DNA from: Pseudomonadota bacterium | GTDB taxonomy: Bacteria; Pseudomonadota; Alphaproteobacteria; SHVP01 | DNA: 51,728 nt | Reading direction: 5' to 3' | NCBI GenBank assembly: GCA_027622715.1 | Contig: JAQBYN010000020.1 | Location: 1 to 51,728, forward strand | In this document: positions 1 to 51,728 of the stretch, piece after piece | Layout: each line of letters opens with the position of its first letter | Position numbering within the stretch: position 1 is the first letter of the stretch | Position numbers and translations under genes: made by a program | Notes under the pieces: generated by a model | What the model was told of the DNA's origin: nothing | The model's input: the letters and a program-made list of their open reading frames with translations, nothing else | The model's database searches: none

Positions 1-2
1 CC

Positions 3-62
3 TCGCAGATCGAGAAGGCTCAAGACCTCGCCCGCGAGTGGTTAGCAGCGCATCCCAACTAA
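3..62 (+). CDS. C-terminal tail of a gene entering from the left (possibly Sel1/TPR-like)
   Basis: The third forward frame is open from the window edge and ends SQIEKAQDLAREWLAAHPN followed by TAA at 60-62. The phrase with A-Q-x-L-A-R-E-W resembles the C-terminal ends of many Sel1-repeat/TPR-type secreted proteins, but only 19 residues are visible, so family and function cannot be established. The other two forward frames read less like protein. Confidence 0.4.
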   Translation, partial: SQIEKAQDLAREWLAAHPN

Positions 63-106
63 ATCTGTTTTCAGGCCCCTGCGGCCATCCCACAATGAAC
101 GAAACA

Positions 107-137
107 TGGGTAGAAACGTGGGTATATTATCTACCCA
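107..137. repeat. TGGGTA direct repeats plus inverted copy in an AT-rich patch
   Basis: TGGGTA occurs at 107-112 and 119-124 (12-bp period) and its reverse complement TACCCA at 132-137. They lie in an AT-rich stretch (about 100-175) directly beyond the 3' end of the tRNA-Ser gene. Short repeated GGGTA-type motifs beyond a tRNA 3' end are common around tyrosine-integrase attachment sites, but no integrase is in view. The repeats are seen; the att interpretation is inference. Confidence 0.4.
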
Positions 138-177
138 ATCTTTTTATTGATATTTTACAATGGCTTACTTGATGAAG

Positions 178-269
178 TGGCGGAGAGGGAGGGATTCGAA
201 CCCTCGAAACGGAAAACACCGTTTAACGGTTTAGCAAACCGGCGCCTTAAGCCACTCGGCCACCTCTCC
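178..269 (-). tRNA. tRNA-Ser (anticodon GCU), CCA encoded
   Basis: Read on the minus strand from 269: acceptor arm GGAGAGG pairs with CCTCTCC at 182-188, discriminator G at 181, and CCA is encoded at 178-180. The D arm contains GCCGAGTGGCTTAAGGC. The anticodon loop TTGCTAA gives anticodon GCU, which reads AGC/AGU serine codons. A long variable arm (AAACGGTGTTTTCCGTTT) is typical of a class II tRNA, and the T arm is GAGGGTTCGAATCCCTC. The outermost anticodon-stem pair appears to be a C-U mismatch; everything else fits a functional gene. Confidence 0.97.
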
Positions 270-277
270 CACGATGC

Positions 278-306
278 GTTGTAGTGGGCGGTATTGAGCG
301 AGTCAA
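278..306 (-). promoter_or_regulatory. Sigma-70-type promoter of tRNA-Ser
   Basis: On the minus strand TTGACT (301-306) and TACAAC (278-283) are separated by exactly 17 bp, and the -10 ends 8 bp before the first tRNA base (269). Spacing, position and sequence all fit a housekeeping promoter. Confidence 0.75.
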
Positions 307-460
307 ACGCCAACAATGGCCGCGTCACCCGGATCAAATTTCCTCGATTCCGAGAGAAACGCTTGCGTTTGTGTGGGTGGTGGCTTTCCGAAAGACGATT
401 CGCGCGCGCTCGCGTAAACTCTGCGCTCCGGGGCTGGGCCCGGCAACACGGTTCCGTACC

Positions 461-754
461 ATGAGCGACAAAATCTATCTCGTTTGCGAGCGCGTGTTCG
501 CCCAACCGCATCTGTCGCGCGGGGAGTCGCACAACGTGCTTGGCGCGTTTAGCGATCACAAGGAAGCCGAGGCGTGGGCGCAAGAGATGCTCCGGCGCGA
601 ACGCCCTAACAGCAACGAGTATCCCGTTTACGAACTGACAGTCGGCAAGGGAAGCGCTAAGGCCATAAAGCCGGTCACCGTCGCGACGAACTGGGAACGC
701 GGGCGTGCCGAAGACGTCATGAAAATGCATCGCTGGATAGACGACGATAAATAG
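461..754 (+). CDS. Small hypothetical protein, 97 aa
   Basis: The frame begins at ATG 461 (MSDKIYLVCERVFAQPHL) and ends with TAA at 754. It is charged and soluble, with no membrane segment or recognisable domain. Regular helical stretches (HKEAEAWAQEMLRRE) and the ending HRWIDDDK suggest a small alpha/beta domain. The frame is open further upstream to 284, but that part reads as low-complexity arginine-rich sequence and abuts the tRNA promoter, so 461 is preferred; no clear ribosome binding site is visible. It stands alone between the tRNA and the convergent GST genes. Function unknown. Confidence 0.6.
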   Translation: MSDKIYLVCERVFAQPHLSRGESHNVLGAFSDHKEAEAWAQEMLRRERPNSNEYPVYELTVGKGSAKAIKPVTVATNWERGRAEDVMKMHRWIDDDK

Positions 755-817
755 CGTGTCGCGGACTAGCGCGTGATCCCGGCGGCGAGGCGCCCTTCGG
801 TCACAAGCACGTGCCGG

Positions 818-1537
818 TCAGGAGGCGACGCGTCGCTTTCCGGCGTCGCGCTGGGTCTTCCCGTACAGCCGTTCCTTGATCGAGTTGTCCATCTTGATTT
901 CCTCACCGGGCGCTTGGCGATCGGCCAACACCAGGAGGCCGCGTTGCACCGCGGGCCGCTTTTCTATTTCAAGATACCAACGCTGGAGATGCTTGTAGTC
1001 GCCGAGCTTCACCCCTTGAAAATAGGGAATGATCCAAGGCCAGACCGCCATGTCGGCAATCGAATATTTGTCGTTCGCTAGGTACTCATGCGTTTTGAGC
1101 CGCTGGTCCAGCACATTGTAGAGCCGCGAGGCTTCGTTGGTGTAGCGCTTTATCGCATAGGGAATTTTTTCGGGGCAGTACTTCCGAAAGAAGTTGGCCT
1201 GACCGAGCATCGGCCCGACACCGCCCATCTGAAACATCAACCACTGAATCACTTCATAGCGATCGCGCGCCCGCTTGGGCAGGAACTTGCCGGTTTTCTC
1301 GGCGAGATACATGAGAATGGCGCCCGATTCGAAAACGGCGATGGGCTTGTTGCCCGGGCCCTTGTCATCAATGATTGCCGGCATTTTGTTGTTCGGGCTG
1401 AACTTTAAAAAAGATGGTTTGAATTGATCGCCCCGCGTGATGTCGATGCCGGTTACTTTGTAGTCAAGCCGCGTTTCCTCCAGCATCGTATGAATCTTGA
1501 TGCCGTTCGGTGTGGGCCAGGAATAGCAGTGAATCAT
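818..1537 (-). CDS. Glutathione S-transferase, YfcG/Nu-like (first of a tandem pair)
   Basis: 239 aa. The N-terminal thioredoxin-fold domain (about 1-85) carries YSWPTPNGIKIHTMLEE, with Thr and Asn of the TPNG motif where Nu-class enzymes (E. coli YfcG/YghU) bind glutathione in place of the usual Tyr/Ser/Cys. FSPNNKMPAI contains the cis-proline and FESGAIL the glutathione gamma-glutamyl-binding ES pair. A helical C-terminal domain follows (about 95-210). Nu-class members are cytosolic disulfide oxidoreductases or peroxidases using glutathione; the substrate here cannot be read. It is the last gene of the minus-strand run from gatC, 8 bp after its close paralogue, so a recent tandem duplication is likely. 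Its C-terminus is basic (KTQRDAGKRRVAS). Confidence 0.9.
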   Translation of the reverse strand: MIHCYSWPTPNGIKIHTMLEETRLDYKVTGIDITRGDQFKPSFLKFSPNNKMPAIIDDKGPGNKPIAVFESGAILMYLAEKTGKFLPKRARDRYEVIQWLMFQMGGVGPMLGQANFFRKYCPEKIPYAIKRYTNEASRLYNVLDQRLKTHEYLANDKYSIADMAVWPWIIPYFQGVKLGDYKHLQRWYLEIEKRPAVQRGLLVLADRQAPGEEIKMDNSIKERLYGKTQRDAGKRRVAS

Positions 1538-1545
1538 GACGCGCC

Positions 1546-2250
1546 TCAGGCCGCTTTGCGGCGTTTGTATTGTGCCGGTCCAAACAACATCGCCTTGGTC
1601 TTGGCGTCCATCGGCCCCGGCCGACGCCGATCTGCGAGAACCTGCAGACCGCGTTGCACCGCCGGCCGCGCGTCGATGGTTTCGTACCAGCGCTTCAGAT
1701 GCGGATAGCTCTCAAGTTTTTGCCCCTGGTTCGCGTGCGACCGCAGCCAAGGATATATCGCAATGTCGGCAATGGAGTACTTGTCGTTGGCAATGAATTT
1801 CGACTTTTTTAGCTGGCGGTCAATCACACCGTAGAGCCGCGTTGCTTCGTTGGTGTAGCGGTCATAGGCGTACTGAATGCGCTTGGGCGCGTAGTTTCTA
1901 AAATGGTGCGCTTGGCCGAGCATCGGACCGACACTCGCCATTTGGAACATCAACCACTGGATGACTTCGTATTTCTGCCGCGTCGCCTTGGGCAAAAGCT
2001 TGCCTTCTTTCTCCGCCAAATAGAGAAGGATGGCACCGGATTCGAAGAGCGCAATCGGTTTGCCGCCAGGACCCTTGCGATCGACGATCGCCGGCATCTT
2101 GTTGTTGGGGCTGATCTTCAGGAACGACGGCTTGAACTGGTCGCCCTGGCCGATATTGATCGGGATGATCTTGTAAGGAAGCTTTAGTTCCTCGAGCATG
2201 ATGTGGACCTTGTGCCCGTTGGGCGTCGGCCATGTATAGAGATCGATCAT
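1546..2250 (-). CDS. Glutathione S-transferase, YfcG/Nu-like (second of the pair)
   Basis: 234 aa, collinear with its downstream neighbour. TPNGHKVHIMLEE at the N-terminus, SPNNKMPAIVD with the cis-proline and FESGAILLYLAEKEGK mark the glutathione site; the helical C-terminal domain contains SIADIAIYPW, the usual GST folding motif. The TPNG form again points to the Nu/YfcG group, soluble and cytosolic, probably acting on disulfides or peroxides. Its ATG (2248-2250) overlaps the stop of the BtuF-like gene (2247-2249) as ATGA, so the two are probably translationally coupled. The pair diverges mostly in the helical domain, hinting at different substrates. Confidence 0.9.
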   Translation of the reverse strand: MIDLYTWPTPNGHKVHIMLEELKLPYKIIPINIGQGDQFKPSFLKISPNNKMPAIVDRKGPGGKPIALFESGAILLYLAEKEGKLLPKATRQKYEVIQWLMFQMASVGPMLGQAHHFRNYAPKRIQYAYDRYTNEATRLYGVIDRQLKKSKFIANDKYSIADIAIYPWLRSHANQGQKLESYPHLKRWYETIDARPAVQRGLQVLADRRRPGPMDAKTKAMLFGPAQYKRRKAA

Positions 2251-3101
2251 CCTGGTTTTCCTCTTGTCGATGCGCTCTCGGCTCTGGTTTCCGTTGCCGC
2301 CTGGCGCAAATAGTTCAAACCCTGAATAGCCCTGCTTCCGTACCAGGATATCATCTCGCCGTCGATCATGCGCAGCGTCTTGCCGGGCAGTTTGAACTTT
2401 GCGCGAAACTCGGCGATGTGATCCTCGGTGAACTTGAACGGTTCGGTCGAAAACAAGACGACGTCCACGCCATCCAACAGTTTTTGCGTCATTGGAACGG
2501 TGGGATATCGGACCCTAGTATCGGTCGAAACGGTTCGCCAACGCACCAGTTCGAGCATCCTGGCGATATAGGTGTTGGGTGACACCGTCATCCATGGGTC
2601 TTTCCAGATGAGGTAAAGCACCCGCCGGTCGGTCAGCCGCGGCGCCAAGGTCATCACGGATCGCAACGCCATTTCGAAATCTTGGCAGAGCGCTTCGGCC
2701 CGTTCGGCCCGGTCGAAAATGCCGCCCATCATGCGAAACAGATCGAGGTTGTCGCGCGGTTGAATGGGATGGGTAACAACCAAATTGGGGACGAAGGCGC
2801 GCAATGTCTCGGCAAGTTCTTTGGTGTTTTCGTCGACGTTAAGAACAACGTGGGTCGGATTGAGCGCGCGCAGCCGATCGACTTTGATCTTTTTTGTCCC
2901 GCCGACGCTCGGCAGTTTATCGACCCGGCCTTCCGGATGAACGCAAAACTGGGTGCGCGCCACCAGCTGATCGCCAAGATTGAGGTCAAACAAGAGCTCG
3001 GTGATGCTGGGGACCAGCGAAACAATGCGCGCGTCGGCCGCGGCCACCGGCTCGTGCGCCACCCCCATGGCGTCGCGCGGGAAAGACCGGGTTGCCGACA
3101 T
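2247..3101 (-). CDS. BtuF-like helical-backbone metal receptor (cobalamin-binding-type), no signal peptide
   Basis: 284 aa. The fold of class III periplasmic binding proteins is evident: RIVSLVPSITELLFDLNLGDQLVART (about 26-51) followed by LPSVGGTKKIKVDRLRALNPTHVV, the signature start of BtuF/vitamin B12 or heme/siderophore receptors. The N-terminus (MSATRSFPRDAMGVAHEP) has no hydrophobic core or lipobox, so it probably stays in the cytoplasm, unlike transport receptors, and no btuC/btuD lies nearby. Such orphan soluble members are known but their role is not settled. It sits 8 bp after gatB and overlaps the GST start, so it belongs to the gat operon. Ligand unknown; cobalamin is only the family default. 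Confidence 0.75.
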   Translation of the reverse strand: MSATRSFPRDAMGVAHEPVAAADARIVSLVPSITELLFDLNLGDQLVARTQFCVHPEGRVDKLPSVGGTKKIKVDRLRALNPTHVVLNVDENTKELAETLRAFVPNLVVTHPIQPRDNLDLFRMMGGIFDRAERAEALCQDFEMALRSVMTLAPRLTDRRVLYLIWKDPWMTVSPNTYIARMLELVRWRTVSTDTRVRYPTVPMTQKLLDGVDVVLFSTEPFKFTEDHIAEFRAKFKLPGKTLRMIDGEMISWYGSRAIQGLNYLRQAATETRAESASTRGKPG

Positions 3102-3109
3102 CCGCCGCC

Positions 3110-4564
3110 CTAACCGCTAAGTTTTTGTTGCAACAAATCGTTGACGATCTTGGGATTCGCCTTGCCTTGGGATTGCTTCATTACCTGACCAACGAAGAAC
3201 CCGAACAGCCTGTCTTTTCCGCCGCGATACTCGGCGACCTTATCGGGATTGCTCTCCATGACAGCATCGACGATGGCTTCGATCGCGCCGCTGTCTGTGA
3301 CCTGTCGCAATCCGCGCTGATCGACGATCTCCGCTGGTGGGCGCCCCGTCTTCATCATCTCGTCGAAGACATCCTTGGCGATCCGGCCCGAGATCGTATC
3401 GTCGGCAATGAGGTCAACGAGCGCGCCAAGATGAGCCGCCGATATCGGCGACCGCGCAATATCAAGGCCGGATTTGTTCAAGGCGCCAAAGAGATCGCCC
3501 ATGATCCAATTGGCGACGGCCTTCGCATCACGGTCACGGGCGGCTTCCTCGAAGAACTCGGCGACTTCCTTTTCCGCAACCAGGACGCCCGCGTCGTAGG
3601 GCGACAAGCCGAGTTCACCGACAAAACGCGCTTTGCGGTCGTCGGGCAGTTCCGGCAAGGACGAGGCGATTTCGTCGACCCACGCTTGGGTGAACTCCAA
3701 CGGCAACAGATCGGGATCGGGGAAATACCGGTAGTCGTGCGCTTCCTCTTTGGAGCGCATCGACCTCGTCTCACCCTTGCGCGAATCGAACAGGCGCGTT
3801 TGCTGGGCGATCACGCCGCCTTCCTCGAGAATATCGACTTGGCGCTGCGCTTCGTACTCGATGGCCTGCTGGACGAAGCGCACCGAGTTTACATTCTTGA
3901 TTTCGCAACGCGTCCCGTAGTCCGCACCCGGGCGGCGCACCGAAACGTTCACATCGGCCCGCATGCTGCCCTGCTCCATGTTCCCGTCGCAGGTGCCGAG
4001 ATAGCGCAAGATCGAACGCAACTTGCGCAGATAGGCGCCAGCTTCTTCGGATGATCGAAGGTCCGGTTCGGAGACGATCTCCATTAGGGCAATCCCGGAC
4101 CGATTTAGATCGACGTAGGTGCGATCGGGACTGAGATCGTGAACGCTTTTTCCCGCGTCCTGCTCGAGGTGGAGACGGGTGATTCCGATCTCGCGCGTGC
4201 GCCCGTCATCCATGTCGAGAACGACGGTGCCCGCACCGACGACGGGCTGCAAAAACTGAGAGATCTGATAGCCCTGCGGTAGGTCCGGATAAAAGTAGTT
4301 CTTGCGATCAAAAACGGACCGCAGGTTAATCTGGGCCTTCAGCCCCAAACCGGTACGGACCGCCTGCTCGACACACACTTTGTTGATGACCGGCAACATC
4401 CCCGGCATGGCCGCGTCGACCAAACCAACTTGGGTGTTCGGCTCGGCGCCGAAGGCGGTCGACGCGCCGGAAAATAGCTTGGAGTTTGAGGTGATCTGCG
4501 CGTGGACCTCCAGGCCGATCACCATTTCCCAGGTTCCTGTCGCGCCCTGGATCGTGCCGCTCAT
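3110..4564 (-). CDS. gatB: Asp-tRNA(Asn)/Glu-tRNA(Gln) amidotransferase subunit B
   Basis: 484 aa from ATG 4564. GatB binds mischarged Glu-tRNA(Gln) or Asp-tRNA(Asn) and activates the acyl group with ATP for amidation by GatA-derived ammonia. Family marks: [11 protein letters not shown] near the start, [39 protein letters not shown], and the C-terminal YqeY-like tRNA-binding part ending [13 protein letters not shown]. The start is placed at ATG 4564 because GGAG lies 6 bp upstream and the ATG overlaps the gatA stop (TGATG); an in-frame GTG at 4579 would add five residues. Full length for the family. Eight bases separate it from the BtuF-like gene. Confidence 0.97.
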
Positions 4565-6048
4565 CAATTGCTCCGCCACCAGGGCGCCGGGCGGCCATCA
4601 AACGCCGCGGCGCGCTCTAAGGCACGGCCAACGCGCAGCACGGTTTCTTCATCGAACGCACGACCGACGACCTGCAGACCCAAAGGTAAACCTTGTGACG
4701 ACAGACCGGCCGGCAACGACAATGCGGGCAGGCCCGCCATATTCGCCGGCACCGTGAGAATGTCGTTCAGATACATCGCGACCGGATCATCGCTTTTTTC
4801 ACCGACGCCGAACGCCGGCTCTGGCGTAGTCGGTGTGAGCAGAACGTCAACTTTCTGCCAGGCTTGTTTGAAATCATCGGCGATCAGGGTGCGGACCTTT
4901 TGCGCTTGAAGATAGTAGGCATCGTAGTAGCCGGCCGAGAGAACATAAGTGCCAATCAAGATCCGGCGCTTTACCTCGGCGCCGAACCCGGCGGCGCGGG
5001 TCGTCTCATACATCTCGGTCAAATCGCCTTGGTCGACACGAAGCCCGTAGCGCACGCCGTCATAGCGGGCGAGATTTGACGATGCTTCGGCCGGGGCCAC
5101 GATGTAATAGGCGGGCAATGCGTATTTGGTATGCGGCAAGCTTACGGCGACGATTTCCGCGCCGGCATCTTTGAGCCAGGCGATACCGCTATCCCACAAT
5201 GCAACGATCTCGGCCGGTGTGCCGTCGATCCGGTACTCGGCCGGGATCCCGATACGCAGGCCTTTGACGCTTTTCTCCAACACGGATTCGTAGTCTGGGA
5301 CCGCCACGTCGACCGATGTGGAATCCTTGGCGTCATGGCCCGCCATGGCCTTCAGCATGATCGCGGCATCACCCACCGTGCGGGTCATCGGACCGGCTTG
5401 ATCAAGACTTGAGGCAAACGCAACGATGCCCCAGCGCGAACACCGACCGTAGGTTGGTTTGAGCCCGACCGTACCGGTGAACGCCGCGGGTTGACGGATC
5501 GAGCCCCCGGTGTCGGTACCGGTTGCGCCCAAACATAGTTGAGCCGCGACCGCCGCGGCTGAGCCGCCGCTCGATCCACCCGGGACTAGATCGCGATTGT
5601 CGCCCGGGCGTCGCCAGGGATTGAGGACCGGCCCGTAGTAGCTGGTCTCGTTGGACGATCCCATGGCGAATTCGTCCATGTTGGTTTTGCCCAACATGAC
5701 TGCGCCTTCGCGCCACATGTTGGCGGTCACCGTGGATTCGTAGGCGGGAACAAATCCGTTGAGAATGTGCGAGCCCGCCGTCGACAAAACGCCCTTCGTG
5801 CAGAACAGGTCTTTGATCGCGACAGGGATGCCCTCGAGCACCCCAGCATCGCCTTTCGCCAAACGGACGTCAGCGCGGGCTGCGTCGGCGATTGCCCGGT
5901 CGGCGGTTTCAGAGACGAAGGCGTTCAGGGCTCGCGATGCTTCAATCGCCGCAATATGACTCTCCGCCAGCTCGCGCGCCGAGATCGACCGATCGCCGAG
6001 TTGGGCCCGCGCGTCGGCGATCGTCAGGCTGGTCAGCGACGTGCTCAC
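4564..6048 (-). CDS. gatA: Asp-tRNA(Asn)/Glu-tRNA(Gln) amidotransferase subunit A
   Basis: 494 aa. Glutaminase/amidase subunit that releases ammonia from glutamine and channels it to GatB. Amidase-signature features: [14 protein letters not shown] with the catalytic Lys, the Gly/Ser-rich [15 protein letters not shown] with the cis-Ser and nucleophile-Ser region, and [14 protein letters not shown]. The start is GTG 6048, overlapping the gatC stop as GTGA; the frame stays open upstream, but that is the gatC coding region read in another frame. Order gatC-gatA-gatB with overlapping ends at both junctions shows tight coupling of the three subunits. Confidence 0.97.
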
Positions 6049-6332
6049 TCGATCACCTTTGGCACGACAAAATAGCCATCCGCGGTTTCGGTGGCGTTGC
6101 CGAGGATATCTTCTCGGCACCCACCATCGGTCACAACATCGTCGCGGTGATGAAGTGGATGGCCGACCACGCTGGTCATCGGTTCGACCCCCGCGGTGTC
6201 GACTTCGTTGAGCTGCTCGATCCACTTGAGGATGCCGGAAAGTTCGTCTGCCATCGGCGCCAGGTCTTCGTCCGGCAGAGAAATCCGGGCAAGCCGCGCG
6301 ATGCGGGCGACGGTGGCTTTATCGAGCGACAT
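6045..6332 (-). CDS. gatC: Asp-tRNA(Asn)/Glu-tRNA(Gln) amidotransferase subunit C
   Basis: 95 aa from ATG 6332: [17 protein letters not shown], the usual helical GatC start, then [23 protein letters not shown] and the C-terminal belt ([16 protein letters not shown]...[10 protein letters not shown]) that wraps the GatA-GatB interface. Length is normal. The frame is open upstream, but that sequence is arginine/serine-rich and overlaps the divergent ruvX start, so the ATG is preferred. First gene of the minus-strand gat operon; a TATAGA (6342-6347, minus strand) just upstream could be its -10 but has no convincing -35. Confidence 0.95.
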
Positions 6333-6423
6333 ATGGCACGTTCTATAGTGGCTTTCCGACATCCGTTCTGGGCGGAAAAAGCGCAGAATTCCGGGCAAAA
6401 TCGAGCGGACCGTAACACTCGCC

Positions 6424-6924
6424 ATGTGTCCAGGCAAGACCAGTGATCTCGACCTGCTACGAGACCGGCTGCGGCCGGGTGAGCGGCTATTGGGCCTTGA
6501 TGTCGGTGCCAAAACGGTGGGAATCGCGATTTCCGACGGCCGGTTGGGTCTGGCGACGCCCGTTCACACCTTGCGCCGGGGCAAGCTCAAGGACGACGTC
6601 GCGGCGCTGCGCACGTTGATCGCCGAACGCAACGTCGGGGGACTAGTGATCGGCCTGCCGGTCAACATGGACGGGAGCGAAGGCCCGCGCTGTCAGTCGG
6701 TGCGCCAGTTTGCGCAAAACATCGGATTATCAATCGACCTTCCAGTGGCGTTTTGGGACGAGCGGCTATCGACCGCTGCGGTTGAACGATCGCTGATCGG
6801 CCAGGACGTCTCGCGCCAGCGCCGCGCCGCGGTGATCGACGCCCACGCGGCAGCGTACATCCTCCAGGGCGCGCTTGATCGCATGCAAGTCATGACGACG
6901 CAGGAGCCGACCGACGATGTCTGA
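6424..6924 (+). CDS. ruvX: Putative pre-16S rRNA nuclease / Holliday junction resolvase RuvX (YqgF)
   Basis: 166 aa RNase H-fold protein. LLGLDVGAKTVGIAISD (about 22-38) has the first acidic residue, VIGLPVNMDGSEGPR the family loop, FWDERLST the second acidic motif, and DAHAAAYILQ the third. YqgF proteins mature the 16S rRNA 5' end in E. coli and have been assigned Holliday junction cleavage in other species. Divergent from gatC, an arrangement common in Alphaproteobacteria. It overlaps the AEC transporter start by 8 bp. No strong Shine-Dalgarno precedes ATG 6424. Confidence 0.93.
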   Translation: MCPGKTSDLDLLRDRLRPGERLLGLDVGAKTVGIAISDGRLGLATPVHTLRRGKLKDDVAALRTLIAERNVGGLVIGLPVNMDGSEGPRCQSVRQFAQNIGLSIDLPVAFWDERLSTAAVERSLIGQDVSRQRRAAVIDAHAAAYILQGALDRMQVMTTQEPTDDV

Positions 6925-7858
6925 GGTGCTTTTCGGAACGGTCCCGGCGTTTCTGGCGATCCTGCTCGGGGGCGCCCTACGCTACCGGCAATTCGTCGCC
7001 GCCGGGGCATGGGCAGAACTCCAGAAGCTGAACTACTACCTGTTTCTTCCAGCCATGTTTGTGTCCGGATTGGCCGGTGGCGTCTACACGGGTGCACCCC
7101 TTCTATCGATCATCGTCGGTGTCGCTGTCGTTCTTGGTGCCGGAAGTGCTGCGATTTGGTTTTGGAAGAGCCAGGTACCACGGGCTGCTGATCTTGGGCC
7201 GCAACTCCTGGAAGGCGCCATCCGCGCCAACGTGCCGTACGGTATGGCGGTGAGCTTTGCGTTTGGCGGTAGTGCCGGACTTGAACTCTTTCTCGTTGCG
7301 GCGGCCGTCTATCTCCCCACAGTGGTGATCGCTGGCGGCCTCTACAGCCAACTCTCCGGCCGGCAAGATCGTGATCCGGATACGGCGCAAGAATACGCGC
7401 TGGCGACCGCGTTTCGTTTGCTCGCACGCAACCCGATTGCAATCGGAATCGTGCTCGGCGTGGGACTCAATGTCCTGAATCTGCCGATCCCAACGGGACT
7501 GGGTCGTGTCGTGCACGTAGCGGGCTTTGCCGCAATGCCTATTGGATTGCTGGCCACGGGTGCAGCCCTCAATATCGCCGGTGCCCAAAACGCCCTCGAC
7601 GCGGCCCGCGTCGCCGTGATCGCCACGCTGGCCTTGAAGCTGCTCGTGTTGCCGGCTGGCGCTGGCCTTATGGTCCTGATATTTGGGCTTTCCGGCCCGG
7701 CTGCGGTCGCTGTCGTCTTGATTTCGGCGCTCCCTTGCCTCGTGCCACGCTTCACGGTTGTCGCCGAGCCAACCCAAGGCATCCTGCCCGGCATCGCAAC
7801 ACTTGCGACGCTACTCTCGGCTGTGACCATTCCCGTTGCGCTTTGGCTCTTTAGCTAA
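6917..7858 (+). CDS. AEC (auxin efflux carrier) family permease
   Basis: 313 aa, about ten predicted membrane spans in two halves ([48 protein letters not shown]; then [75 protein letters not shown]). The half-repeat layout and the [12 protein letters not shown] motif are typical of AEC/PIN-like secondary carriers of the inner membrane, which usually move carboxylates such as malate or malonate; the substrate is not readable. It overlaps ruvX by 8 bp and precedes pyrB by 40 bp, so it is probably co-transcribed with ruvX, though unrelated to pyrimidine synthesis. Confidence 0.88.
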
Positions 7859-7898
7859 GTGTCGACCGCTTCGACGAAACGCTTATAGTAAGGTTTTG

Positions 7899-8870
7899 AT
7901 GACATCCGCCGACGCGAAGCCCTTCCCTCACCGCCATCTGCTGGGCATTGAGCACCTGTCGGCGGACGAGATTTCAGCGCTCCTGGACCATTCGGACGCC
8001 TACGTCGAGCTCAATCGCCGCCCCGAGAAGAAGCTCAACCGGCTGCGCGGTCGCACCCTAATCAACCTTTTCTTCGAAACCTCGACGCGGACCAAGACCT
8101 CCTTCGAGCTAGCCGGAAAACGCCTGGGCGCTGATGTCATTAATATGTCGGTTGAGGGTTCGGCCATTAAGAAGGGGGAGACGCTCATCGATACGGCGAT
8201 GACCCTCAATGCCATGCAGCCAGACGCGATGGTCATCCGTCACCCCGATAGCGGTGCCGCCGATCTGCTCTCGCAAAAGGTCAACGGGTCGGTCATCAAC
8301 GCCGGGGACGGCAGTCATGCCCACCCCACCCAAGCGCTGCTCGACGCAGTAACCATCCGACGGCGTCTGGGCCACCTAAAGGGTTTGACCGTGGCCATTT
8401 GCGGCGATATTCTTCACAGCCGGGTGGCGCGCTCGAACATCCAGTTGTTCGGGAAAATGGGCGCACTGGTTCGAGTCGTCGCCCCGCCCACACTTTTGCC
8501 GGCATCGATCGAACGCTTGGGCGTCGAAGTCCACAACGACATGGTGGCTGGCCTCAAAGATGCCGATATCGTCATGATGCTGCGGCTCCAAACCGAGCGC
8601 ATGAAGGGCGCCTTCGTGCCGTCCATCCGCGAGTACTTTCGCTACTACGGACTTGATCGGGAAAAGCTTGCCCATGCCAAACCCGATGCGCTGATCATGC
8701 ATCCCGGACCGATGAACCGTGGGGTGGAGATCGACACCGAGGTCGCAGACGATATCAACCGAAGTGTCATTCGCGAGCAGGTCGAGATGGGTGTCGCTGT
8801 ACGCATGGCCTGCCTCGACGCATTGGTGCACCAAAAACTTGAGCGGCCGACTGACGTGGCCGCGGCATGA
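7899..8870 (+). CDS. pyrB: Aspartate carbamoyltransferase catalytic chain
   Basis: 323 aa from ATG 7899, which has AAGG 5 bp upstream. Catalyses carbamoyl phosphate + L-aspartate to N-carbamoylaspartate, the second step of pyrimidine synthesis. Visible: [15 protein letters not shown] (carbamoyl-phosphate site), [25 protein letters not shown] and the aspartate-binding [11 protein letters not shown]. An upstream in-frame start at 7836 would lie inside the transporter gene and is rejected. Its stop overlaps the pyrC' start (ATGA), consistent with the known association of such ATCases with an inactive dihydroorotase partner. Confidence 0.97.
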
Positions 8871-10159
8871 GCGACAGAATTGCCTATATCAACGCACGCT
8901 TGCTGGACCCGGCGACGGGCACAGACGGCCCCGGCGATGTGCTGACTATCGGTGACGAAATCGCTGATGTCGGCGCACTTTTCGGCGGTGGACTACCTGA
9001 TGGAAGCATCGTCATTGACTGCGGCGGCCATTGTCTGGCGCCAGGTCTGATTGACATGATGGCGACGTTAGGTGAGCCCGGACGCGAGCATAAGGAAACG
9101 ATTGCCACCGGCACCCGGGCAGCAGCCGTTGGCGGCGTTACGACGGTGATCGCGTCACCCGACACCCGTCCGATCATCGACGAAATCGCGCTGGTCGAAT
9201 TTGTCGAGCGACACGCGCAAGCCACCGGCCAGGTCCGCGTCTTGCCTGCCGCGACCATCACCAAGGGAATGGGCGGTCAGGAGATGACGGAATTCGGCCT
9301 GCTGATGGAGGCAGGCGCCGTCCTGTTTACTGATGGATACAAGAGCATCGTTAATGCGCAAGTCATGCGGCGTGCGCTGTCCTACGCGTCCAACTTCAAC
9401 GCGCTGATTTCCCACCACACCGAGGTACCTGAGTTGGTCGGCGACGGTGTGATGAACGACGGTGAAACGGCAACCCGCTTGGGGCTGAGCGGCATTCCCG
9501 GCATAGCGGAAACCATCATGCTGGAGCGCGATATTCGGATCGTCGAGTTGACGGGCGGACGTTACCACGCGTCGTCGATATCGACCGCCGACTCCGTCGC
9601 CGTGGTACGCCGCGCCAAGGACAAGGGGCTACGGGTTACCTGTGGGGTTGCGCCTTATCATTTCGCCCTCAACGAGAACGAAGTCGGTCACTATCGGACG
9701 TTCGCGAAGGTGAGCCCGCCGCTACGCGGTGAGCGCGACCGCGAAGCGATTGTTGAAGGTTTAGCGGACGGTACGGTCGATGTAATCGCAAGCCATCACC
9801 GTCCGGAAGATCCCGAAGCCAAGCGGCTCCCCTTCGCCCAGGCTGCATATGGCGCCGTTGGGCTAGAGACCTTGTGGCCGATCAGCCTCGAGCTCTATCA
9901 CAAAGGACTAGTCTCTCTGCTCGACCTTCTTGCTCGTTTGACGCTTGGACCGGCAACTATCCTTGGTCTGCCGCAGGGTCGCTTAGCACGGGGCGCACCA
10001 GCCGACCTGCTGATATTCGACGCCGATACGCCGTCACGAATTGATGCGGCCACGTTTCAGAGCAAATCGAAAAATTCGCCGTTCGATCAGCGGCCCGTCC
10101 AAGGCCGCGTCATGCGCACGGTGGTCTCCGGCGCGACTGTCTACGAACAACGTTCGTGA
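8867..10159 (+). CDS. Dihydroorotase-like protein PyrC' (probably non-catalytic ATCase partner)
   Basis: 430 aa, amidohydrolase fold: beta-sandwich start ([26 protein letters not shown]), [35 protein letters not shown], then C-terminal [13 protein letters not shown] and [15 protein letters not shown]. Active dihydroorotases have a metal-binding D-x-H-x-H at the first motif and an Asp in a TDHAPH-type loop; here the first motif is D-M-M-A-T-L and the later one [10 protein letters not shown], so key ligands are absent. Inactive PyrC' paralogues that stabilise PyrB dodecamers are known in Pseudomonas and are common beside pyrB in Alphaproteobacteria. A separate active PyrC should exist elsewhere. 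The start overlaps the pyrB stop. Confidence 0.88.
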
Positions 10160-10165
10160 GCGGCA

Positions 10166-10975
10166 ATGCCTGATCCAGTCGGCGACATCTCCTTCATCTG
10201 GCCGTACTTTGCGGTCTTCATTGCCGCCTATCTGATCGGGTCGATCCCGTTCGGACTAATCGTGACGCGGTTCGCGGGCCTCGGCGACATCCGAAAAATA
10301 GGTTCGGGCAACATTGGAGCGACGAACGTTCTGCGGACCGGCCGTCGTTCACTCGCCGCCCTGACGCTCATCCTTGACGCCAGCAAAGGCGCGATACCGG
10401 TGGTGTTGGCCGACCACTTCTTGTTTCGCGATCAGGCGATCATGGCCGGCGCCGGCGCGCTGCTTGGTCACATGCTCCCTATATGGCTGATCGCCTCCAG
10501 TAAGCACGGCATTGGGTTTGCGCTACGCGAATCGATTCTCTTGGTTGTTGGCGCTGGCGTCACCTTGTTGGGAAAGGAACTCATCAGCGTTGCCGGCGCG
10601 GCGTTGCTGGCGTCCAGTACGATCTTCGCTTGGGGGGGCAAAGGGGTCGCCACCGGGCTCGGCGTCCTCCTCGCAATAAACCCGCCAATCGGCGTCCTCG
10701 CATGCGCCACGTGGCTGATTCTGGCTCTGGTCTTTCGATACTCCTCCTTAGCGGCAGTGGGCGCTTTTGTTACCGCACCTGTTTACGCCGTGATCTTGTC
10801 CAACGTGCCGCTGGATGGCGCTTATTGGTCGGATCCGCAAAGAGTGGAATTTTCGATTTTCGTGGCTGTAGTCATCTTGATCAGGCACGGCGACAACATC
10901 GGGCGGTTGCTCACCGGCGTGGAACCAAAGATCGGAAAGCGCACAGGAGGACCGGACGCCGCGAGGGGAGAATGA
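10166..10975 (+). CDS. plsY: Glycerol-3-phosphate acyltransferase PlsY with an internal insertion
   Basis: 269 aa; most PlsY are about 190-220. Transfers acyl from acyl-phosphate to glycerol-3-phosphate at the inner membrane, the first step of phospholipid synthesis. Motif 1: KIGSGNIGATNVLRTGR (about 44-60). Motif 2 normally reads GHxxPxW, about four residues, then GGKGVAT; here GHMLPIW (about 102-108) and GGKGVATGLG (about 158) are separated by 49 residues that include two hydrophobic stretches (ILLVVGAGVTLLG, LISVAGAALLASSTIFAW). Motif 3: RHGDNIGRLLTG near the C-terminus. The reading frame is intact. It starts 6 bp after pyrC' and ends 4 bp before dprA. Confidence 0.9.
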   Translation: MPDPVGDISFIWPYFAVFIAAYLIGSIPFGLIVTRFAGLGDIRKIGSGNIGATNVLRTGRRSLAALTLILDASKGAIPVVLADHFLFRDQAIMAGAGALLGHMLPIWLIASSKHGIGFALRESILLVVGAGVTLLGKELISVAGAALLASSTIFAWGGKGVATGLGVLLAINPPIGVLACATWLILALVFRYSSLAAVGAFVTAPVYAVILSNVPLDGAYWSDPQRVEFSIFVAVVILIRHGDNIGRLLTGVEPKIGKRTGGPDAARGE

Positions 10976-10979
10976 CGCT

Positions 10980-12080
10980 GTGGCCGTTGCGCACCGCGAG
11001 ATTGTCGACAGGCTGCGGCTCATCCGAAGCGAGTCCGTCGGGCCAGTTACCTATCGCGAATTGGTCCGCCGCTTTGGCACCGCAGGCGAAGCCCTAAGGG
11101 CCATTCAAGACCTTTCCCGCCGCGGCGGACGACAGACACCCCTTCGCCTCGGCAAGGCTGCCGATGCTGAAGCTGAGCTGGCCATGGCCGCGGAACAAGG
11201 CGCCCAAGTTGTCATGCACGGTGATGCCGCCTACCCGGCCCTGTTGCACGAAATACCCGATGCCCCGCCGATCCTATATGCTCTAGGCGACATCGCTATC
11301 CTGAACAATGACGCTGTCGCAATCGTCGGCGCGCGCAATGCGTCTGCCATCGGCATGCGCTTTGCGCGTGAACTCGCGACCGATTTGGGCCGCAGCAATA
11401 TCGTGGTCGTGTCAGGCCTTGCCCGCGGCATCGATGCGGCCGCCCATCGCGGCGCGATCGACACCGCAACAATCGCCGTTGTCGCCGGCGGCCTTGATCA
11501 AATCTATCCGCCCGAGAACGAAGGGCTGTTTCGCGAGATTTGCGAAAAGGGATGCGTCATTTCGGAAATGCCACCCGGCACGGTGCCCCAGGCGCGCCAT
11601 TTCCCGCGTCGCAATCGGATCGTCTCGGGGTCGTCGAAGGCCGTCATTGTCGTTGAGGGCGCTACGCGATCAGGCTCGCTCATTACGGCGCGGCTTGCGG
11701 GCGAGCAGGGCCGCGATGTCTTGGCTGTTCCCGGTTCACCGCTCGACCCGCGCGCCCGTGGCCCCAATGCATTGATCCGGCAAGGTGCGGCGATCTGCGA
11801 ATCGGTCGATGATGTGCTCGCAGCGCTGAGCCTGCCGCGACTGCCTTCGACACGGAACAACGATGACGAGGTGGATCCGGTGCACGATTTCGGAAACGAC
11901 GATACCGAAGCAACACAACGCCACATTCTCGAACGCCTCTCTGTCGCGCCGGTGGACATCGATGAACTCGCGCGAAGCTGCAATGTCCCCTCGCTGCTTG
12001 TGAGCACGTCACTCCTCGAACTGGAGCTCGCCGGACGGGTCCAACGCCTTCCAGGCCATCGCGTCCAATTGTCGGGGTGA
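10980..12080 (+). CDS. dprA: DNA-processing protein DprA (Smf)
   Basis: 366 aa from GTG 10980. DprA loads RecA on incoming single-stranded DNA during transformation. N-terminal SAM-like helical part (IVDRLRLIRSESVGPVTYRELVRRFG), a Rossmann-like core (about 80-290) with AIVGARNASAIG, VVSGLARGIDAAAHRGA, TIAVVAGGLDQIYPPEN, HFPRRNRIVSGSSKAVIVVEGATRSGSLITARLA and VPGSPLDPRARGPNALIRQGA, and a C-terminal winged-helix (about 310-366: ILERLSVAPVDIDELARS). A competing ATG at 10972 overlaps the plsY stop but is out of frame and closes early. The GTG follows plsY by 4 bp; GAGGGG at 10963-10968 is a plausible ribosome binding site. Confidence 0.95.
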   Translation: MAVAHREIVDRLRLIRSESVGPVTYRELVRRFGTAGEALRAIQDLSRRGGRQTPLRLGKAADAEAELAMAAEQGAQVVMHGDAAYPALLHEIPDAPPILYALGDIAILNNDAVAIVGARNASAIGMRFARELATDLGRSNIVVVSGLARGIDAAAHRGAIDTATIAVVAGGLDQIYPPENEGLFREICEKGCVISEMPPGTVPQARHFPRRNRIVSGSSKAVIVVEGATRSGSLITARLAGEQGRDVLAVPGSPLDPRARGPNALIRQGAAICESVDDVLAALSLPRLPSTRNNDDEVDPVHDFGNDDTEATQRHILERLSVAPVDIDELARSCNVPSLLVSTSLLELELAGRVQRLPGHRVQLSG

Positions 12081-12243
12081 CTCCGCGGCCATTGCAGCGA
12101 TACCCAGACAACGCAGGACCGAGGGGTTCCGGGCTCTTTATGCCTGCTGTGTACGTGCGGAGCGCGCGTTAAGCTGCTGCGATCCTTAACAAATTCTTCA
12201 ACCGGCCTTTGTTAGGGTTCACGGACGGCGCGATGGCTCACAA

Positions 12244-12272
12244 TTGACACTGCCTTCGCTTTTAGACTAAGT
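12244..12272 (+). promoter_or_regulatory. Candidate -35 element ahead of topA
   Basis: A perfect TTGACA lies at 12244-12249 in the 265-bp space between dprA and topA, the largest gap in the plus-strand run, suggesting topA can be transcribed separately. No good -10 sits at 16-18 bp; TAGACT (12263-12268) is at an unusually short 13-bp spacing. The rest of 12081-12345 shows nothing I recognise. Confidence 0.3.
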
Positions 12273-12345
12273 GCTGGCCGCTCAACATCCGCCCTAGGCC
12301 GCGTTGAGTATCAACGACGAGCCCGAAAACCATAACGCACACCCT

Positions 12346-15027
12346 ATGAACGTTGTCGTCGTCGAATCACCCGCCAAGGCAAAGACGATCAACAAGTATC
12401 TTGGTGACGACTATATTGTGCTGGCAAGCTACGGCCACGTGCGCGATCTGCCTTCAAAAAACGGCTCTGTCGATCCTGATGCCGATTTCGCGATGACATA
12501 TGAAATCGACGCCGGTTCGGCCAAACACCTCAAGGCTATTGCTCAGGCTTTGAAAGGTTCGGATCGCCTCTTCCTCGCAACCGATCCGGATCGCGAAGGC
12601 GAAGCAATCGCCTGGCATGTCTACGCCGCGCTGGGCGAGATGAAGGCGTGCAAGGGCGTCGAGGTGAAACGTGTGGTGTTCCACGAGATCACCAAGAGCG
12701 CGGTTCAAGAAGCCATGCTGCATCCGCGCGATATCGACATGGATTTGGTCAATGCGCAGCAAGCGCGTCGCGCGCTGGACTATTTAGTCGGGTTCACGCT
12801 TTCGCCGGTGCTCTGGCGCAAACTGCCGGGGGCCCGTTCGGCCGGCCGGGTTCAATCTGTGGCGTTGCGTTTGATTTGCGAGCGCGAGCTCGACATCGAC
12901 AAGTTCGTGCCCCAGGAATATTGGTCGATTGCGGCGGACTTTCGGACCGGCGATGGCTCAATTCTTCCGGCCCGACTGGTTCAGCTTCGCGGCAAAAAGC
13001 TCGATAAATTTTCCCTCGCCAATGAAGCCGACGCGCAAAGCGCGCTCGCCCTCATCCAGGCGTCACCCGGGTTCGCTGTGGCCGACGTTGCGGCCAAGGA
13101 AACCGCCCGACACCCACCACCGCCATTCACGACCTCGACCCTCCAGCAGGAGGCGTCCCGCAAATTGCGCTTTGCGGCGCGGCGGACGATGCAGGTCGCT
13201 CAGCGACTCTACGAGGGCGTCACGCTCGGCGGCGAGGTGACGGGTCTTATTACCTACATGCGCACCGATGGTGTTCAGATCGCCAACGAAGCTGTGGCCG
13301 GTTGCCGTCAGGTGATTGGTAGCCAGTACGGCGCGCCCTACGTCCCCGACAGCCCGCGGGTCTATAAGACGAAAGCCAAGAACGCCCAAGAGGCGCATGA
13401 GGCAATTCGCCCGACAGATCTGAGCCGGCTGCCAAGCGATATGGCGAAATACCTTTCGGCTGAACAAGCCCAACTCTATGAGCTTGTGTGGAAACGAACG
13501 ATCGCGAGTCAGATGGCGAGTGCGCGCCTAGAGAATGCGAGCATCGATATTTCCGCGGTTGACGGCAACAGCGCCTTTCGTGCAACAGGCCAAATCATTC
13601 TCTTTGACGGCTTTCTGAAATTCTACCAAGAGGGCCGCGACGACGTCTCGAGCGACGACGCCGATGACAGCGATCGTGCCTTGCCGAAGGTCGCGGTGAA
13701 AGACCCGCTGGAGCACGGCGAGGTCAAGCCCGCACAACACTTCACCGAACCACCGCCGCGTTTCACCGAGGCCACGCTTGTGAAGCGGCTTGAGGAACTT
13801 GGTATCGGCCGTCCCTCGACCTACGCCTCAATCCTGTCGGTCTTGCAGGACCGAAACTACGTTCGACTGGAGAAGTCGCGATTCTTTGCGGAGGATCGTG
13901 GCCAGTTGGTAACGGCGTTCCTGGTGAGCTTCTTCGAGCGGTATGTTGAGTACGACTTCACGGCCGATCTTGAAAACCAACTCGATGAAGTGTCGGCAGG
14001 CAATGTCGATTGGAAAAGCGTTCTGACAGCGTTCTGGCGCGATTTTACCATCGCTGTCGGCGGCACCAAAGAGCTTCGCGTTCGCGAGGTCTTGGACTCG
14101 TTGAATGAAATTTTGGCTGACCACGTTTTCCACCCAAACGAAGACGGCGGCGATCCGCGCAAGTGTCGCGCCTGCGAAAGCGGGTCCTTGAGCATCAAGC
14201 TGGGTAAATTCGGCGCCTTCGTCGGCTGCTCAAACTACCCGGAATGCCGTTTCACCCGCGCGTTGGGCGATGCCGGCGAGGGCGACAACGGGTTGGTCGG
14301 CCCACGTGAACTCGGGGCTGACCCGACCACCGAAGAAGCCATTACGGTTCGCAAAGGCCCCTACGGGTTCTACATCCAGCGTGGTGAGGCTGAAGGCGAT
14401 ACCAAGCCAAAGCGGGTCACGATCCCAAAAGGCGCCGACCCCCACGAGCTGAAACTCGACGAAGCGGTGCGGTTCCTGTCGCTCCCACGGGAGATCGGCA
14501 AGCATCCCGAAACAAGTAAGAAGATCAGTGCGGGCATAGGGCGTTTTGGTCCCTATATTCGGCACGACGGTGATTACCGGTCCCTGGGCGATGACGAAGA
14601 TATTCTGTCGGTTGGGCTCAATCGCGCGGTAGCGCTCCTCGCGGAGCCCAAACGCCGCCGCGGCCCAAAGGTCCTCAAAGCATTGGGCGAGCATCCAAGC
14701 GACGCCAAGGCAGTCGCCGTCCTCGAGGGCCGCTACGGTCCCTACGTTAATCATGGCTCAACCAATGCGACGTTGCCGGGCGGGACCGAACCGGCGGAGG
14801 TCACACTCGAAGTCGCCCTGAGCCTGTTGGCTGAGCGCGAATTGAAGACCGGCGGCGGGAAGAAAACCAAGAAGCCGGCCGCTAAGAAAGCCAAAGCAAA
14901 AAAGGCCAAAGCGAAAAAGGCCAAAGCGAAGCCGAGCGCCAAGGGTAAAGCCAAGAAACCGCGGGCCGCATCCAAACCGGTGAGCAAGACAGCCAAGCCA
15001 GAACCGGCTGCCGCGACTGAAGACTAG
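12346..15027 (+). CDS. topA: DNA topoisomerase I
   Basis: 893 aa from ATG 12346 (MNVVVVESPAKAKTINKYLG), the canonical start; an in-frame TTG at 12304 would add 14 poorly conserved residues. Relaxes negative supercoils by single-strand passage. Toprim domain with FLATDPDREGEAIAWH, the DNA gate with PGARSAGRVQSVALRLICERE, catalytic Tyr in GLITYMRTDGV, and IGRPSTYASILSVLQDR. One Cys4 zinc finger remains (CRACESG...GCSNYPEC, around residues 610-640), then TOPRIM-C repeats each starting with a GRFGPYI/GRYGPYV-like phrase. The extreme C-terminus is a Lys/Ala-rich tail with KKAKA units, as often seen in alphaproteobacterial TopA and thought to aid DNA binding. Its stop is 4 bp before rnr. Confidence 0.97.
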   Translation: MNVVVVESPAKAKTINKYLGDDYIVLASYGHVRDLPSKNGSVDPDADFAMTYEIDAGSAKHLKAIAQALKGSDRLFLATDPDREGEAIAWHVYAALGEMKACKGVEVKRVVFHEITKSAVQEAMLHPRDIDMDLVNAQQARRALDYLVGFTLSPVLWRKLPGARSAGRVQSVALRLICERELDIDKFVPQEYWSIAADFRTGDGSILPARLVQLRGKKLDKFSLANEADAQSALALIQASPGFAVADVAAKETARHPPPPFTTSTLQQEASRKLRFAARRTMQVAQRLYEGVTLGGEVTGLITYMRTDGVQIANEAVAGCRQVIGSQYGAPYVPDSPRVYKTKAKNAQEAHEAIRPTDLSRLPSDMAKYLSAEQAQLYELVWKRTIASQMASARLENASIDISAVDGNSAFRATGQIILFDGFLKFYQEGRDDVSSDDADDSDRALPKVAVKDPLEHGEVKPAQHFTEPPPRFTEATLVKRLEELGIGRPSTYASILSVLQDRNYVRLEKSRFFAEDRGQLVTAFLVSFFERYVEYDFTADLENQLDEVSAGNVDWKSVLTAFWRDFTIAVGGTKELRVREVLDSLNEILADHVFHPNEDGGDPRKCRACESGSLSIKLGKFGAFVGCSNYPECRFTRALGDAGEGDNGLVGPRELGADPTTEEAITVRKGPYGFYIQRGEAEGDTKPKRVTIPKGADPHELKLDEAVRFLSLPREIGKHPETSKKISAGIGRFGPYIRHDGDYRSLGDDEDILSVGLNRAVALLAEPKRRRGPKVLKALGEHPSDAKAVAVLEGRYGPYVNHGSTNATLPGGTEPAEVTLEVALSLLAERELKTGGGKKTKKPAAKKAKAKKAKAKKAKAKPSAKGKAKKPRAASKPVSKTAKPEPAAATED

Positions 15028-15031
15028 GCGC

Positions 15032-17263
15032 ATGGCCCCCGGCGGACGCGCTGCGCACTTCCCGACGCGAGACGAAATACTCCGCTACATCCAAGACAAT
15101 CCGGAACACGCGAGCAAACGCGAAGTGGCCCGCGCGTTCGCCATCAAAGGCGATGCGCGCAAACAGCTCAATAGCATCATTCGCGAGCTCATCGACGAGG
15201 GAAGCTTGGAGCGGCGACGGGGCCGCCGAATTGGCGACCCGACAAAACTGCCCAACGTCACGACTCTTGAAATTAGCGATGTTGACGTGGACGGCGAACT
15301 TTGGTGCCGGCCGTTGCAATGGGAGTCCGAGAAAGAGGCGCCGCGGATCCTCTTAATCCCGGACAAGCGGCGCGCCGGCGTACCGGCACTGGGACCGGGC
15401 GATCGGGTGCTGGCACGGCTAGTCGAAAAAGAAGCCGGTACCTACGAGGCGCGCATCATGCGGGTCATCGGCCGCGGGCCGGATCGCATGGTCGGCGTAT
15501 TTGAGCTGGTGGGCGGCCAGGGTCGCATTCATCCGGCGAACCGAAACGGGCGCGATTTGTGGGTGTCGGGCGCCGACAGCGGCGGCGCCGAGCCAGGCGA
15601 CTTGGTCCAAGCAGATGTCTTGCCGGCGCGCCGACTCGGCCTCGAACAAGGCCGGGTCGTTGAACGAATTGGCAGAAAAGACAATCCGCGCGCGCTCAGC
15701 CTCATCTCGATACACACGCACGACTTGCCGACGCGCTTCAACCCTGACTCGGTAGCCTTGGCCGAAGTCGCCGCAGTGCCGCCACTCGGCAAACGAACCG
15801 ACTTGCGCACCGTTCCCCTGGTGACCATCGATCCGGAGGACGCCCGCGACTTCGACGATGCGGTGTGGGCAGAACCCGACGACGATCCGGCCAATCCCGG
15901 CGGCTGGCACCTGCTGGTCGCCATCGCCGATGTAGCCCACTACGTCCGGAGCGGATCGGCGCTCGACGGCGATGCCATAAAGCGGGGCAATTCAGCTTAT
16001 TTTCCGGACCGCGTCGTGCCCATGCTGCCCGAAGCGTTGTCCAGCGGAGTCTGCTCCCTTCGGCCCAACGAAGAACGCGCGTGCATGGCCGTCGAAGCGT
16101 GGATCGACCGTGAGGGCAACAAGCGTAAGCACCGCTTTGTGCGCGGTCTGATGCGCTCGGTGCACCGGTTCACCTATGCGCAGGCGCAGGCGCTATTCGA
16201 GGCCGAGGACGATACCGGGGCGCTCAGAGATCAAATCGTGATGCCGCTGTACCGCGCCCACGATGCGCTGATGAAGGCACGCCAGAAACGAGGACCACTT
16301 GCCCTCAACCTCCCCGAACGGGTGGTCCGGCTGGCGACCGACGGCGACATCGTGTCGGTCGAACCGCGTGTTCCGTTACGAAGCCACCAGCTCATCGAAG
16401 ATTTCATGATCCTCGCCAACGTCTGCGCGGCTGAGACGCTGGAGGAGAAGAAGACGCCCTGCATGTACCGAATTCACGACGAACCTGATCGCGAGAAACT
16501 CGCCGCCCTTCGAGATTTCCTCAAAACGATGGATCTCAATCTGGCACCAGGACAGGTCCTCAAGCCGAAGGCGTTCAACGCCATCCTCGCAAAAGCTGAG
16601 GGGTCGCCAGCCGAGCATCTGGTCCACCAGGTGGTTCTGCGTTCCCAGTCCCAGGCCGTCTACAGCCCGGACAACATCGGCCATTTCGGTCTCGCCCTGC
16701 CGAGGTACGCGCACTTCACGTCGCCCATTCGGCGCTACGCCGACTTGTTGGTTCACCGCGGCCTAATTGCGGCCTGCAACCTCGGCAACGATGGCCTGCC
16801 ACGAAACGATCCGACCGACTGGCGCCAAGTCGGCGAACGCATTTCGCGCGCCGAGCGCCGCGCGATGGCGGCTGAGCGTGATGCCATCGACCGATTTACG
16901 GCGCTATTCTTGAGCGAGAAGGTCGGCGCCCAATTCGAAGGCCGGGTCAGCGGGGTTTCGCGCTTCGGGCTCTTTGTTGCGCTTGAGGAAAGCGGCGCCG
17001 ACGGGTTGGTGCCCATTCGAACTTTAGGCGCCGAGTTCTTCCAGCATGACGAAGCCCAGCACGCGTTGTTCGGCGAGCGCACCGGCGAGACCTGGCGACT
17101 TGGCGATGTGGTCACCGTCAAACTGCTGGAAGCCGATCCGATTGGCGGCCGGATGCGCTTGGAGATCGTGAGCGATGCGCCGGCGCGCAGCGCACCTGGA
17201 GCGAAAAAGCGGCCCCCAAAGGGGCGAAGCCACGGCGGAAGACGGGGCGGAAAAAGGCGATAA
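15032..17263 (+). CDS. rnr: Ribonuclease R
   Basis: 743 aa, a processive 3'-5' exoribonuclease able to unwind structured RNA. N-terminal winged-helix region (about 12-60), cold-shock domains, catalytic RNB domain with TIDPEDARDFDDAVWAE (four metal-binding Asp, about 268-284), VAIADVAHYVRSGSALD, FPDRVVPMLPEALSSGVCSL, and HFTSPIRRYADLLVHR near its end. An S1 domain follows (GAQFEGRVSGVSRFGLFVAL) and the tail is basic (KKRPPKGRSHGGRRGGKRR), typical for RNase R rather than RNase II. Start ATG 15032 lies 4 bp after topA; the topA-rnr pairing is common in Alphaproteobacteria. Confidence 0.96.
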   Translation: MAPGGRAAHFPTRDEILRYIQDNPEHASKREVARAFAIKGDARKQLNSIIRELIDEGSLERRRGRRIGDPTKLPNVTTLEISDVDVDGELWCRPLQWESEKEAPRILLIPDKRRAGVPALGPGDRVLARLVEKEAGTYEARIMRVIGRGPDRMVGVFELVGGQGRIHPANRNGRDLWVSGADSGGAEPGDLVQADVLPARRLGLEQGRVVERIGRKDNPRALSLISIHTHDLPTRFNPDSVALAEVAAVPPLGKRTDLRTVPLVTIDPEDARDFDDAVWAEPDDDPANPGGWHLLVAIADVAHYVRSGSALDGDAIKRGNSAYFPDRVVPMLPEALSSGVCSLRPNEERACMAVEAWIDREGNKRKHRFVRGLMRSVHRFTYAQAQALFEAEDDTGALRDQIVMPLYRAHDALMKARQKRGPLALNLPERVVRLATDGDIVSVEPRVPLRSHQLIEDFMILANVCAAETLEEKKTPCMYRIHDEPDREKLAALRDFLKTMDLNLAPGQVLKPKAFNAILAKAEGSPAEHLVHQVVLRSQSQAVYSPDNIGHFGLALPRYAHFTSPIRRYADLLVHRGLIAACNLGNDGLPRNDPTDWRQVGERISRAERRAMAAERDAIDRFTALFLSEKVGAQFEGRVSGVSRFGLFVALEESGADGLVPIRTLGAEFFQHDEAQHALFGERTGETWRLGDVVTVKLLEADPIGGRMRLEIVSDAPARSAPGAKKRPPKGRSHGGRRGGKRR

Positions 17264-17286
17264 GCCCGATGTCAACGCATGGCGCT

Positions 17287-17316
17287 GTTCTACCGGCGGT
17301 TTTTCTCAGGTAGAAC
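17287..17316 (+). repeat. 8-bp inverted repeat in the rnr-NUDIX spacer
   Basis: GTTCTACC (17287-17294) and GGTAGAAC (17309-17316) are perfect inverted copies with a 14-nt loop, ending 7 bp before the preferred NUDIX start. It is not followed by a T-run, so not an intrinsic terminator. It could be an mRNA hairpin or an operator; the role is unknown. Confidence 0.45.
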
Positions 17317-17323
17317 ACGTCTA

Positions 17324-18064
17324 ATGACCAGCCTTCATGCCAAAGCAAAGTATCCGCGCGATGCGGCCAGTCTTATTTTGGTTCGCCAGAAAAGCAGTGA
17401 GGCCGAAGTCCTTATGGGCCGGCGCCCCAAGCGCCAAGCATTCATGCCCGACGTTTACGTTTTCCCCGGCGGCGCGGTCGATCGGCGCGACGGGTTTGCG
17501 GAGATCGCCAGCGATTACCATCCGTCCGTTAACGATGCGCTGACCCGCCACTGCACAGCGCACCGCGCTCGTGCGCTCGGCCTTGCGGCCATTCGAGAGA
17601 CCTATGAGGAAACCGGCCTGATGTTTGGCCTTGCCGCGCAGACATTCGCGCCAAAGCCACCGCAGGGTTGGACGGCCTTTGCCGAAGCTGGAATCAAGCC
17701 AACGCTGAGCGCCCTTGGTTTCGTGGCGCGCGCTATTACCCCCATGGGGCCACCGCGGCGGTTTCATGCGCGGTTCTTTTTGGGCGATGCGCGCCATCTG
17801 CATGGCACACTTGCCGACACCGACGAATTGCTCGACTTGAGGTGGGTCCCGCTAAGCCAAGCTGGGGCGCTACCCCTCGCCGGGGTCACGGAATTGGTGA
17901 TCAAAGAAGTTGGCCGCGCACTATCGCAACGGCCGGAAGACGACGCCCGCCAGGGAATTCCCGTCATTACGCGACGAATGGGAAAGCGGGTGATCCGCTA
18001 CGAAATGGGCGACGGGCGAATCGTTCGCGGTCTTTTTGAGTCTGCGTTGGATCCAAATCCCTAG
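17324..18064 (+). CDS. NUDIX hydrolase, NUDT19-like split Nudix box
   Basis: 246 aa from ATG 17324; an in-frame ATG at 17279 would add 15 residues but would put the 8-bp inverted repeat inside coding sequence. Domain start RDAASLILVRQKSSEAEVLMGRR, then FPGGAVDRRDGF, and about 45 residues later the Nudix helix AAIRETYEETGL. In most family members the glycines and the REXXEEXGU helix are adjacent; the separation is typical of the NUDT7/NUDT19 CoA-diphosphatase-like branch, so hydrolysis of CoA or a related diphosphate is possible but unproven. Cytosolic. Follows rnr; in many alphaproteobacteria NUDIX and rpmG lie together after rnr. Confidence 0.85.
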   Translation: MTSLHAKAKYPRDAASLILVRQKSSEAEVLMGRRPKRQAFMPDVYVFPGGAVDRRDGFAEIASDYHPSVNDALTRHCTAHRARALGLAAIRETYEETGLMFGLAAQTFAPKPPQGWTAFAEAGIKPTLSALGFVARAITPMGPPRRFHARFFLGDARHLHGTLADTDELLDLRWVPLSQAGALPLAGVTELVIKEVGRALSQRPEDDARQGIPVITRRMGKRVIRYEMGDGRIVRGLFESALDPNP

Positions 18065-18114
18065 CTTGACTCCGCGTCCGGCAGTCAACACCCTAGTGCG
18101 GCGCACCGGAGAGC

Positions 18115-19461
18115 TTGTTCTCACCGGTCGTTCGTGTTGGGGTCGACATAATCAGACAGTTCTCTAATGCCGCCGTTGTTGGTTTTGCGTTCGCCTTGGC
18201 GACCGCGATGCCGGTTCACGCCGCGGGCTACAAGGTTGGTCAGGATAGCGTTTCCGGTGCGGGCGTTGCTCATGCCGGCGGCGCGGCCGCCGCAAACGAC
18301 GCGTCGACGGTGTTCGCCAATCCTGCCGGGATGACACATTTGGAGGGGCGGCAGCTTGTCCTAGGCGGGCACCTGTTGCGGCCCAGCGCCAAGTTCACCA
18401 ATGAAGGTTCGATCGACGCGGCCAACGCCGCCATCACTGGTGGCGAAGGGGGGCAAGGTGGTGTTGGGGCCTTCATTCCCAACCTCTATGGCGTCTGGAC
18501 CTTGCCGAATGAGCTGAAGTTCGGTCTTGGCATTAACGCACCCTACGGCCTCGCCGTTGACTGGGAAGAAGGCTGGGTCGGGCGATACAACGAACTTGGC
18601 GCGTCGGTGGCGACGGTTAACATCAACCCGGCCCTCGCCTACCGGGTCGGCAATCGCCTTAGTATCGGCGGCGGGCTTAACGCGATGTATAGCCGCGCCC
18701 GGCTGACCCAAGCGATCGATTTCGGTCGGGCCCTCGGTGGGACCGCACAGTCGCTTGACGGGAGCAGCGATTTTTCGGGCACAGATTGGGCGTTCGGCTT
18801 TAATCTTGGGGCGCTCGTCGCCGTCGATAGAAACACACGGGTTGGGGTTCAGTACCGATCAGGCATGGAATTCCATTACGACGGCGAGGTCGATTTTTCG
18901 GTTCCTGCGGGGGCCCGTACCGGCCTCAATAATGCAGGTCAGCCCAATGCCTTTACCGACGGCAATATGCGGGCCGATTTGCCGATACCGGACACCGCAT
19001 CGGTCAGCATCTTTCATGATGTCCCGAACTCCAAATGGGCCGTGATGGCCGACCTAACCTGGACGCGCTGGGAGGTCTTCGACCGTCTCGTTCTGACCCC
19101 GGAAGAGCCGACGACATCGACCGGTGTTATTGTGACCAATTGGGACAACAAGTTTCGCGGCGCCGCCGGCGCAACCTATCAATGGTCGCCGGACTTGGAA
19201 CTGCGCGGCGGGGTCGCGTTCGACGACAGCCCGATCAAGACCGTTTTCAGGGGAGCCGGTGTGCCGGACTCAGACCGAATTGTCCTCGCGATCGGTGGCG
19301 GCTAAGCGCTCCGCGATAATCTCGATATTGATTTTTCCTATCAGCACTTCTTTTTCAAAGAAGGCCGGATCATCAATCGCGTCGCAACCGCCTCCCGTCT
19401 CATCGGCACCTTCGACGTCAATGCGGATTGGTTTTCACTGAGCGCGACAGTCCGTTTCTAG
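18115..19461 (+). pseudogene. FadL/OmpP1-type outer-membrane porin interrupted by an in-frame stop
   Basis: TTG 18115 starts a signal peptide (AAVVGFAFALATAMPVHAAG), then the FadL family start: GAGVAHAGGAAAANDASTVFANPAGM, the hatch region, and a long beta-barrel. The frame hits TAA at 19303-19305 after VLAIGGG, giving 396 aa. The same frame resumes at once: ALRDNLDIDFSYQHFFF and on to SATVRF, stop TAG 19459-19461, adding 51 residues that are plainly the missing final strands with a C-terminal Phe as needed for BAM recognition. A Tyr codon (TAT/TAC) mutated to TAA explains it. Without its end the barrel should not assemble, so this is a pseudogene, a sequencing error, or a readthrough case. 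Role of the intact family: uptake of long-chain fatty acids or other hydrophobic compounds. Confidence 0.88.
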
Positions 19462-19464
19462 CGT

Positions 19465-22170
19465 CTACTTCGACTCCATAACCCATACGCCGTCCCAATC
19501 ATCAGGCGGCGGATTGGCACGATAATGGAGAACCCGGTCGCGATGCAGGACCGACGGTCGGTCTTGCGAGTTGATCGAAAGCACGGATTCAAACCCCGCA
19601 AGGGCCGTTTTCCAGTCCCGCTGCTTCACCGCTGCAAATGCTTCATTGTAGGCCGCCAAGGCCGCGTCCAAGCCAGGAAAACTCTCGTCTGTGTGGTGGC
19701 CCATCGCCTCGAAGATGGTCACCGGCTTGTTCTTTCCCTTGACCCGCATGAGGTCGATTTCACGCAGTAGATGATCTTGTTTGAGATCGGCTACCGTGAA
19801 TTCGGAGAGCAGGACGTGCGCACCGTAGTATTTTGTCGCGCCTTCGAGACGAGCCGCTAGGTTCACCGAATCGCCGATCACGGTGTACTCCATGCGACGG
19901 GTCGACCCGATATTGCCGACCACGACATCGCCGGTCGAAATGCCGATGCCAATATCCATCGGGTCGAGCCCACGACCGGCCCGGCGCGTGTTCAGGATAC
20001 GCAGCGCCGTGAACATGCCGTTGGCAGTGGCCACCGCGTTGTCGGCATCTTGTTCACCGTTAAAAGGCACGCCGTACAGCGCCATGATGGCGTCGCCAAT
20101 GAACTTATCCAGGACACCGGCGTTCTGGAAAATCACTTCCACCATCTCTTCGAAATACTCGTTCAGCATCGAAACCGTGTCGCGTGCCCCGAGTGTCTCG
20201 GACACCGTTGTGAATCCGCGAAGATCGGAGAAGAGAATACTGACGTGCTGATTTTGCCCGCCAAGTTGAGCACCGCCGCTGGACAACAACTCCTCGACGA
20301 CTTCGGCAGACATGTACCGCGACATCGTGGATCGCACACGTTTCTCGGAGGTGATGTCCTCGATCATCATCATCGAGCCGATCGTTTCTTCAGCAGAATC
20401 GACGAGAGGCATCACTGACATATTGACGGAGGCCGTTTGGCCATCCGGCAGCGCGAGCTCAGCGTCGACGTGCGAATCCGCTTGGCCGGTTTGTTCGACA
20501 CGGGCCAGACTTGCCATGACCCATTGGTTCTTATCTCCGAAAACGCTTTCAACTGATTTGCCGATGAATGCGTCGCGGTTTGCCTGCAGAATCGTCAGCG
20601 CCATCTCGTTTGCCACGAGTATCTTGTGATCTTCGTCAAAGGTGAGCACGCCATTGCTGGTGCTCTTGAGGATCGAGTCGTTGTAGTTCTTTTCGTTGAG
20701 GACATCCTCAAACAGCCGCGCGTTCTCGAGTGCCACGGCGATCTGAGCAGTGAATGCAGCAAGGCGCTGTTCGTCGCGGGCGCGGAACTGGTCGCCGCGT
20801 TTGTTCAGGACCTGGGTGACGCCCAGTTTTTCGCCAGCCTTGTTAGTGATGGGCATACACAAAATGCTGCGGGTCTTGAACCCAGTCTGTTGGTCGGTCT
20901 GCTTATTGAAGCGCGGATCGGCATAGGGGTCGGTGATATTCTCGGTCAAACCACTGGTAAAGACCGCACCGGCAATCCCTTGGTCGGCTGGCAACCGAAT
21001 CTCGCGCGTCTCCAGGCCCTCGGCTACTCGCGACCACAACTCGCCGTTTCGACTATCAAAGAGCAATAAAGAGGATCGCTCGGCATCCAACAATTCTGTT
21101 GTGGCGCCGATGATTCGCGCCAGAAGACGATCTAGATCGAGCTCGCCCGCCAAATCGTGCGATAGCTCCAAAATCTGCACTTCTTCGCGCAAGCTCTCAG
21201 TCATCAAGTTGAAGCCGCGATACAGCTCGGCGTATTCGTCGGTTCCGGCGATCTTCAATCGGTTGTCTAACTCGCCATTCTCGACCTGCTTCATCGCACC
21301 TATCAGGCGGGCCGCGGAGCGCGAGACATCCGATGCGGTAAGGATCGACATCGCTAGCGCACCGGCCATACAGACCAATACAACGCTCGAGACCCAAAGC
21401 AGCAAGGGGCTCATTTGAGACAACGAGATCTCGTATCCCAGGTCGCTAAACAGCAGATCGACCTTGGGGATGATCGACGCCGCGAAGAACAAGAGCGGCA
21501 ATGCGGCGACGAAGATGGAGAGGTAGAGGAGCTTGTTGCGCAGGTTGATCGAGATAAGTTCGCGTCGATGAACGGCTTCAACTCGGTCGCAGTAATCCCA
21601 AAGACGTTCAACGACCGGCGTAATCGCGCGCGCGATGACGAAGAACTCGATGATAGCGTGCGTCGGTGACGCAAAAAACAGAATGGTCGCGCCAAACGCG
21701 GCGAGCTGCCAATTTGCGTAGCCGGCATCCACGAAAATGTTGCCGAACCACAATGCGAGGACCACCAGCGCCGACGCCGCCGGCCCATGGATGAAGGTCA
21801 CACGCACAAAAGACAGGAAGGGCAGGTTCAGCGCGCGTACCAGTGCGCGCGAGGCCGACCAGTTATCGGGCGATTGCCCGCTGTCGAGAATCTTCAGGGT
21901 CTCACCAAGAGGCCGGTAGTGACGTCGAATGACATAGACATCAAGCAGCAGGTAGACCGGGACGACCCAAAGCACGGACAGGAGCAGATAGATCCACTGC
22001 GACAGGGTGAATTCCAGACCCACCAGCGCGAGGAAGAGCGTGATCACCACTGCCCCGCCTGATCCCGCGAGGTAGAAACCGATCAGGTGAATCAGCAGGC
22101 GCCGCGCAGAAATCGGCCGGGTACGGGGTTCTCGCTCAACGGTCGTGTCCTGATTCGGAAGCGCAACCAA
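19465..22170 (-). CDS. Membrane adenylate cyclase: 6 TM - HAMP - GAF - PAS - class III cyclase
   Basis: 901 aa. Six hydrophobic spans (about 30-50, 57-79, 122-146, 156-182, 214-234, 255-277), HAMP (about 278-331), GAF (about 345-485), PAS (about 495-605), cyclase domain (about 640-825) and a TPR-like tail. Metal-binding Asp649 (FSDLRGFT) and Asp693 (KFIGDAIMALYG) are present, as are adenine-selecting Lys689 and Asp767 (VIGDSVN), and the transition-state Asn and Arg774, so it should make cAMP. The GAF domain carries NK-x4-F-x3-DE (456-467), the NKFDE signature of cyclic-nucleotide-binding GAFs, suggesting feedback by cAMP or cGMP. The stop lies 3 bp from the convergent FadL gene. Confidence 0.93.
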   Translation of the reverse strand: MVALPNQDTTVEREPRTRPISARRLLIHLIGFYLAGSGGAVVITLFLALVGLEFTLSQWIYLLLSVLWVVPVYLLLDVYVIRRHYRPLGETLKILDSGQSPDNWSASRALVRALNLPFLSFVRVTFIHGPAASALVVLALWFGNIFVDAGYANWQLAAFGATILFFASPTHAIIEFFVIARAITPVVERLWDYCDRVEAVHRRELISINLRNKLLYLSIFVAALPLLFFAASIIPKVDLLFSDLGYEISLSQMSPLLLWVSSVVLVCMAGALAMSILTASDVSRSAARLIGAMKQVENGELDNRLKIAGTDEYAELYRGFNLMTESLREEVQILELSHDLAGELDLDRLLARIIGATTELLDAERSSLLLFDSRNGELWSRVAEGLETREIRLPADQGIAGAVFTSGLTENITDPYADPRFNKQTDQQTGFKTRSILCMPITNKAGEKLGVTQVLNKRGDQFRARDEQRLAAFTAQIAVALENARLFEDVLNEKNYNDSILKSTSNGVLTFDEDHKILVANEMALTILQANRDAFIGKSVESVFGDKNQWVMASLARVEQTGQADSHVDAELALPDGQTASVNMSVMPLVDSAEETIGSMMMIEDITSEKRVRSTMSRYMSAEVVEELLSSGGAQLGGQNQHVSILFSDLRGFTTVSETLGARDTVSMLNEYFEEMVEVIFQNAGVLDKFIGDAIMALYGVPFNGEQDADNAVATANGMFTALRILNTRRAGRGLDPMDIGIGISTGDVVVGNIGSTRRMEYTVIGDSVNLAARLEGATKYYGAHVLLSEFTVADLKQDHLLREIDLMRVKGKNKPVTIFEAMGHHTDESFPGLDAALAAYNEAFAAVKQRDWKTALAGFESVLSINSQDRPSVLHRDRVLHYRANPPPDDWDGVWVMESK

Positions 22171-22480
22171 TGCTTGGATTCCTTAACGCCCTTGCAGGCC
22201 GAGTAGCGACTCGTGACGCGAATTATAATCTAACGCTCGAACGGCGGTGTATCTATGCCACGCTCCGCGATTTCGGACCGAAATCAACCGATTTCGTTGA
22301 GGTCCAGTCTGTTCTTGCGCTGTTCAAGGAGAGTCGTCCCTGGGCGCTCAGGCTCCCACGGGAGAGGCGCATAGCCGGCGCAGAAACCGACCTCAATCGC
22401 AGAACTCTTGTGCCAAAACTGGCGACTCCGGAATCAGTGCCCGGCTATCGACGGCTGCAAATCCAAACCGTCCCCGCGCT
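22171..22480 (+). other. Non-coding stretch upstream of the cyclase
   Basis: No convincing gene. A forward frame stays open to 22493 but its translation has no domain character and starts exactly opposite the cyclase start codon. The only structure I see is the alternating palindrome at 22269-22300. The forward frame that encodes the hydrolase relic further right has no hydrolase-like sequence here, so the rest of that gene has been deleted. Confidence 0.5.
22269..22300. promoter_or_regulatory. Alternating palindrome, three GATTTCG half-sites, upstream of the cyclase
   Basis: GATTTCGG (22269-22276), its inverse CCGAAATC (22278-22285) and GATTTCG (22290-22296) lie in tandem about 100 bp ahead of the cyclase start. 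Halves 1-2 form a near-perfect palindrome with a single central base; halves 2-3 form a 7-bp stem with a 4-nt loop; TCAAC/GTTGA (22284-22288 and 22296-22300) adds another inverted pair. This could be an operator for a dimeric regulator or alternative RNA hairpins. The sequence is seen; the role is inferred. Confidence 0.45.
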
Positions 22481-22645
22481 ACAGACTGCCTAAGAGCCGT
22501 GGGCCCACCTGTCGCCTTCCATGAATTTCCCGGAATGATCCACATTACCGGCATGGCAGCAGCCATCGACGATGCGGCACCCGCTATCGCCTTGATTTCT
22601 GAGGCATTGAGCCGATCGTTTCGGGTCGGACCGGTGATTGCTTGA
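22481..22645 (+). pseudogene. 3' relic of an alpha/beta-hydrolase-3 (HSL-type esterase) gene
   Basis: One forward frame reads LRAVGPPVAFHEFPGMIH (about 22490-22543), continues with an Ala/Ile-rich helix (AIDDAAPAIALISEALS) and stops with TGA at 22643-22645. This matches the C-terminal end of hormone-sensitive-lipase-type alpha/beta hydrolases, where LRAAGVPVxxHxFPGMIHGF carries the catalytic His and a final amphipathic helix follows. The catalytic Ser, the HGGG motif and everything else upstream are missing, so it is a decayed fragment. Its stop codon overlaps the -35 of the rpmG promoter. Confidence 0.55.
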
Positions 22646-22669
22646 CACCAGCCGAGGACTGGCTATCGT
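22642..22669 (+). promoter_or_regulatory. Promoter of rpmG
   Basis: Consensus -35 TTGACA (22642-22647), 16-bp spacer, and -10 TATCGT (22664-22669), 42 bp before the L33 start codon. The -35 overlaps the stop codon of the hydrolase relic. Confidence 0.55.
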
Positions 22670-22711
22670 CCGGGCCGAATAGCACCCCGGGCGGGCGCAA
22701 CGGAGAACAAA

Positions 22712-22879
22712 ATGGCCAAACCAGCCGTCGTCAAGATCAAGATGCTGAGTACCGCGGACACCGGATTCTACTATGTGACCAAGAAAAACCCGCGCAACCA
22801 GACCGAAAAGATGGTCATGAAAAAGTATGACCCGGTCGTGCGCAAACACGTCGAATTCAAAGAAGCCCGCATCAAATAG
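22712..22879 (+). CDS. rpmG: 50S ribosomal protein L33
   Basis: 55 aa: [20 protein letters not shown], then [19 protein letters not shown] and the ending EFKEARIK. This is the standard L33 sequence, in the zinc-independent form without CxxC pairs as usual in Alphaproteobacteria. GGAGAA lies 5 bp upstream of the ATG. L33 sits near the E site of the large subunit. It has its own promoter and is followed by an intrinsic terminator, so it is a single-gene transcript. Confidence 0.97.
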
Positions 22880-22900
22880 CGCCGCTCAACGGCGGGGACC

Positions 22901-22924
22901 AGGCCGCCTTATGGCGGCCTTTTT
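22901..22924. terminator. Intrinsic terminator after rpmG
   Basis: AGGCCGCC (22901-22908), loop TTAT, GGCGGCCT (22913-22920), followed by TTTTATTT. It lies between rpmG and the convergent receiver gene, whose stop codon is in the T-run. The forward T-tract is clear; service in the minus direction is less certain. Confidence 0.9.
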
Positions 22925-23303
22925 ATTTCGCGCCGGCGTCGAGAACCGCTTGGATCAATGCGGCAATATCCGCCGCGGCGAACGGCTTTTCCAGCATGGC
23001 CACAACCCCGGCCCGATCAAGATCTGCCAGCACTTCAGGGTCGTCGAGCGCTGTCATCGCAATGATCGGGATGCCGACCGTCAGAGGTTCAGCAGCCAGT
23101 TCGGATATTAGGTCCAATCCAGATTCGGTGCCGAGGTGCAAATCCACAAGCATAGCGGCGGGCGCGTTCGCCGCGGCGAGCGCCACCGCCCGTTCTACCC
23201 CGCTGGCTATCTCCACCCGGTGCCCAAGCGACGCCACGACATCTGCGACTAGTTGCGCCGTCATCGCGTCGTCTTCCACGACAATGATTGTTTTCCCACT
23301 CAC
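22923..23303 (-). CDS. Stand-alone CheY-like response regulator receiver
   Basis: 126 aa from GTG 23303 (VSGKTIIVVEDDAMTAQLV), a single receiver domain with no output domain. Acidic pocket EDD at the start, phosphoacceptor Asp in MLVDLHLG, Thr in IIAMTALDD and Lys in MLEKPF are all present, so it should be phosphorylated. Another in-frame GTG at 23342 would add 13 residues; TATACT (minus strand, about 23309-23314) just before the preferred start looks like a -10, which would leave almost no leader. It probably relays signals by protein contact, as DivK/CheY-type proteins do; no kinase lies nearby. Divergent from the HAD gene, with starts about 40 bp apart. Confidence 0.9.
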   Translation of the reverse strand: MSGKTIIVVEDDAMTAQLVADVVASLGHRVEIASGVERAVALAAANAPAAMLVDLHLGTESGLDLISELAAEPLTVGIPIIAMTALDDPEVLADLDRAGVVAMLEKPFAAADIAALIQAVLDAGAK

Positions 23304-23344
23304 GAAGGAAAGTATAGTGCGCGCTATGCTGCGCGTATCCACCG

Positions 23345-24016
23345 ATGGCTGATCTCCTCGCGCAAGAGGTCGCCGTGCAATTCGAAGCGATTGCCCTCGA
23401 CCGGTCCCGACCGCTGATAATCACGGACGCGGACGAAGTTCTGGTCCGTTTCGGCGCGGGGATGGAAGTTTTCCTGGCAGCCCAGGGGCTCTACTACGAT
23501 TGGAGTGCTTTCCACTTCGAGGGCACAATCAGGCGTTCGACGGATGGACAGGCTATCCCGAACCATGCCGTCGCCGAGATCCGCGAGCGGTTTCTCGACG
23601 AGTGCATACAGGACCTTCCGGTTGTGGCGGGCGCCGGCGACGCGCTGCAACGGCTTTCGCTACACACCCAGATCGTCATCCTGACCAACATCCCTCATAG
23701 CGCCCGAGATGCCCGGCGCGTCGGCCTCAGCCGCCACGGTATCGACTATCCCATCGTGACAAATGTCGGCGGCAAGGGCCACGCCGTACGCGATCTCGCG
23801 CGCCGGGTCGATGCCCCTGCGATCTTTGTCGACGATCTGCCGGAACATCATGAGTCTGTCGCGCTCCACGCCGCGGACGTTCACAGAATTCATTTCATCG
23901 ACGACCCCCGCCTAGAGAAGCTCGTTGGGCCTGCCCATCACAGTCATTTCCAGACCGAGACGTGGGTGGAAGTTGAACGTGTCATCCATTCAATTCTAGA
24001 CATCCGGGCCACCTAG
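23345..24016 (+). CDS. HAD-superfamily hydrolase-like protein
   Basis: 223 aa. HAD motifs in order: DxD in LIITDADEVLVRFG (about 24-37), Thr of motif II in VILTNIPH (about 110-117), Lys of motif III in NVGGKGHAVRDLA (about 139-151), and the acidic motif IV in AIFVDDLPEHH (about 159-169). All catalytic positions are there, so a magnesium-dependent phosphatase is likely. The cap between motifs I and II (FLAAQGLYYDWSAFHFEG) is helical, as in subclass I. The substrate is not predictable. First gene of a plus-strand set with the flavoprotein and ROK kinase. Confidence 0.8.
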   Translation: MADLLAQEVAVQFEAIALDRSRPLIITDADEVLVRFGAGMEVFLAAQGLYYDWSAFHFEGTIRRSTDGQAIPNHAVAEIRERFLDECIQDLPVVAGAGDALQRLSLHTQIVILTNIPHSARDARRVGLSRHGIDYPIVTNVGGKGHAVRDLARRVDAPAIFVDDLPEHHESVALHAADVHRIHFIDDPRLEKLVGPAHHSHFQTETWVEVERVIHSILDIRAT

Positions 24017-24071
24017 CCGCTGGACTCCCGGGTGGCTTGCCGTCAATTTGGCGCAAACGCGGGAGGGAGAA

Positions 24072-25550
24072 TTGGCGCAACATTACGACGTGATCGTTGT
24101 TGGCGCGGGGACGGCGGGCATTCCTGCGGCCGGCTTCGCAGCGAGCCGGGGCGCGCGTGTGCTCTTGCTTGATGCCGCCGACCGCATTGGCGGCACGTTG
24201 TTTCTATCGGGCGGCAACATGAGCGCCGGCGGCACCCGCGTACAGACGGCCAAAGGCATCAAAGATTCGCCCGACCGACACTACGACGACATCATGCGGA
24301 TCAGCCGCGGCAGCGCCGACCCGACGATGGTGCGCCTTGCCGTCGACCATGCGCCCGACACCATCCATTGGCTTCTGGATATCGGCTTCGAAATGCTGCC
24401 GGAGATGCCGGTCATCAACCATGGACACGAAGCCTATTCCATCGCGCGGACCTATTGGGGGCCGAAACTTGGCCTGTCGGTCCTCGAGTCAATCGAGCCG
24501 TGGTTGCAAGGGTTCATCGACAGCGGCCAGGTAACGCTACAGCTCAACACGAAGCTTGCCGGACTGCGCCAGGACACCGACCGAAATATTGTCGGCGCGG
24601 TCATCAAGGGACCAGATAGCGTCCACCGCGTGGTGAGTGCCGACAACTATGTTCTGACGACCGGCGGCTATACGGCAAACCGTGCGTTATTTCCGATGTT
24701 GAATGGCGGCCATCCGCTATACGCGCTCGGCAGCGAAGACAGCATGGGAGACGGCGTTCTGATCGCCACCGGCGCGGGCGGCTATGTGCGCGGCGGCGAA
24801 ATGATAATGCCGACGTTTGGTGGTGTGGAAGACCCTCTAAGGCCGGGCTTTTACAACGGTGGCCTGTGCAATCTCACGCCGCAATACCGGCAACCTTGGG
24901 AAATCTACGTCAACCGAGAGGGCGAGCGGTTCGTCTGCGAAGATACCGATTCGGTAGACGCCCGCGAGCGCGCGTTGCTGGCGCAGACCGATCTACGATT
25001 CTGGGTGGTCTTCGATGCGGCGATCAAGGAACAATCGCCCAGTATTATCGCGGATTGGCCCGGCAATCCTTATCGGGGTGGGGCGCCGCCGACCAGTGGG
25101 ACGATCTACGACACCGCGTTCGACGGCCACCCCGATTTTTTTAGGGCTGACTCGATTGCGACCCTGGCGGCGCAATCCGGTATCGATGCCGTCGCCCTCG
25201 AGCGAACGGTTGCGGCGTTCAACGACGGTGTGAGGGGCGGCGCCGATCCCCTAGGCCGCAAGCATCATCCGCTGGCAATCCAAGAACCGCCGTTCTACGC
25301 AATTCGCAATCATGGGACCGCGGTCAAGAGCTATGCCGGAATCGCCGTTGACGATCAATTGCGCGTCCTCGACCGCAACGACATGCCGATCGGCAATTTA
25401 TTTGCCGCCGGCGAATTGATTGGCGGCGGCGTCCTGACCGGCAATTCGTTTTGCGGCGGCATGAGCGTCACCCCTGCGCTGACCTTTGGCCGCCTATTGG
25501 GCGAAAGCCTATTGCAGTGGCGCCGCAACGAGGCCGCTGCGGCGGAGTAG
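24072..25550 (+). CDS. FAD-dependent dehydrogenase/reductase, fumarate-reductase/KSTD-like (FAD_binding_2)
   Basis: 492 aa from TTG 24072, chosen because GGGAGGGAGAA precedes it directly; another TTG at 24048 would add 8 residues. N-terminal dinucleotide fold YDVIVVGAGTAGIPAAGFAA with acidic LLLDA, GGTLFLSGGNMSAGGT (typical of this branch), NYVLTTGGYTANRALF, and the C-terminal FAD segment PIGNLFAAGELIGGG...NSFCGGMSVTPALTFGR. The family includes flavocytochrome c fumarate reductases, 3-ketosteroid dehydrogenases and tricarballylate dehydrogenases; the active-site cap is not distinctive enough to choose. No signal peptide, so cytosolic. It ends 4 bp before the ROK kinase. Confidence 0.85.
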   Translation: MAQHYDVIVVGAGTAGIPAAGFAASRGARVLLLDAADRIGGTLFLSGGNMSAGGTRVQTAKGIKDSPDRHYDDIMRISRGSADPTMVRLAVDHAPDTIHWLLDIGFEMLPEMPVINHGHEAYSIARTYWGPKLGLSVLESIEPWLQGFIDSGQVTLQLNTKLAGLRQDTDRNIVGAVIKGPDSVHRVVSADNYVLTTGGYTANRALFPMLNGGHPLYALGSEDSMGDGVLIATGAGGYVRGGEMIMPTFGGVEDPLRPGFYNGGLCNLTPQYRQPWEIYVNREGERFVCEDTDSVDARERALLAQTDLRFWVVFDAAIKEQSPSIIADWPGNPYRGGAPPTSGTIYDTAFDGHPDFFRADSIATLAAQSGIDAVALERTVAAFNDGVRGGADPLGRKHHPLAIQEPPFYAIRNHGTAVKSYAGIAVDDQLRVLDRNDMPIGNLFAAGELIGGGVLTGNSFCGGMSVTPALTFGRLLGESLLQWRRNEAAAAE

Positions 25551-25554
25551 TCTT

Positions 25555-26487
25555 GTGCCAACGGATCGACGATGCCGGATCGGAATCGACCTTGGTGGGA
25601 CAAAGATCGAAGGCGTAGCCTTAGACCCCAGCGGCCTTGAGGCCACCCGCCTCCGCGTTCCCGCGCCGCGTGACGATTATCACGCGACAATTTCGACGAT
25701 CGCCAATCTCGTCCAGCGGCTGTCCGACGCGGCGCCGTGTGTGGATCCTGTCGGCATCGGTATTCCCGGCGCCATTTCGCCCGTAACCGGACTGGTCAAG
25801 AACGCCAACTCGACGTGGCTGATCGGTCATGCGCTTGACCGTGACCTCGAGTTGGCACTCGGTCGGCCGGTCCGACTTGCCAATGACGCCAATTGTTTCG
25901 CGTTGTCGGAATCGATCGATGGCGCCGCCGCCGGGATTGACTGCGTATTTGGCGTCATATTGGGTACCGGCGTGGGGAGCGGAATCGTCGTTGACGGCCG
26001 CGTTATGAACGGCCGCAACGCAATTGCCGGGGAATGGGGCCATGGCCCCCTCCCTTGGCCTACCGAGGACGAAATGCCGGGCACCGTGTGCTACTGCGGA
26101 AAACGCGGCTGTGTCGAAACCTTTCTCTCCGGCCCGGGACTGGCAGCACACCACCACGCGGCAACGCAAATCGTTCTGGACGCAGAGGGTATCGTCGCTG
26201 GCGCGGAACAAGGCGAAGCGTCCTGCGTGCGCTCGCTGGACCGTTACACCGAGCAACTGGCCAAGGCACTGGCCAATGTCGTCAACGTCCTTGATCCCGA
26301 TGTCATCGTGCTAGGTGGTGGTCTGTCGAATATCGAAACGCTATACCGAGACGTGCCGACGCGCTGGGAACGCTATGTCTTTTCCGACGAGATTTCGACG
26401 CCCCTGGTCAAGGCGCGGCACGGTGATTCGAGCGGCGTGCGCGGCGCCGCGCGCCTATGGCCGTTAGCGGTCGCAGCTGCCCGGTAG
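25555..26487 (+). CDS. ROK-family sugar kinase (fructokinase/NagK-like)
   Basis: 310 aa from GTG 25555, with GGAG 7 bp upstream (inside the end of the flavoprotein gene). ATP-binding start RIGIDLGGTKIEGVALD, GIGIPGAISPVTGLVKNANSTWL, LANDANCFALSE (catalytic Asp), GVILGTGVGSGIVVDGR, GEWGHGPLPWP and the zinc site CYCGKRGCVETFLSGPGL define a ROK kinase, closest in motif style to Mak/NagK. Phosphorylates a hexose such as fructose, glucose or GlcNAc at C6; the exact sugar is open. The downstream HAD-independent order phosphatase-oxidoreductase-kinase suggests one sugar or carboxylate pathway. Its 3' end overlaps the convergent eipB by 24 bp. Confidence 0.9.
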   Translation: MPTDRRCRIGIDLGGTKIEGVALDPSGLEATRLRVPAPRDDYHATISTIANLVQRLSDAAPCVDPVGIGIPGAISPVTGLVKNANSTWLIGHALDRDLELALGRPVRLANDANCFALSESIDGAAAGIDCVFGVILGTGVGSGIVVDGRVMNGRNAIAGEWGHGPLPWPTEDEMPGTVCYCGKRGCVETFLSGPGLAAHHHAATQIVLDAEGIVAGAEQGEASCVRSLDRYTEQLAKALANVVNVLDPDVIVLGGGLSNIETLYRDVPTRWERYVFSDEISTPLVKARHGDSSGVRGAARLWPLAVAAAR

Positions 26488-27267
26488 GTAGTCCAGGCGT
26501 GAAAGACTGGCCTTCAACGCAAACGTCCCGTAGTCGAGTTCAAGGTCACTCGCGACACCATTCTCATGGAGCCGGAAGCCAATTTCATACTCGGGCAGAA
26601 AGTCGCCCGTTGCCGGTTTGAAATAGGCGAGATGGACGTTCCAGGCGTGACCGTCTTTCAATTGGGCTGCGACCGCTTGGTCGCGCGTTGGGCTGGCCGG
26701 TTCGGAAATCTGCGCGACCGCGTCGTAAATGCCGTTTGGCCCTGACCCGTCGTACACTCGGCGCTCAATGCTGGGCTGCCCGTCGCGCGCCGCCTCAATG
26801 AGGGCAATGAAGTGCTCTGTTGGGAAAATGGTCCCGGACTCGAGAGGAATGTCCGCCATCTCGGGTTCGGAGAAGATGATCTTGCCCTCGCCGCCCTTCG
26901 CCACCAATTCCGCGCGGCCGACGTGATGCCCCTGAACCGCACCGTCGGCCGTGTCGCTGCTGTCAAACCGAATGGCGGTGCCGTCGCGCAACTCGGTCGA
27001 CTCGAAATTAAAATCACGGACGATTTCCTTGCCGTCTGCGCTCGTTGTTAGCAAGATCATTCGCTGAGACTGAATATACCCCTCGCAGGATTCCAAAATC
27101 CGCAGCACTAAGCGGCCGCTCACGCCAGAAATGCCGCTATCGCTGCGATTCTTTGACAATGTCAGCTCATAGACGCCGACGTGGGACTGGAGGGTTACCG
27201 CCCCCGCCCAAGCGGGCCACAACGACGCCACTACGCATGCAATCGCGAGACGGAAAAACATGGACAT
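26464..27267 (-). CDS. EipB-like periplasmic protein (DUF1849)
   Basis: 267 aa. Signal peptide FRLAIACVVASLWPAWAGA, then HVGVYELTLSK, the usual DUF1849 opening, followed by beta-strand-rich sequence (GRLVLRILESCEGY, RMILLTTSADGKEIVRDF, LESGTIFPTEHFIALIEAA). Cys61 and Cys265 (PGSCDR at the very end) match the conserved disulfide of Brucella EipB, a periplasmic spiral beta-barrel needed for envelope integrity. The family is limited to Alphaproteobacteria. Divergent from the GGDEF gene across about 220 bp, convergent with the ROK kinase. Confidence 0.88.
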   Translation of the reverse strand: MSMFFRLAIACVVASLWPAWAGAVTLQSHVGVYELTLSKNRSDSGISGVSGRLVLRILESCEGYIQSQRMILLTTSADGKEIVRDFNFESTELRDGTAIRFDSSDTADGAVQGHHVGRAELVAKGGEGKIIFSEPEMADIPLESGTIFPTEHFIALIEAARDGQPSIERRVYDGSGPNGIYDAVAQISEPASPTRDQAVAAQLKDGHAWNVHLAYFKPATGDFLPEYEIGFRLHENGVASDLELDYGTFALKASLSRLDYLPGSCDR

Positions 27268-27382
27268 TGCCCTCTGCCAGAGACCATCCGCACGATATTG
27301 ATCCGTCGTCGCCTTGTCACCTCACAACGAGCCGGGCAATGGTTGCCGTGGGACCCGGCACAACCTTCCCGCCGCGAAAACC

Positions 27383-27397
27383 TTAACCATAGGTAAA
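27383..27397. promoter_or_regulatory. CtrA-like box
   Basis: TTAACCATAGGTAAA: first half TTAA with CCAT matching the CtrA consensus, 7-bp gap, second half TAAA (one mismatch from TTAA). It lies about 92 bp before the GGDEF start and 116 bp before eipB. CtrA sites of the form TTAA-N7-TTAA are established in Alphaproteobacteria; binding here is inferred. Confidence 0.4.
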
Positions 27398-27488
27398 TAG
27401 GCTAAGCGTCGGTTTCGCGATGGCACGAGCATTGCCAGAGAGAGGACAACAGTTTCGTTTTTCAGTTTGATCGGTCAGGACGTTTTTC

Positions 27489-28211
27489 ATGGCACCGCCG
27501 CAAGTAATCGCGCTAGATCACGATAGACTCGGCAGAGATTCGGTCATGGTGGACGTCGCCTCCACGCTCGGCGGCGAGGTTCAAGCTGATCCGCCACGCT
27601 TGATGCGCTTATTGGTCCAGGCGCTGCACCGAATCGCGAAAAGCGAACAGTTGCTGTCGCAAAAGGATTTGATGATCGCGTCGCTAAAGTCGCAAGCGAT
27701 GACTGACCCGCTGACCGAACTTGCAAACCGGCGCGCCTTTGAAGAGCAAGTACGGCGCGCGATCGCCGGCGCTAGCCGGTTCGACGAAGCTGGCGTGCTG
27801 GCATATATCGACCTGGACGGATTCAAGCCCATCAACGACCTGCTGGGTCACGAAGCAGGCGACGCCGTGCTGATCTACGTCGCGGACTTTCTGCGCAACA
27901 GTGTCCGTTTAACCGATACAGTCGCCCGCCTTGGCGGTGATGAATTTGCCATTCTGATGGTTCAGACCACCCCCGACGAAGGCGAGCGTCGAGCCAGGAC
28001 GCTGCAACTGCTGATGAATTCCTCTCACCTGACGTTTCAGGGAAGCCTGATCTCCGTAAGCGCGAGTATGGGGGTCGCACCGTTTTTCTCGGGCGCCGAC
28101 CCGCGGGCAGTCATGCGTCTAGCCGACGCCGCGATGTACACCGACAAAGGGCGCCGAAAAATGCACAACAATTGGCAGAACCGGATTGGTAGGGAGGCGT
28201 TAGCTAGCTAA
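27489..28211 (+). CDS. Diguanylate cyclase (GGDEF domain)
   Basis: 240 aa. A short N-terminal helical part (about 30-65, RLMRLLVQALHRIAKSEQLLSQKD) that may dimerise leads into the GGDEF domain: MTDPLTELANRRAFEE (71-86), YIDLDGFKPINDLLGHEAGD, and an intact GGDEF at 149-153. The inhibitory RxxD site (R140-D143) stands five residues before it, so product inhibition by c-di-GMP is expected. No membrane span or sensor domain is visible; soluble. AGGAC lies 8 bp upstream of the ATG and a CtrA-like box about 92 bp upstream. It is convergent with a class III cyclase across a shared terminator. Confidence 0.93.
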   Translation: MAPPQVIALDHDRLGRDSVMVDVASTLGGEVQADPPRLMRLLVQALHRIAKSEQLLSQKDLMIASLKSQAMTDPLTELANRRAFEEQVRRAIAGASRFDEAGVLAYIDLDGFKPINDLLGHEAGDAVLIYVADFLRNSVRLTDTVARLGGDEFAILMVQTTPDEGERRARTLQLLMNSSHLTFQGSLISVSASMGVAPFFSGADPRAVMRLADAAMYTDKGRRKMHNNWQNRIGREALAS

Positions 28212-28230
28212 GTAGCAGCTTCTCTCAAAA

Positions 28231-28259
28231 AGCCCCCAGCGATCGCTGGGGGCTTTTTT
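28231..28259. terminator. Intrinsic terminator between GGDEF and cyclase genes
   Basis: AGCCCCCAGC (28231-28240), loop GATC, GCTGGGGGCT (28245-28254), then TTTTTTA; on the other strand the stem is followed by TTTTTGAGAG. A strong 10-bp stem likely stopping transcription from both sides. The T-run contains the stop codon of the minus-strand cyclase gene. Confidence 0.92.
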
Positions 28260-29490
28260 ATGCCTCGATATCCTTCGGCATCAGTGTGAACAACTCTTCA
28301 GGGCGGCGAACGCCGCGCAAGGCATAACGCCCCAACGAAATCAGTCGGCCCTGACATTGGTTGGCAGCCTTCGAAAAAGCCGACGAGACGACGACATCTT
28401 GTTCAAGCGGACGGCACATGGCCTCGATGCGGCTCACTTCGTTGACCGCAGGTCCAACAACTGTGAAATCGAGCCGATCCTTCGATCCAATATTGCCGTA
28501 CTGCACGTCACCCAGGTGAATGGCGATGTAAAAATCCGTCGTCGGTTGGCCCCCCGCGGTGCGGGTGCGGTTTACCTCAGCGATCCGGCGCCGCGCTTCT
28601 TCGACCGTATCGAGCGCGATCCGGCAGACATCGGACGGGTCGGTGTCGTCGAGTTCGAAGATCGCCATTAGGCCGTCGCCCATGAACTTCAAAACTTGTC
28701 CGCCTGCTTCGTGGATCGGCGCCACCATGTTTTCGAAATAATCGTTCAACAGCTTGATCAATTCGTCAGGCGGCGTGACGTCGGCGATCTTGGTGAACCC
28801 CTGAAGGTCGCAGTACCAGAGCACTGCCGAAATGGAACGGACCGACCCACGCTCGATCTCGCCCGATAGGACCCGACGCCCGGCATCTTTACCGAGATAC
28901 ACTTCGAGAAGCGTTCGCGCCATTCGGTGATTGCGACCGCTCTTGATGGCGAGCCCCAGGGTTTTAATGATCCGCGTTAGATCGTCGAGTTCCCCATCGG
29001 AATAGCCACCCGCTTGATCAACAGTCCAGGAAGACACCATGCCCTCGGCATACCCCTTTCCGCCGGCGTCGGTGACCGCACCTTCGGTAAAGCCGGTCGC
29101 GAATACGGCGTAATCCGTGGCACCCTTGGCGCGAAGATCATCGAGAATCGTATACGGTAGGGGCTCGTTGGCACCTTCGAGCCTGCACCGCCAACTGGAA
29201 AGCTTGTGCTCGAAAAGGTGACCAAATGGACTGCCGCTCAGACCGTCGTCGACTTCGCTGCTCGCACGCTCCCAGTCGTTTTGAACGGCACCCTGACCGC
29301 GCTCCCACAAAAATCCCATGCCGGCATAGACCGGATGGAGGATGCGCTGGCCAATTTGGACGCGCATGACCTTCGTGCCAGCGGCATCCAGGCGTTGGCA
29401 GACGCCGTCAATAATCTCGGTTTCCCGACGACCTACAAGGCCGCTCTCAATAATCCAATCTGAGATATCGGTGAATTCACGTTGAGACAA
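28258..29490 (-). CDS. Soluble class III nucleotide cyclase with GAF-like N-terminal region
   Basis: 410 aa from TTG 29490, chosen for GGAGG 6 bp upstream; an in-frame start at 29559 adds 23 residues with no such site. The N-terminal 190 residues (QRILHPVYAGMGFLWERGQG, VFATGFTEGAVTDAGG) look like a degenerate GAF/sensor domain. Cyclase domain about 215-400: Asp228 (YCDLQGFT) and Asp272 (KFMGDGLMAIF) bind metal, Lys268 is kept, but the base-selecting Asp is Pro347 (VVGPAVN); Asn350 and Arg354 remain. That VVGPAVN form is common in alphaproteobacterial relatives. cAMP is the likely product, with less certainty than for the large cyclase. Confidence 0.9.
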   Translation of the reverse strand: MSQREFTDISDWIIESGLVGRRETEIIDGVCQRLDAAGTKVMRVQIGQRILHPVYAGMGFLWERGQGAVQNDWERASSEVDDGLSGSPFGHLFEHKLSSWRCRLEGANEPLPYTILDDLRAKGATDYAVFATGFTEGAVTDAGGKGYAEGMVSSWTVDQAGGYSDGELDDLTRIIKTLGLAIKSGRNHRMARTLLEVYLGKDAGRRVLSGEIERGSVRSISAVLWYCDLQGFTKIADVTPPDELIKLLNDYFENMVAPIHEAGGQVLKFMGDGLMAIFELDDTDPSDVCRIALDTVEEARRRIAEVNRTRTAGGQPTTDFYIAIHLGDVQYGNIGSKDRLDFTVVGPAVNEVSRIEAMCRPLEQDVVVSSAFSKAANQCQGRLISLGRYALRGVRRPEELFTLMPKDIEA

Positions 29491-29620
29491 ACCCGTCCTC
29501 CAGAAACTGCTATGTAGTGGCCCAGCGGACGATTGCCAATGAAATCCACGGCGACGCAATTGCGGCGCCGCTGGCAGATTGTATCATTCACCATGCCTCG
29601 ATATCGGAGAGACTAAGCGC

Positions 29621-30088
29621 ATGAGCGGCAAAATCACCGACACGCTAGAAGAACTGGGGATCTCCCTGCCCCCCGCGCCGGCACCGCAGGGCAACTACGT
29701 CCCCTATGTAGTGACTGGCAATCTCGTATTTCTGGCCGGCCAGATCGCCCTCGTCGACGGCGTCTTGAAACACGCCGGTCGGGTCCCTGACGCGATCTCG
29801 CTGGACGAGGCCCAACGGTCCGCCAGAGTCTGTGCCATCAACCTGATCACGCAACTCAACGCAGCCTGCAACGGTGATCTGGAGCGGGTTGTCAGGTGTG
29901 TGAAACTTGGCGGATTCGTCGCGTGCGATTCCTCGTTCGTCGATCATCCAAAAGTGATAAATGGTGCGTCCGATTTGATGGCGGCGGTCTTCGGCGACAA
30001 AGCGCCACATGCGCGGTTTGCGGTCGGCGCCTCGTCGCTACCACTCGGCGCTTCCGTCGAAGTCGACGCCGTTTTTGAAGTCCGCTGA
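29621..30088 (+). CDS. RidA/YjgF-family protein
   Basis: 155 aa from ATG 29621. The trimeric YjgF/UK114 fold shows in YVVTGNLVFLAGQIALVDGV, CAINLITQLNAACNGDLERVVRCVKLGGFVA and HARFAVGASSLPLGASVEVDAVFEV, the last carrying the Arg that binds substrate carboxylate in RidA. At 155 aa it belongs to the longer subfamily rather than to canonical 128-aa RidA. Such proteins hydrolyse reactive enamine/imine intermediates; this branch is biochemically poorly defined. It is followed after 7 bp by the DUF482 gene and appears to lead a three-gene set. Confidence 0.9.
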   Translation: MSGKITDTLEELGISLPPAPAPQGNYVPYVVTGNLVFLAGQIALVDGVLKHAGRVPDAISLDEAQRSARVCAINLITQLNAACNGDLERVVRCVKLGGFVACDSSFVDHPKVINGASDLMAAVFGDKAPHARFAVGASSLPLGASVEVDAVFEVR

Positions 30089-30095
30089 AACGCCG

Positions 30096-31253
30096 ATGGG
30101 CGACGTCGAATCCAGCGCAATCACCGTCAAAGTGGTTGGCGACATCCGGCGCCTGCCGGCACAGCAATGGAATGCCTGCGCCGGCACCGCGAACCCGTTC
30201 GTCCAGCATGAATTTCTGGCGGCATTGGAGGAGAGTGGTAGCGCAGCCGGCGATACCGGATGGGCGCCCTACCACCTGGTGGCCGAAGATGCGCAGGGGA
30301 TCTCGGCTTGCGCGCCGATGTATGTCAAAAGCCATTCGCAAGGGGAGTTCGTTTTCGACCACGGCTGGGCACAGGCCTTCGAACGTGCCGGCGGGCAGTA
30401 CTACCCCAAACTCCTAATTGCCGTGCCGTTTACGCCGGCGACCGGGCCGCGGCTTCTGGTTCGACCCGACCTCGCTCGTGACGCCATGGAAGACGTACTG
30501 ATCTCCGGGGCAATTGAGGTTGCCCAGAAGCACAACCTGTCGTCGGTCAACGTCAATTTTCCAACCGAACCAGAGTGGCAGCGTTTGGGCGCCGCGGGAT
30601 TTCTTCAGCGAACCGGCGAGCAGTTCCACTGGCAAAACGATGGGTATGAGTCGTTTGAGGGTTTTCTAAATGCGCTGTCGTCGCGCAAGCGCAAGGCCAT
30701 CAAGCGAGAACGCAGCGGCGCCATCGAGAACGGTATTGAGATCGAATGTCTGAGCGGCAGCGACCTTCGCGAAGAGCACTGGGACGCGTTTTTTGACTTC
30801 TACATGGATACCGGTGAACGAAAATGGGGCCGGCCCTATTTGACGCGACCATTTTACAGCCTGGTCGGCGAGACGATGGGTGATCGGGTTCTACTCGTAA
30901 TGGCCAAGCGGGACGGCCGATACATCGCCGGCGCCCTGAATTTTGTCGGCGAAGACACCCTCTATGGCCGCTATTGGGGTTGCCTGGAAGATCACCCGTT
31001 TCTGCACTTTGAGGTGTGCTACTACCAAGCAATCGAGTACGCAATTCAGCACCGGCTGGGACGTGTCGAAGCCGGCGCGCAAGGTCAACACAAACTGAGC
31101 CGGGGCTACTTGCCGATTCACACCTACAGCGCCCACTGGATTGCGAACCCAAGTTTCCGGCGTGCTGTGGACAATTATCTAGATCAGGAACGCGCGGCGG
31201 TAGACGAAGAGATTGCCGCGCTGGACGCGTATTCTCCGTTCAAGAAAATCTGA
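30096..31253 (+). CDS. FemAB/GNAT-like acyltransferase (DUF482, 'peptidogalycan' family)
   Basis: 385 aa from ATG 30096. Conserved features: NPFVQHEFLAALEESGS near the N-terminus, HGWAQAFERAGGQYYPKL, FLQRTGEQFHWQNDGYESFEGFL, LSSRKRKAIKRER, FYMDTGERKWGRPYLTRPF, ALNFVGEDTLYGRYWGC and GAQGQHKLSRGYLP. This is the DUF482 family with tandem GNAT-like folds related to FemABX; members are widespread but the acyl donor and acceptor are not known, and the database name peptidogalycan biosynthesis is not experimentally based. Cytosolic. Sits between RidA and an MFS exporter. Confidence 0.85.
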   Translation: MGDVESSAITVKVVGDIRRLPAQQWNACAGTANPFVQHEFLAALEESGSAAGDTGWAPYHLVAEDAQGISACAPMYVKSHSQGEFVFDHGWAQAFERAGGQYYPKLLIAVPFTPATGPRLLVRPDLARDAMEDVLISGAIEVAQKHNLSSVNVNFPTEPEWQRLGAAGFLQRTGEQFHWQNDGYESFEGFLNALSSRKRKAIKRERSGAIENGIEIECLSGSDLREEHWDAFFDFYMDTGERKWGRPYLTRPFYSLVGETMGDRVLLVMAKRDGRYIAGALNFVGEDTLYGRYWGCLEDHPFLHFEVCYYQAIEYAIQHRLGRVEAGAQGQHKLSRGYLPIHTYSAHWIANPSFRRAVDNYLDQERAAVDEEIAALDAYSPFKKI

Positions 31254-31287
31254 ACCGAGAATCGTTCGACACTCAAATCGAGAGTCC

Positions 31288-32715
31288 ATGGACACCACGA
31301 AATACACTTGGGCGGATTTGTTCCGAGAAGGCCGCGCGGTCTACACAATTTCGCTGACGCTAGCGGTTTCGTTGCACGCGATGGACGCTTTCATCGTGTC
31401 AACGGTCATGCCCTCGGTGGTGCGCGAGATTGGTGGCGCCCAGTTCTACACCTGGGTGGTGATGCTTTACATGACAGCCTCGATCGTTGGGGCGGCAAGC
31501 GGCGCGCCGACTCGGCTGATTCTCGGAACGCGCCAGGGCTACGTCACCGCCGGCTTCATATTTCTTGCTGGAACAATATTGGCGAGCCTAGCGACGAACA
31601 TGGGGTTTTTGCTCGCCGGTCGCGTCGTCCAAGGATTTGGCGCGGGCCTGATCGTCTCCCAAAACACCGCCTTGATCAGTGAACTTTTCCCCGGGAATCT
31701 ACGAACCCGCATGATTGCAATGAACGGGATGGTCTGGGCCACCGCTGCGGTATTCGGTCCGACTGTCGGTGGGTTGTTCGATCAAATCGGAATGTGGCGC
31801 GGCGCATTTTGGTTTGCGATCCCGATTATCTTGGGCTTCACACTTGTTGCATGGCGGGTTATTCCGGACAGCACCAAGGCCAGCCCCCAACGCCGCCGTT
31901 TCCCGGTGGTTCGGGTCGCTGTCCTGGGCGCCGGCGTCCTCATCATGGCCGTATCGGGGATCGTCGATCAGTTGCCGCTCCGGATACTGGCGCTGGTCGC
32001 CGGGATGGCCGTCATCTGGGCGAGTTTTCGATCCGATCGGAACGCATCCAACAAAATCTTTCCCGCCCGGCCGTTTTCCTTTACCGGGGCCATCGGGCCG
32101 GCTTACTGGGTCTTTGTGCTCATCGTCGTTGCGCCGGTGTGCGTCGGTACGTTTATGCCCCTCACCTACCGGGTCGTCTACGGTCTTTCCCCCCTAACGT
32201 CAGGCTATCTAGGTGCAGTGCTTGCGTTGGCCTGGTCGGTTGCCGGCATTTCCACGGCGGGCGCCAACATCAAGTGGCAGCGTGTATTTATCGTTCTGGG
32301 GCCGACGCTCGCAGGCCTCGGCATATTGGGTATTGGTATCAGCGTTGGCAGCCTGGGTTGGCAGACGGTAACTGTCTTTCAGGTGGTGGCCGGTCTCGGT
32401 GTCGGTATGTCGATGTCTCACCTGATGAACTGGACAATGACTCTGGCCGCCCCAGGCGAAGAATCGATCACGGCAAGCTCAATTCACACGATCCGATCGC
32501 TCGGCATCGCCATTGCCGCAGCGTGTGCCGGTCTAGTTGCAAATCTTGGTGGGCTGGGCGAAGGGATCAGTACCGAGACAGTGATCCGCGCCGTTAGCTG
32601 GGTCGAAAGCATCGGATCTGTGGCGCCGCTGTCAGCTGCGCTGATTGCGGCCATCCTGGTCGGGCATCGGCGGCGACGAATTGATAACGTCCAAACTGCG
32701 GTGGTCGGCGCGTAG
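31288..32715 (+). CDS. MFS transporter, DHA2-type drug exporter-like
   Basis: 475 aa from ATG 31288 (GAGAG 5 bp upstream). A cytosolic start (MDTTKYTWADLFREGRAVYT) is followed by about 12-14 membrane spans: LTLAVSLHAMDAFIVSTVMPSV, YTWVVMLYMTASIVGAASG, AGFIFLAGTILASLA, LAGRVVQGFGAGLI (motif B), MVWATAAVFGPTVGGLF (motif C of drug-proton antiporters), and so on. Motif A is atypical (RLILGTRQGY in place of GxLxDrxGRR). Proton-driven export of a small molecule is probable, substrate unknown. It ends 13 bp from the convergent clpA with no terminator seen. Confidence 0.9.
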   Translation: MDTTKYTWADLFREGRAVYTISLTLAVSLHAMDAFIVSTVMPSVVREIGGAQFYTWVVMLYMTASIVGAASGAPTRLILGTRQGYVTAGFIFLAGTILASLATNMGFLLAGRVVQGFGAGLIVSQNTALISELFPGNLRTRMIAMNGMVWATAAVFGPTVGGLFDQIGMWRGAFWFAIPIILGFTLVAWRVIPDSTKASPQRRRFPVVRVAVLGAGVLIMAVSGIVDQLPLRILALVAGMAVIWASFRSDRNASNKIFPARPFSFTGAIGPAYWVFVLIVVAPVCVGTFMPLTYRVVYGLSPLTSGYLGAVLALAWSVAGISTAGANIKWQRVFIVLGPTLAGLGILGIGISVGSLGWQTVTVFQVVAGLGVGMSMSHLMNWTMTLAAPGEESITASSIHTIRSLGIAIAAACAGLVANLGGLGEGISTETVIRAVSWVESIGSVAPLSAALIAAILVGHRRRRIDNVQTAVVGA

Positions 32716-32728
32716 GTTCGACCGAAAC

Positions 32729-35131
32729 CTAGTGGACAAACTCCGGCACTTTTCCAGCACCGCCGGCGGGATCATCACCACCCTCATCGTCCGAACCGTC
32801 CGATCGCTTGGTCAACCGTTTGGGCTCCTTACCGGGCGGGAGCGCTTTGGGACCTTTTGGGGCCTTAGGCGTGGGCCCGAGGAATTCGAACGCGAGGTCG
32901 CCATCTTTTAGATCGATCTTGACCGTGCCGCCCTTTTCCAACTTTCCGAATAGAAGCTCTTCGGCAAGCGGCTTTTTCAAATGTTCCTGGATGTATCGCG
33001 ACAAGGGCCGCGCGCCCATGAGTCTGTCGTAACCCTTAGATGCCATCCACTTCCGCGCCTCATCGCTGAGCACAATGTCAACCTTACGGTCGGCGAGTTG
33101 CGCTTCCAGCTGAGCGACAAATTTGTCCACGACCCTCTCGACAATTTCCAAGTCCAGCCCGGAGAAATGAATCACGGCGTCGAGTCGATTGCGGAACTCA
33201 GGCGTAAACAACCGTTTGATCGCCTCGCTGTCTTCGTCTTCCCGCAGGCCGCGGCCAAATCCAATCGCCTGCTTGCTCATTTCCGCGGCGCCGGCATTCG
33301 TCGTCATGATCAAGACCACGTTACGAAAATCGACGGCTTTGCCGTTGTGATCGGTAAGTTTCCCGTGGTCCATCACCTGCAGCAATATGCCGAACAAATC
33401 GGGGTGAGCTTTCTCGATCTCATCGAGCAAAAGGACTGCATGCGGATGCTGGTCGATCCCGTCGGTCAGCAAACCGCCTTGATCGAAACCGACATAACCC
33501 GGTGGCGCGCCGATCAGACGAGAGACCGTATGGCGCTCCATATACTCGGACATGTCGAAGCGGATTAGTTCCACGCCCATTATTGCGGCTAGCTGGCGGG
33601 CAACTTCCGTCTTACCAACACCAGTTGGGCCGGAAAACAGGAAGGAACCGATCGGCTTTTCCGGCTCGCGCAGCCCAGCGCGGGCGAGCTTCATTGCCGA
33701 CGCGAGTGCATCGATGGCGGTGTCCTGGCCGTAGACGACAGCCTTCAAATCCTTATCGAGATTCTTCAAGCCTTCGCGGTCGTCCTTGGAGACGCGCTTG
33801 GGCGGGATACGCGCGATCTTGGCGACGATGGCCTCGATATCTTTAGCACCAACGGTTTTGCGTCGACGGCTCGGCGGCAGCAGCATCTGCGCGGCACCGA
33901 CTTCGTCGATGACGTCGATCGCTTTGTCGGGCAGCTTGCGGTCGTTGATGTAGCGGTCAGCCAGTTCAACTGCGGTTCTTAGCGCTTCAGCCGTGTAATG
34001 AATGCCGTGGAATTCTTCATAGTAAGGTTTCAGACCCTGCAAAATCTTGATGGCGTCTGCGACAGACGGTTCGTTCACATCGATTTTCTGGAACCGGCGC
34101 AACAGGGCGCGGTCCTTTTCGAAATAGTTTCTGAATTCTTTGTACGTCGTCGAGCCCATGCACCGGATCGCGCCGCTCGCCAGTGCAGGCTTTAACAGGT
34201 TCGATGCATCCATGGCGCCGCCGGACGTCGCACCCGCGCCAATCACGGTATGGATCTCGTCGATAAACAGAATCGCGCCTTCGTAGTTCTCGAGCTCAGA
34301 AAGCACAGCCTTCACGCGCTCTTCAAAATCGCCGCGGTACCGCGTGCCGGCAAGTAACGTCCCCATGTCGAGCGAGAAGATCGTCGCATCCTCAAGCACT
34401 TCAGGGACTTCGTGATTGACAATCCGGCGTGCCAAACCTTCGGCGATCGCCGTCTTACCGACGCCGGGATCGCCAACAAAAAGCGGGTTGTTCTTGGAAC
34501 GCCTGCACAAGATCTGGATGGTTCGCTCAATTTCTTGATCGCGCCCGATCAACGGATCGATCTTCCCTGCTTGAGCTTTTTCGTTGAGGTTGACGCAATA
34601 GGTGTCCAGCGCCTCGCTGCCTTTACGCACGACAGATTCTCCGTCGGCGTCTTCGTCAGCACCGTCGACTGTCCGCTGTTCGGACTGCCCCGAAGCTTTG
34701 GCAACACCATGCGAAATGTAGCTCACGACATCCAGCCGGGTCATGTCCTGTTGCTGGAGGAAGTAGGCCGCGTGCGATTCACGTTCAGAAAAGATCGCGA
34801 CAAGAACATTGGCCCCGGTCACGTCCTCGCGGCCCGAAGATTGAACATGGATTAGAGCACGCTGAATCACACGTTGAAAACCCGCGGTTGGCTTGGCGTC
34901 TTCGTCGCTATCGTGAACGAGATTGCTTAACTCCTCGTCCAGGTAATGGACCAGGGTTCCACGCAACTCATCGACGCGAACCGAACATGCTTTCATGACG
35001 GCTGCGGCGTCCAGATCGTCCATCAGCGACAGCAGCAAGTGTTCAAGAGTCGCGTATTCATGGCGCCGGTCGTTGGCCAAGGCCAACGCGCGGTGCAGTG
35101 ACTGCTCTAGGTTAGTTGAAAATCCTGGCAC
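32729..35131 (-). CDS. clpA: ATP-dependent Clp protease ATP-binding subunit ClpA
   Basis: 800 aa from GTG 35131. AAA+ unfoldase that feeds substrates to ClpP. N-domain starting [19 protein letters not shown] (two Clp_N repeats, to about 145), D1 with Walker A GDPGVGKTAIAEGLA and sensor GSTTYKEFRNYFEKD, D2 with Walker A GPTGVGKTEVARQLA and Walker B VLLLDEIEKAH; no middle coiled-coil, so ClpA rather than ClpB, and the ClpP-binding IGF occurs as QAIGFGRG. An earlier GTG at 35152 lacks a ribosome site; 35131 has GGA 9 bp upstream and shares its G with the clpS stop (TAGTG). The C-terminus is Pro/Gly/Lys-rich. Confidence 0.97.
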   Translation of the reverse strand: MPGFSTNLEQSLHRALALANDRRHEYATLEHLLLSLMDDLDAAAVMKACSVRVDELRGTLVHYLDEELSNLVHDSDEDAKPTAGFQRVIQRALIHVQSSGREDVTGANVLVAIFSERESHAAYFLQQQDMTRLDVVSYISHGVAKASGQSEQRTVDGADEDADGESVVRKGSEALDTYCVNLNEKAQAGKIDPLIGRDQEIERTIQILCRRSKNNPLFVGDPGVGKTAIAEGLARRIVNHEVPEVLEDATIFSLDMGTLLAGTRYRGDFEERVKAVLSELENYEGAILFIDEIHTVIGAGATSGGAMDASNLLKPALASGAIRCMGSTTYKEFRNYFEKDRALLRRFQKIDVNEPSVADAIKILQGLKPYYEEFHGIHYTAEALRTAVELADRYINDRKLPDKAIDVIDEVGAAQMLLPPSRRRKTVGAKDIEAIVAKIARIPPKRVSKDDREGLKNLDKDLKAVVYGQDTAIDALASAMKLARAGLREPEKPIGSFLFSGPTGVGKTEVARQLAAIMGVELIRFDMSEYMERHTVSRLIGAPPGYVGFDQGGLLTDGIDQHPHAVLLLDEIEKAHPDLFGILLQVMDHGKLTDHNGKAVDFRNVVLIMTTNAGAAEMSKQAIGFGRGLREDEDSEAIKRLFTPEFRNRLDAVIHFSGLDLEIVERVVDKFVAQLEAQLADRKVDIVLSDEARKWMASKGYDRLMGARPLSRYIQEHLKKPLAEELLFGKLEKGGTVKIDLKDGDLAFEFLGPTPKAPKGPKALPPGKEPKRLTKRSDGSDDEGGDDPAGGAGKVPEFVH

Positions 35132-35463
35132 TAGTCTTTTTCCATTGTGCACTGAAGAGGGTGCTGATTTTGGCGGGCAAAGTCCACCACTTGATTGACC
35201 TTGGTCTCAGCCACTTCATAGGTAAATACACCGCAAATACCCACACCTCGCCGGTGGATATGCAGCATGATCTGGCTCGCTTCTTCGCGGTTCTTATGAA
35301 AGAACCGCTCGAGGATGTAGACGACGAACTCCATAGGTGTGTAGTCGTCGTTGAGCATCAAGACCTTGTACATGGGTGGTTTCTTGGTCTTTGGGATCGT
35401 TTTGGTCACGACGCCTACGTCTATGCCGCCGTCGTCGTCCCGATCTGCGTCCCGTTCGCTCAT
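35131..35463 (-). CDS. clpS: ClpA adaptor ClpS (N-end rule)
   Basis: 110 aa from ATG 35463, with AAGG 5 bp upstream. A disordered acidic N-terminus ([13 protein letters not shown]) is followed by the ClpS core: [43 protein letters not shown] and [31 protein letters not shown] forms the N-degron pocket, and the His of HRRG follows the usual pattern. ClpS delivers proteins with destabilising N-terminal residues to ClpA. The stop overlaps the clpA start by one base, giving coupled synthesis of adaptor and unfoldase. Confidence 0.97.
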
Positions 35464-35570
35464 AAGCACCTTAGTTGCGCGCGCACGCGATTAGCCGTCT
35501 CTCCGGTGCCCCTAATATGCTTACTCGTTGGCCCGAAAAAAAGGGTAACGATAACAATCCAGTCAGGGCA

Positions 35571-35601
35571 AAAAAAAGCCCGGCCGACCGGCCGGGCTTT
35601 T
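35571..35601 (-). terminator. Intrinsic terminator after the phasin gene
   Basis: AGCCCGGCC (35577-35585), loop GACC, GGCCGGGCT (35590-35598). On the minus strand the stem is followed by seven T (A at 35571-35577), ideal for stopping phasin transcription 20 bp after its stop codon and insulating clpS. Confidence 0.93.
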
Positions 35602-35620
35602 CGATCTTCATTCTATTGGG

Positions 35621-36154
35621 CTAGGCGGCGGGTTTCGTCCACCGATCCATCGCCGCGCCGATCTGAGCATTGAGCGGCTCAAACATGCCGGTCGCCGCCT
35701 GAACGGACAGCTCGCCGAGTTTGGTCGTCTCATCGAGGAAGCGCGACCAACCCTTTTGCATATACTCGGTCTGAAGCTGGGCTGCTTCCTGGGGATTCTT
35801 GGCGCCAAGAATGGCTTGGCTCGCTTGAATTCCTTCGTTCAAGAGCTCTTGCGTGGCCTTGGTCGCGTAGCCCGAAAGCTTTTCCACGCCGCTCAACCAG
35901 GCGTCACTAGACGCCATCGTCGCTTGAATGCTGGACTTGCCGGCGGTCGAAATATCGTCGAACTGGCGCGCGGCGGTCCCGGCGGCGTCCCGCGACATGG
36001 TTACGGCCTTTTCAAACCCCTTTGCCGCAGCATCCGTGCCTTCCTTAAGAAACACGTCAACGCCTTCTTTGCCCGCTTTCAGAGCCGCATCAATGGTCTG
36101 CGTTGCCGCTTCCTGCGCTTTGAAACCGTCGCCCGTGGTCTTTTTGGTGGTCAT
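35621..36154 (-). CDS. Phasin (PHA-granule-associated protein)
   Basis: 177 aa, almost wholly helical and rich in Ala, Lys, Glu and Thr. The phasin_2-type core runs about 60-165 (AAGTAARQFDDISTAGKSS, LSGYATKATQELLNEGIQASQAIL, ELSVQAATGMFEPLNAQIGAA). Phasins coat polyhydroxyalkanoate granules and control their size and number. AAGAGGA lies 6 bp before ATG 36154. It is a single-gene unit with its own strong terminator, and TGC-rich boxes upstream fit PhaR-type control. No phaC is in view, so PHA storage itself is inferred. Confidence 0.9.
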   Translation of the reverse strand: MTTKKTTGDGFKAQEAATQTIDAALKAGKEGVDVFLKEGTDAAAKGFEKAVTMSRDAAGTAARQFDDISTAGKSSIQATMASSDAWLSGVEKLSGYATKATQELLNEGIQASQAILGAKNPQEAAQLQTEYMQKGWSRFLDETTKLGELSVQAATGMFEPLNAQIGAAMDRWTKPAA

Positions 36155-36190
36155 TGCAGTCCTCTTAGAATTTGTCTCGCAACTGCGATA

Positions 36191-36260
36191 TTGCGTTGCA
36201 GCATTCCTAAGATAGGTAGAGCGCCGTGGAAGTCAAGGAGATTTTGTGCGCTGCAGCATT
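36191..36260. promoter_or_regulatory. TGC-rich boxes upstream of the phasin, PhaR-like
   Basis: TTGCGTTGCAGCATT (36191-36205) and CTGCAGCATT (36251-36260) share TGCAGCATT; a further CTGC lies at 36183-36186. PhaR repressors of Alphaproteobacteria bind TGC/GCA-rich repeats in phasin promoters and leave when PHA accumulates. The second copy runs into the 3' end of the lipoprotein gene. The repeats are seen; PhaR binding is inferred. Confidence 0.4.
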
Positions 36261-36984
36261 ACCCGCCAAAGAGCGAGATTTGGCCGTCCTCGTACTTGAA
36301 CTGAAATAGCGCGCCACCTTGGCCGAACGCCCGTTCTGTCGTCTCTGACCCGATCTGACTGTAGAGCCGGCCGAAGTCCGTCGTGCGATCCGCGCCTACC
36401 GGACGCTGGACCCTGACGGCGATCCCCGTCGGATCGTGGGACAGCAGGAAACGGCGGAACGGCAGCCGTTCCAGGCGGTCAGCGGGCCCGGTAAAGACCC
36501 AAGTCGTCATAACACCGCTGGCGCACTGCAGGACCACCCAAAAGTACGAATCAGAGCGTAAATAGTTTGGCATTTCCGTGAAAGCGGACGAGGCATCCAC
36601 GAGCGAACGGCGGAATTCCTCAAGGTTTTCTGCATTGAGGTCTGCAGATCCCGACCGACCGAGCAGTCCCGCAAGCGCCGAGGGAAACGACTGGTCGGCC
36701 AGCAAGCTCCCTCGGAAGACACGCCCGTGCAGGGTCGCCCCTTCGCGCCGCTGGAGGATGTCGTAGGTCCGTACCTGTTTTGTATACTCGGCATTGAAGA
36801 TCAGCCTGTAGCGATCCAATGTCGTCGCTGGACAGCTTTGCCGGATATCATTCCCGGCGACATAGTCGGACCAGGAGAACTGCCGCGACAGGAGCCCGTC
36901 GTTTGCCGTGCCACACGCCGCGACCACAAACGGCAGCAGGATAAGCAGTCTTCGACAGATCCGCCGACTAGCTAGAATCGCCAT
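36259..36984 (-). CDS. Hypothetical lipoprotein
   Basis: 241 aa from ATG 36984 (GAGAG 5 bp upstream); a GTG at 36996 would add four residues. The N-terminus SRRICRRLLILLPFVVAACG is a lipoprotein signal with lipobox VAAC, Cys at about residue 24. The rest has no domain I recognise: Trp/Tyr-containing strands (FSWSDYVAGNDIRQSC, YFWVVLQCASGVMTTWVF) and two further Cys (near RQSCPATT and LQCASG) that could pair. Periplasmic and membrane-anchored, outer leaflet of the inner membrane or outer membrane. It lies between phasin and D,D-carboxypeptidase, divergent from the latter. Function unknown. Confidence 0.75.
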   Translation of the reverse strand: MAILASRRICRRLLILLPFVVAACGTANDGLLSRQFSWSDYVAGNDIRQSCPATTLDRYRLIFNAEYTKQVRTYDILQRREGATLHGRVFRGSLLADQSFPSALAGLLGRSGSADLNAENLEEFRRSLVDASSAFTEMPNYLRSDSYFWVVLQCASGVMTTWVFTGPADRLERLPFRRFLLSHDPTGIAVRVQRPVGADRTTDFGRLYSQIGSETTERAFGQGGALFQFKYEDGQISLFGG

Positions 36985-36997
36985 CAAGACTCTCACG

Positions 36998-37076
36998 CAA
37001 CTAGTTGAAATATATGAATAGACAGACGGGTACTCACTCTCCTATCATCCTCGACACCACGGCTTCGATGAGCCGT
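36998..37076. promoter_or_regulatory. Palindromes in the divergent lipoprotein/carboxypeptidase spacer
   Basis: CAACTAGTTG (36998-37007) is a perfect 10-bp palindrome 13 bp ahead of the lipoprotein start, followed by an AT-rich patch (AAATATATGAATAG). ACGGCT (37059-37064) and AGCCGT (37071-37076) form a 6-bp stem 30 bp before the carboxypeptidase start. Neither is terminator-like. Possible operators or leader hairpins; no promoter hexamers are clear. Confidence 0.35.
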
Positions 37077-37105
37077 ATTGCCATTTGATAATAGAGCAAG
37101 GGCAC

Positions 37106-38368
37106 GTGGGCCGACGGGGAACAGTAGACAGGCTTCTGCGATTTGTCGCGTTTGGGCTCGTCGCCATGGCGTTAGCGGCGGGGCTTTGGGCCGCGCCGGC
37201 GCAAGCGCGCTATGCCGCGATGGTCGTCGATGCGGAATCCGGTGAGGTACTCTTCTCGCGCAACGGCGAGGCGATTAGATATCCCGCTTCCCTAACTAAA
37301 ATGATGACGCTCTATCTAGCCTTTGATGCGCTAGACAACGGCAAACTCAAGCTCAACCAAAAACTAAAGGTTTCGAAGCGTGCCGCTGGCCAAACGCCGT
37401 CGCGGCTCGGGCTGCGCGCGGGCGGGACTATCACAACAAAGGACGCGATCCTTGCGATGGTAACGAAGTCCGCGAACGACGCGGCCACCGTTGTTGCCGA
37501 ATCTATTGGCGGGACCGAAGTGAAGTTCGCCGAGATGATGACGGCGAAAGCCCGCGAACTCGGGATGCGTCGCACAACATTCCGCAATGCGACAGGCTTG
37601 CCCAATCGACATCAGCGGACGACTGCCGGAGACATGTCGCTCTTGGCCATTGCGTTGTTGAATAATCACGCCCGCCACTATCACTATTTCTCGACGGCCA
37701 AATTCGCTTATGGGGGCAAGACCTACAAGAACCACAACCACTTGCTCGGCAATTACGAGGGCGCGGATGGCATCAAGACCGGCTACATCCGCGCCTCCGG
37801 GTTCAATGTGGTCGCCTCGGTGCGCCGCGGCGACCGTCGATTGGTGGGTATTGTATTCGGTGGAAAATCCGCGACCTCGCGTGACACTCACGCTAGGTCC
37901 CTGTTCGACCGGGCATTCAGCGTACTGGAAGCGCGGAACGTGCCGACCCCTGGGGTGAAACCATCACGACCGTCGGTTTCCGCGCCTCAGCTCGCGGCCG
38001 ATGCCCCGGCGGAAGCCAGCGCACCGGAGCAAGGATCAACCGACGGCGAGGCGCAATCGATAGACGCCGAGGTGCCTCAACTTCCAGAATTGGCACGAAC
38101 GTCGACAATGCGGCGCACATGGCTGATCCAGGTCGGCGCCTTTGGCGACAAGGATTCCGCCTTTCGCGGCATTCGGGATGCGTCGCAAGTCGCAGCCCAC
38201 TACCTTGAGGAGGCTCGCGTGGCGGTAAGCGAGGCGGCGTCGCGGAATGGCGCGATGTTGTTCCGAGCGCGGATTATCGGTATTTCGCGAGAAAACGCGT
38301 TTTCGGCCTGCCGCCTCCTCAATAAGAACGGAATCGACTGCGTCGCCCTCAATCAATCGGGCGGTTAA
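37106..38368 (+). CDS. D-alanyl-D-alanine carboxypeptidase (PBP5/6-type) with C-terminal SPOR domain
   Basis: 420 aa from GTG 37106, which has AAGG 5 bp upstream; a TTG at 37085 lacks a site. Signal peptide ends near AQA34. Peptidase S11 catalytic motifs: S62-L-T-K65, S122-A-N124, K224-T-G226. The enzyme trims the terminal D-Ala of peptidoglycan stem peptides. After a Pro/Ala/Glu-rich linker (about 290-340) comes a SPOR domain (WLIQVGAFGDKDSAFRGI...NAFSACRLLNKNGIDC, about 345-415), which binds denuded glycan at division septa, so septal targeting is likely. There is no amphipathic C-terminal anchor as in E. coli PBP5; the S11-SPOR fusion is common in Alphaproteobacteria. Confidence 0.95.
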   Translation: MGRRGTVDRLLRFVAFGLVAMALAAGLWAAPAQARYAAMVVDAESGEVLFSRNGEAIRYPASLTKMMTLYLAFDALDNGKLKLNQKLKVSKRAAGQTPSRLGLRAGGTITTKDAILAMVTKSANDAATVVAESIGGTEVKFAEMMTAKARELGMRRTTFRNATGLPNRHQRTTAGDMSLLAIALLNNHARHYHYFSTAKFAYGGKTYKNHNHLLGNYEGADGIKTGYIRASGFNVVASVRRGDRRLVGIVFGGKSATSRDTHARSLFDRAFSVLEARNVPTPGVKPSRPSVSAPQLAADAPAEASAPEQGSTDGEAQSIDAEVPQLPELARTSTMRRTWLIQVGAFGDKDSAFRGIRDASQVAAHYLEEARVAVSEAASRNGAMLFRARIIGISRENAFSACRLLNKNGIDCVALNQSGG

Positions 38369-38461
38369 CCATCAGTCGATAGCCGCGATTGCGCGGTACG
38401 CCTATACTCCCTCCTAGCGTCGAACCGGGCGCCCCCAGTGGCCTATCTAATGGAGGGACCG

Positions 38462-39628
38462 ATGAGTGGACCGACACCGTTCCAACGCATGACGCGGCAT
38501 GGCGCCATCGTTCACACCAGCCACGACGAAATGGCGCTGGAAAACTTCGCTCAAGCGATGCATTCCGAAGTGTTCGGGCACCTGATGCCGGGGAACAAGG
38601 ACGCCTACCAAAACCGGGTTCTACCCGCCTTTGAAAAGCGCGAGGGGCGTAAACCGACCACGCGCAAAGAGGTCCGCGCGGAGATGCGTGACGACCCCTT
38701 TCACCAAACGTGGAGCGCCTTGCGCCGAACGACCCAAGAAATGATGTGGATCGCCACCGATACTTGTCTGCACCGAACCTATGACGATCTGCATGAACGC
38801 GCGCAACCACACGGCCGACGGCTGGGCTCGCTGGACCTCGACTCCAACCTTGATCTGCCGCGCTATGTTACCGCGCTGGACATTCACTGCATGCCGGGCG
38901 GCTATTGCGGCGAAGCCACCGGCGACGATGTTTATGCCGGGGCCCTCTACGACCGCGGCGTCTATTCCATTACTCAAGGGTTCTTAGGGCCAAAGGTAGA
39001 TGGCTTTGGCCGTTCCAGCACCGCTTACATAAAGCGCAATTACCCCGCTTTCCGCCGCGGCAAAATTCTCGATGTCGGTTGCGCGGTGGGACACGGCTCG
39101 GTTGCGATTGCCGAGACGATGCCCGATGCCGAGATCTATGCGATCGACGTCGCGGCACCAATGCTGCGATATGCCCATGCCCGTGCCGAGAGCCTGGGCG
39201 TACCGGTGCATTTTTCCCAGCAAAATGCTGAACACATGAATTACGACGACGACACATTCGATTTTGTGGTGTCTGGCGCGACACTCCACGAACTCTCGAC
39301 TGCTGGGATCAAAAATATCATTCGCGAATGCTACCGCGTGCTGAAACCCGGCGGGGTTATGGTTCATATCGAGCAGCCGCAATACGAGGGGATGGACCCA
39401 TATGATCAATTCATGCGCGACTGGGACACCTTCGGAAACAACGAACCGTTCTGGGGCACGCTCCACGATCTCGATCTAAAGAAACTCGCCGTCGCGGCTG
39501 GTTTCTCAGACCACAAAGTCCATCAGTCGATGGAATGGGGTGATGAGGAACGAGGGCGCGTCTACAATGTCGACAAGCCCGGTGAAAAGCCGACACCGCC
39601 TTGGTTCTTTTACACCGCGACAAAGTGA
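38462..39628 (+). CDS. SAM-dependent methyltransferase with unrecognised N-terminal region (paralogue 1)
   Basis: 388 aa from ATG 38462, with GGAGGG 4 bp upstream. The C-terminal half is a class I Rossmann methyltransferase: motif I KILDVGCAVGHG (about 201-212), acidic IYAIDVAAPM, NAEHMNYDDDTFDFVVSG, and RVLKPGGVMVHIEQPQYEG. The first 195 residues are not a methyltransferase part I know: HGAIVHTSHDEMALENF, LMPGNKDAYQNRVLPAFEKREGR, LRRTTQEM, HCMPGGYCGE and YSITQGFLGP, all echoed in the next gene. No signal peptide or membrane span. Substrate unknown; the UbiE-like core suggests a small molecule. Followed after 61 bp by its paralogue. Confidence 0.85.
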   Translation: MSGPTPFQRMTRHGAIVHTSHDEMALENFAQAMHSEVFGHLMPGNKDAYQNRVLPAFEKREGRKPTTRKEVRAEMRDDPFHQTWSALRRTTQEMMWIATDTCLHRTYDDLHERAQPHGRRLGSLDLDSNLDLPRYVTALDIHCMPGGYCGEATGDDVYAGALYDRGVYSITQGFLGPKVDGFGRSSTAYIKRNYPAFRRGKILDVGCAVGHGSVAIAETMPDAEIYAIDVAAPMLRYAHARAESLGVPVHFSQQNAEHMNYDDDTFDFVVSGATLHELSTAGIKNIIRECYRVLKPGGVMVHIEQPQYEGMDPYDQFMRDWDTFGNNEPFWGTLHDLDLKKLAVAAGFSDHKVHQSMEWGDEERGRVYNVDKPGEKPTPPWFFYTATK

Positions 39629-39689
39629 TGCTTGAGACGTTTTTTATCGATGTAAGCACCGGAGCGGTTGGTTGCGAAAGAGCCCGACA

Positions 39690-40868
39690 ATGAAACCTGT
39701 GGGCATCCGTCAAATTGGCCAACACGGTGCGCTTGCCGCGGTCAACCACGATGAAGCCGCACGCGAAGACTTCATCGCGTCAATGTACTTCGCGGTACAG
39801 GCGAACGTGTTCCCCGGGAATCGACTAGCTTACGACCGGCGGGTTCGGCCCGAATTTGAGCGCGGCCACGGTCGGGCGCCTGAAGATCGTCACGAGATCC
39901 GCCGAGCCATGGCGGGTGAGCCCCTGTTCCAGTGGTGGAGCGGCCTGCGCCGAACCACCCAAGAAATGAAGCAGGCAACCGGGGAGGAACTCGTCCACCG
40001 CCAAATTGGCAAGATTAATGAAGAGGTTGCACGAATTAATCGGACGGGCATCGGGACGCTTCGACTAGATCCAGGCCTGCCGCTGCCAGGATATGCCTCC
40101 AAAGTCGATTTCCACGGTCAACCCGGCGGTTACTACGCGGAGCGCTGTGCCGAAGATACGACGCCGGCGGCAATTTACGACCCGGGCGTGTTTGTCTTAA
40201 CTAAGGGATTCATGGGGCCTTACTGCGAAGCGGCTGGCGCGTCGGCGATCGGCTTCCTGAGAGAGCGATTTCCCGATTTTGAACCGAAGACCATTCTCGA
40301 CATCGGATGTTCTGTCGGGCACAGCACTGTGCCCTACTCGATCACCTACCCCGAGGCGCGAATCGATGCGATCGATTTGTCCGCGCCAATGTTGCGCTAC
40401 GGCTATGCCCGGGCGAACTCATTGGGTCACCTGATCCATTTTTCGCAGCAAAACGCAGAAGCGACGGACTTTCCGTCCGGGTCGTTCGATCTCGTCGTAT
40501 CCCACATCGTGCTCCATGAGACCTCACGGCGGGCCTTGCGCAATATCTTCGCCGAATGCCAACGCCTATTGGCGCCCGGGGGCCTCATGCTCCACGTCGA
40601 GCAGCGCCAAAACGAAGGCTTGGAGGCGTTTGAACAGTTCTATTACGACTGGGACACCCTCAATAATCACGAACCGTTTTGGGGCACGTTGCACGACACC
40701 GATCTTGCCGAACTGGCCGCCGATGTAGGCTTCGCGACGTCCGACATTTTCCAGAAGATGGTGCCGAACGTCGTGTCGGCGGACTTGCTCCGGTCCCAAA
40801 TTGACGAGGGCCAGGACTTCAAGAGAACGTCGACGTGGCTCGCGTTCGGCGCGCAGAAGAAAAGTTAG
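39690..40868 (+). CDS. SAM-dependent methyltransferase with unrecognised N-terminal region (paralogue 2)
   Basis: 392 aa from ATG 39690 (AAAGAG 7 bp upstream); a TTG at 39672 with GGAG 7 bp upstream is an equally possible start adding six residues. Same layout as the previous gene: QHGALAAVNHDEAAREDF, FPGNRLAYDRRVRPEFERGHGR, LRRTTQEM, FHGQPGGYYAE, FVLTKGFMGP, then motif I TILDIGCSVGHS (about 201-212), IDAIDLSAPMLRYGYARANSLG and RLLAPGGLMLHVEQRQNEG. The C-terminal 60 residues diverge most, so the two probably act on different or successive substrates. The stop overlaps the convergent phosphohexomutase stop by 3 bp. Confidence 0.85.
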   Translation: MKPVGIRQIGQHGALAAVNHDEAAREDFIASMYFAVQANVFPGNRLAYDRRVRPEFERGHGRAPEDRHEIRRAMAGEPLFQWWSGLRRTTQEMKQATGEELVHRQIGKINEEVARINRTGIGTLRLDPGLPLPGYASKVDFHGQPGGYYAERCAEDTTPAAIYDPGVFVLTKGFMGPYCEAAGASAIGFLRERFPDFEPKTILDIGCSVGHSTVPYSITYPEARIDAIDLSAPMLRYGYARANSLGHLIHFSQQNAEATDFPSGSFDLVVSHIVLHETSRRALRNIFAECQRLLAPGGLMLHVEQRQNEGLEAFEQFYYDWDTLNNHEPFWGTLHDTDLAELAADVGFATSDIFQKMVPNVVSADLLRSQIDEGQDFKRTSTWLAFGAQKKS

Positions 40869-42244
40869 ATCGACGGTGGTTGCACACCGCTTGCCGTGAG
40901 TTCGGCAAATAGTTGACCTTTCAAACGATCTAGGCCCGCCTGGTCGCGCGCTTCCACCCGAGCGACTAACACCGCCTGCGTATTCGACGCGCGGAGGAGC
41001 CACCAGCCATCCTCATTAGTCACCCGCACACCATCGATATCGACCACGTCAGCACCGGCCTTTCGCATGCGCTGGGCGACCTCGGTCGCAACCGCGAACT
41101 TGCGTTCCTCAGCACACTCGAACCTCAATTCCGGCGTGTTCACGAATACCGGCAGCTCGTCCAGCAGCTCGCCCATCGACTTGCCGCTTCGTCGAATCAA
41201 CTGAAGCGTCCGGATCGCTGCATAGAGGCCGTCGTCGAAACCGTAAAAATCGTCGGCAAAGAAAATGTGGGCACTCATCTCGCCGGCGAGCAAAGCACCA
41301 GTCTCGGCCATCTTGGCTTTGACCAACGAATGCCCGGCCGCCCACATAACCGGCTCCCCACCGAGACGGCGAACTTCATCGAACAGCGCCACGCTGCATT
41401 TGACATCGCCGATGACGGTTGCGCCGGGGTGGTTCGCCAATACGTCACGCGCCAGAAGCGCCAAGAGCTGATCCCCCCAGACGATCCGACCCGATTCGTC
41501 TATGACGCCAATACGATCTCCATCGCCGTCGAACGCAAAGCCTACGCCCGCGCTATTCTGCTCTGCAGCGGTCCTCAATTGGGTTAGATTCTCGGGCACG
41601 GTTGGGTCGGGATGATGGTTCGGAAAATCACCATCAACGGCCACGTTAATCAGGACATGGCGCCCCGGAATGCGTTCGGTCAACGCTTCAAGCACAGCAC
41701 CCGCGGCGCCGTTACCCGGATCCCAGGCGATCGTCATCTCTGGCGGAAAGTCAGCGCCCGCAACGAGCCGAGAAATGTATCGACCTGAGATGTCGACGCT
41801 CTGCTCCGAGCCCGCTCCTACCTCATAATCCGCAGCCTGCGCCGTTCTTCCCAGCGCCTGGATGTCTTCCCCGAAGAATCCCTCATGCCCCAACATGAAT
41901 TTGAAGCCGTTGTGGTCCGGCGGATTGTGGGAGCCGGTGACCATAATACCACCGTCGGCAGAGAGCTCATGGACGCTGTAGTAAAGCATCGGTGTGGGGC
42001 CCAGGCCCAACCGTTGCACCACGATGCCGGCTGACATCAACCCCTCGACGACATGGTCTGCAAGACTGGGCGAACTATGCCGCCCGTCGTAACAAACGTT
42101 CACCGTGCGCCCGCCTCTACGTCGAACAACCGTGCCGAATGCGCGCCCGATGGCACCGGCGTCAGCGGGGCCAAGCGTCTCGCCAAGAATGCCGCGAATA
42201 TCGTAAGCGCGGAGGATCGACGGATCGAAACGATGCCCAGTCAT
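40865..42244 (-). CDS. Phosphomannomutase/phosphoglucomutase
   Basis: 459 aa, alpha-D-phosphohexomutase. Domain 1 LRAYDIRGILGETLGPADA with phosphoserine Ser105 in MVTGSHNPPDHNGFK, metal-binding FDGDGDRIGVID in domain 2, GEMSAHIFFADDFYGFDDG (sugar specificity loop) in domain 3, and RASNTQAVLVARVEA (phosphate-binding) in domain 4. This is the AlgC/PMM-PGM type acting on both glucose and mannose phosphates. Next to ugd and galU it most plausibly supplies glucose-1-phosphate. ATG 42244 overlaps the ugd stop (ATGA), so the pair is coupled. Confidence 0.93.
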   Translation of the reverse strand: MTGHRFDPSILRAYDIRGILGETLGPADAGAIGRAFGTVVRRRGGRTVNVCYDGRHSSPSLADHVVEGLMSAGIVVQRLGLGPTPMLYYSVHELSADGGIMVTGSHNPPDHNGFKFMLGHEGFFGEDIQALGRTAQAADYEVGAGSEQSVDISGRYISRLVAGADFPPEMTIAWDPGNGAAGAVLEALTERIPGRHVLINVAVDGDFPNHHPDPTVPENLTQLRTAAEQNSAGVGFAFDGDGDRIGVIDESGRIVWGDQLLALLARDVLANHPGATVIGDVKCSVALFDEVRRLGGEPVMWAAGHSLVKAKMAETGALLAGEMSAHIFFADDFYGFDDGLYAAIRTLQLIRRSGKSMGELLDELPVFVNTPELRFECAEERKFAVATEVAQRMRKAGADVVDIDGVRVTNEDGWWLLRASNTQAVLVARVEARDQAGLDRLKGQLFAELTASGVQPPSI

Positions 42245-43572
42245 GCGCCCTCGGGCAGTGCCGGTTGCCGACCGACGCTGACGTATGTGAATCCAGCGGC
42301 TGCCGCGACAGTTGGATCAAACAGGTTACGAAAATCCACAAGAACCGGCGTCACCATTGCCGCCTTTAACGCATCCATATCCAGTCGACCGGGCTTGAAG
42401 TGATCCCACTCGGTGACAATTGTTGCGACATGGGCCCCGGCAGCTGCCTCAACGGTACTGGGCCACCAGGTCACGCCGTCGAGTAGCGACCGGGCGTGGG
42501 GCGCACCTTCGGGATCGAAAACCCGAACCTGCGCGCCAGCCGCGAGGAGACCTCGCGCTAAGTCGATTGCGGGACTGTCCCGAACGTCGTCGGTGTTCGC
42601 CTTGAACGTGATCCCCAGCACTGCGACCGTCTTTCCCGCTACGGAGCCACCAATCACCGAGGAAACCCTGTCGGCAAGAGATTTCTTCCGCGCATCGTTG
42701 ACCTCGATCGCCGTCTCAACCAAGCGAATCGGCGCGCCGGCCTTTGCCGCGTCATGGGCCAACGCCAGGGTGTCCTTCGGAAAGCATGAGCCGCCATACC
42801 CGGGACCCGCGCTCAGCCCCCAGCGACCGACGCGGCTGTCGAGTCCCATGCCGCGGGCCACGTCTTCGACATCCGCGCCGACCCGCTCACAAAGATTAGC
42901 TATTTCATTGATGAAGGTTATTTTCACCGCAAGAAAGGCGTTGGCGCTGTACTTAATGAGTTCCGCAGTTTCGACACCGGTCAGAACAAATCGATCCGAA
43001 CGACCTTCTAAAAGTGGCTGATGTAGTTGTCTCAAAACATCCGCCGCGCGGGCGTTGTCCGTGCCGACAACGATGCGATCAGGCGCCGCGAAGTCTGACA
43101 CGGCGCTTCCTTCTCGAAGGAACTCTGGAACTGATGCCACATCAAAATTGGCGTCCGGCGAGGCCGCACGAACTATTCTCGCCACGGCCCGATTCGTACC
43201 GACCGGCACCGTGGACTTGGTCGCAATAACCGTATAACCCGAAAGGCATAGGGCCAGTTCCCCAGCAGCCGCGCGTACATACGACAAGTCCGCGTCGCCG
43301 CTCCCTCCGGGCGGGGTTCCAACGGCAATAAATACGACGTCCGCGCTGGGGACGGACGAGGCCGGCGACGATGCAAACGCAAGCCGCCCTCGGGCAATAT
43401 TTCTCCCGACGACGTCGCTCAATCCCGGCTCAAAAATCGGGATCTCACCGCGCTCAAGGCGGGCCGAAATATCGGGATTCTTGTCGATGCATGTTACGTC
43501 ATGGCCGATGTCGGCAAAACATGCGCCTGAGACCAGACCGACGTAGCCGGTCCCAATCACGACAACCTTCAT
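42241..43572 (-). CDS. ugd: UDP-glucose 6-dehydrogenase
   Basis: 443 aa. Oxidises UDP-glucose to UDP-glucuronate with two NAD+. N-terminal Rossmann domain MKVVVIGTGYVGLVSGACFADIGH, TKSTVPVGT, SVPEFLREGSAVSDFAAPDRIVVG, catalytic Cys263 in GYGGSCFPKDTLAL, and the C-terminal UDP-binding domain with GITFKANTDDVRDSPAIDL. All catalytic residues are present and the length is usual. It lies 3 bp after galU, whose product is its substrate, and overlaps the phosphohexomutase gene. UDP-glucuronate feeds capsule, exopolysaccharide or lipid glycosylation; no glycosyltransferase is adjacent to say which. Confidence 0.96.
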   Translation of the reverse strand: MKVVVIGTGYVGLVSGACFADIGHDVTCIDKNPDISARLERGEIPIFEPGLSDVVGRNIARGRLAFASSPASSVPSADVVFIAVGTPPGGSGDADLSYVRAAAGELALCLSGYTVIATKSTVPVGTNRAVARIVRAASPDANFDVASVPEFLREGSAVSDFAAPDRIVVGTDNARAADVLRQLHQPLLEGRSDRFVLTGVETAELIKYSANAFLAVKITFINEIANLCERVGADVEDVARGMGLDSRVGRWGLSAGPGYGGSCFPKDTLALAHDAAKAGAPIRLVETAIEVNDARKKSLADRVSSVIGGSVAGKTVAVLGITFKANTDDVRDSPAIDLARGLLAAGAQVRVFDPEGAPHARSLLDGVTWWPSTVEAAAGAHVATIVTEWDHFKPGRLDMDALKAAMVTPVLVDFRNLFDPTVAAAAGFTYVSVGRQPALPEGA

Positions 43573-43575
43573 TGC

Positions 43576-44451
43576 CTATGCCCCAAGATCCAGTCCTCGA
43601 ATATACTCAACCAACTCGTCTCGTAGGTCTTCCCGTTGAAGCCCAAATGCAATATTGGCGCGCAGGTACCCCCCTCGGGTGCCGCAATCAAAGCGCTCAC
43701 CGGCAATCTTGATGCCTGAGAACTCTTCGACCGAGGCGAGCCAAGAGAGTGCATCGGTCAGTTGTATTTCTCCGCCCGCGCCCTTCTCTTGCCGATCCAA
43801 GTATTCGAACACCCGCGGCGTCATGATGTAGCGGCCAACCACCGCGTAGTTAGAGGGTGCCGCAGCTTGGCTCGGTTTCTCTACCAGCGAACGAACGCGG
43901 ACGACGGGGCCCTCCTCGCCCGAGATGTCCAGGACGCCATAACTAGAGATATCGGGTCCGTCGATGACCTCGGCGGCGACCATTCCGCCGCGACCGGAAT
44001 AGGCGTCGACCATTTGTTTCAGGCACGGAACATCTGCCAAGAAAATGTCATCGGGCAGGAGGACGGCAAATGGCTCGTCGCCGATAAAATGCCGGGCGCA
44101 CCAGATTGCGTGGCCAAGACCCAATGGTTCCTGCTGTCGTGTGTAGGCCACCTTGCCCGGTGCAGGAAGCCAGCTCCGCAGACTCGCAGCAGCCTCTTCC
44201 TTGCCGCGCGAGCGCAACATTGCTTCGAGCTCATTCGAGTGATCGAAATGATCCTCAATCGCGCTCTTCCCTTTGCCGGTCACGAAGATGAACTCCTCGA
44301 TCCCCGCGGCACGCGCCTCCTCGACCGCGTAATGAATGAGCGGTTTGTCGACAACGGGCAGCATTTCCTTTGGCAGCGCCTTTGTGGCCGGCAAGAAACG
44401 CGTGCCAAGACCGCCTACGGGAAATACTGCTTTGCGCACGCGTGCGGTCAT
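43576..44451 (-). CDS. galU: UTP-glucose-1-phosphate uridylyltransferase
   Basis: 291 aa nucleotidyltransferase: VRKAVFPVGGLGTRFLPATK, ALPKEMLPVVDKPLIHYAVEEA, EPLGLGHAIWCAR, FAVLLPDDIFL, LVEKPSQAAAPSNYAVVGRYIM and GEIQLTDAL are the GalU sequence marks. Forms UDP-glucose from glucose-1-phosphate and UTP. It is the middle step between the phosphohexomutase and Ugd, both encoded just downstream. 66 bp separate it from the J-domain gene upstream, so it may have its own promoter, but none is clear. Confidence 0.96.
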   Translation of the reverse strand: MTARVRKAVFPVGGLGTRFLPATKALPKEMLPVVDKPLIHYAVEEARAAGIEEFIFVTGKGKSAIEDHFDHSNELEAMLRSRGKEEAAASLRSWLPAPGKVAYTRQQEPLGLGHAIWCARHFIGDEPFAVLLPDDIFLADVPCLKQMVDAYSGRGGMVAAEVIDGPDISSYGVLDISGEEGPVVRVRSLVEKPSQAAAPSNYAVVGRYIMTPRVFEYLDRQEKGAGGEIQLTDALSWLASVEEFSGIKIAGERFDCGTRGGYLRANIAFGLQREDLRDELVEYIRGLDLGA

Positions 44452-44517
44452 TTAGCGCGGTCTCCGGAGGGGCTGGAAAGCAGGTTCTTGTGCCACGCTG
44501 CCGTCGCTCAGGCAAGT

Positions 44518-45234
44518 TCAGCCTTTGCCGAGCAGGAGGTCCTTCGCCTGATTGATTTTCGTCGCGAGAAAGGTCGAGCCGCCTTGATCGGGATGCAAGG
44601 CCTTCATGAGGCGGTGATGGGCCTCCCGTATCTCAGAATCGCTCGCACCCGGTTCCAGGCCGAGGACGGCGAAAGCCTCATCGCGCGACAAGGGCCCCTG
44701 CCCGCCCGAAGACGGCTCGCTCGCCGCGCGCATATGCCGCTCGCGCCAATCCGATCCCAATCGTCGGTCGAGGTAGGTTTCAAGCAGTTGCGCCGACTCA
44801 GCATCCGCACGTCCGCACTCGTCCAACAAAATCAAAAGGTCATGCTCGGACAGCGTGCCCAGGCCGCGGCCCTCAAATTCACCGGTAAGAACGCTTCCAT
44901 CCAGATCGCCGGAATCGTGATCAAGTAACATCCGCAACGTGGCGGTACGTACCTCTGAACTCTTTCCCGTCGGAACGGTGCCTCGTGTTCCGGCGCCACC
45001 CGAAAATGCGATGCGCCGAGCCCGCCGGCGATAATAGAGGAACGCGCCCATCACCAAGGGGAAAACAGCACCCCACAGCCCGCGTGAAACCAGAAACCCC
45101 AACACGAGAACGCCGGCCAAAATGCCCATCCAGCGCAGCACGCGAAGAACCTCTCGGGCCTCGGCGCTAACGAACCAGCGGGCTAATAGGAACAGCGCGC
45201 CAATTGCCGCCAATCCGCTTAGGAGCCATGTCAT
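44518..45234 (-). CDS. Membrane-anchored J-domain protein, Tim14/Pam18-like
   Basis: 238 aa. Two hydrophobic spans at the N-terminus (LLSGLAAIGALFLLARWFV and MGILAGVLVLGFLVSRGLW with GAVFPLVMGAFLYY), a linker of about 100 residues, and a C-terminal J domain (about 185-238): DEAFAVLGLEPGASDSEIREAH, then HPD in LHPDQGGSTFLATKINQAKD. The HPDxGGSxxLAxKINxAKDLL wording is that of mitochondrial Tim14/Pam18, whose alphaproteobacterial relatives share this topology. It should stimulate DnaK ATPase at the inner membrane. It starts 3 bp after the VWA gene. Role in the neighbouring sugar-nucleotide operon is unclear. Confidence 0.9.
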   Translation of the reverse strand: MTWLLSGLAAIGALFLLARWFVSAEAREVLRVLRWMGILAGVLVLGFLVSRGLWGAVFPLVMGAFLYYRRRARRIAFSGGAGTRGTVPTGKSSEVRTATLRMLLDHDSGDLDGSVLTGEFEGRGLGTLSEHDLLILLDECGRADAESAQLLETYLDRRLGSDWRERHMRAASEPSSGGQGPLSRDEAFAVLGLEPGASDSEIREAHHRLMKALHPDQGGSTFLATKINQAKDLLLGKG

Positions 45235-45237
45235 CAG

Positions 45238-45942
45238 CTATTTCAACTGGCTTGTGAGGCGGCGGACATCCGGACTGCTCCGGCGACCGTAGTCGGCAAG
45301 AGCGCGACGCCCTCCCGCCGCATAGACCGCGACCGCGCTGAGCAGATCACGCAGTTGGTCCGGGCTGGACGCGTCGAAACGACAATGCGCGCCGCGCGTC
45401 AGTCGGGCAATTTGACGAAAGGCCATTTCGGCGACCGGTTCCGATCCTTCTTGGAAAAGAAAGGCCGGAACGCCCAAGACACCGAGCTTGCCCGCAGCAT
45501 TGCACAAGTCGTCGACATTCTCCTCCATGCAATCGCCGACAAAGACCAGCGCACTAACTTTGCCGCTTCTTGCCTCGCCGATAGCGTGGTCCAAAACTTT
45601 CCGAATTTGCGTATGGCCGCCCAGGCAAAATACCCCCGACATGCGGCGAATAAGGTCGGCCGAGTTGGATATCCATGGGGTCGCGGCAAACTCATCGAAC
45701 CCCCGATAGAACGCCAACTGAATTTCGAGACCGCCCAAGGCAGCCGTCTCACGAAACATTTCGGCCTGGATGTGACAAGCACGGTCCCACGCTGGCTCGC
45801 GACTTGCCGTCGCGTCGAGCGCAAAGATCAACCGGCCGCGCCCTGATCGTTGGGCGGCCGGCGTCACAGCAACTTTTTTCAGGAATGCCTGAACGTCGGT
45901 GCGCGCAGGCCCTGCGGGTGTATTTCGCGGTTTCTGTCCCAT
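45238..45942 (-). CDS. VWA-domain protein
   Basis: 234 aa, a single von Willebrand A domain. The MIDAS reads D43-x-T45-x-S47 in LIFALDATAS, with GGHTQIRKVLDHA supplying the Thr and ALVFVGDCMEE the later Asp, so metal-dependent adhesion to a partner is possible. No signal peptide, hence cytosolic. Small cytosolic VWA proteins often act with AAA+ ATPases or chaperones; the only possible partner here is the J-domain protein 3 bp downstream. First gene of the minus-strand run VWA - J-domain - galU - ugd - mutase. Function unknown. Confidence 0.82.
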   Translation of the reverse strand: MGQKPRNTPAGPARTDVQAFLKKVAVTPAAQRSGRGRLIFALDATASREPAWDRACHIQAEMFRETAALGGLEIQLAFYRGFDEFAATPWISNSADLIRRMSGVFCLGGHTQIRKVLDHAIGEARSGKVSALVFVGDCMEENVDDLCNAAGKLGVLGVPAFLFQEGSEPVAEMAFRQIARLTRGAHCRFDASSPDQLRDLLSAVAVYAAGGRRALADYGRRSSPDVRRLTSQLK

Positions 45943-46029
45943 GGCGTCTCTAATCTGACCCCACTATATAGAGCCAACGAGAGCACGCCAGAAGTGTGAC
46001 GCCTTAACCCGGCAAGGTCGCCTACGCCC

Positions 46030-47070
46030 CTAATCGACGATGATTTGGCCGTCAGGGAAGAAGGCCTTGTAGGCGAAGGCAAAATCGATCCCATAGGGGT
46101 AATCAGCCAGCGCACCCTGCTCCGTCCGGCGCTGGACGAGGACGTTCCCCACGTCCAACCCTTTCGCGATGGATGACGAATCCAACGCCGAGTTCTGACC
46201 GGGTTCCCAGGTGATGACAAAGCCGTCGTCCGTCTCGACGCGCTTGCGTTCCCGCAGAAGGTCGAGCGACCAGGCTTCCTTCACCCCATCCCCGAGCCGA
46301 TCTACGGTGATGACGCGGGCCAACGGCGCCACACCAACCCTTTTGAGGGACTGTAAGGCTTCACCCCGGTACAGGAACGGCGTTGAGCTCGTGTCGTAGC
46401 CGCGGTACGGGTTGGCACCATAGCGTCGGAGCGCCGCGTTCGTCGGCACGAGGAGGGTCGCCGCGTCATTCGCCCGCGCCTTGAAATTTGCCCAAGACTC
46501 GAGCCTCGCCGGAATTACCGTGAGGCGCTCACCCAGCAATTCACCGATAATCGCCTCGCCCAGGAACTGCTGCCACCAACTTTCCGTCTGTCGGTCGTAC
46601 ATCACGAGATCGGAATTTCGCAGCTTGCCGGTCGTCCCAAAGTCAAGCACCCGGCCATCGAGCCGCCGGTCAAACACCACCGCGGCGTTGCAAAGCGGAC
46701 AAAAAGTAACAGAAACCGGAATCCCGCCGACTTCGTCATTGACGATCTCATGCCACATCAAAACGGAAAGCAGATAGGCGCGCATTTCTCCGTTCAGCGT
46801 GACGCCCACGACGGGTTCCGTCGGTTCGATCTGAAAATCGTCGTATTGATCGACCGCGCTGAGCGCGATATGCCGCGGCTTATCGATTGCAGGAATACCG
46901 TCTTTTGGCGGTCCGCCAGATAGGATGTCGCCGAAGTCGACCGAGGTTTTGGTGAAATCGGTGTCAGGCCATTCGTAACTCCAGGCCGAAGGCTGTGCCC
47001 AGGCGGCGCCCACAAATATCACCGAGCAAACCGCCGCGGCGGTAACCGTTCGAACAACGCGACTGATCAT
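46030..47070 (-). CDS. DUF3179-family secreted protein
   Basis: 346 aa. Signal peptide VTAAAVCSVIFVGAAWA, then the DUF3179 core: GIPAIDKPRHIALSAVDQY, GEMRAYLLSVLMWHEIVND, the CxxC-containing VSVTFCPLCNAAVVFDR, DFGTTGKLRNSDLVMYDRQTESWWQQF, and RYGANPYRGYDT. The periplasmic family has no established activity; the conserved Cys pair suggests a metal site or redox role. AGGA lies 7 bp before ATG 47070. It stands alone, divergent from the flavoprotein gene. Confidence 0.88.
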   Translation of the reverse strand: MISRVVRTVTAAAVCSVIFVGAAWAQPSAWSYEWPDTDFTKTSVDFGDILSGGPPKDGIPAIDKPRHIALSAVDQYDDFQIEPTEPVVGVTLNGEMRAYLLSVLMWHEIVNDEVGGIPVSVTFCPLCNAAVVFDRRLDGRVLDFGTTGKLRNSDLVMYDRQTESWWQQFLGEAIIGELLGERLTVIPARLESWANFKARANDAATLLVPTNAALRRYGANPYRGYDTSSTPFLYRGEALQSLKRVGVAPLARVITVDRLGDGVKEAWSLDLLRERKRVETDDGFVITWEPGQNSALDSSSIAKGLDVGNVLVQRRTEQGALADYPYGIDFAFAYKAFFPDGQIIVD

Positions 47071-47201
47071 CAGCTTTTCCTATTCCAGTGGCCAAGGGCT
47101 TCCCATACATTGACCGCCTCTCAACCTGGCTCAAGTCAAAGGGAGTCAAGCTTTCGTGACATCGCCTGGAGAGCCCCACCGGATCGAACATCCGACCTGT
47201 T

Positions 47202-48317
47202 ATGGCTGACTATGTCGAAACCATAATTGTCGGTGCGGGTGTGGTCGGGCTGGCGATTGCAAGAAGTCTGGCGGCGAGCGGGCGAGACGTCCTTGTCATC
47301 GAAAAAGAAGACCGTATTGGGAGCGAAACAAGTTCCCGCAACAGCGAAGTTATTCACGCCGGGATCTATTATCCTCCTCAATCGATGAAGGCGGCCCTCT
47401 GTGTCGAGGGTAAATCGATGCTGTACCGCTACTGCGCTGATCGCGGTATCCCTCACCGCAGGTGTGGCAAACTCATCGTCGCCGCCAGTGTCGAAGAAGT
47501 TCAGGATCTGCGGCGGATTCAGGCCAATGGTGCAGCGTCGGGCGTCACCGATCTGGAATTGCTCGACGGCGATGCAGCACGAGCGTTAGAGCCCAACCTA
47601 CGCTGCGTCGCGGCACTCCTGTCGCCTTCGACAGGGATCGTCGATAGCCATCAATTCATGCTGGCGCTTGAAGGCGACATCACAGCCACCGGAGGCACCA
47701 TTGCCTTGAAGAGCCGTTTCCGGACCGCGACGCCAACCAAGCACGGATTCCGCACGCAGGTGGACACGCCTGAGGTCGGCGGGTTTGAACTGGATTGCGG
47801 CGTGCTGATCAATGCTGGCGGGCTTCACGCTCAATCCGTCGCCGGCTCCATTCTTGGCATGCCGAAGGACATGATCCCGAACCAATTTCTTGCAAAAGGG
47901 AGTTATTTCGTGCTCGGCGGAAGGCCACCCTTTGAACGTCTGATCTACCCGCTCCCGACCGCCGCCAGTCTCGGGCTTCACTATTCCGTCGATCTGGGCG
48001 GCCAAACTCGATTTGGGCCGGATGTTGAATGGGTCGACGAAATTGACTACGGCGTTAGTGCCGACGGCGCGGTCGCTTTTGAAACGAGTATCCGCCGATA
48101 CTATCCTGCGCTCCCCCAAGGTACCCTAAGTCCCGGTTACGCGGGGGTGCGCCCGAAAATCGTGGGGCCGGGGGCACCCGCCGGAGACTTCGTAATCCAG
48201 GGGCCGCAGGCCCATGGGGTCAGGAGCCTTTTCAACCTGTTTGGAATCGAGTCGCCGGGACTAACTTCCTCCATGGCAATCGGTCGGCATATCGCGGCGC
48301 TGATTGCGGAAACCTAA
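47202..48317 (+). CDS. FAD-dependent oxidoreductase, L-2-hydroxyglutarate oxidase (LhgO)-like
   Basis: 371 aa DAO-fold protein. ADYVETIIVGAGVVGLAIARSLA and VIEKEDRIGSETSSRNSEVIHAGIYYPP are the FAD-binding start and the family phrase of LhgO/L2HGDH, where the His takes part in flavin and substrate contacts; LINAGGLHAQSVAG and the C-terminal FNLFGIESPGLTSSMAIG also fit. LhgO oxidises L-2-hydroxyglutarate to 2-oxoglutarate, a metabolite-repair role; a related 2-hydroxyacid is possible. Cytosolic or peripheral on the membrane. No operon partner is obvious: MipA follows after 67 bp. Confidence 0.85.
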   Translation: MADYVETIIVGAGVVGLAIARSLAASGRDVLVIEKEDRIGSETSSRNSEVIHAGIYYPPQSMKAALCVEGKSMLYRYCADRGIPHRRCGKLIVAASVEEVQDLRRIQANGAASGVTDLELLDGDAARALEPNLRCVAALLSPSTGIVDSHQFMLALEGDITATGGTIALKSRFRTATPTKHGFRTQVDTPEVGGFELDCGVLINAGGLHAQSVAGSILGMPKDMIPNQFLAKGSYFVLGGRPPFERLIYPLPTAASLGLHYSVDLGGQTRFGPDVEWVDEIDYGVSADGAVAFETSIRRYYPALPQGTLSPGYAGVRPKIVGPGAPAGDFVIQGPQAHGVRSLFNLFGIESPGLTSSMAIGRHIAALIAET

Positions 48318-48384
48318 CCCTGTCGTTGTCGGTGGGCGGCGAAAGCGTTACGTTAGCGCCGAGTTATTGAAGGGCCACTGATCC

Positions 48385-49200
48385 ATGTTGAAAGCGATTG
48401 CAGCAGCTTTGATTATAGCGTTTAGCGCCTCACTTGCGGTGGCGGCAAATGTGGGCGGCACCCGTAGCTATGAGTCGCAATTGTCTGGCGCGACCGATAC
48501 AGCGATAGATTCTTCCGGCCAAAGCGACTGGCGAGGGATCATCGGGGGGGGGCTCGGCCTCACGCCTGAATTCATCGGCGCGAACGACTATGAGATCAGC
48601 GCCCTGCCGCTGTTCGACGTGGAGTGGCGCGGCGCTTATTTTCTGAGTACCCAACGCGGTGCCGGGCTCAACTTGTACCGCCGTGGCGGCTTGAAGTTCG
48701 GCCCCCGGCTGACCTATGACCGGGGCCGCGATTCATCGGAAAGCACGTTTCTCGCCGGCCTGCCGGATGTCGATGCCACTATTGAGGTTGGTGCTTTCCT
48801 CGAAACATTGAACGGACCGTGGCGCTTTAAGAGCGATCTACGCAAGGGGCTGAGCGGACATGAAGGATTTGTTGCGTCGTTCGACCTAGCCGTCGGCGGA
48901 CGCTTGAACGACCGCGCCAACCTGATCCTGGGCGGCGTTACCCATTACGCCAGCAAGGACTACACCAAGGCTTACTTCGACTCGACCGTTGCCGGCGCCG
49001 GCCGCGCGGTGTTCCTGTCCGACGGGGGCGGTTTTTCTGATGTCGGTGGCTACGCCACCGTCGTCCACAACTTCAGTGAGCGCGTTTTTCTATCGGGTGT
49101 AATTCGGGGCACCATCCTTATCGGCAACGCTGCCGACAGTCCGGTATCTCAGTCGGACGGGCAGTATTTCTTTGGCACCGTGTTCGGCTATCGTTTCTAG
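48385..49200 (+). CDS. MipA/OmpV-family outer-membrane protein
   Basis: 271 aa. Signal peptide MLKAIAAALIIAFSASLAVA, then the family opening WRGIIGGGLGLTPEFIGANDYEISALPLFDVEWRG, amphipathic strands throughout, and a C-terminal GYRF with the terminal Phe needed for barrel insertion. MipA/OmpV proteins form small barrels; E. coli MipA scaffolds a murein synthase and hydrolase, but most homologues are uncharacterised. The gene ends directly against the convergent DUF1489 gene (no gap) and no terminator is visible. Confidence 0.92.
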   Translation: MLKAIAAALIIAFSASLAVAANVGGTRSYESQLSGATDTAIDSSGQSDWRGIIGGGLGLTPEFIGANDYEISALPLFDVEWRGAYFLSTQRGAGLNLYRRGGLKFGPRLTYDRGRDSSESTFLAGLPDVDATIEVGAFLETLNGPWRFKSDLRKGLSGHEGFVASFDLAVGGRLNDRANLILGGVTHYASKDYTKAYFDSTVAGAGRAVFLSDGGGFSDVGGYATVVHNFSERVFLSGVIRGTILIGNAADSPVSQSDGQYFFGTVFGYRF

Positions 49201-49620
49201 TTACCACGCGCCGATTTCCTTCAGCGTACGGGCCAGCGGCGCCGGAAGGTGGTCAGCATCTGCCGCCGGTCCGGTACCGGCGTCCCCAGGGGCATCCCGG
49301 TCCTCAAGATAGCGCCAACCTTGGTGGGGACGACGCGGCTGGGCAACGGTGAGTACGAGTTCTGGATCCAGCACGAACGCGCAGGGCTTGCCCTCGCGGA
49401 TTGTTGCGGTCTCGATCGCAACAATCCGTTGGCGGACCTGCGCGTAGCCTTTGATGATCCAGTAGATTGATCCACCGCTCGTTATTTCAGCGGCCCGCCG
49501 AGGCCGGTGCCGCGTGAAGTGGCGTAAAATGCCCTCTTCTTTCAGGCGTCGCACCTGAATGATCCGCAATTGGTCAACATCGTCGATACCGACGCAAAGC
49601 TTCAGGATGTTCAAGGGCAT
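49201..49620 (-). CDS. DUF1489-family protein
   Basis: 139 aa beginning MPLNILKLCVGIDDVDQL, with FTRHRPRRAAEITSGGSIYWIIKGYAQVRQRI, LDPELVLTVAQPRRPHQGWRYLEDRDAPGD and an acidic-to-neutral C-terminus. These are the marks of DUF1489, a small cytosolic family found mainly in Alphaproteobacteria. The GGSIYWIIKG block and the R-rich RHRPRRA segment suggest nucleic-acid or nucleotide contact, but nothing is proven. Abuts the MipA stop. Confidence 0.9.
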   Translation of the reverse strand: MPLNILKLCVGIDDVDQLRIIQVRRLKEEGILRHFTRHRPRRAAEITSGGSIYWIIKGYAQVRQRIVAIETATIREGKPCAFVLDPELVLTVAQPRRPHQGWRYLEDRDAPGDAGTGPAADADHLPAPLARTLKEIGAW

Positions 49621-49728
49621 GGTTTCAATAGACTAGCAATGTGCGCGGAGCGGGCAAGGCTCGATCGATTCTGGAGCTGATCAGCGATTTCTTCGTAGTC
49701 TCTGGGGAACTGGGAGAGCGTACCGAAC

Positions 49729-50949
49729 GTGCACAAAAACAAGAATGACCGGGTTATCATCGCCGGCGCCGGACCTGTCGGTCTAACAGCCGCCTATGCC
49801 CTCATAAGGCAGGGCATCCCTGTTCTAGTACTGGAGTCCTACACCGACCTTCCAACCGAACCCCGGGCGTCGACTTTTCATCCGCCAACCATGAAGGTCC
49901 TCGAAACCCTGGACGTTGCGCAAGAGCTCCACGCGATGGGCATTGAAGTCGCAAAATGGCAGTACCGCGATTTGAAAGATGGTTTGGTCGCGGAATTCGA
50001 CCTCGACTCTCTGGCCGACATCACCCGCTACCCATACCGTCTCCATTGCGAGCAGCACAAATATGCTCAGATGCTCTTACGCAAAGCGGAAAAGTCGGAC
50101 TTGTGCGAGATTCGCAAGGGCCGAACCGTTCTCTCGGCGAAAGACGGCGACGACGGCGTTACCATCGTCGCTGACGGGCCGAACGGTCAGGAAAGCGAAA
50201 CCGGGCGACACCTCATCGGTTGCGACGGCGGCAGAAGCGCGGTTCGTCAGGCTATGGGCGTGAGTTTTGAAGGCCAGACATTCGAAGAGCGCTTCCTGGT
50301 GCTCACGACTCCTTTCGACTACGCACCTTATGGATTCGGCGGCACGTGCTACATCGCCGATCCGGTACGCTGGTATTCTATGTTCAAAGTCCCAGCCGAC
50401 GGACCGCCTGGGCGATGGCGCGTGGTCTCTCCGGTCACGCCCGAAACCAGCGAAGCGGAGGCTTTTGACGACGGCCAATGCCAGGCCCGCATCCAAGCAG
50501 TTCTAGCTCATCCTGAAGGTGGTGATTTTCCCATCCTCCATAAGAACATCTATCAAGTTCACCAGCGCATTGCCGGATCTTTCGCGTCGGGGAACATATT
50601 CCTTGCCGGGGACGCCGCGCATATCAACAACCCGTTGGGCGGCATGGGCCTCAACTTTGGGATTCATGACGCTATCAATCTCTCGGAAAAGATCGGGGCG
50701 GTCTGTCGCGGCGACGCGACGGAAGATATCTTCAAACTCTACGACCGGCAGCGACGCACCGTGGCCGAGGAGTACCTTCTCGCTCAAACCGCGCAGAACA
50801 AGCGAGACTTGGAGGAGCGTGATCCGGAGATGCGCGCGCGCCGGCAGATGGAATGGCGAGACACAGCCGCAAACCCGAAAAAAGCCCGCGAGTTTCTGCT
50901 TCGGACCGCCATGTTCAAGTCTGTAGAACGCGCTGAATCGATTCAGTAG
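49729..50949 (+). CDS. Class A FAD-dependent monooxygenase (aromatic hydroxylase-type)
   Basis: 406 aa from GTG 49729. GxGxxG in RVIIAGAGPVGLTAAYALI with acidic VLES, the DG motif LIGCDGGRSAVRQAMG (about 163-178), and the GD motif IFLAGDAAHINNPLGGMGLNFGIHDA (about 287-312) define a PHBH-fold hydroxylase that uses NAD(P)H and oxygen to hydroxylate aromatic rings. TFHPPTMKVLETLDVA resembles 3-(3-hydroxyphenyl)propionate and related hydroxylases. Without an MhpA-type C-terminal extension it is the shorter form. It is followed, after 54 bp, by the racemase-fold gene, and the two look like the start of a catabolic operon continuing past the window. Confidence 0.9.
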   Translation: MHKNKNDRVIIAGAGPVGLTAAYALIRQGIPVLVLESYTDLPTEPRASTFHPPTMKVLETLDVAQELHAMGIEVAKWQYRDLKDGLVAEFDLDSLADITRYPYRLHCEQHKYAQMLLRKAEKSDLCEIRKGRTVLSAKDGDDGVTIVADGPNGQESETGRHLIGCDGGRSAVRQAMGVSFEGQTFEERFLVLTTPFDYAPYGFGGTCYIADPVRWYSMFKVPADGPPGRWRVVSPVTPETSEAEAFDDGQCQARIQAVLAHPEGGDFPILHKNIYQVHQRIAGSFASGNIFLAGDAAHINNPLGGMGLNFGIHDAINLSEKIGAVCRGDATEDIFKLYDRQRRTVAEEYLLAQTAQNKRDLEERDPEMRARRQMEWRDTAANPKKAREFLLRTAMFKSVERAESIQ

Positions 50950-50965
50950 GGACAGCAAAAAACGA

Positions 50966-50982
50966 GGTTCACTTGGTGAACC
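50966..50982. promoter_or_regulatory. Perfect 7-bp inverted repeat between monooxygenase and racemase-fold genes
   Basis: GGTTCAC (50966-50972), TTG, GTGAACC (50976-50982). It ends 21 bp before the next start codon and has no T-run after it. It may be a dimeric-regulator operator or a hairpin in the intercistronic mRNA. Confidence 0.5.
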
Positions 50983-51003
50983 ATAGCTAAGGCGAGGATG
51001 TAC

Positions 51004-51728
51004 ATGCCTGATTCGCTCGGCCATCGACTCAAGATCGGCGTGGTGGTGCCGTCAACCAACACAATCGTTCAACCCGAGTTTGCGGCGATGCAGCCGCGCG
51101 GGGTTACCAACCATGTGTCCCGCATAACCATCCCTGATGTCAAGTTGGGCACCGATAATGATTTCATTGCGCACATTGAGCGGATGCGTGCCGGGATCGA
51201 CATCGCGCTGGAACGGGTCATGACGTGTAGTCCAGACTATGTCGTTAATGGGCTTTCGTTGGAGGCCTTTTGGGAAGGTCTGCAAGGTAGTCTCGACATG
51301 TTGGAGCGATTGGAAGAAAAGTTTTCGATCAAGATATCGATGGGCAACAACGCGATCTTGGCTGCGCTCAAGAAAGTTGGCGAAATCAAAACGATCGCGC
51401 TCATCACGCCGCACAAACCGTTGGGCGACGAGCGAGTGCGGCGTTTCTTCAACGAGGCGGGCTACGAGGTAACCGACCTACACAGCTTCAATGTCAACAT
51501 GCCGGCCGAAATATGCCATGTCAACGAAGATGCTTTGCGCGCGGCGACGCTGAAGGTCAATGCAAGTAACCCCGACGCGATCGTCCAAGTCGGCACTGGA
51601 CTCGCCAACGCACGGGTCGCTGGTGAGGCGTGGCATTGGCTCAAGAAACCCGTGATCGCGATCAATACCGCGTGTTACTGGCACGCACTGCGGCAATGCG
51701 GGATCAATGACAAGATACCGGGCTACGG
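51004..51728 (+). CDS. Asp/Glu-racemase-superfamily protein (maleate isomerase/arylmalonate decarboxylase-like), cut by window end
   Basis: 241 residues visible, open at the right edge. Start ATG 51004 with GAGG 6 bp upstream; an ATG at 50998 would add two residues. HRLKIGVVVPSTNTIVQPEF is the opening of the maleate isomerase/AMDase branch; IALITPHKPLGDERVRRFF starts the second half, and AIVQVGTGLANARVAGEA and KPVIAINTACYWHAL complete it. Active maleate isomerases have a Cys in each half (YxC and SAC-type positions); here those read VVNGLSLEAFW and VGTGLA, so both are missing; the Cys in NTACYWHAL is not at the usual position. Chemistry is therefore uncertain. Follows the flavin monooxygenase. 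Confidence 0.85.
   Translation, partial: MPDSLGHRLKIGVVVPSTNTIVQPEFAAMQPRGVTNHVSRITIPDVKLGTDNDFIAHIERMRAGIDIALERVMTCSPDYVVNGLSLEAFWEGLQGSLDMLERLEEKFSIKISMGNNAILAALKKVGEIKTIALITPHKPLGDERVRRFFNEAGYEVTDLHSFNVNMPAEICHVNEDALRAATLKVNASNPDAIVQVGTGLANARVAGEAWHWLKKPVIAINTACYWHALRQCGINDKIPGY

Follow-up and report, generated by a model that had tools for sequence, protein, structure and literature searches.

PlsY is the essential first acyltransferase in many bacteria and an antibacterial target. The window (the whole stretch of 51,728 nucleotides analysed here) carries a plsY gene in which motif 2 is split by a long in-frame insert, and this raises the question of what kind of PlsY such a gene encodes. 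Very probably, the product serves an uncultured alphaproteobacterium as its housekeeping PlsY and has a lineage-specific hairpin insert between the motif 2 halves. This reading draws on sequence, conservation, selection, sole-copy status and intact catalytic residues, together with a modelled core fold; catalysis and the topology of the hairpin we infer.

A plsY gene with a split motif 2

The reading frame contains no internal stop, and its product scored 150.7 bits against both PF02660 (cut-off 24.1) and TIGR00023 (cut-off 137.2). The PF02660 match was split into two pieces, covering profile positions 1-108 and 87-164, with the insert between them; PF02660 also matched 13 of 13 carriers of the insert in alignment A6. 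By sequence search, the sole related solved structures were Aquifex aeolicus PlsY (5XJ5; E 1.4e-25) and its liganded forms. Together with the motif alignments, the two profiles bear out the identification of the gene as plsY in the preliminary description. The gene shares the three motifs and the substrate-binding residues with the known PlsY/YgiH proteins (PF02660, TIGR00023; aaPlsY 5XJ5-5XJ9, 7CQM) and has every PlsY property that was checked except a contiguous motif 2. The features of the locus are listed in Table 1.

Table 1. Coordinates of plsY, its motifs and insert, and the neighboring genes in the window
Feature	Coordinates	Strand	Evidence
pyrB-like aspartate carbamoyltransferase	7836..8870	+	PF02729, PF00185
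pyrC-like dihydroorotase / amidohydrolase	8867..10159	+	PF01979
plsY with motif 2 insert, glycerol-3-phosphate acyltransferase of 269 aa	10166..10975	+	ORF, PF02660, TIGR00023, PDB relative 5XJ5
Motif 1, GSGNIGATNVLR, residues 46-57 (aaPlsY S35, N37, T41, R45)	10301..10336	+	Alignments A1, A6; roles from PMC5700162
Motif 2 first half, GHMLPIWL, residues 101-108 (H102 = aaPlsY H92)	10466..10489	+	Alignments
Insert of 48 residues (109-156) with two hydrophobic stretches and AW end	10490..10633	+	Spacing, hydropathy, purifying selection, 21 carriers
Predicted insert helix 1, residues 115-135	10508..10570	+	AF2 models m6aa972f9e243, ma02c8be29793; pLDDT about 50-61, low
Predicted insert helix 2, residues 139-149	10580..10612	+	AF2 models; pLDDT about 43-54, low
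Motif 2 second half, GGKGVAT, residues 157-163 (contains aaPlsY G102-A107)	10634..10654	+	Alignments; phosphate-hole role PMC5700162
Motif 3, RHGDNIGRLLTGVE, residues 240-253 (aaPlsY H177, N180, R183, E189)	10883..10924	+	Alignments
dprA	10980..12080	+	PF02481, PF21102, PF17782
topA	12304..15027	+	PF01131, PF01751

Between W107 and G157 the window protein has 49 residues, where canonical PlsY has 4 (e.g. WLKFKGGKG), and the F-x that precedes GGKG in known PlsY is replaced by A-W. Measured from GH to GGK, the spacing was 11 in all 46 canonical sequences compared, a regularity of these sequences rather than an experimentally shown requirement, which leaves PlsY membership by profile and residues intact. 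The same spacing was 56 in the window protein and 51-67 in the 21 carriers, and no intermediate spacing occurred among the 46 canonical sequences and 21 carriers. Spacing counts and alignment with PlsY homologues thus uphold the claim that 49 residues intervene, in frame, where motif 2 normally has four. Most carriers of families f1, f26 and f120 are 257-271 residues long, versus about 190-226 in PlsY/YgiH. The nearest proteins without the insert are canonical alphaproteobacterial PlsYs with a similar N-terminus (from genomes G049, G025 and G016), which are 62-68% identical over residues 1-108; unlike the window protein, they have the spacing of 11.

Active-site residues

Motifs 1 and 3 had been described as intact, and the alignments agree. 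The equivalents of the aaPlsY residues are S47, N49, T53 and R57 in motif 1, H102 and G157-A162 in motif 2, and H241, N244, R247 and E253 in motif 3. In an alignment of diverse carriers, 13 of 13 keep S47, T53, R57, H102, G157, G158, K159, V161, A162, S194, H241, N244 and E253; N49, G160 and R247 are each substituted in single carriers. Two carriers, that of f86 and one of f26, have serine for the motif 1 asparagine, and position 160 is alanine in two carriers.

Motif 2 was viewed in older work as a glycerol-phosphate loop, and the preliminary description presented it as such. The crystallographic work corrects this: the main role of the motif is to build the 'phosphate hole' for the acyl-phosphate, and Lys104 contacts glycerol-3-phosphate as well (PMC5700162). 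Mutation of the substrate-binding residues seen in the crystal structure lowers activity (PMC5700162). According to the same source, serine takes the place of the motif 1 asparagine in 6% of PlsY sequences, and alanine is common at the equivalent of position 160. The PlsY active site has been described as relatively rigid, the fold being highly compact and its linkers short (PMC5700162).

Predicted structure of the insert

All 21 inserts contain two 15-residue stretches with mean Kyte-Doolittle values of ~1.7-3.3 and a short turn between them. Positive charges average ~2.5 ahead of the first hydrophobic stretch and ~0.5 in the turn. Since the PlsY active site opens toward the cytoplasm (PMC5700162), this pattern fits the positive-inside rule, given a hairpin with both ends cytoplasmic. 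G144 and W156 are nearly invariant in the 13-carrier alignment.

We ran AlphaFold2 on the window protein and on the protein of a congener (L034), each with a five-sequence alignment in which just two sequences bore the insert. Insert helices were predicted at residues 115-135 and 139-149 in one model, and at 116-134 and 140-151 in the other. Confidence was moderate overall (mean pLDDT 65 and 64), 43-61 in the insert and below 50 at the junction (residues 151-158). The models superposed on 5XJ5 over 191 residues, within model residues 7-258, with Z-scores of 19.9 and 19.6 and rmsd values of 2.5 and 2.7; the best unrelated structures gave Z-scores of 7.4 and 7.7. At this moderate confidence, the superposition reproduces the seven-transmembrane PlsY fold.

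In these models, the PlsY core could fold normally around the insert, which would add about 48 residues and two predicted helices to what is otherwise a canonical seven-helix core. On the question raised earlier of whether the motif halves still meet, the core superposes on 5XJ5 and the two halves probably do meet, the junction being modelled at a pLDDT below 50. Hydropathy, alignments and models likewise support the suggestion that the two hydrophobic stretches fit a topology-preserving hairpin. The modelled second helix of the insert is short, so a half-crossing that replaces part of the membrane-embedded Loop3 would be as possible as a full crossing.

Distribution of the insert

Among 60 relatives searched, the full-length form with the insert was present in eight further genomes, seven from the window's own family and one from outside it. 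When aligned, these are 48-77% identical to the window protein, and the insert aligns ungapped save for one extra residue in the f26 sequence. A profile search of 385 genomes sampled evenly across the class gave 12 carriers, in families f1, f26, f120, f78 and f86. Each of the 12 matched the profile in one continuous piece, whereas canonical PlsY matched its first 110 positions only, at this threshold; with a broader profile, the set of 12 was unchanged. Order-level searches added five f78 carriers, and no further carriers appeared down to E 1e-52 among 398 genomes sampled across the phylum, a search that very diverged carriers might escape. The total is 21 carriers in five alphaproteobacterial families, with the insert at one exact site.

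The insert is not a standard feature of a large known PlsY subfamily; it is the rule only in a small number of lineages, most of which look uncultured, and we found no description of it in the open-access literature. The insert-bearing PlsY is a real variant of an essential enzyme, conserved and confined to certain lineages.

The N-terminal start MPDPLGD..W is common to f1, f26 and f120 carriers and to several canonical relatives; the f78 carriers L063, L085 and L087-L089 lack it.

Number of origins

The insert may have been gained two or three times independently at one site (once in f1, f26 and f120, once in f78 and once in f86), the loop then being a recurrent landing site for transmembrane hairpins. 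We give this possibility somewhat less than an even chance. When the insert columns were left out of the tree, carriers took up three separate positions, which requires three changes, at least two of them forced by well-supported branches. Within one order, f78 has the insert and f148 lacks it, and the f86 insert does not have the AW ending. However, a single clade of carriers was not rejected (p-AU 0.25, or 0.23 without f86), and the comparison of the f1/f26/f120 inserts with those of f78 scored 19.4, above all 40 shuffles (maximum 12.9). This likeness, which lies chiefly in the G-x10-AW end, suggests one origin for these groups. A single origin for f1/f26/f120 and f78, followed by losses or transfer, with f86 perhaps separate, is a fair guess only.

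An internal duplication had also been proposed, in view of a likeness between the end of the insert and a preceding segment (AGAGALLGHMLPIW and AGAALLASSTIFAW). This likeness extends to 5 of 14 positions and is not conserved in relatives, so that the original argument finds no support. In a fuller form, the insert would be the relic of a tandem duplication of TM3, motif 2 and TM4, the active motif now combining the first half of copy 1 with the second half of copy 2. Insert length and polarity would be compatible with such an event, and the two Pfam profile pieces overlap at positions 87-108. In the f120 carrier L061, moreover, the insert begins, after GHIHPLWL, with KNVKGRGTVTTIAIFVSL, recalling KFKGGKGVATxxG, with a fixed-register shuffle fraction of 0.007 (21 tests, uncorrected). 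Against this, the insert PSSM scored negatively versus both canonical halves, mostly within the range of shuffles, and hhalign comparisons of insert profiles with canonical PlsY gave 8.5-15.3 when 40 column shuffles reached 17.3. We therefore consider the duplication improbable.

Neither of these shuffle tests, PSSM or hhalign, lent support to an internal duplication. The start of the L061 insert resembles a worn KFKGGKGVATxxGxxxAL and is the sole hint of duplication among the 21 carriers.

Copy number, selection and function

In 19 of the 21 carrier genomes, the insert form was the sole PF02660 gene found, including genomes that are 98-100% complete (G094, G128, G005, G006 and G086). PlsX (PF02504) was present in 19 of 20 genomes examined, that of the window among them. 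With the sole PlsY carrying the insert in 19 of 21 carriers and PlsX in nearly all, the protein is almost certainly a housekeeping acyl-phosphate:glycerol-3-phosphate acyltransferase, as judged from sequence and genome content. The presence of PlsX and a mostly single-copy housekeeping locus are further properties shared with PlsY/YgiH. Gene order in the window is pyrB-pyrC-plsY-dprA-topA. Reading of the neighboring ORFs showed pyrC-plsY-dprA also in a canonical relative (L013) and in f78 and f86 carriers, and the canonical plsY of G049 has the same gene neighbors as the window gene.

Among three congeners, pN/pS was 0.24-0.34 in the insert versus 0.18-0.20 in the core; these ratios are rough, as synonymous sites are near saturation. 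The insert is under purifying selection at the protein level, weaker than that on the core.

A second PlsY-like gene was found in two carrier genomes, that of the window (G000, contig C39) and that of a congener (G001, contig C4), and in these two, PlsY activity may have a source besides the insert form. These second copies are the basis for regarding the window gene as a specialised or decaying paralogue, with another PlsY doing the housekeeping. We consider this very unlikely: the insert form is the only PlsY found in the 19 other carriers, its pyrC-plsY-dprA locus is common to a canonical relative, and it has kept its catalytic residues under purifying selection. Taken together, catalytic residues, sole copy, PlsX, locus and pN/pS favor a working housekeeping enzyme far above any other reading.

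The copy on contig C39 (L001 1228-1854, minus strand) encodes a canonical but divergent PlsY-like protein of 208 residues with a GH-to-GGK spacing of 11, and adjoins an ORF that by appearance resembles a TauD-type dioxygenase. The second copy in G001 (L040) is a canonical PlsY of alphaproteobacterial type.

That the insert arose as an error of assembly or sequencing, or is a non-coding segment taken out at the RNA or protein level, has nothing specific in its favor beyond the general error-proneness of MAG-type assemblies and is of negligible probability: the insert occupies an identical site in 21 genomes whose sequences differ, its presence in frame in 20 independent genomes besides that of the window excludes assembly error and chance, it has an open frame, a hydrophobic pattern and selection at the amino-acid level, and inteins are far longer than 48 residues.

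A putative hairpin at the acyl-phosphate hole

As a housekeeping enzyme, the insert-bearing PlsY would convert PlsX-made acyl-phosphate and glycerol-3-phosphate to lysophosphatidic acid. The putative helical hairpin of ~48 residues would follow TM helix 3, which ends in GHxxPxWL and its acyl-phosphate-binding histidine, and would precede GGKGVAT, the membrane-embedded loop that shapes the phosphate hole. It would exit on the cytoplasmic side, cross the membrane or dip deep into it, and re-emerge just ahead of GGKG. Both motif halves would stay in place and the seven other helices would retain the canonical fold.

Such a hairpin may contribute to TM3/TM4 packing or acyl-chain selectivity, or may offer a docking surface to PlsX, PlsC or some other membrane protein. 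Our default guess is a packing add-on that leaves the chemistry unchanged. It is rather unlikely that the hairpin is a functional add-on at the acyl-phosphate hole (PlsX/PlsC docking, gating or selection of the acyl chain) that arose repeatedly at one point, so that a catalytic motif would be split by a membrane-crossing hairpin. A two-helix insertion, apparently tolerated exactly between the two groups lining the acyl-phosphate hole, reveals the true requirements of the active site, and with the insert PlsY nature provides a test of the ways in which membrane enzymes gain helices without loss of topology. The insert site may also mark a docking or regulatory site.

Canonical plsY genes on plasmids and viral contigs

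Among plasmids, the best matches to the insert form were Azospirillum copies, in which the matched DNA spans ~185 codons for 238 query residues, as expected of a gene without the insert. Scans of viral contigs returned three canonical PlsYs only. In IMG/VR, canonical plsY genes (L156 10199-10819 and L100 992-1561, both on the plus strand) lie on two contigs with lengths of 385 kb and 281 kb, near an ORF resembling a DNA methyltransferase; these may represent PlsY of large phages, or bacterial DNA binned as viral.
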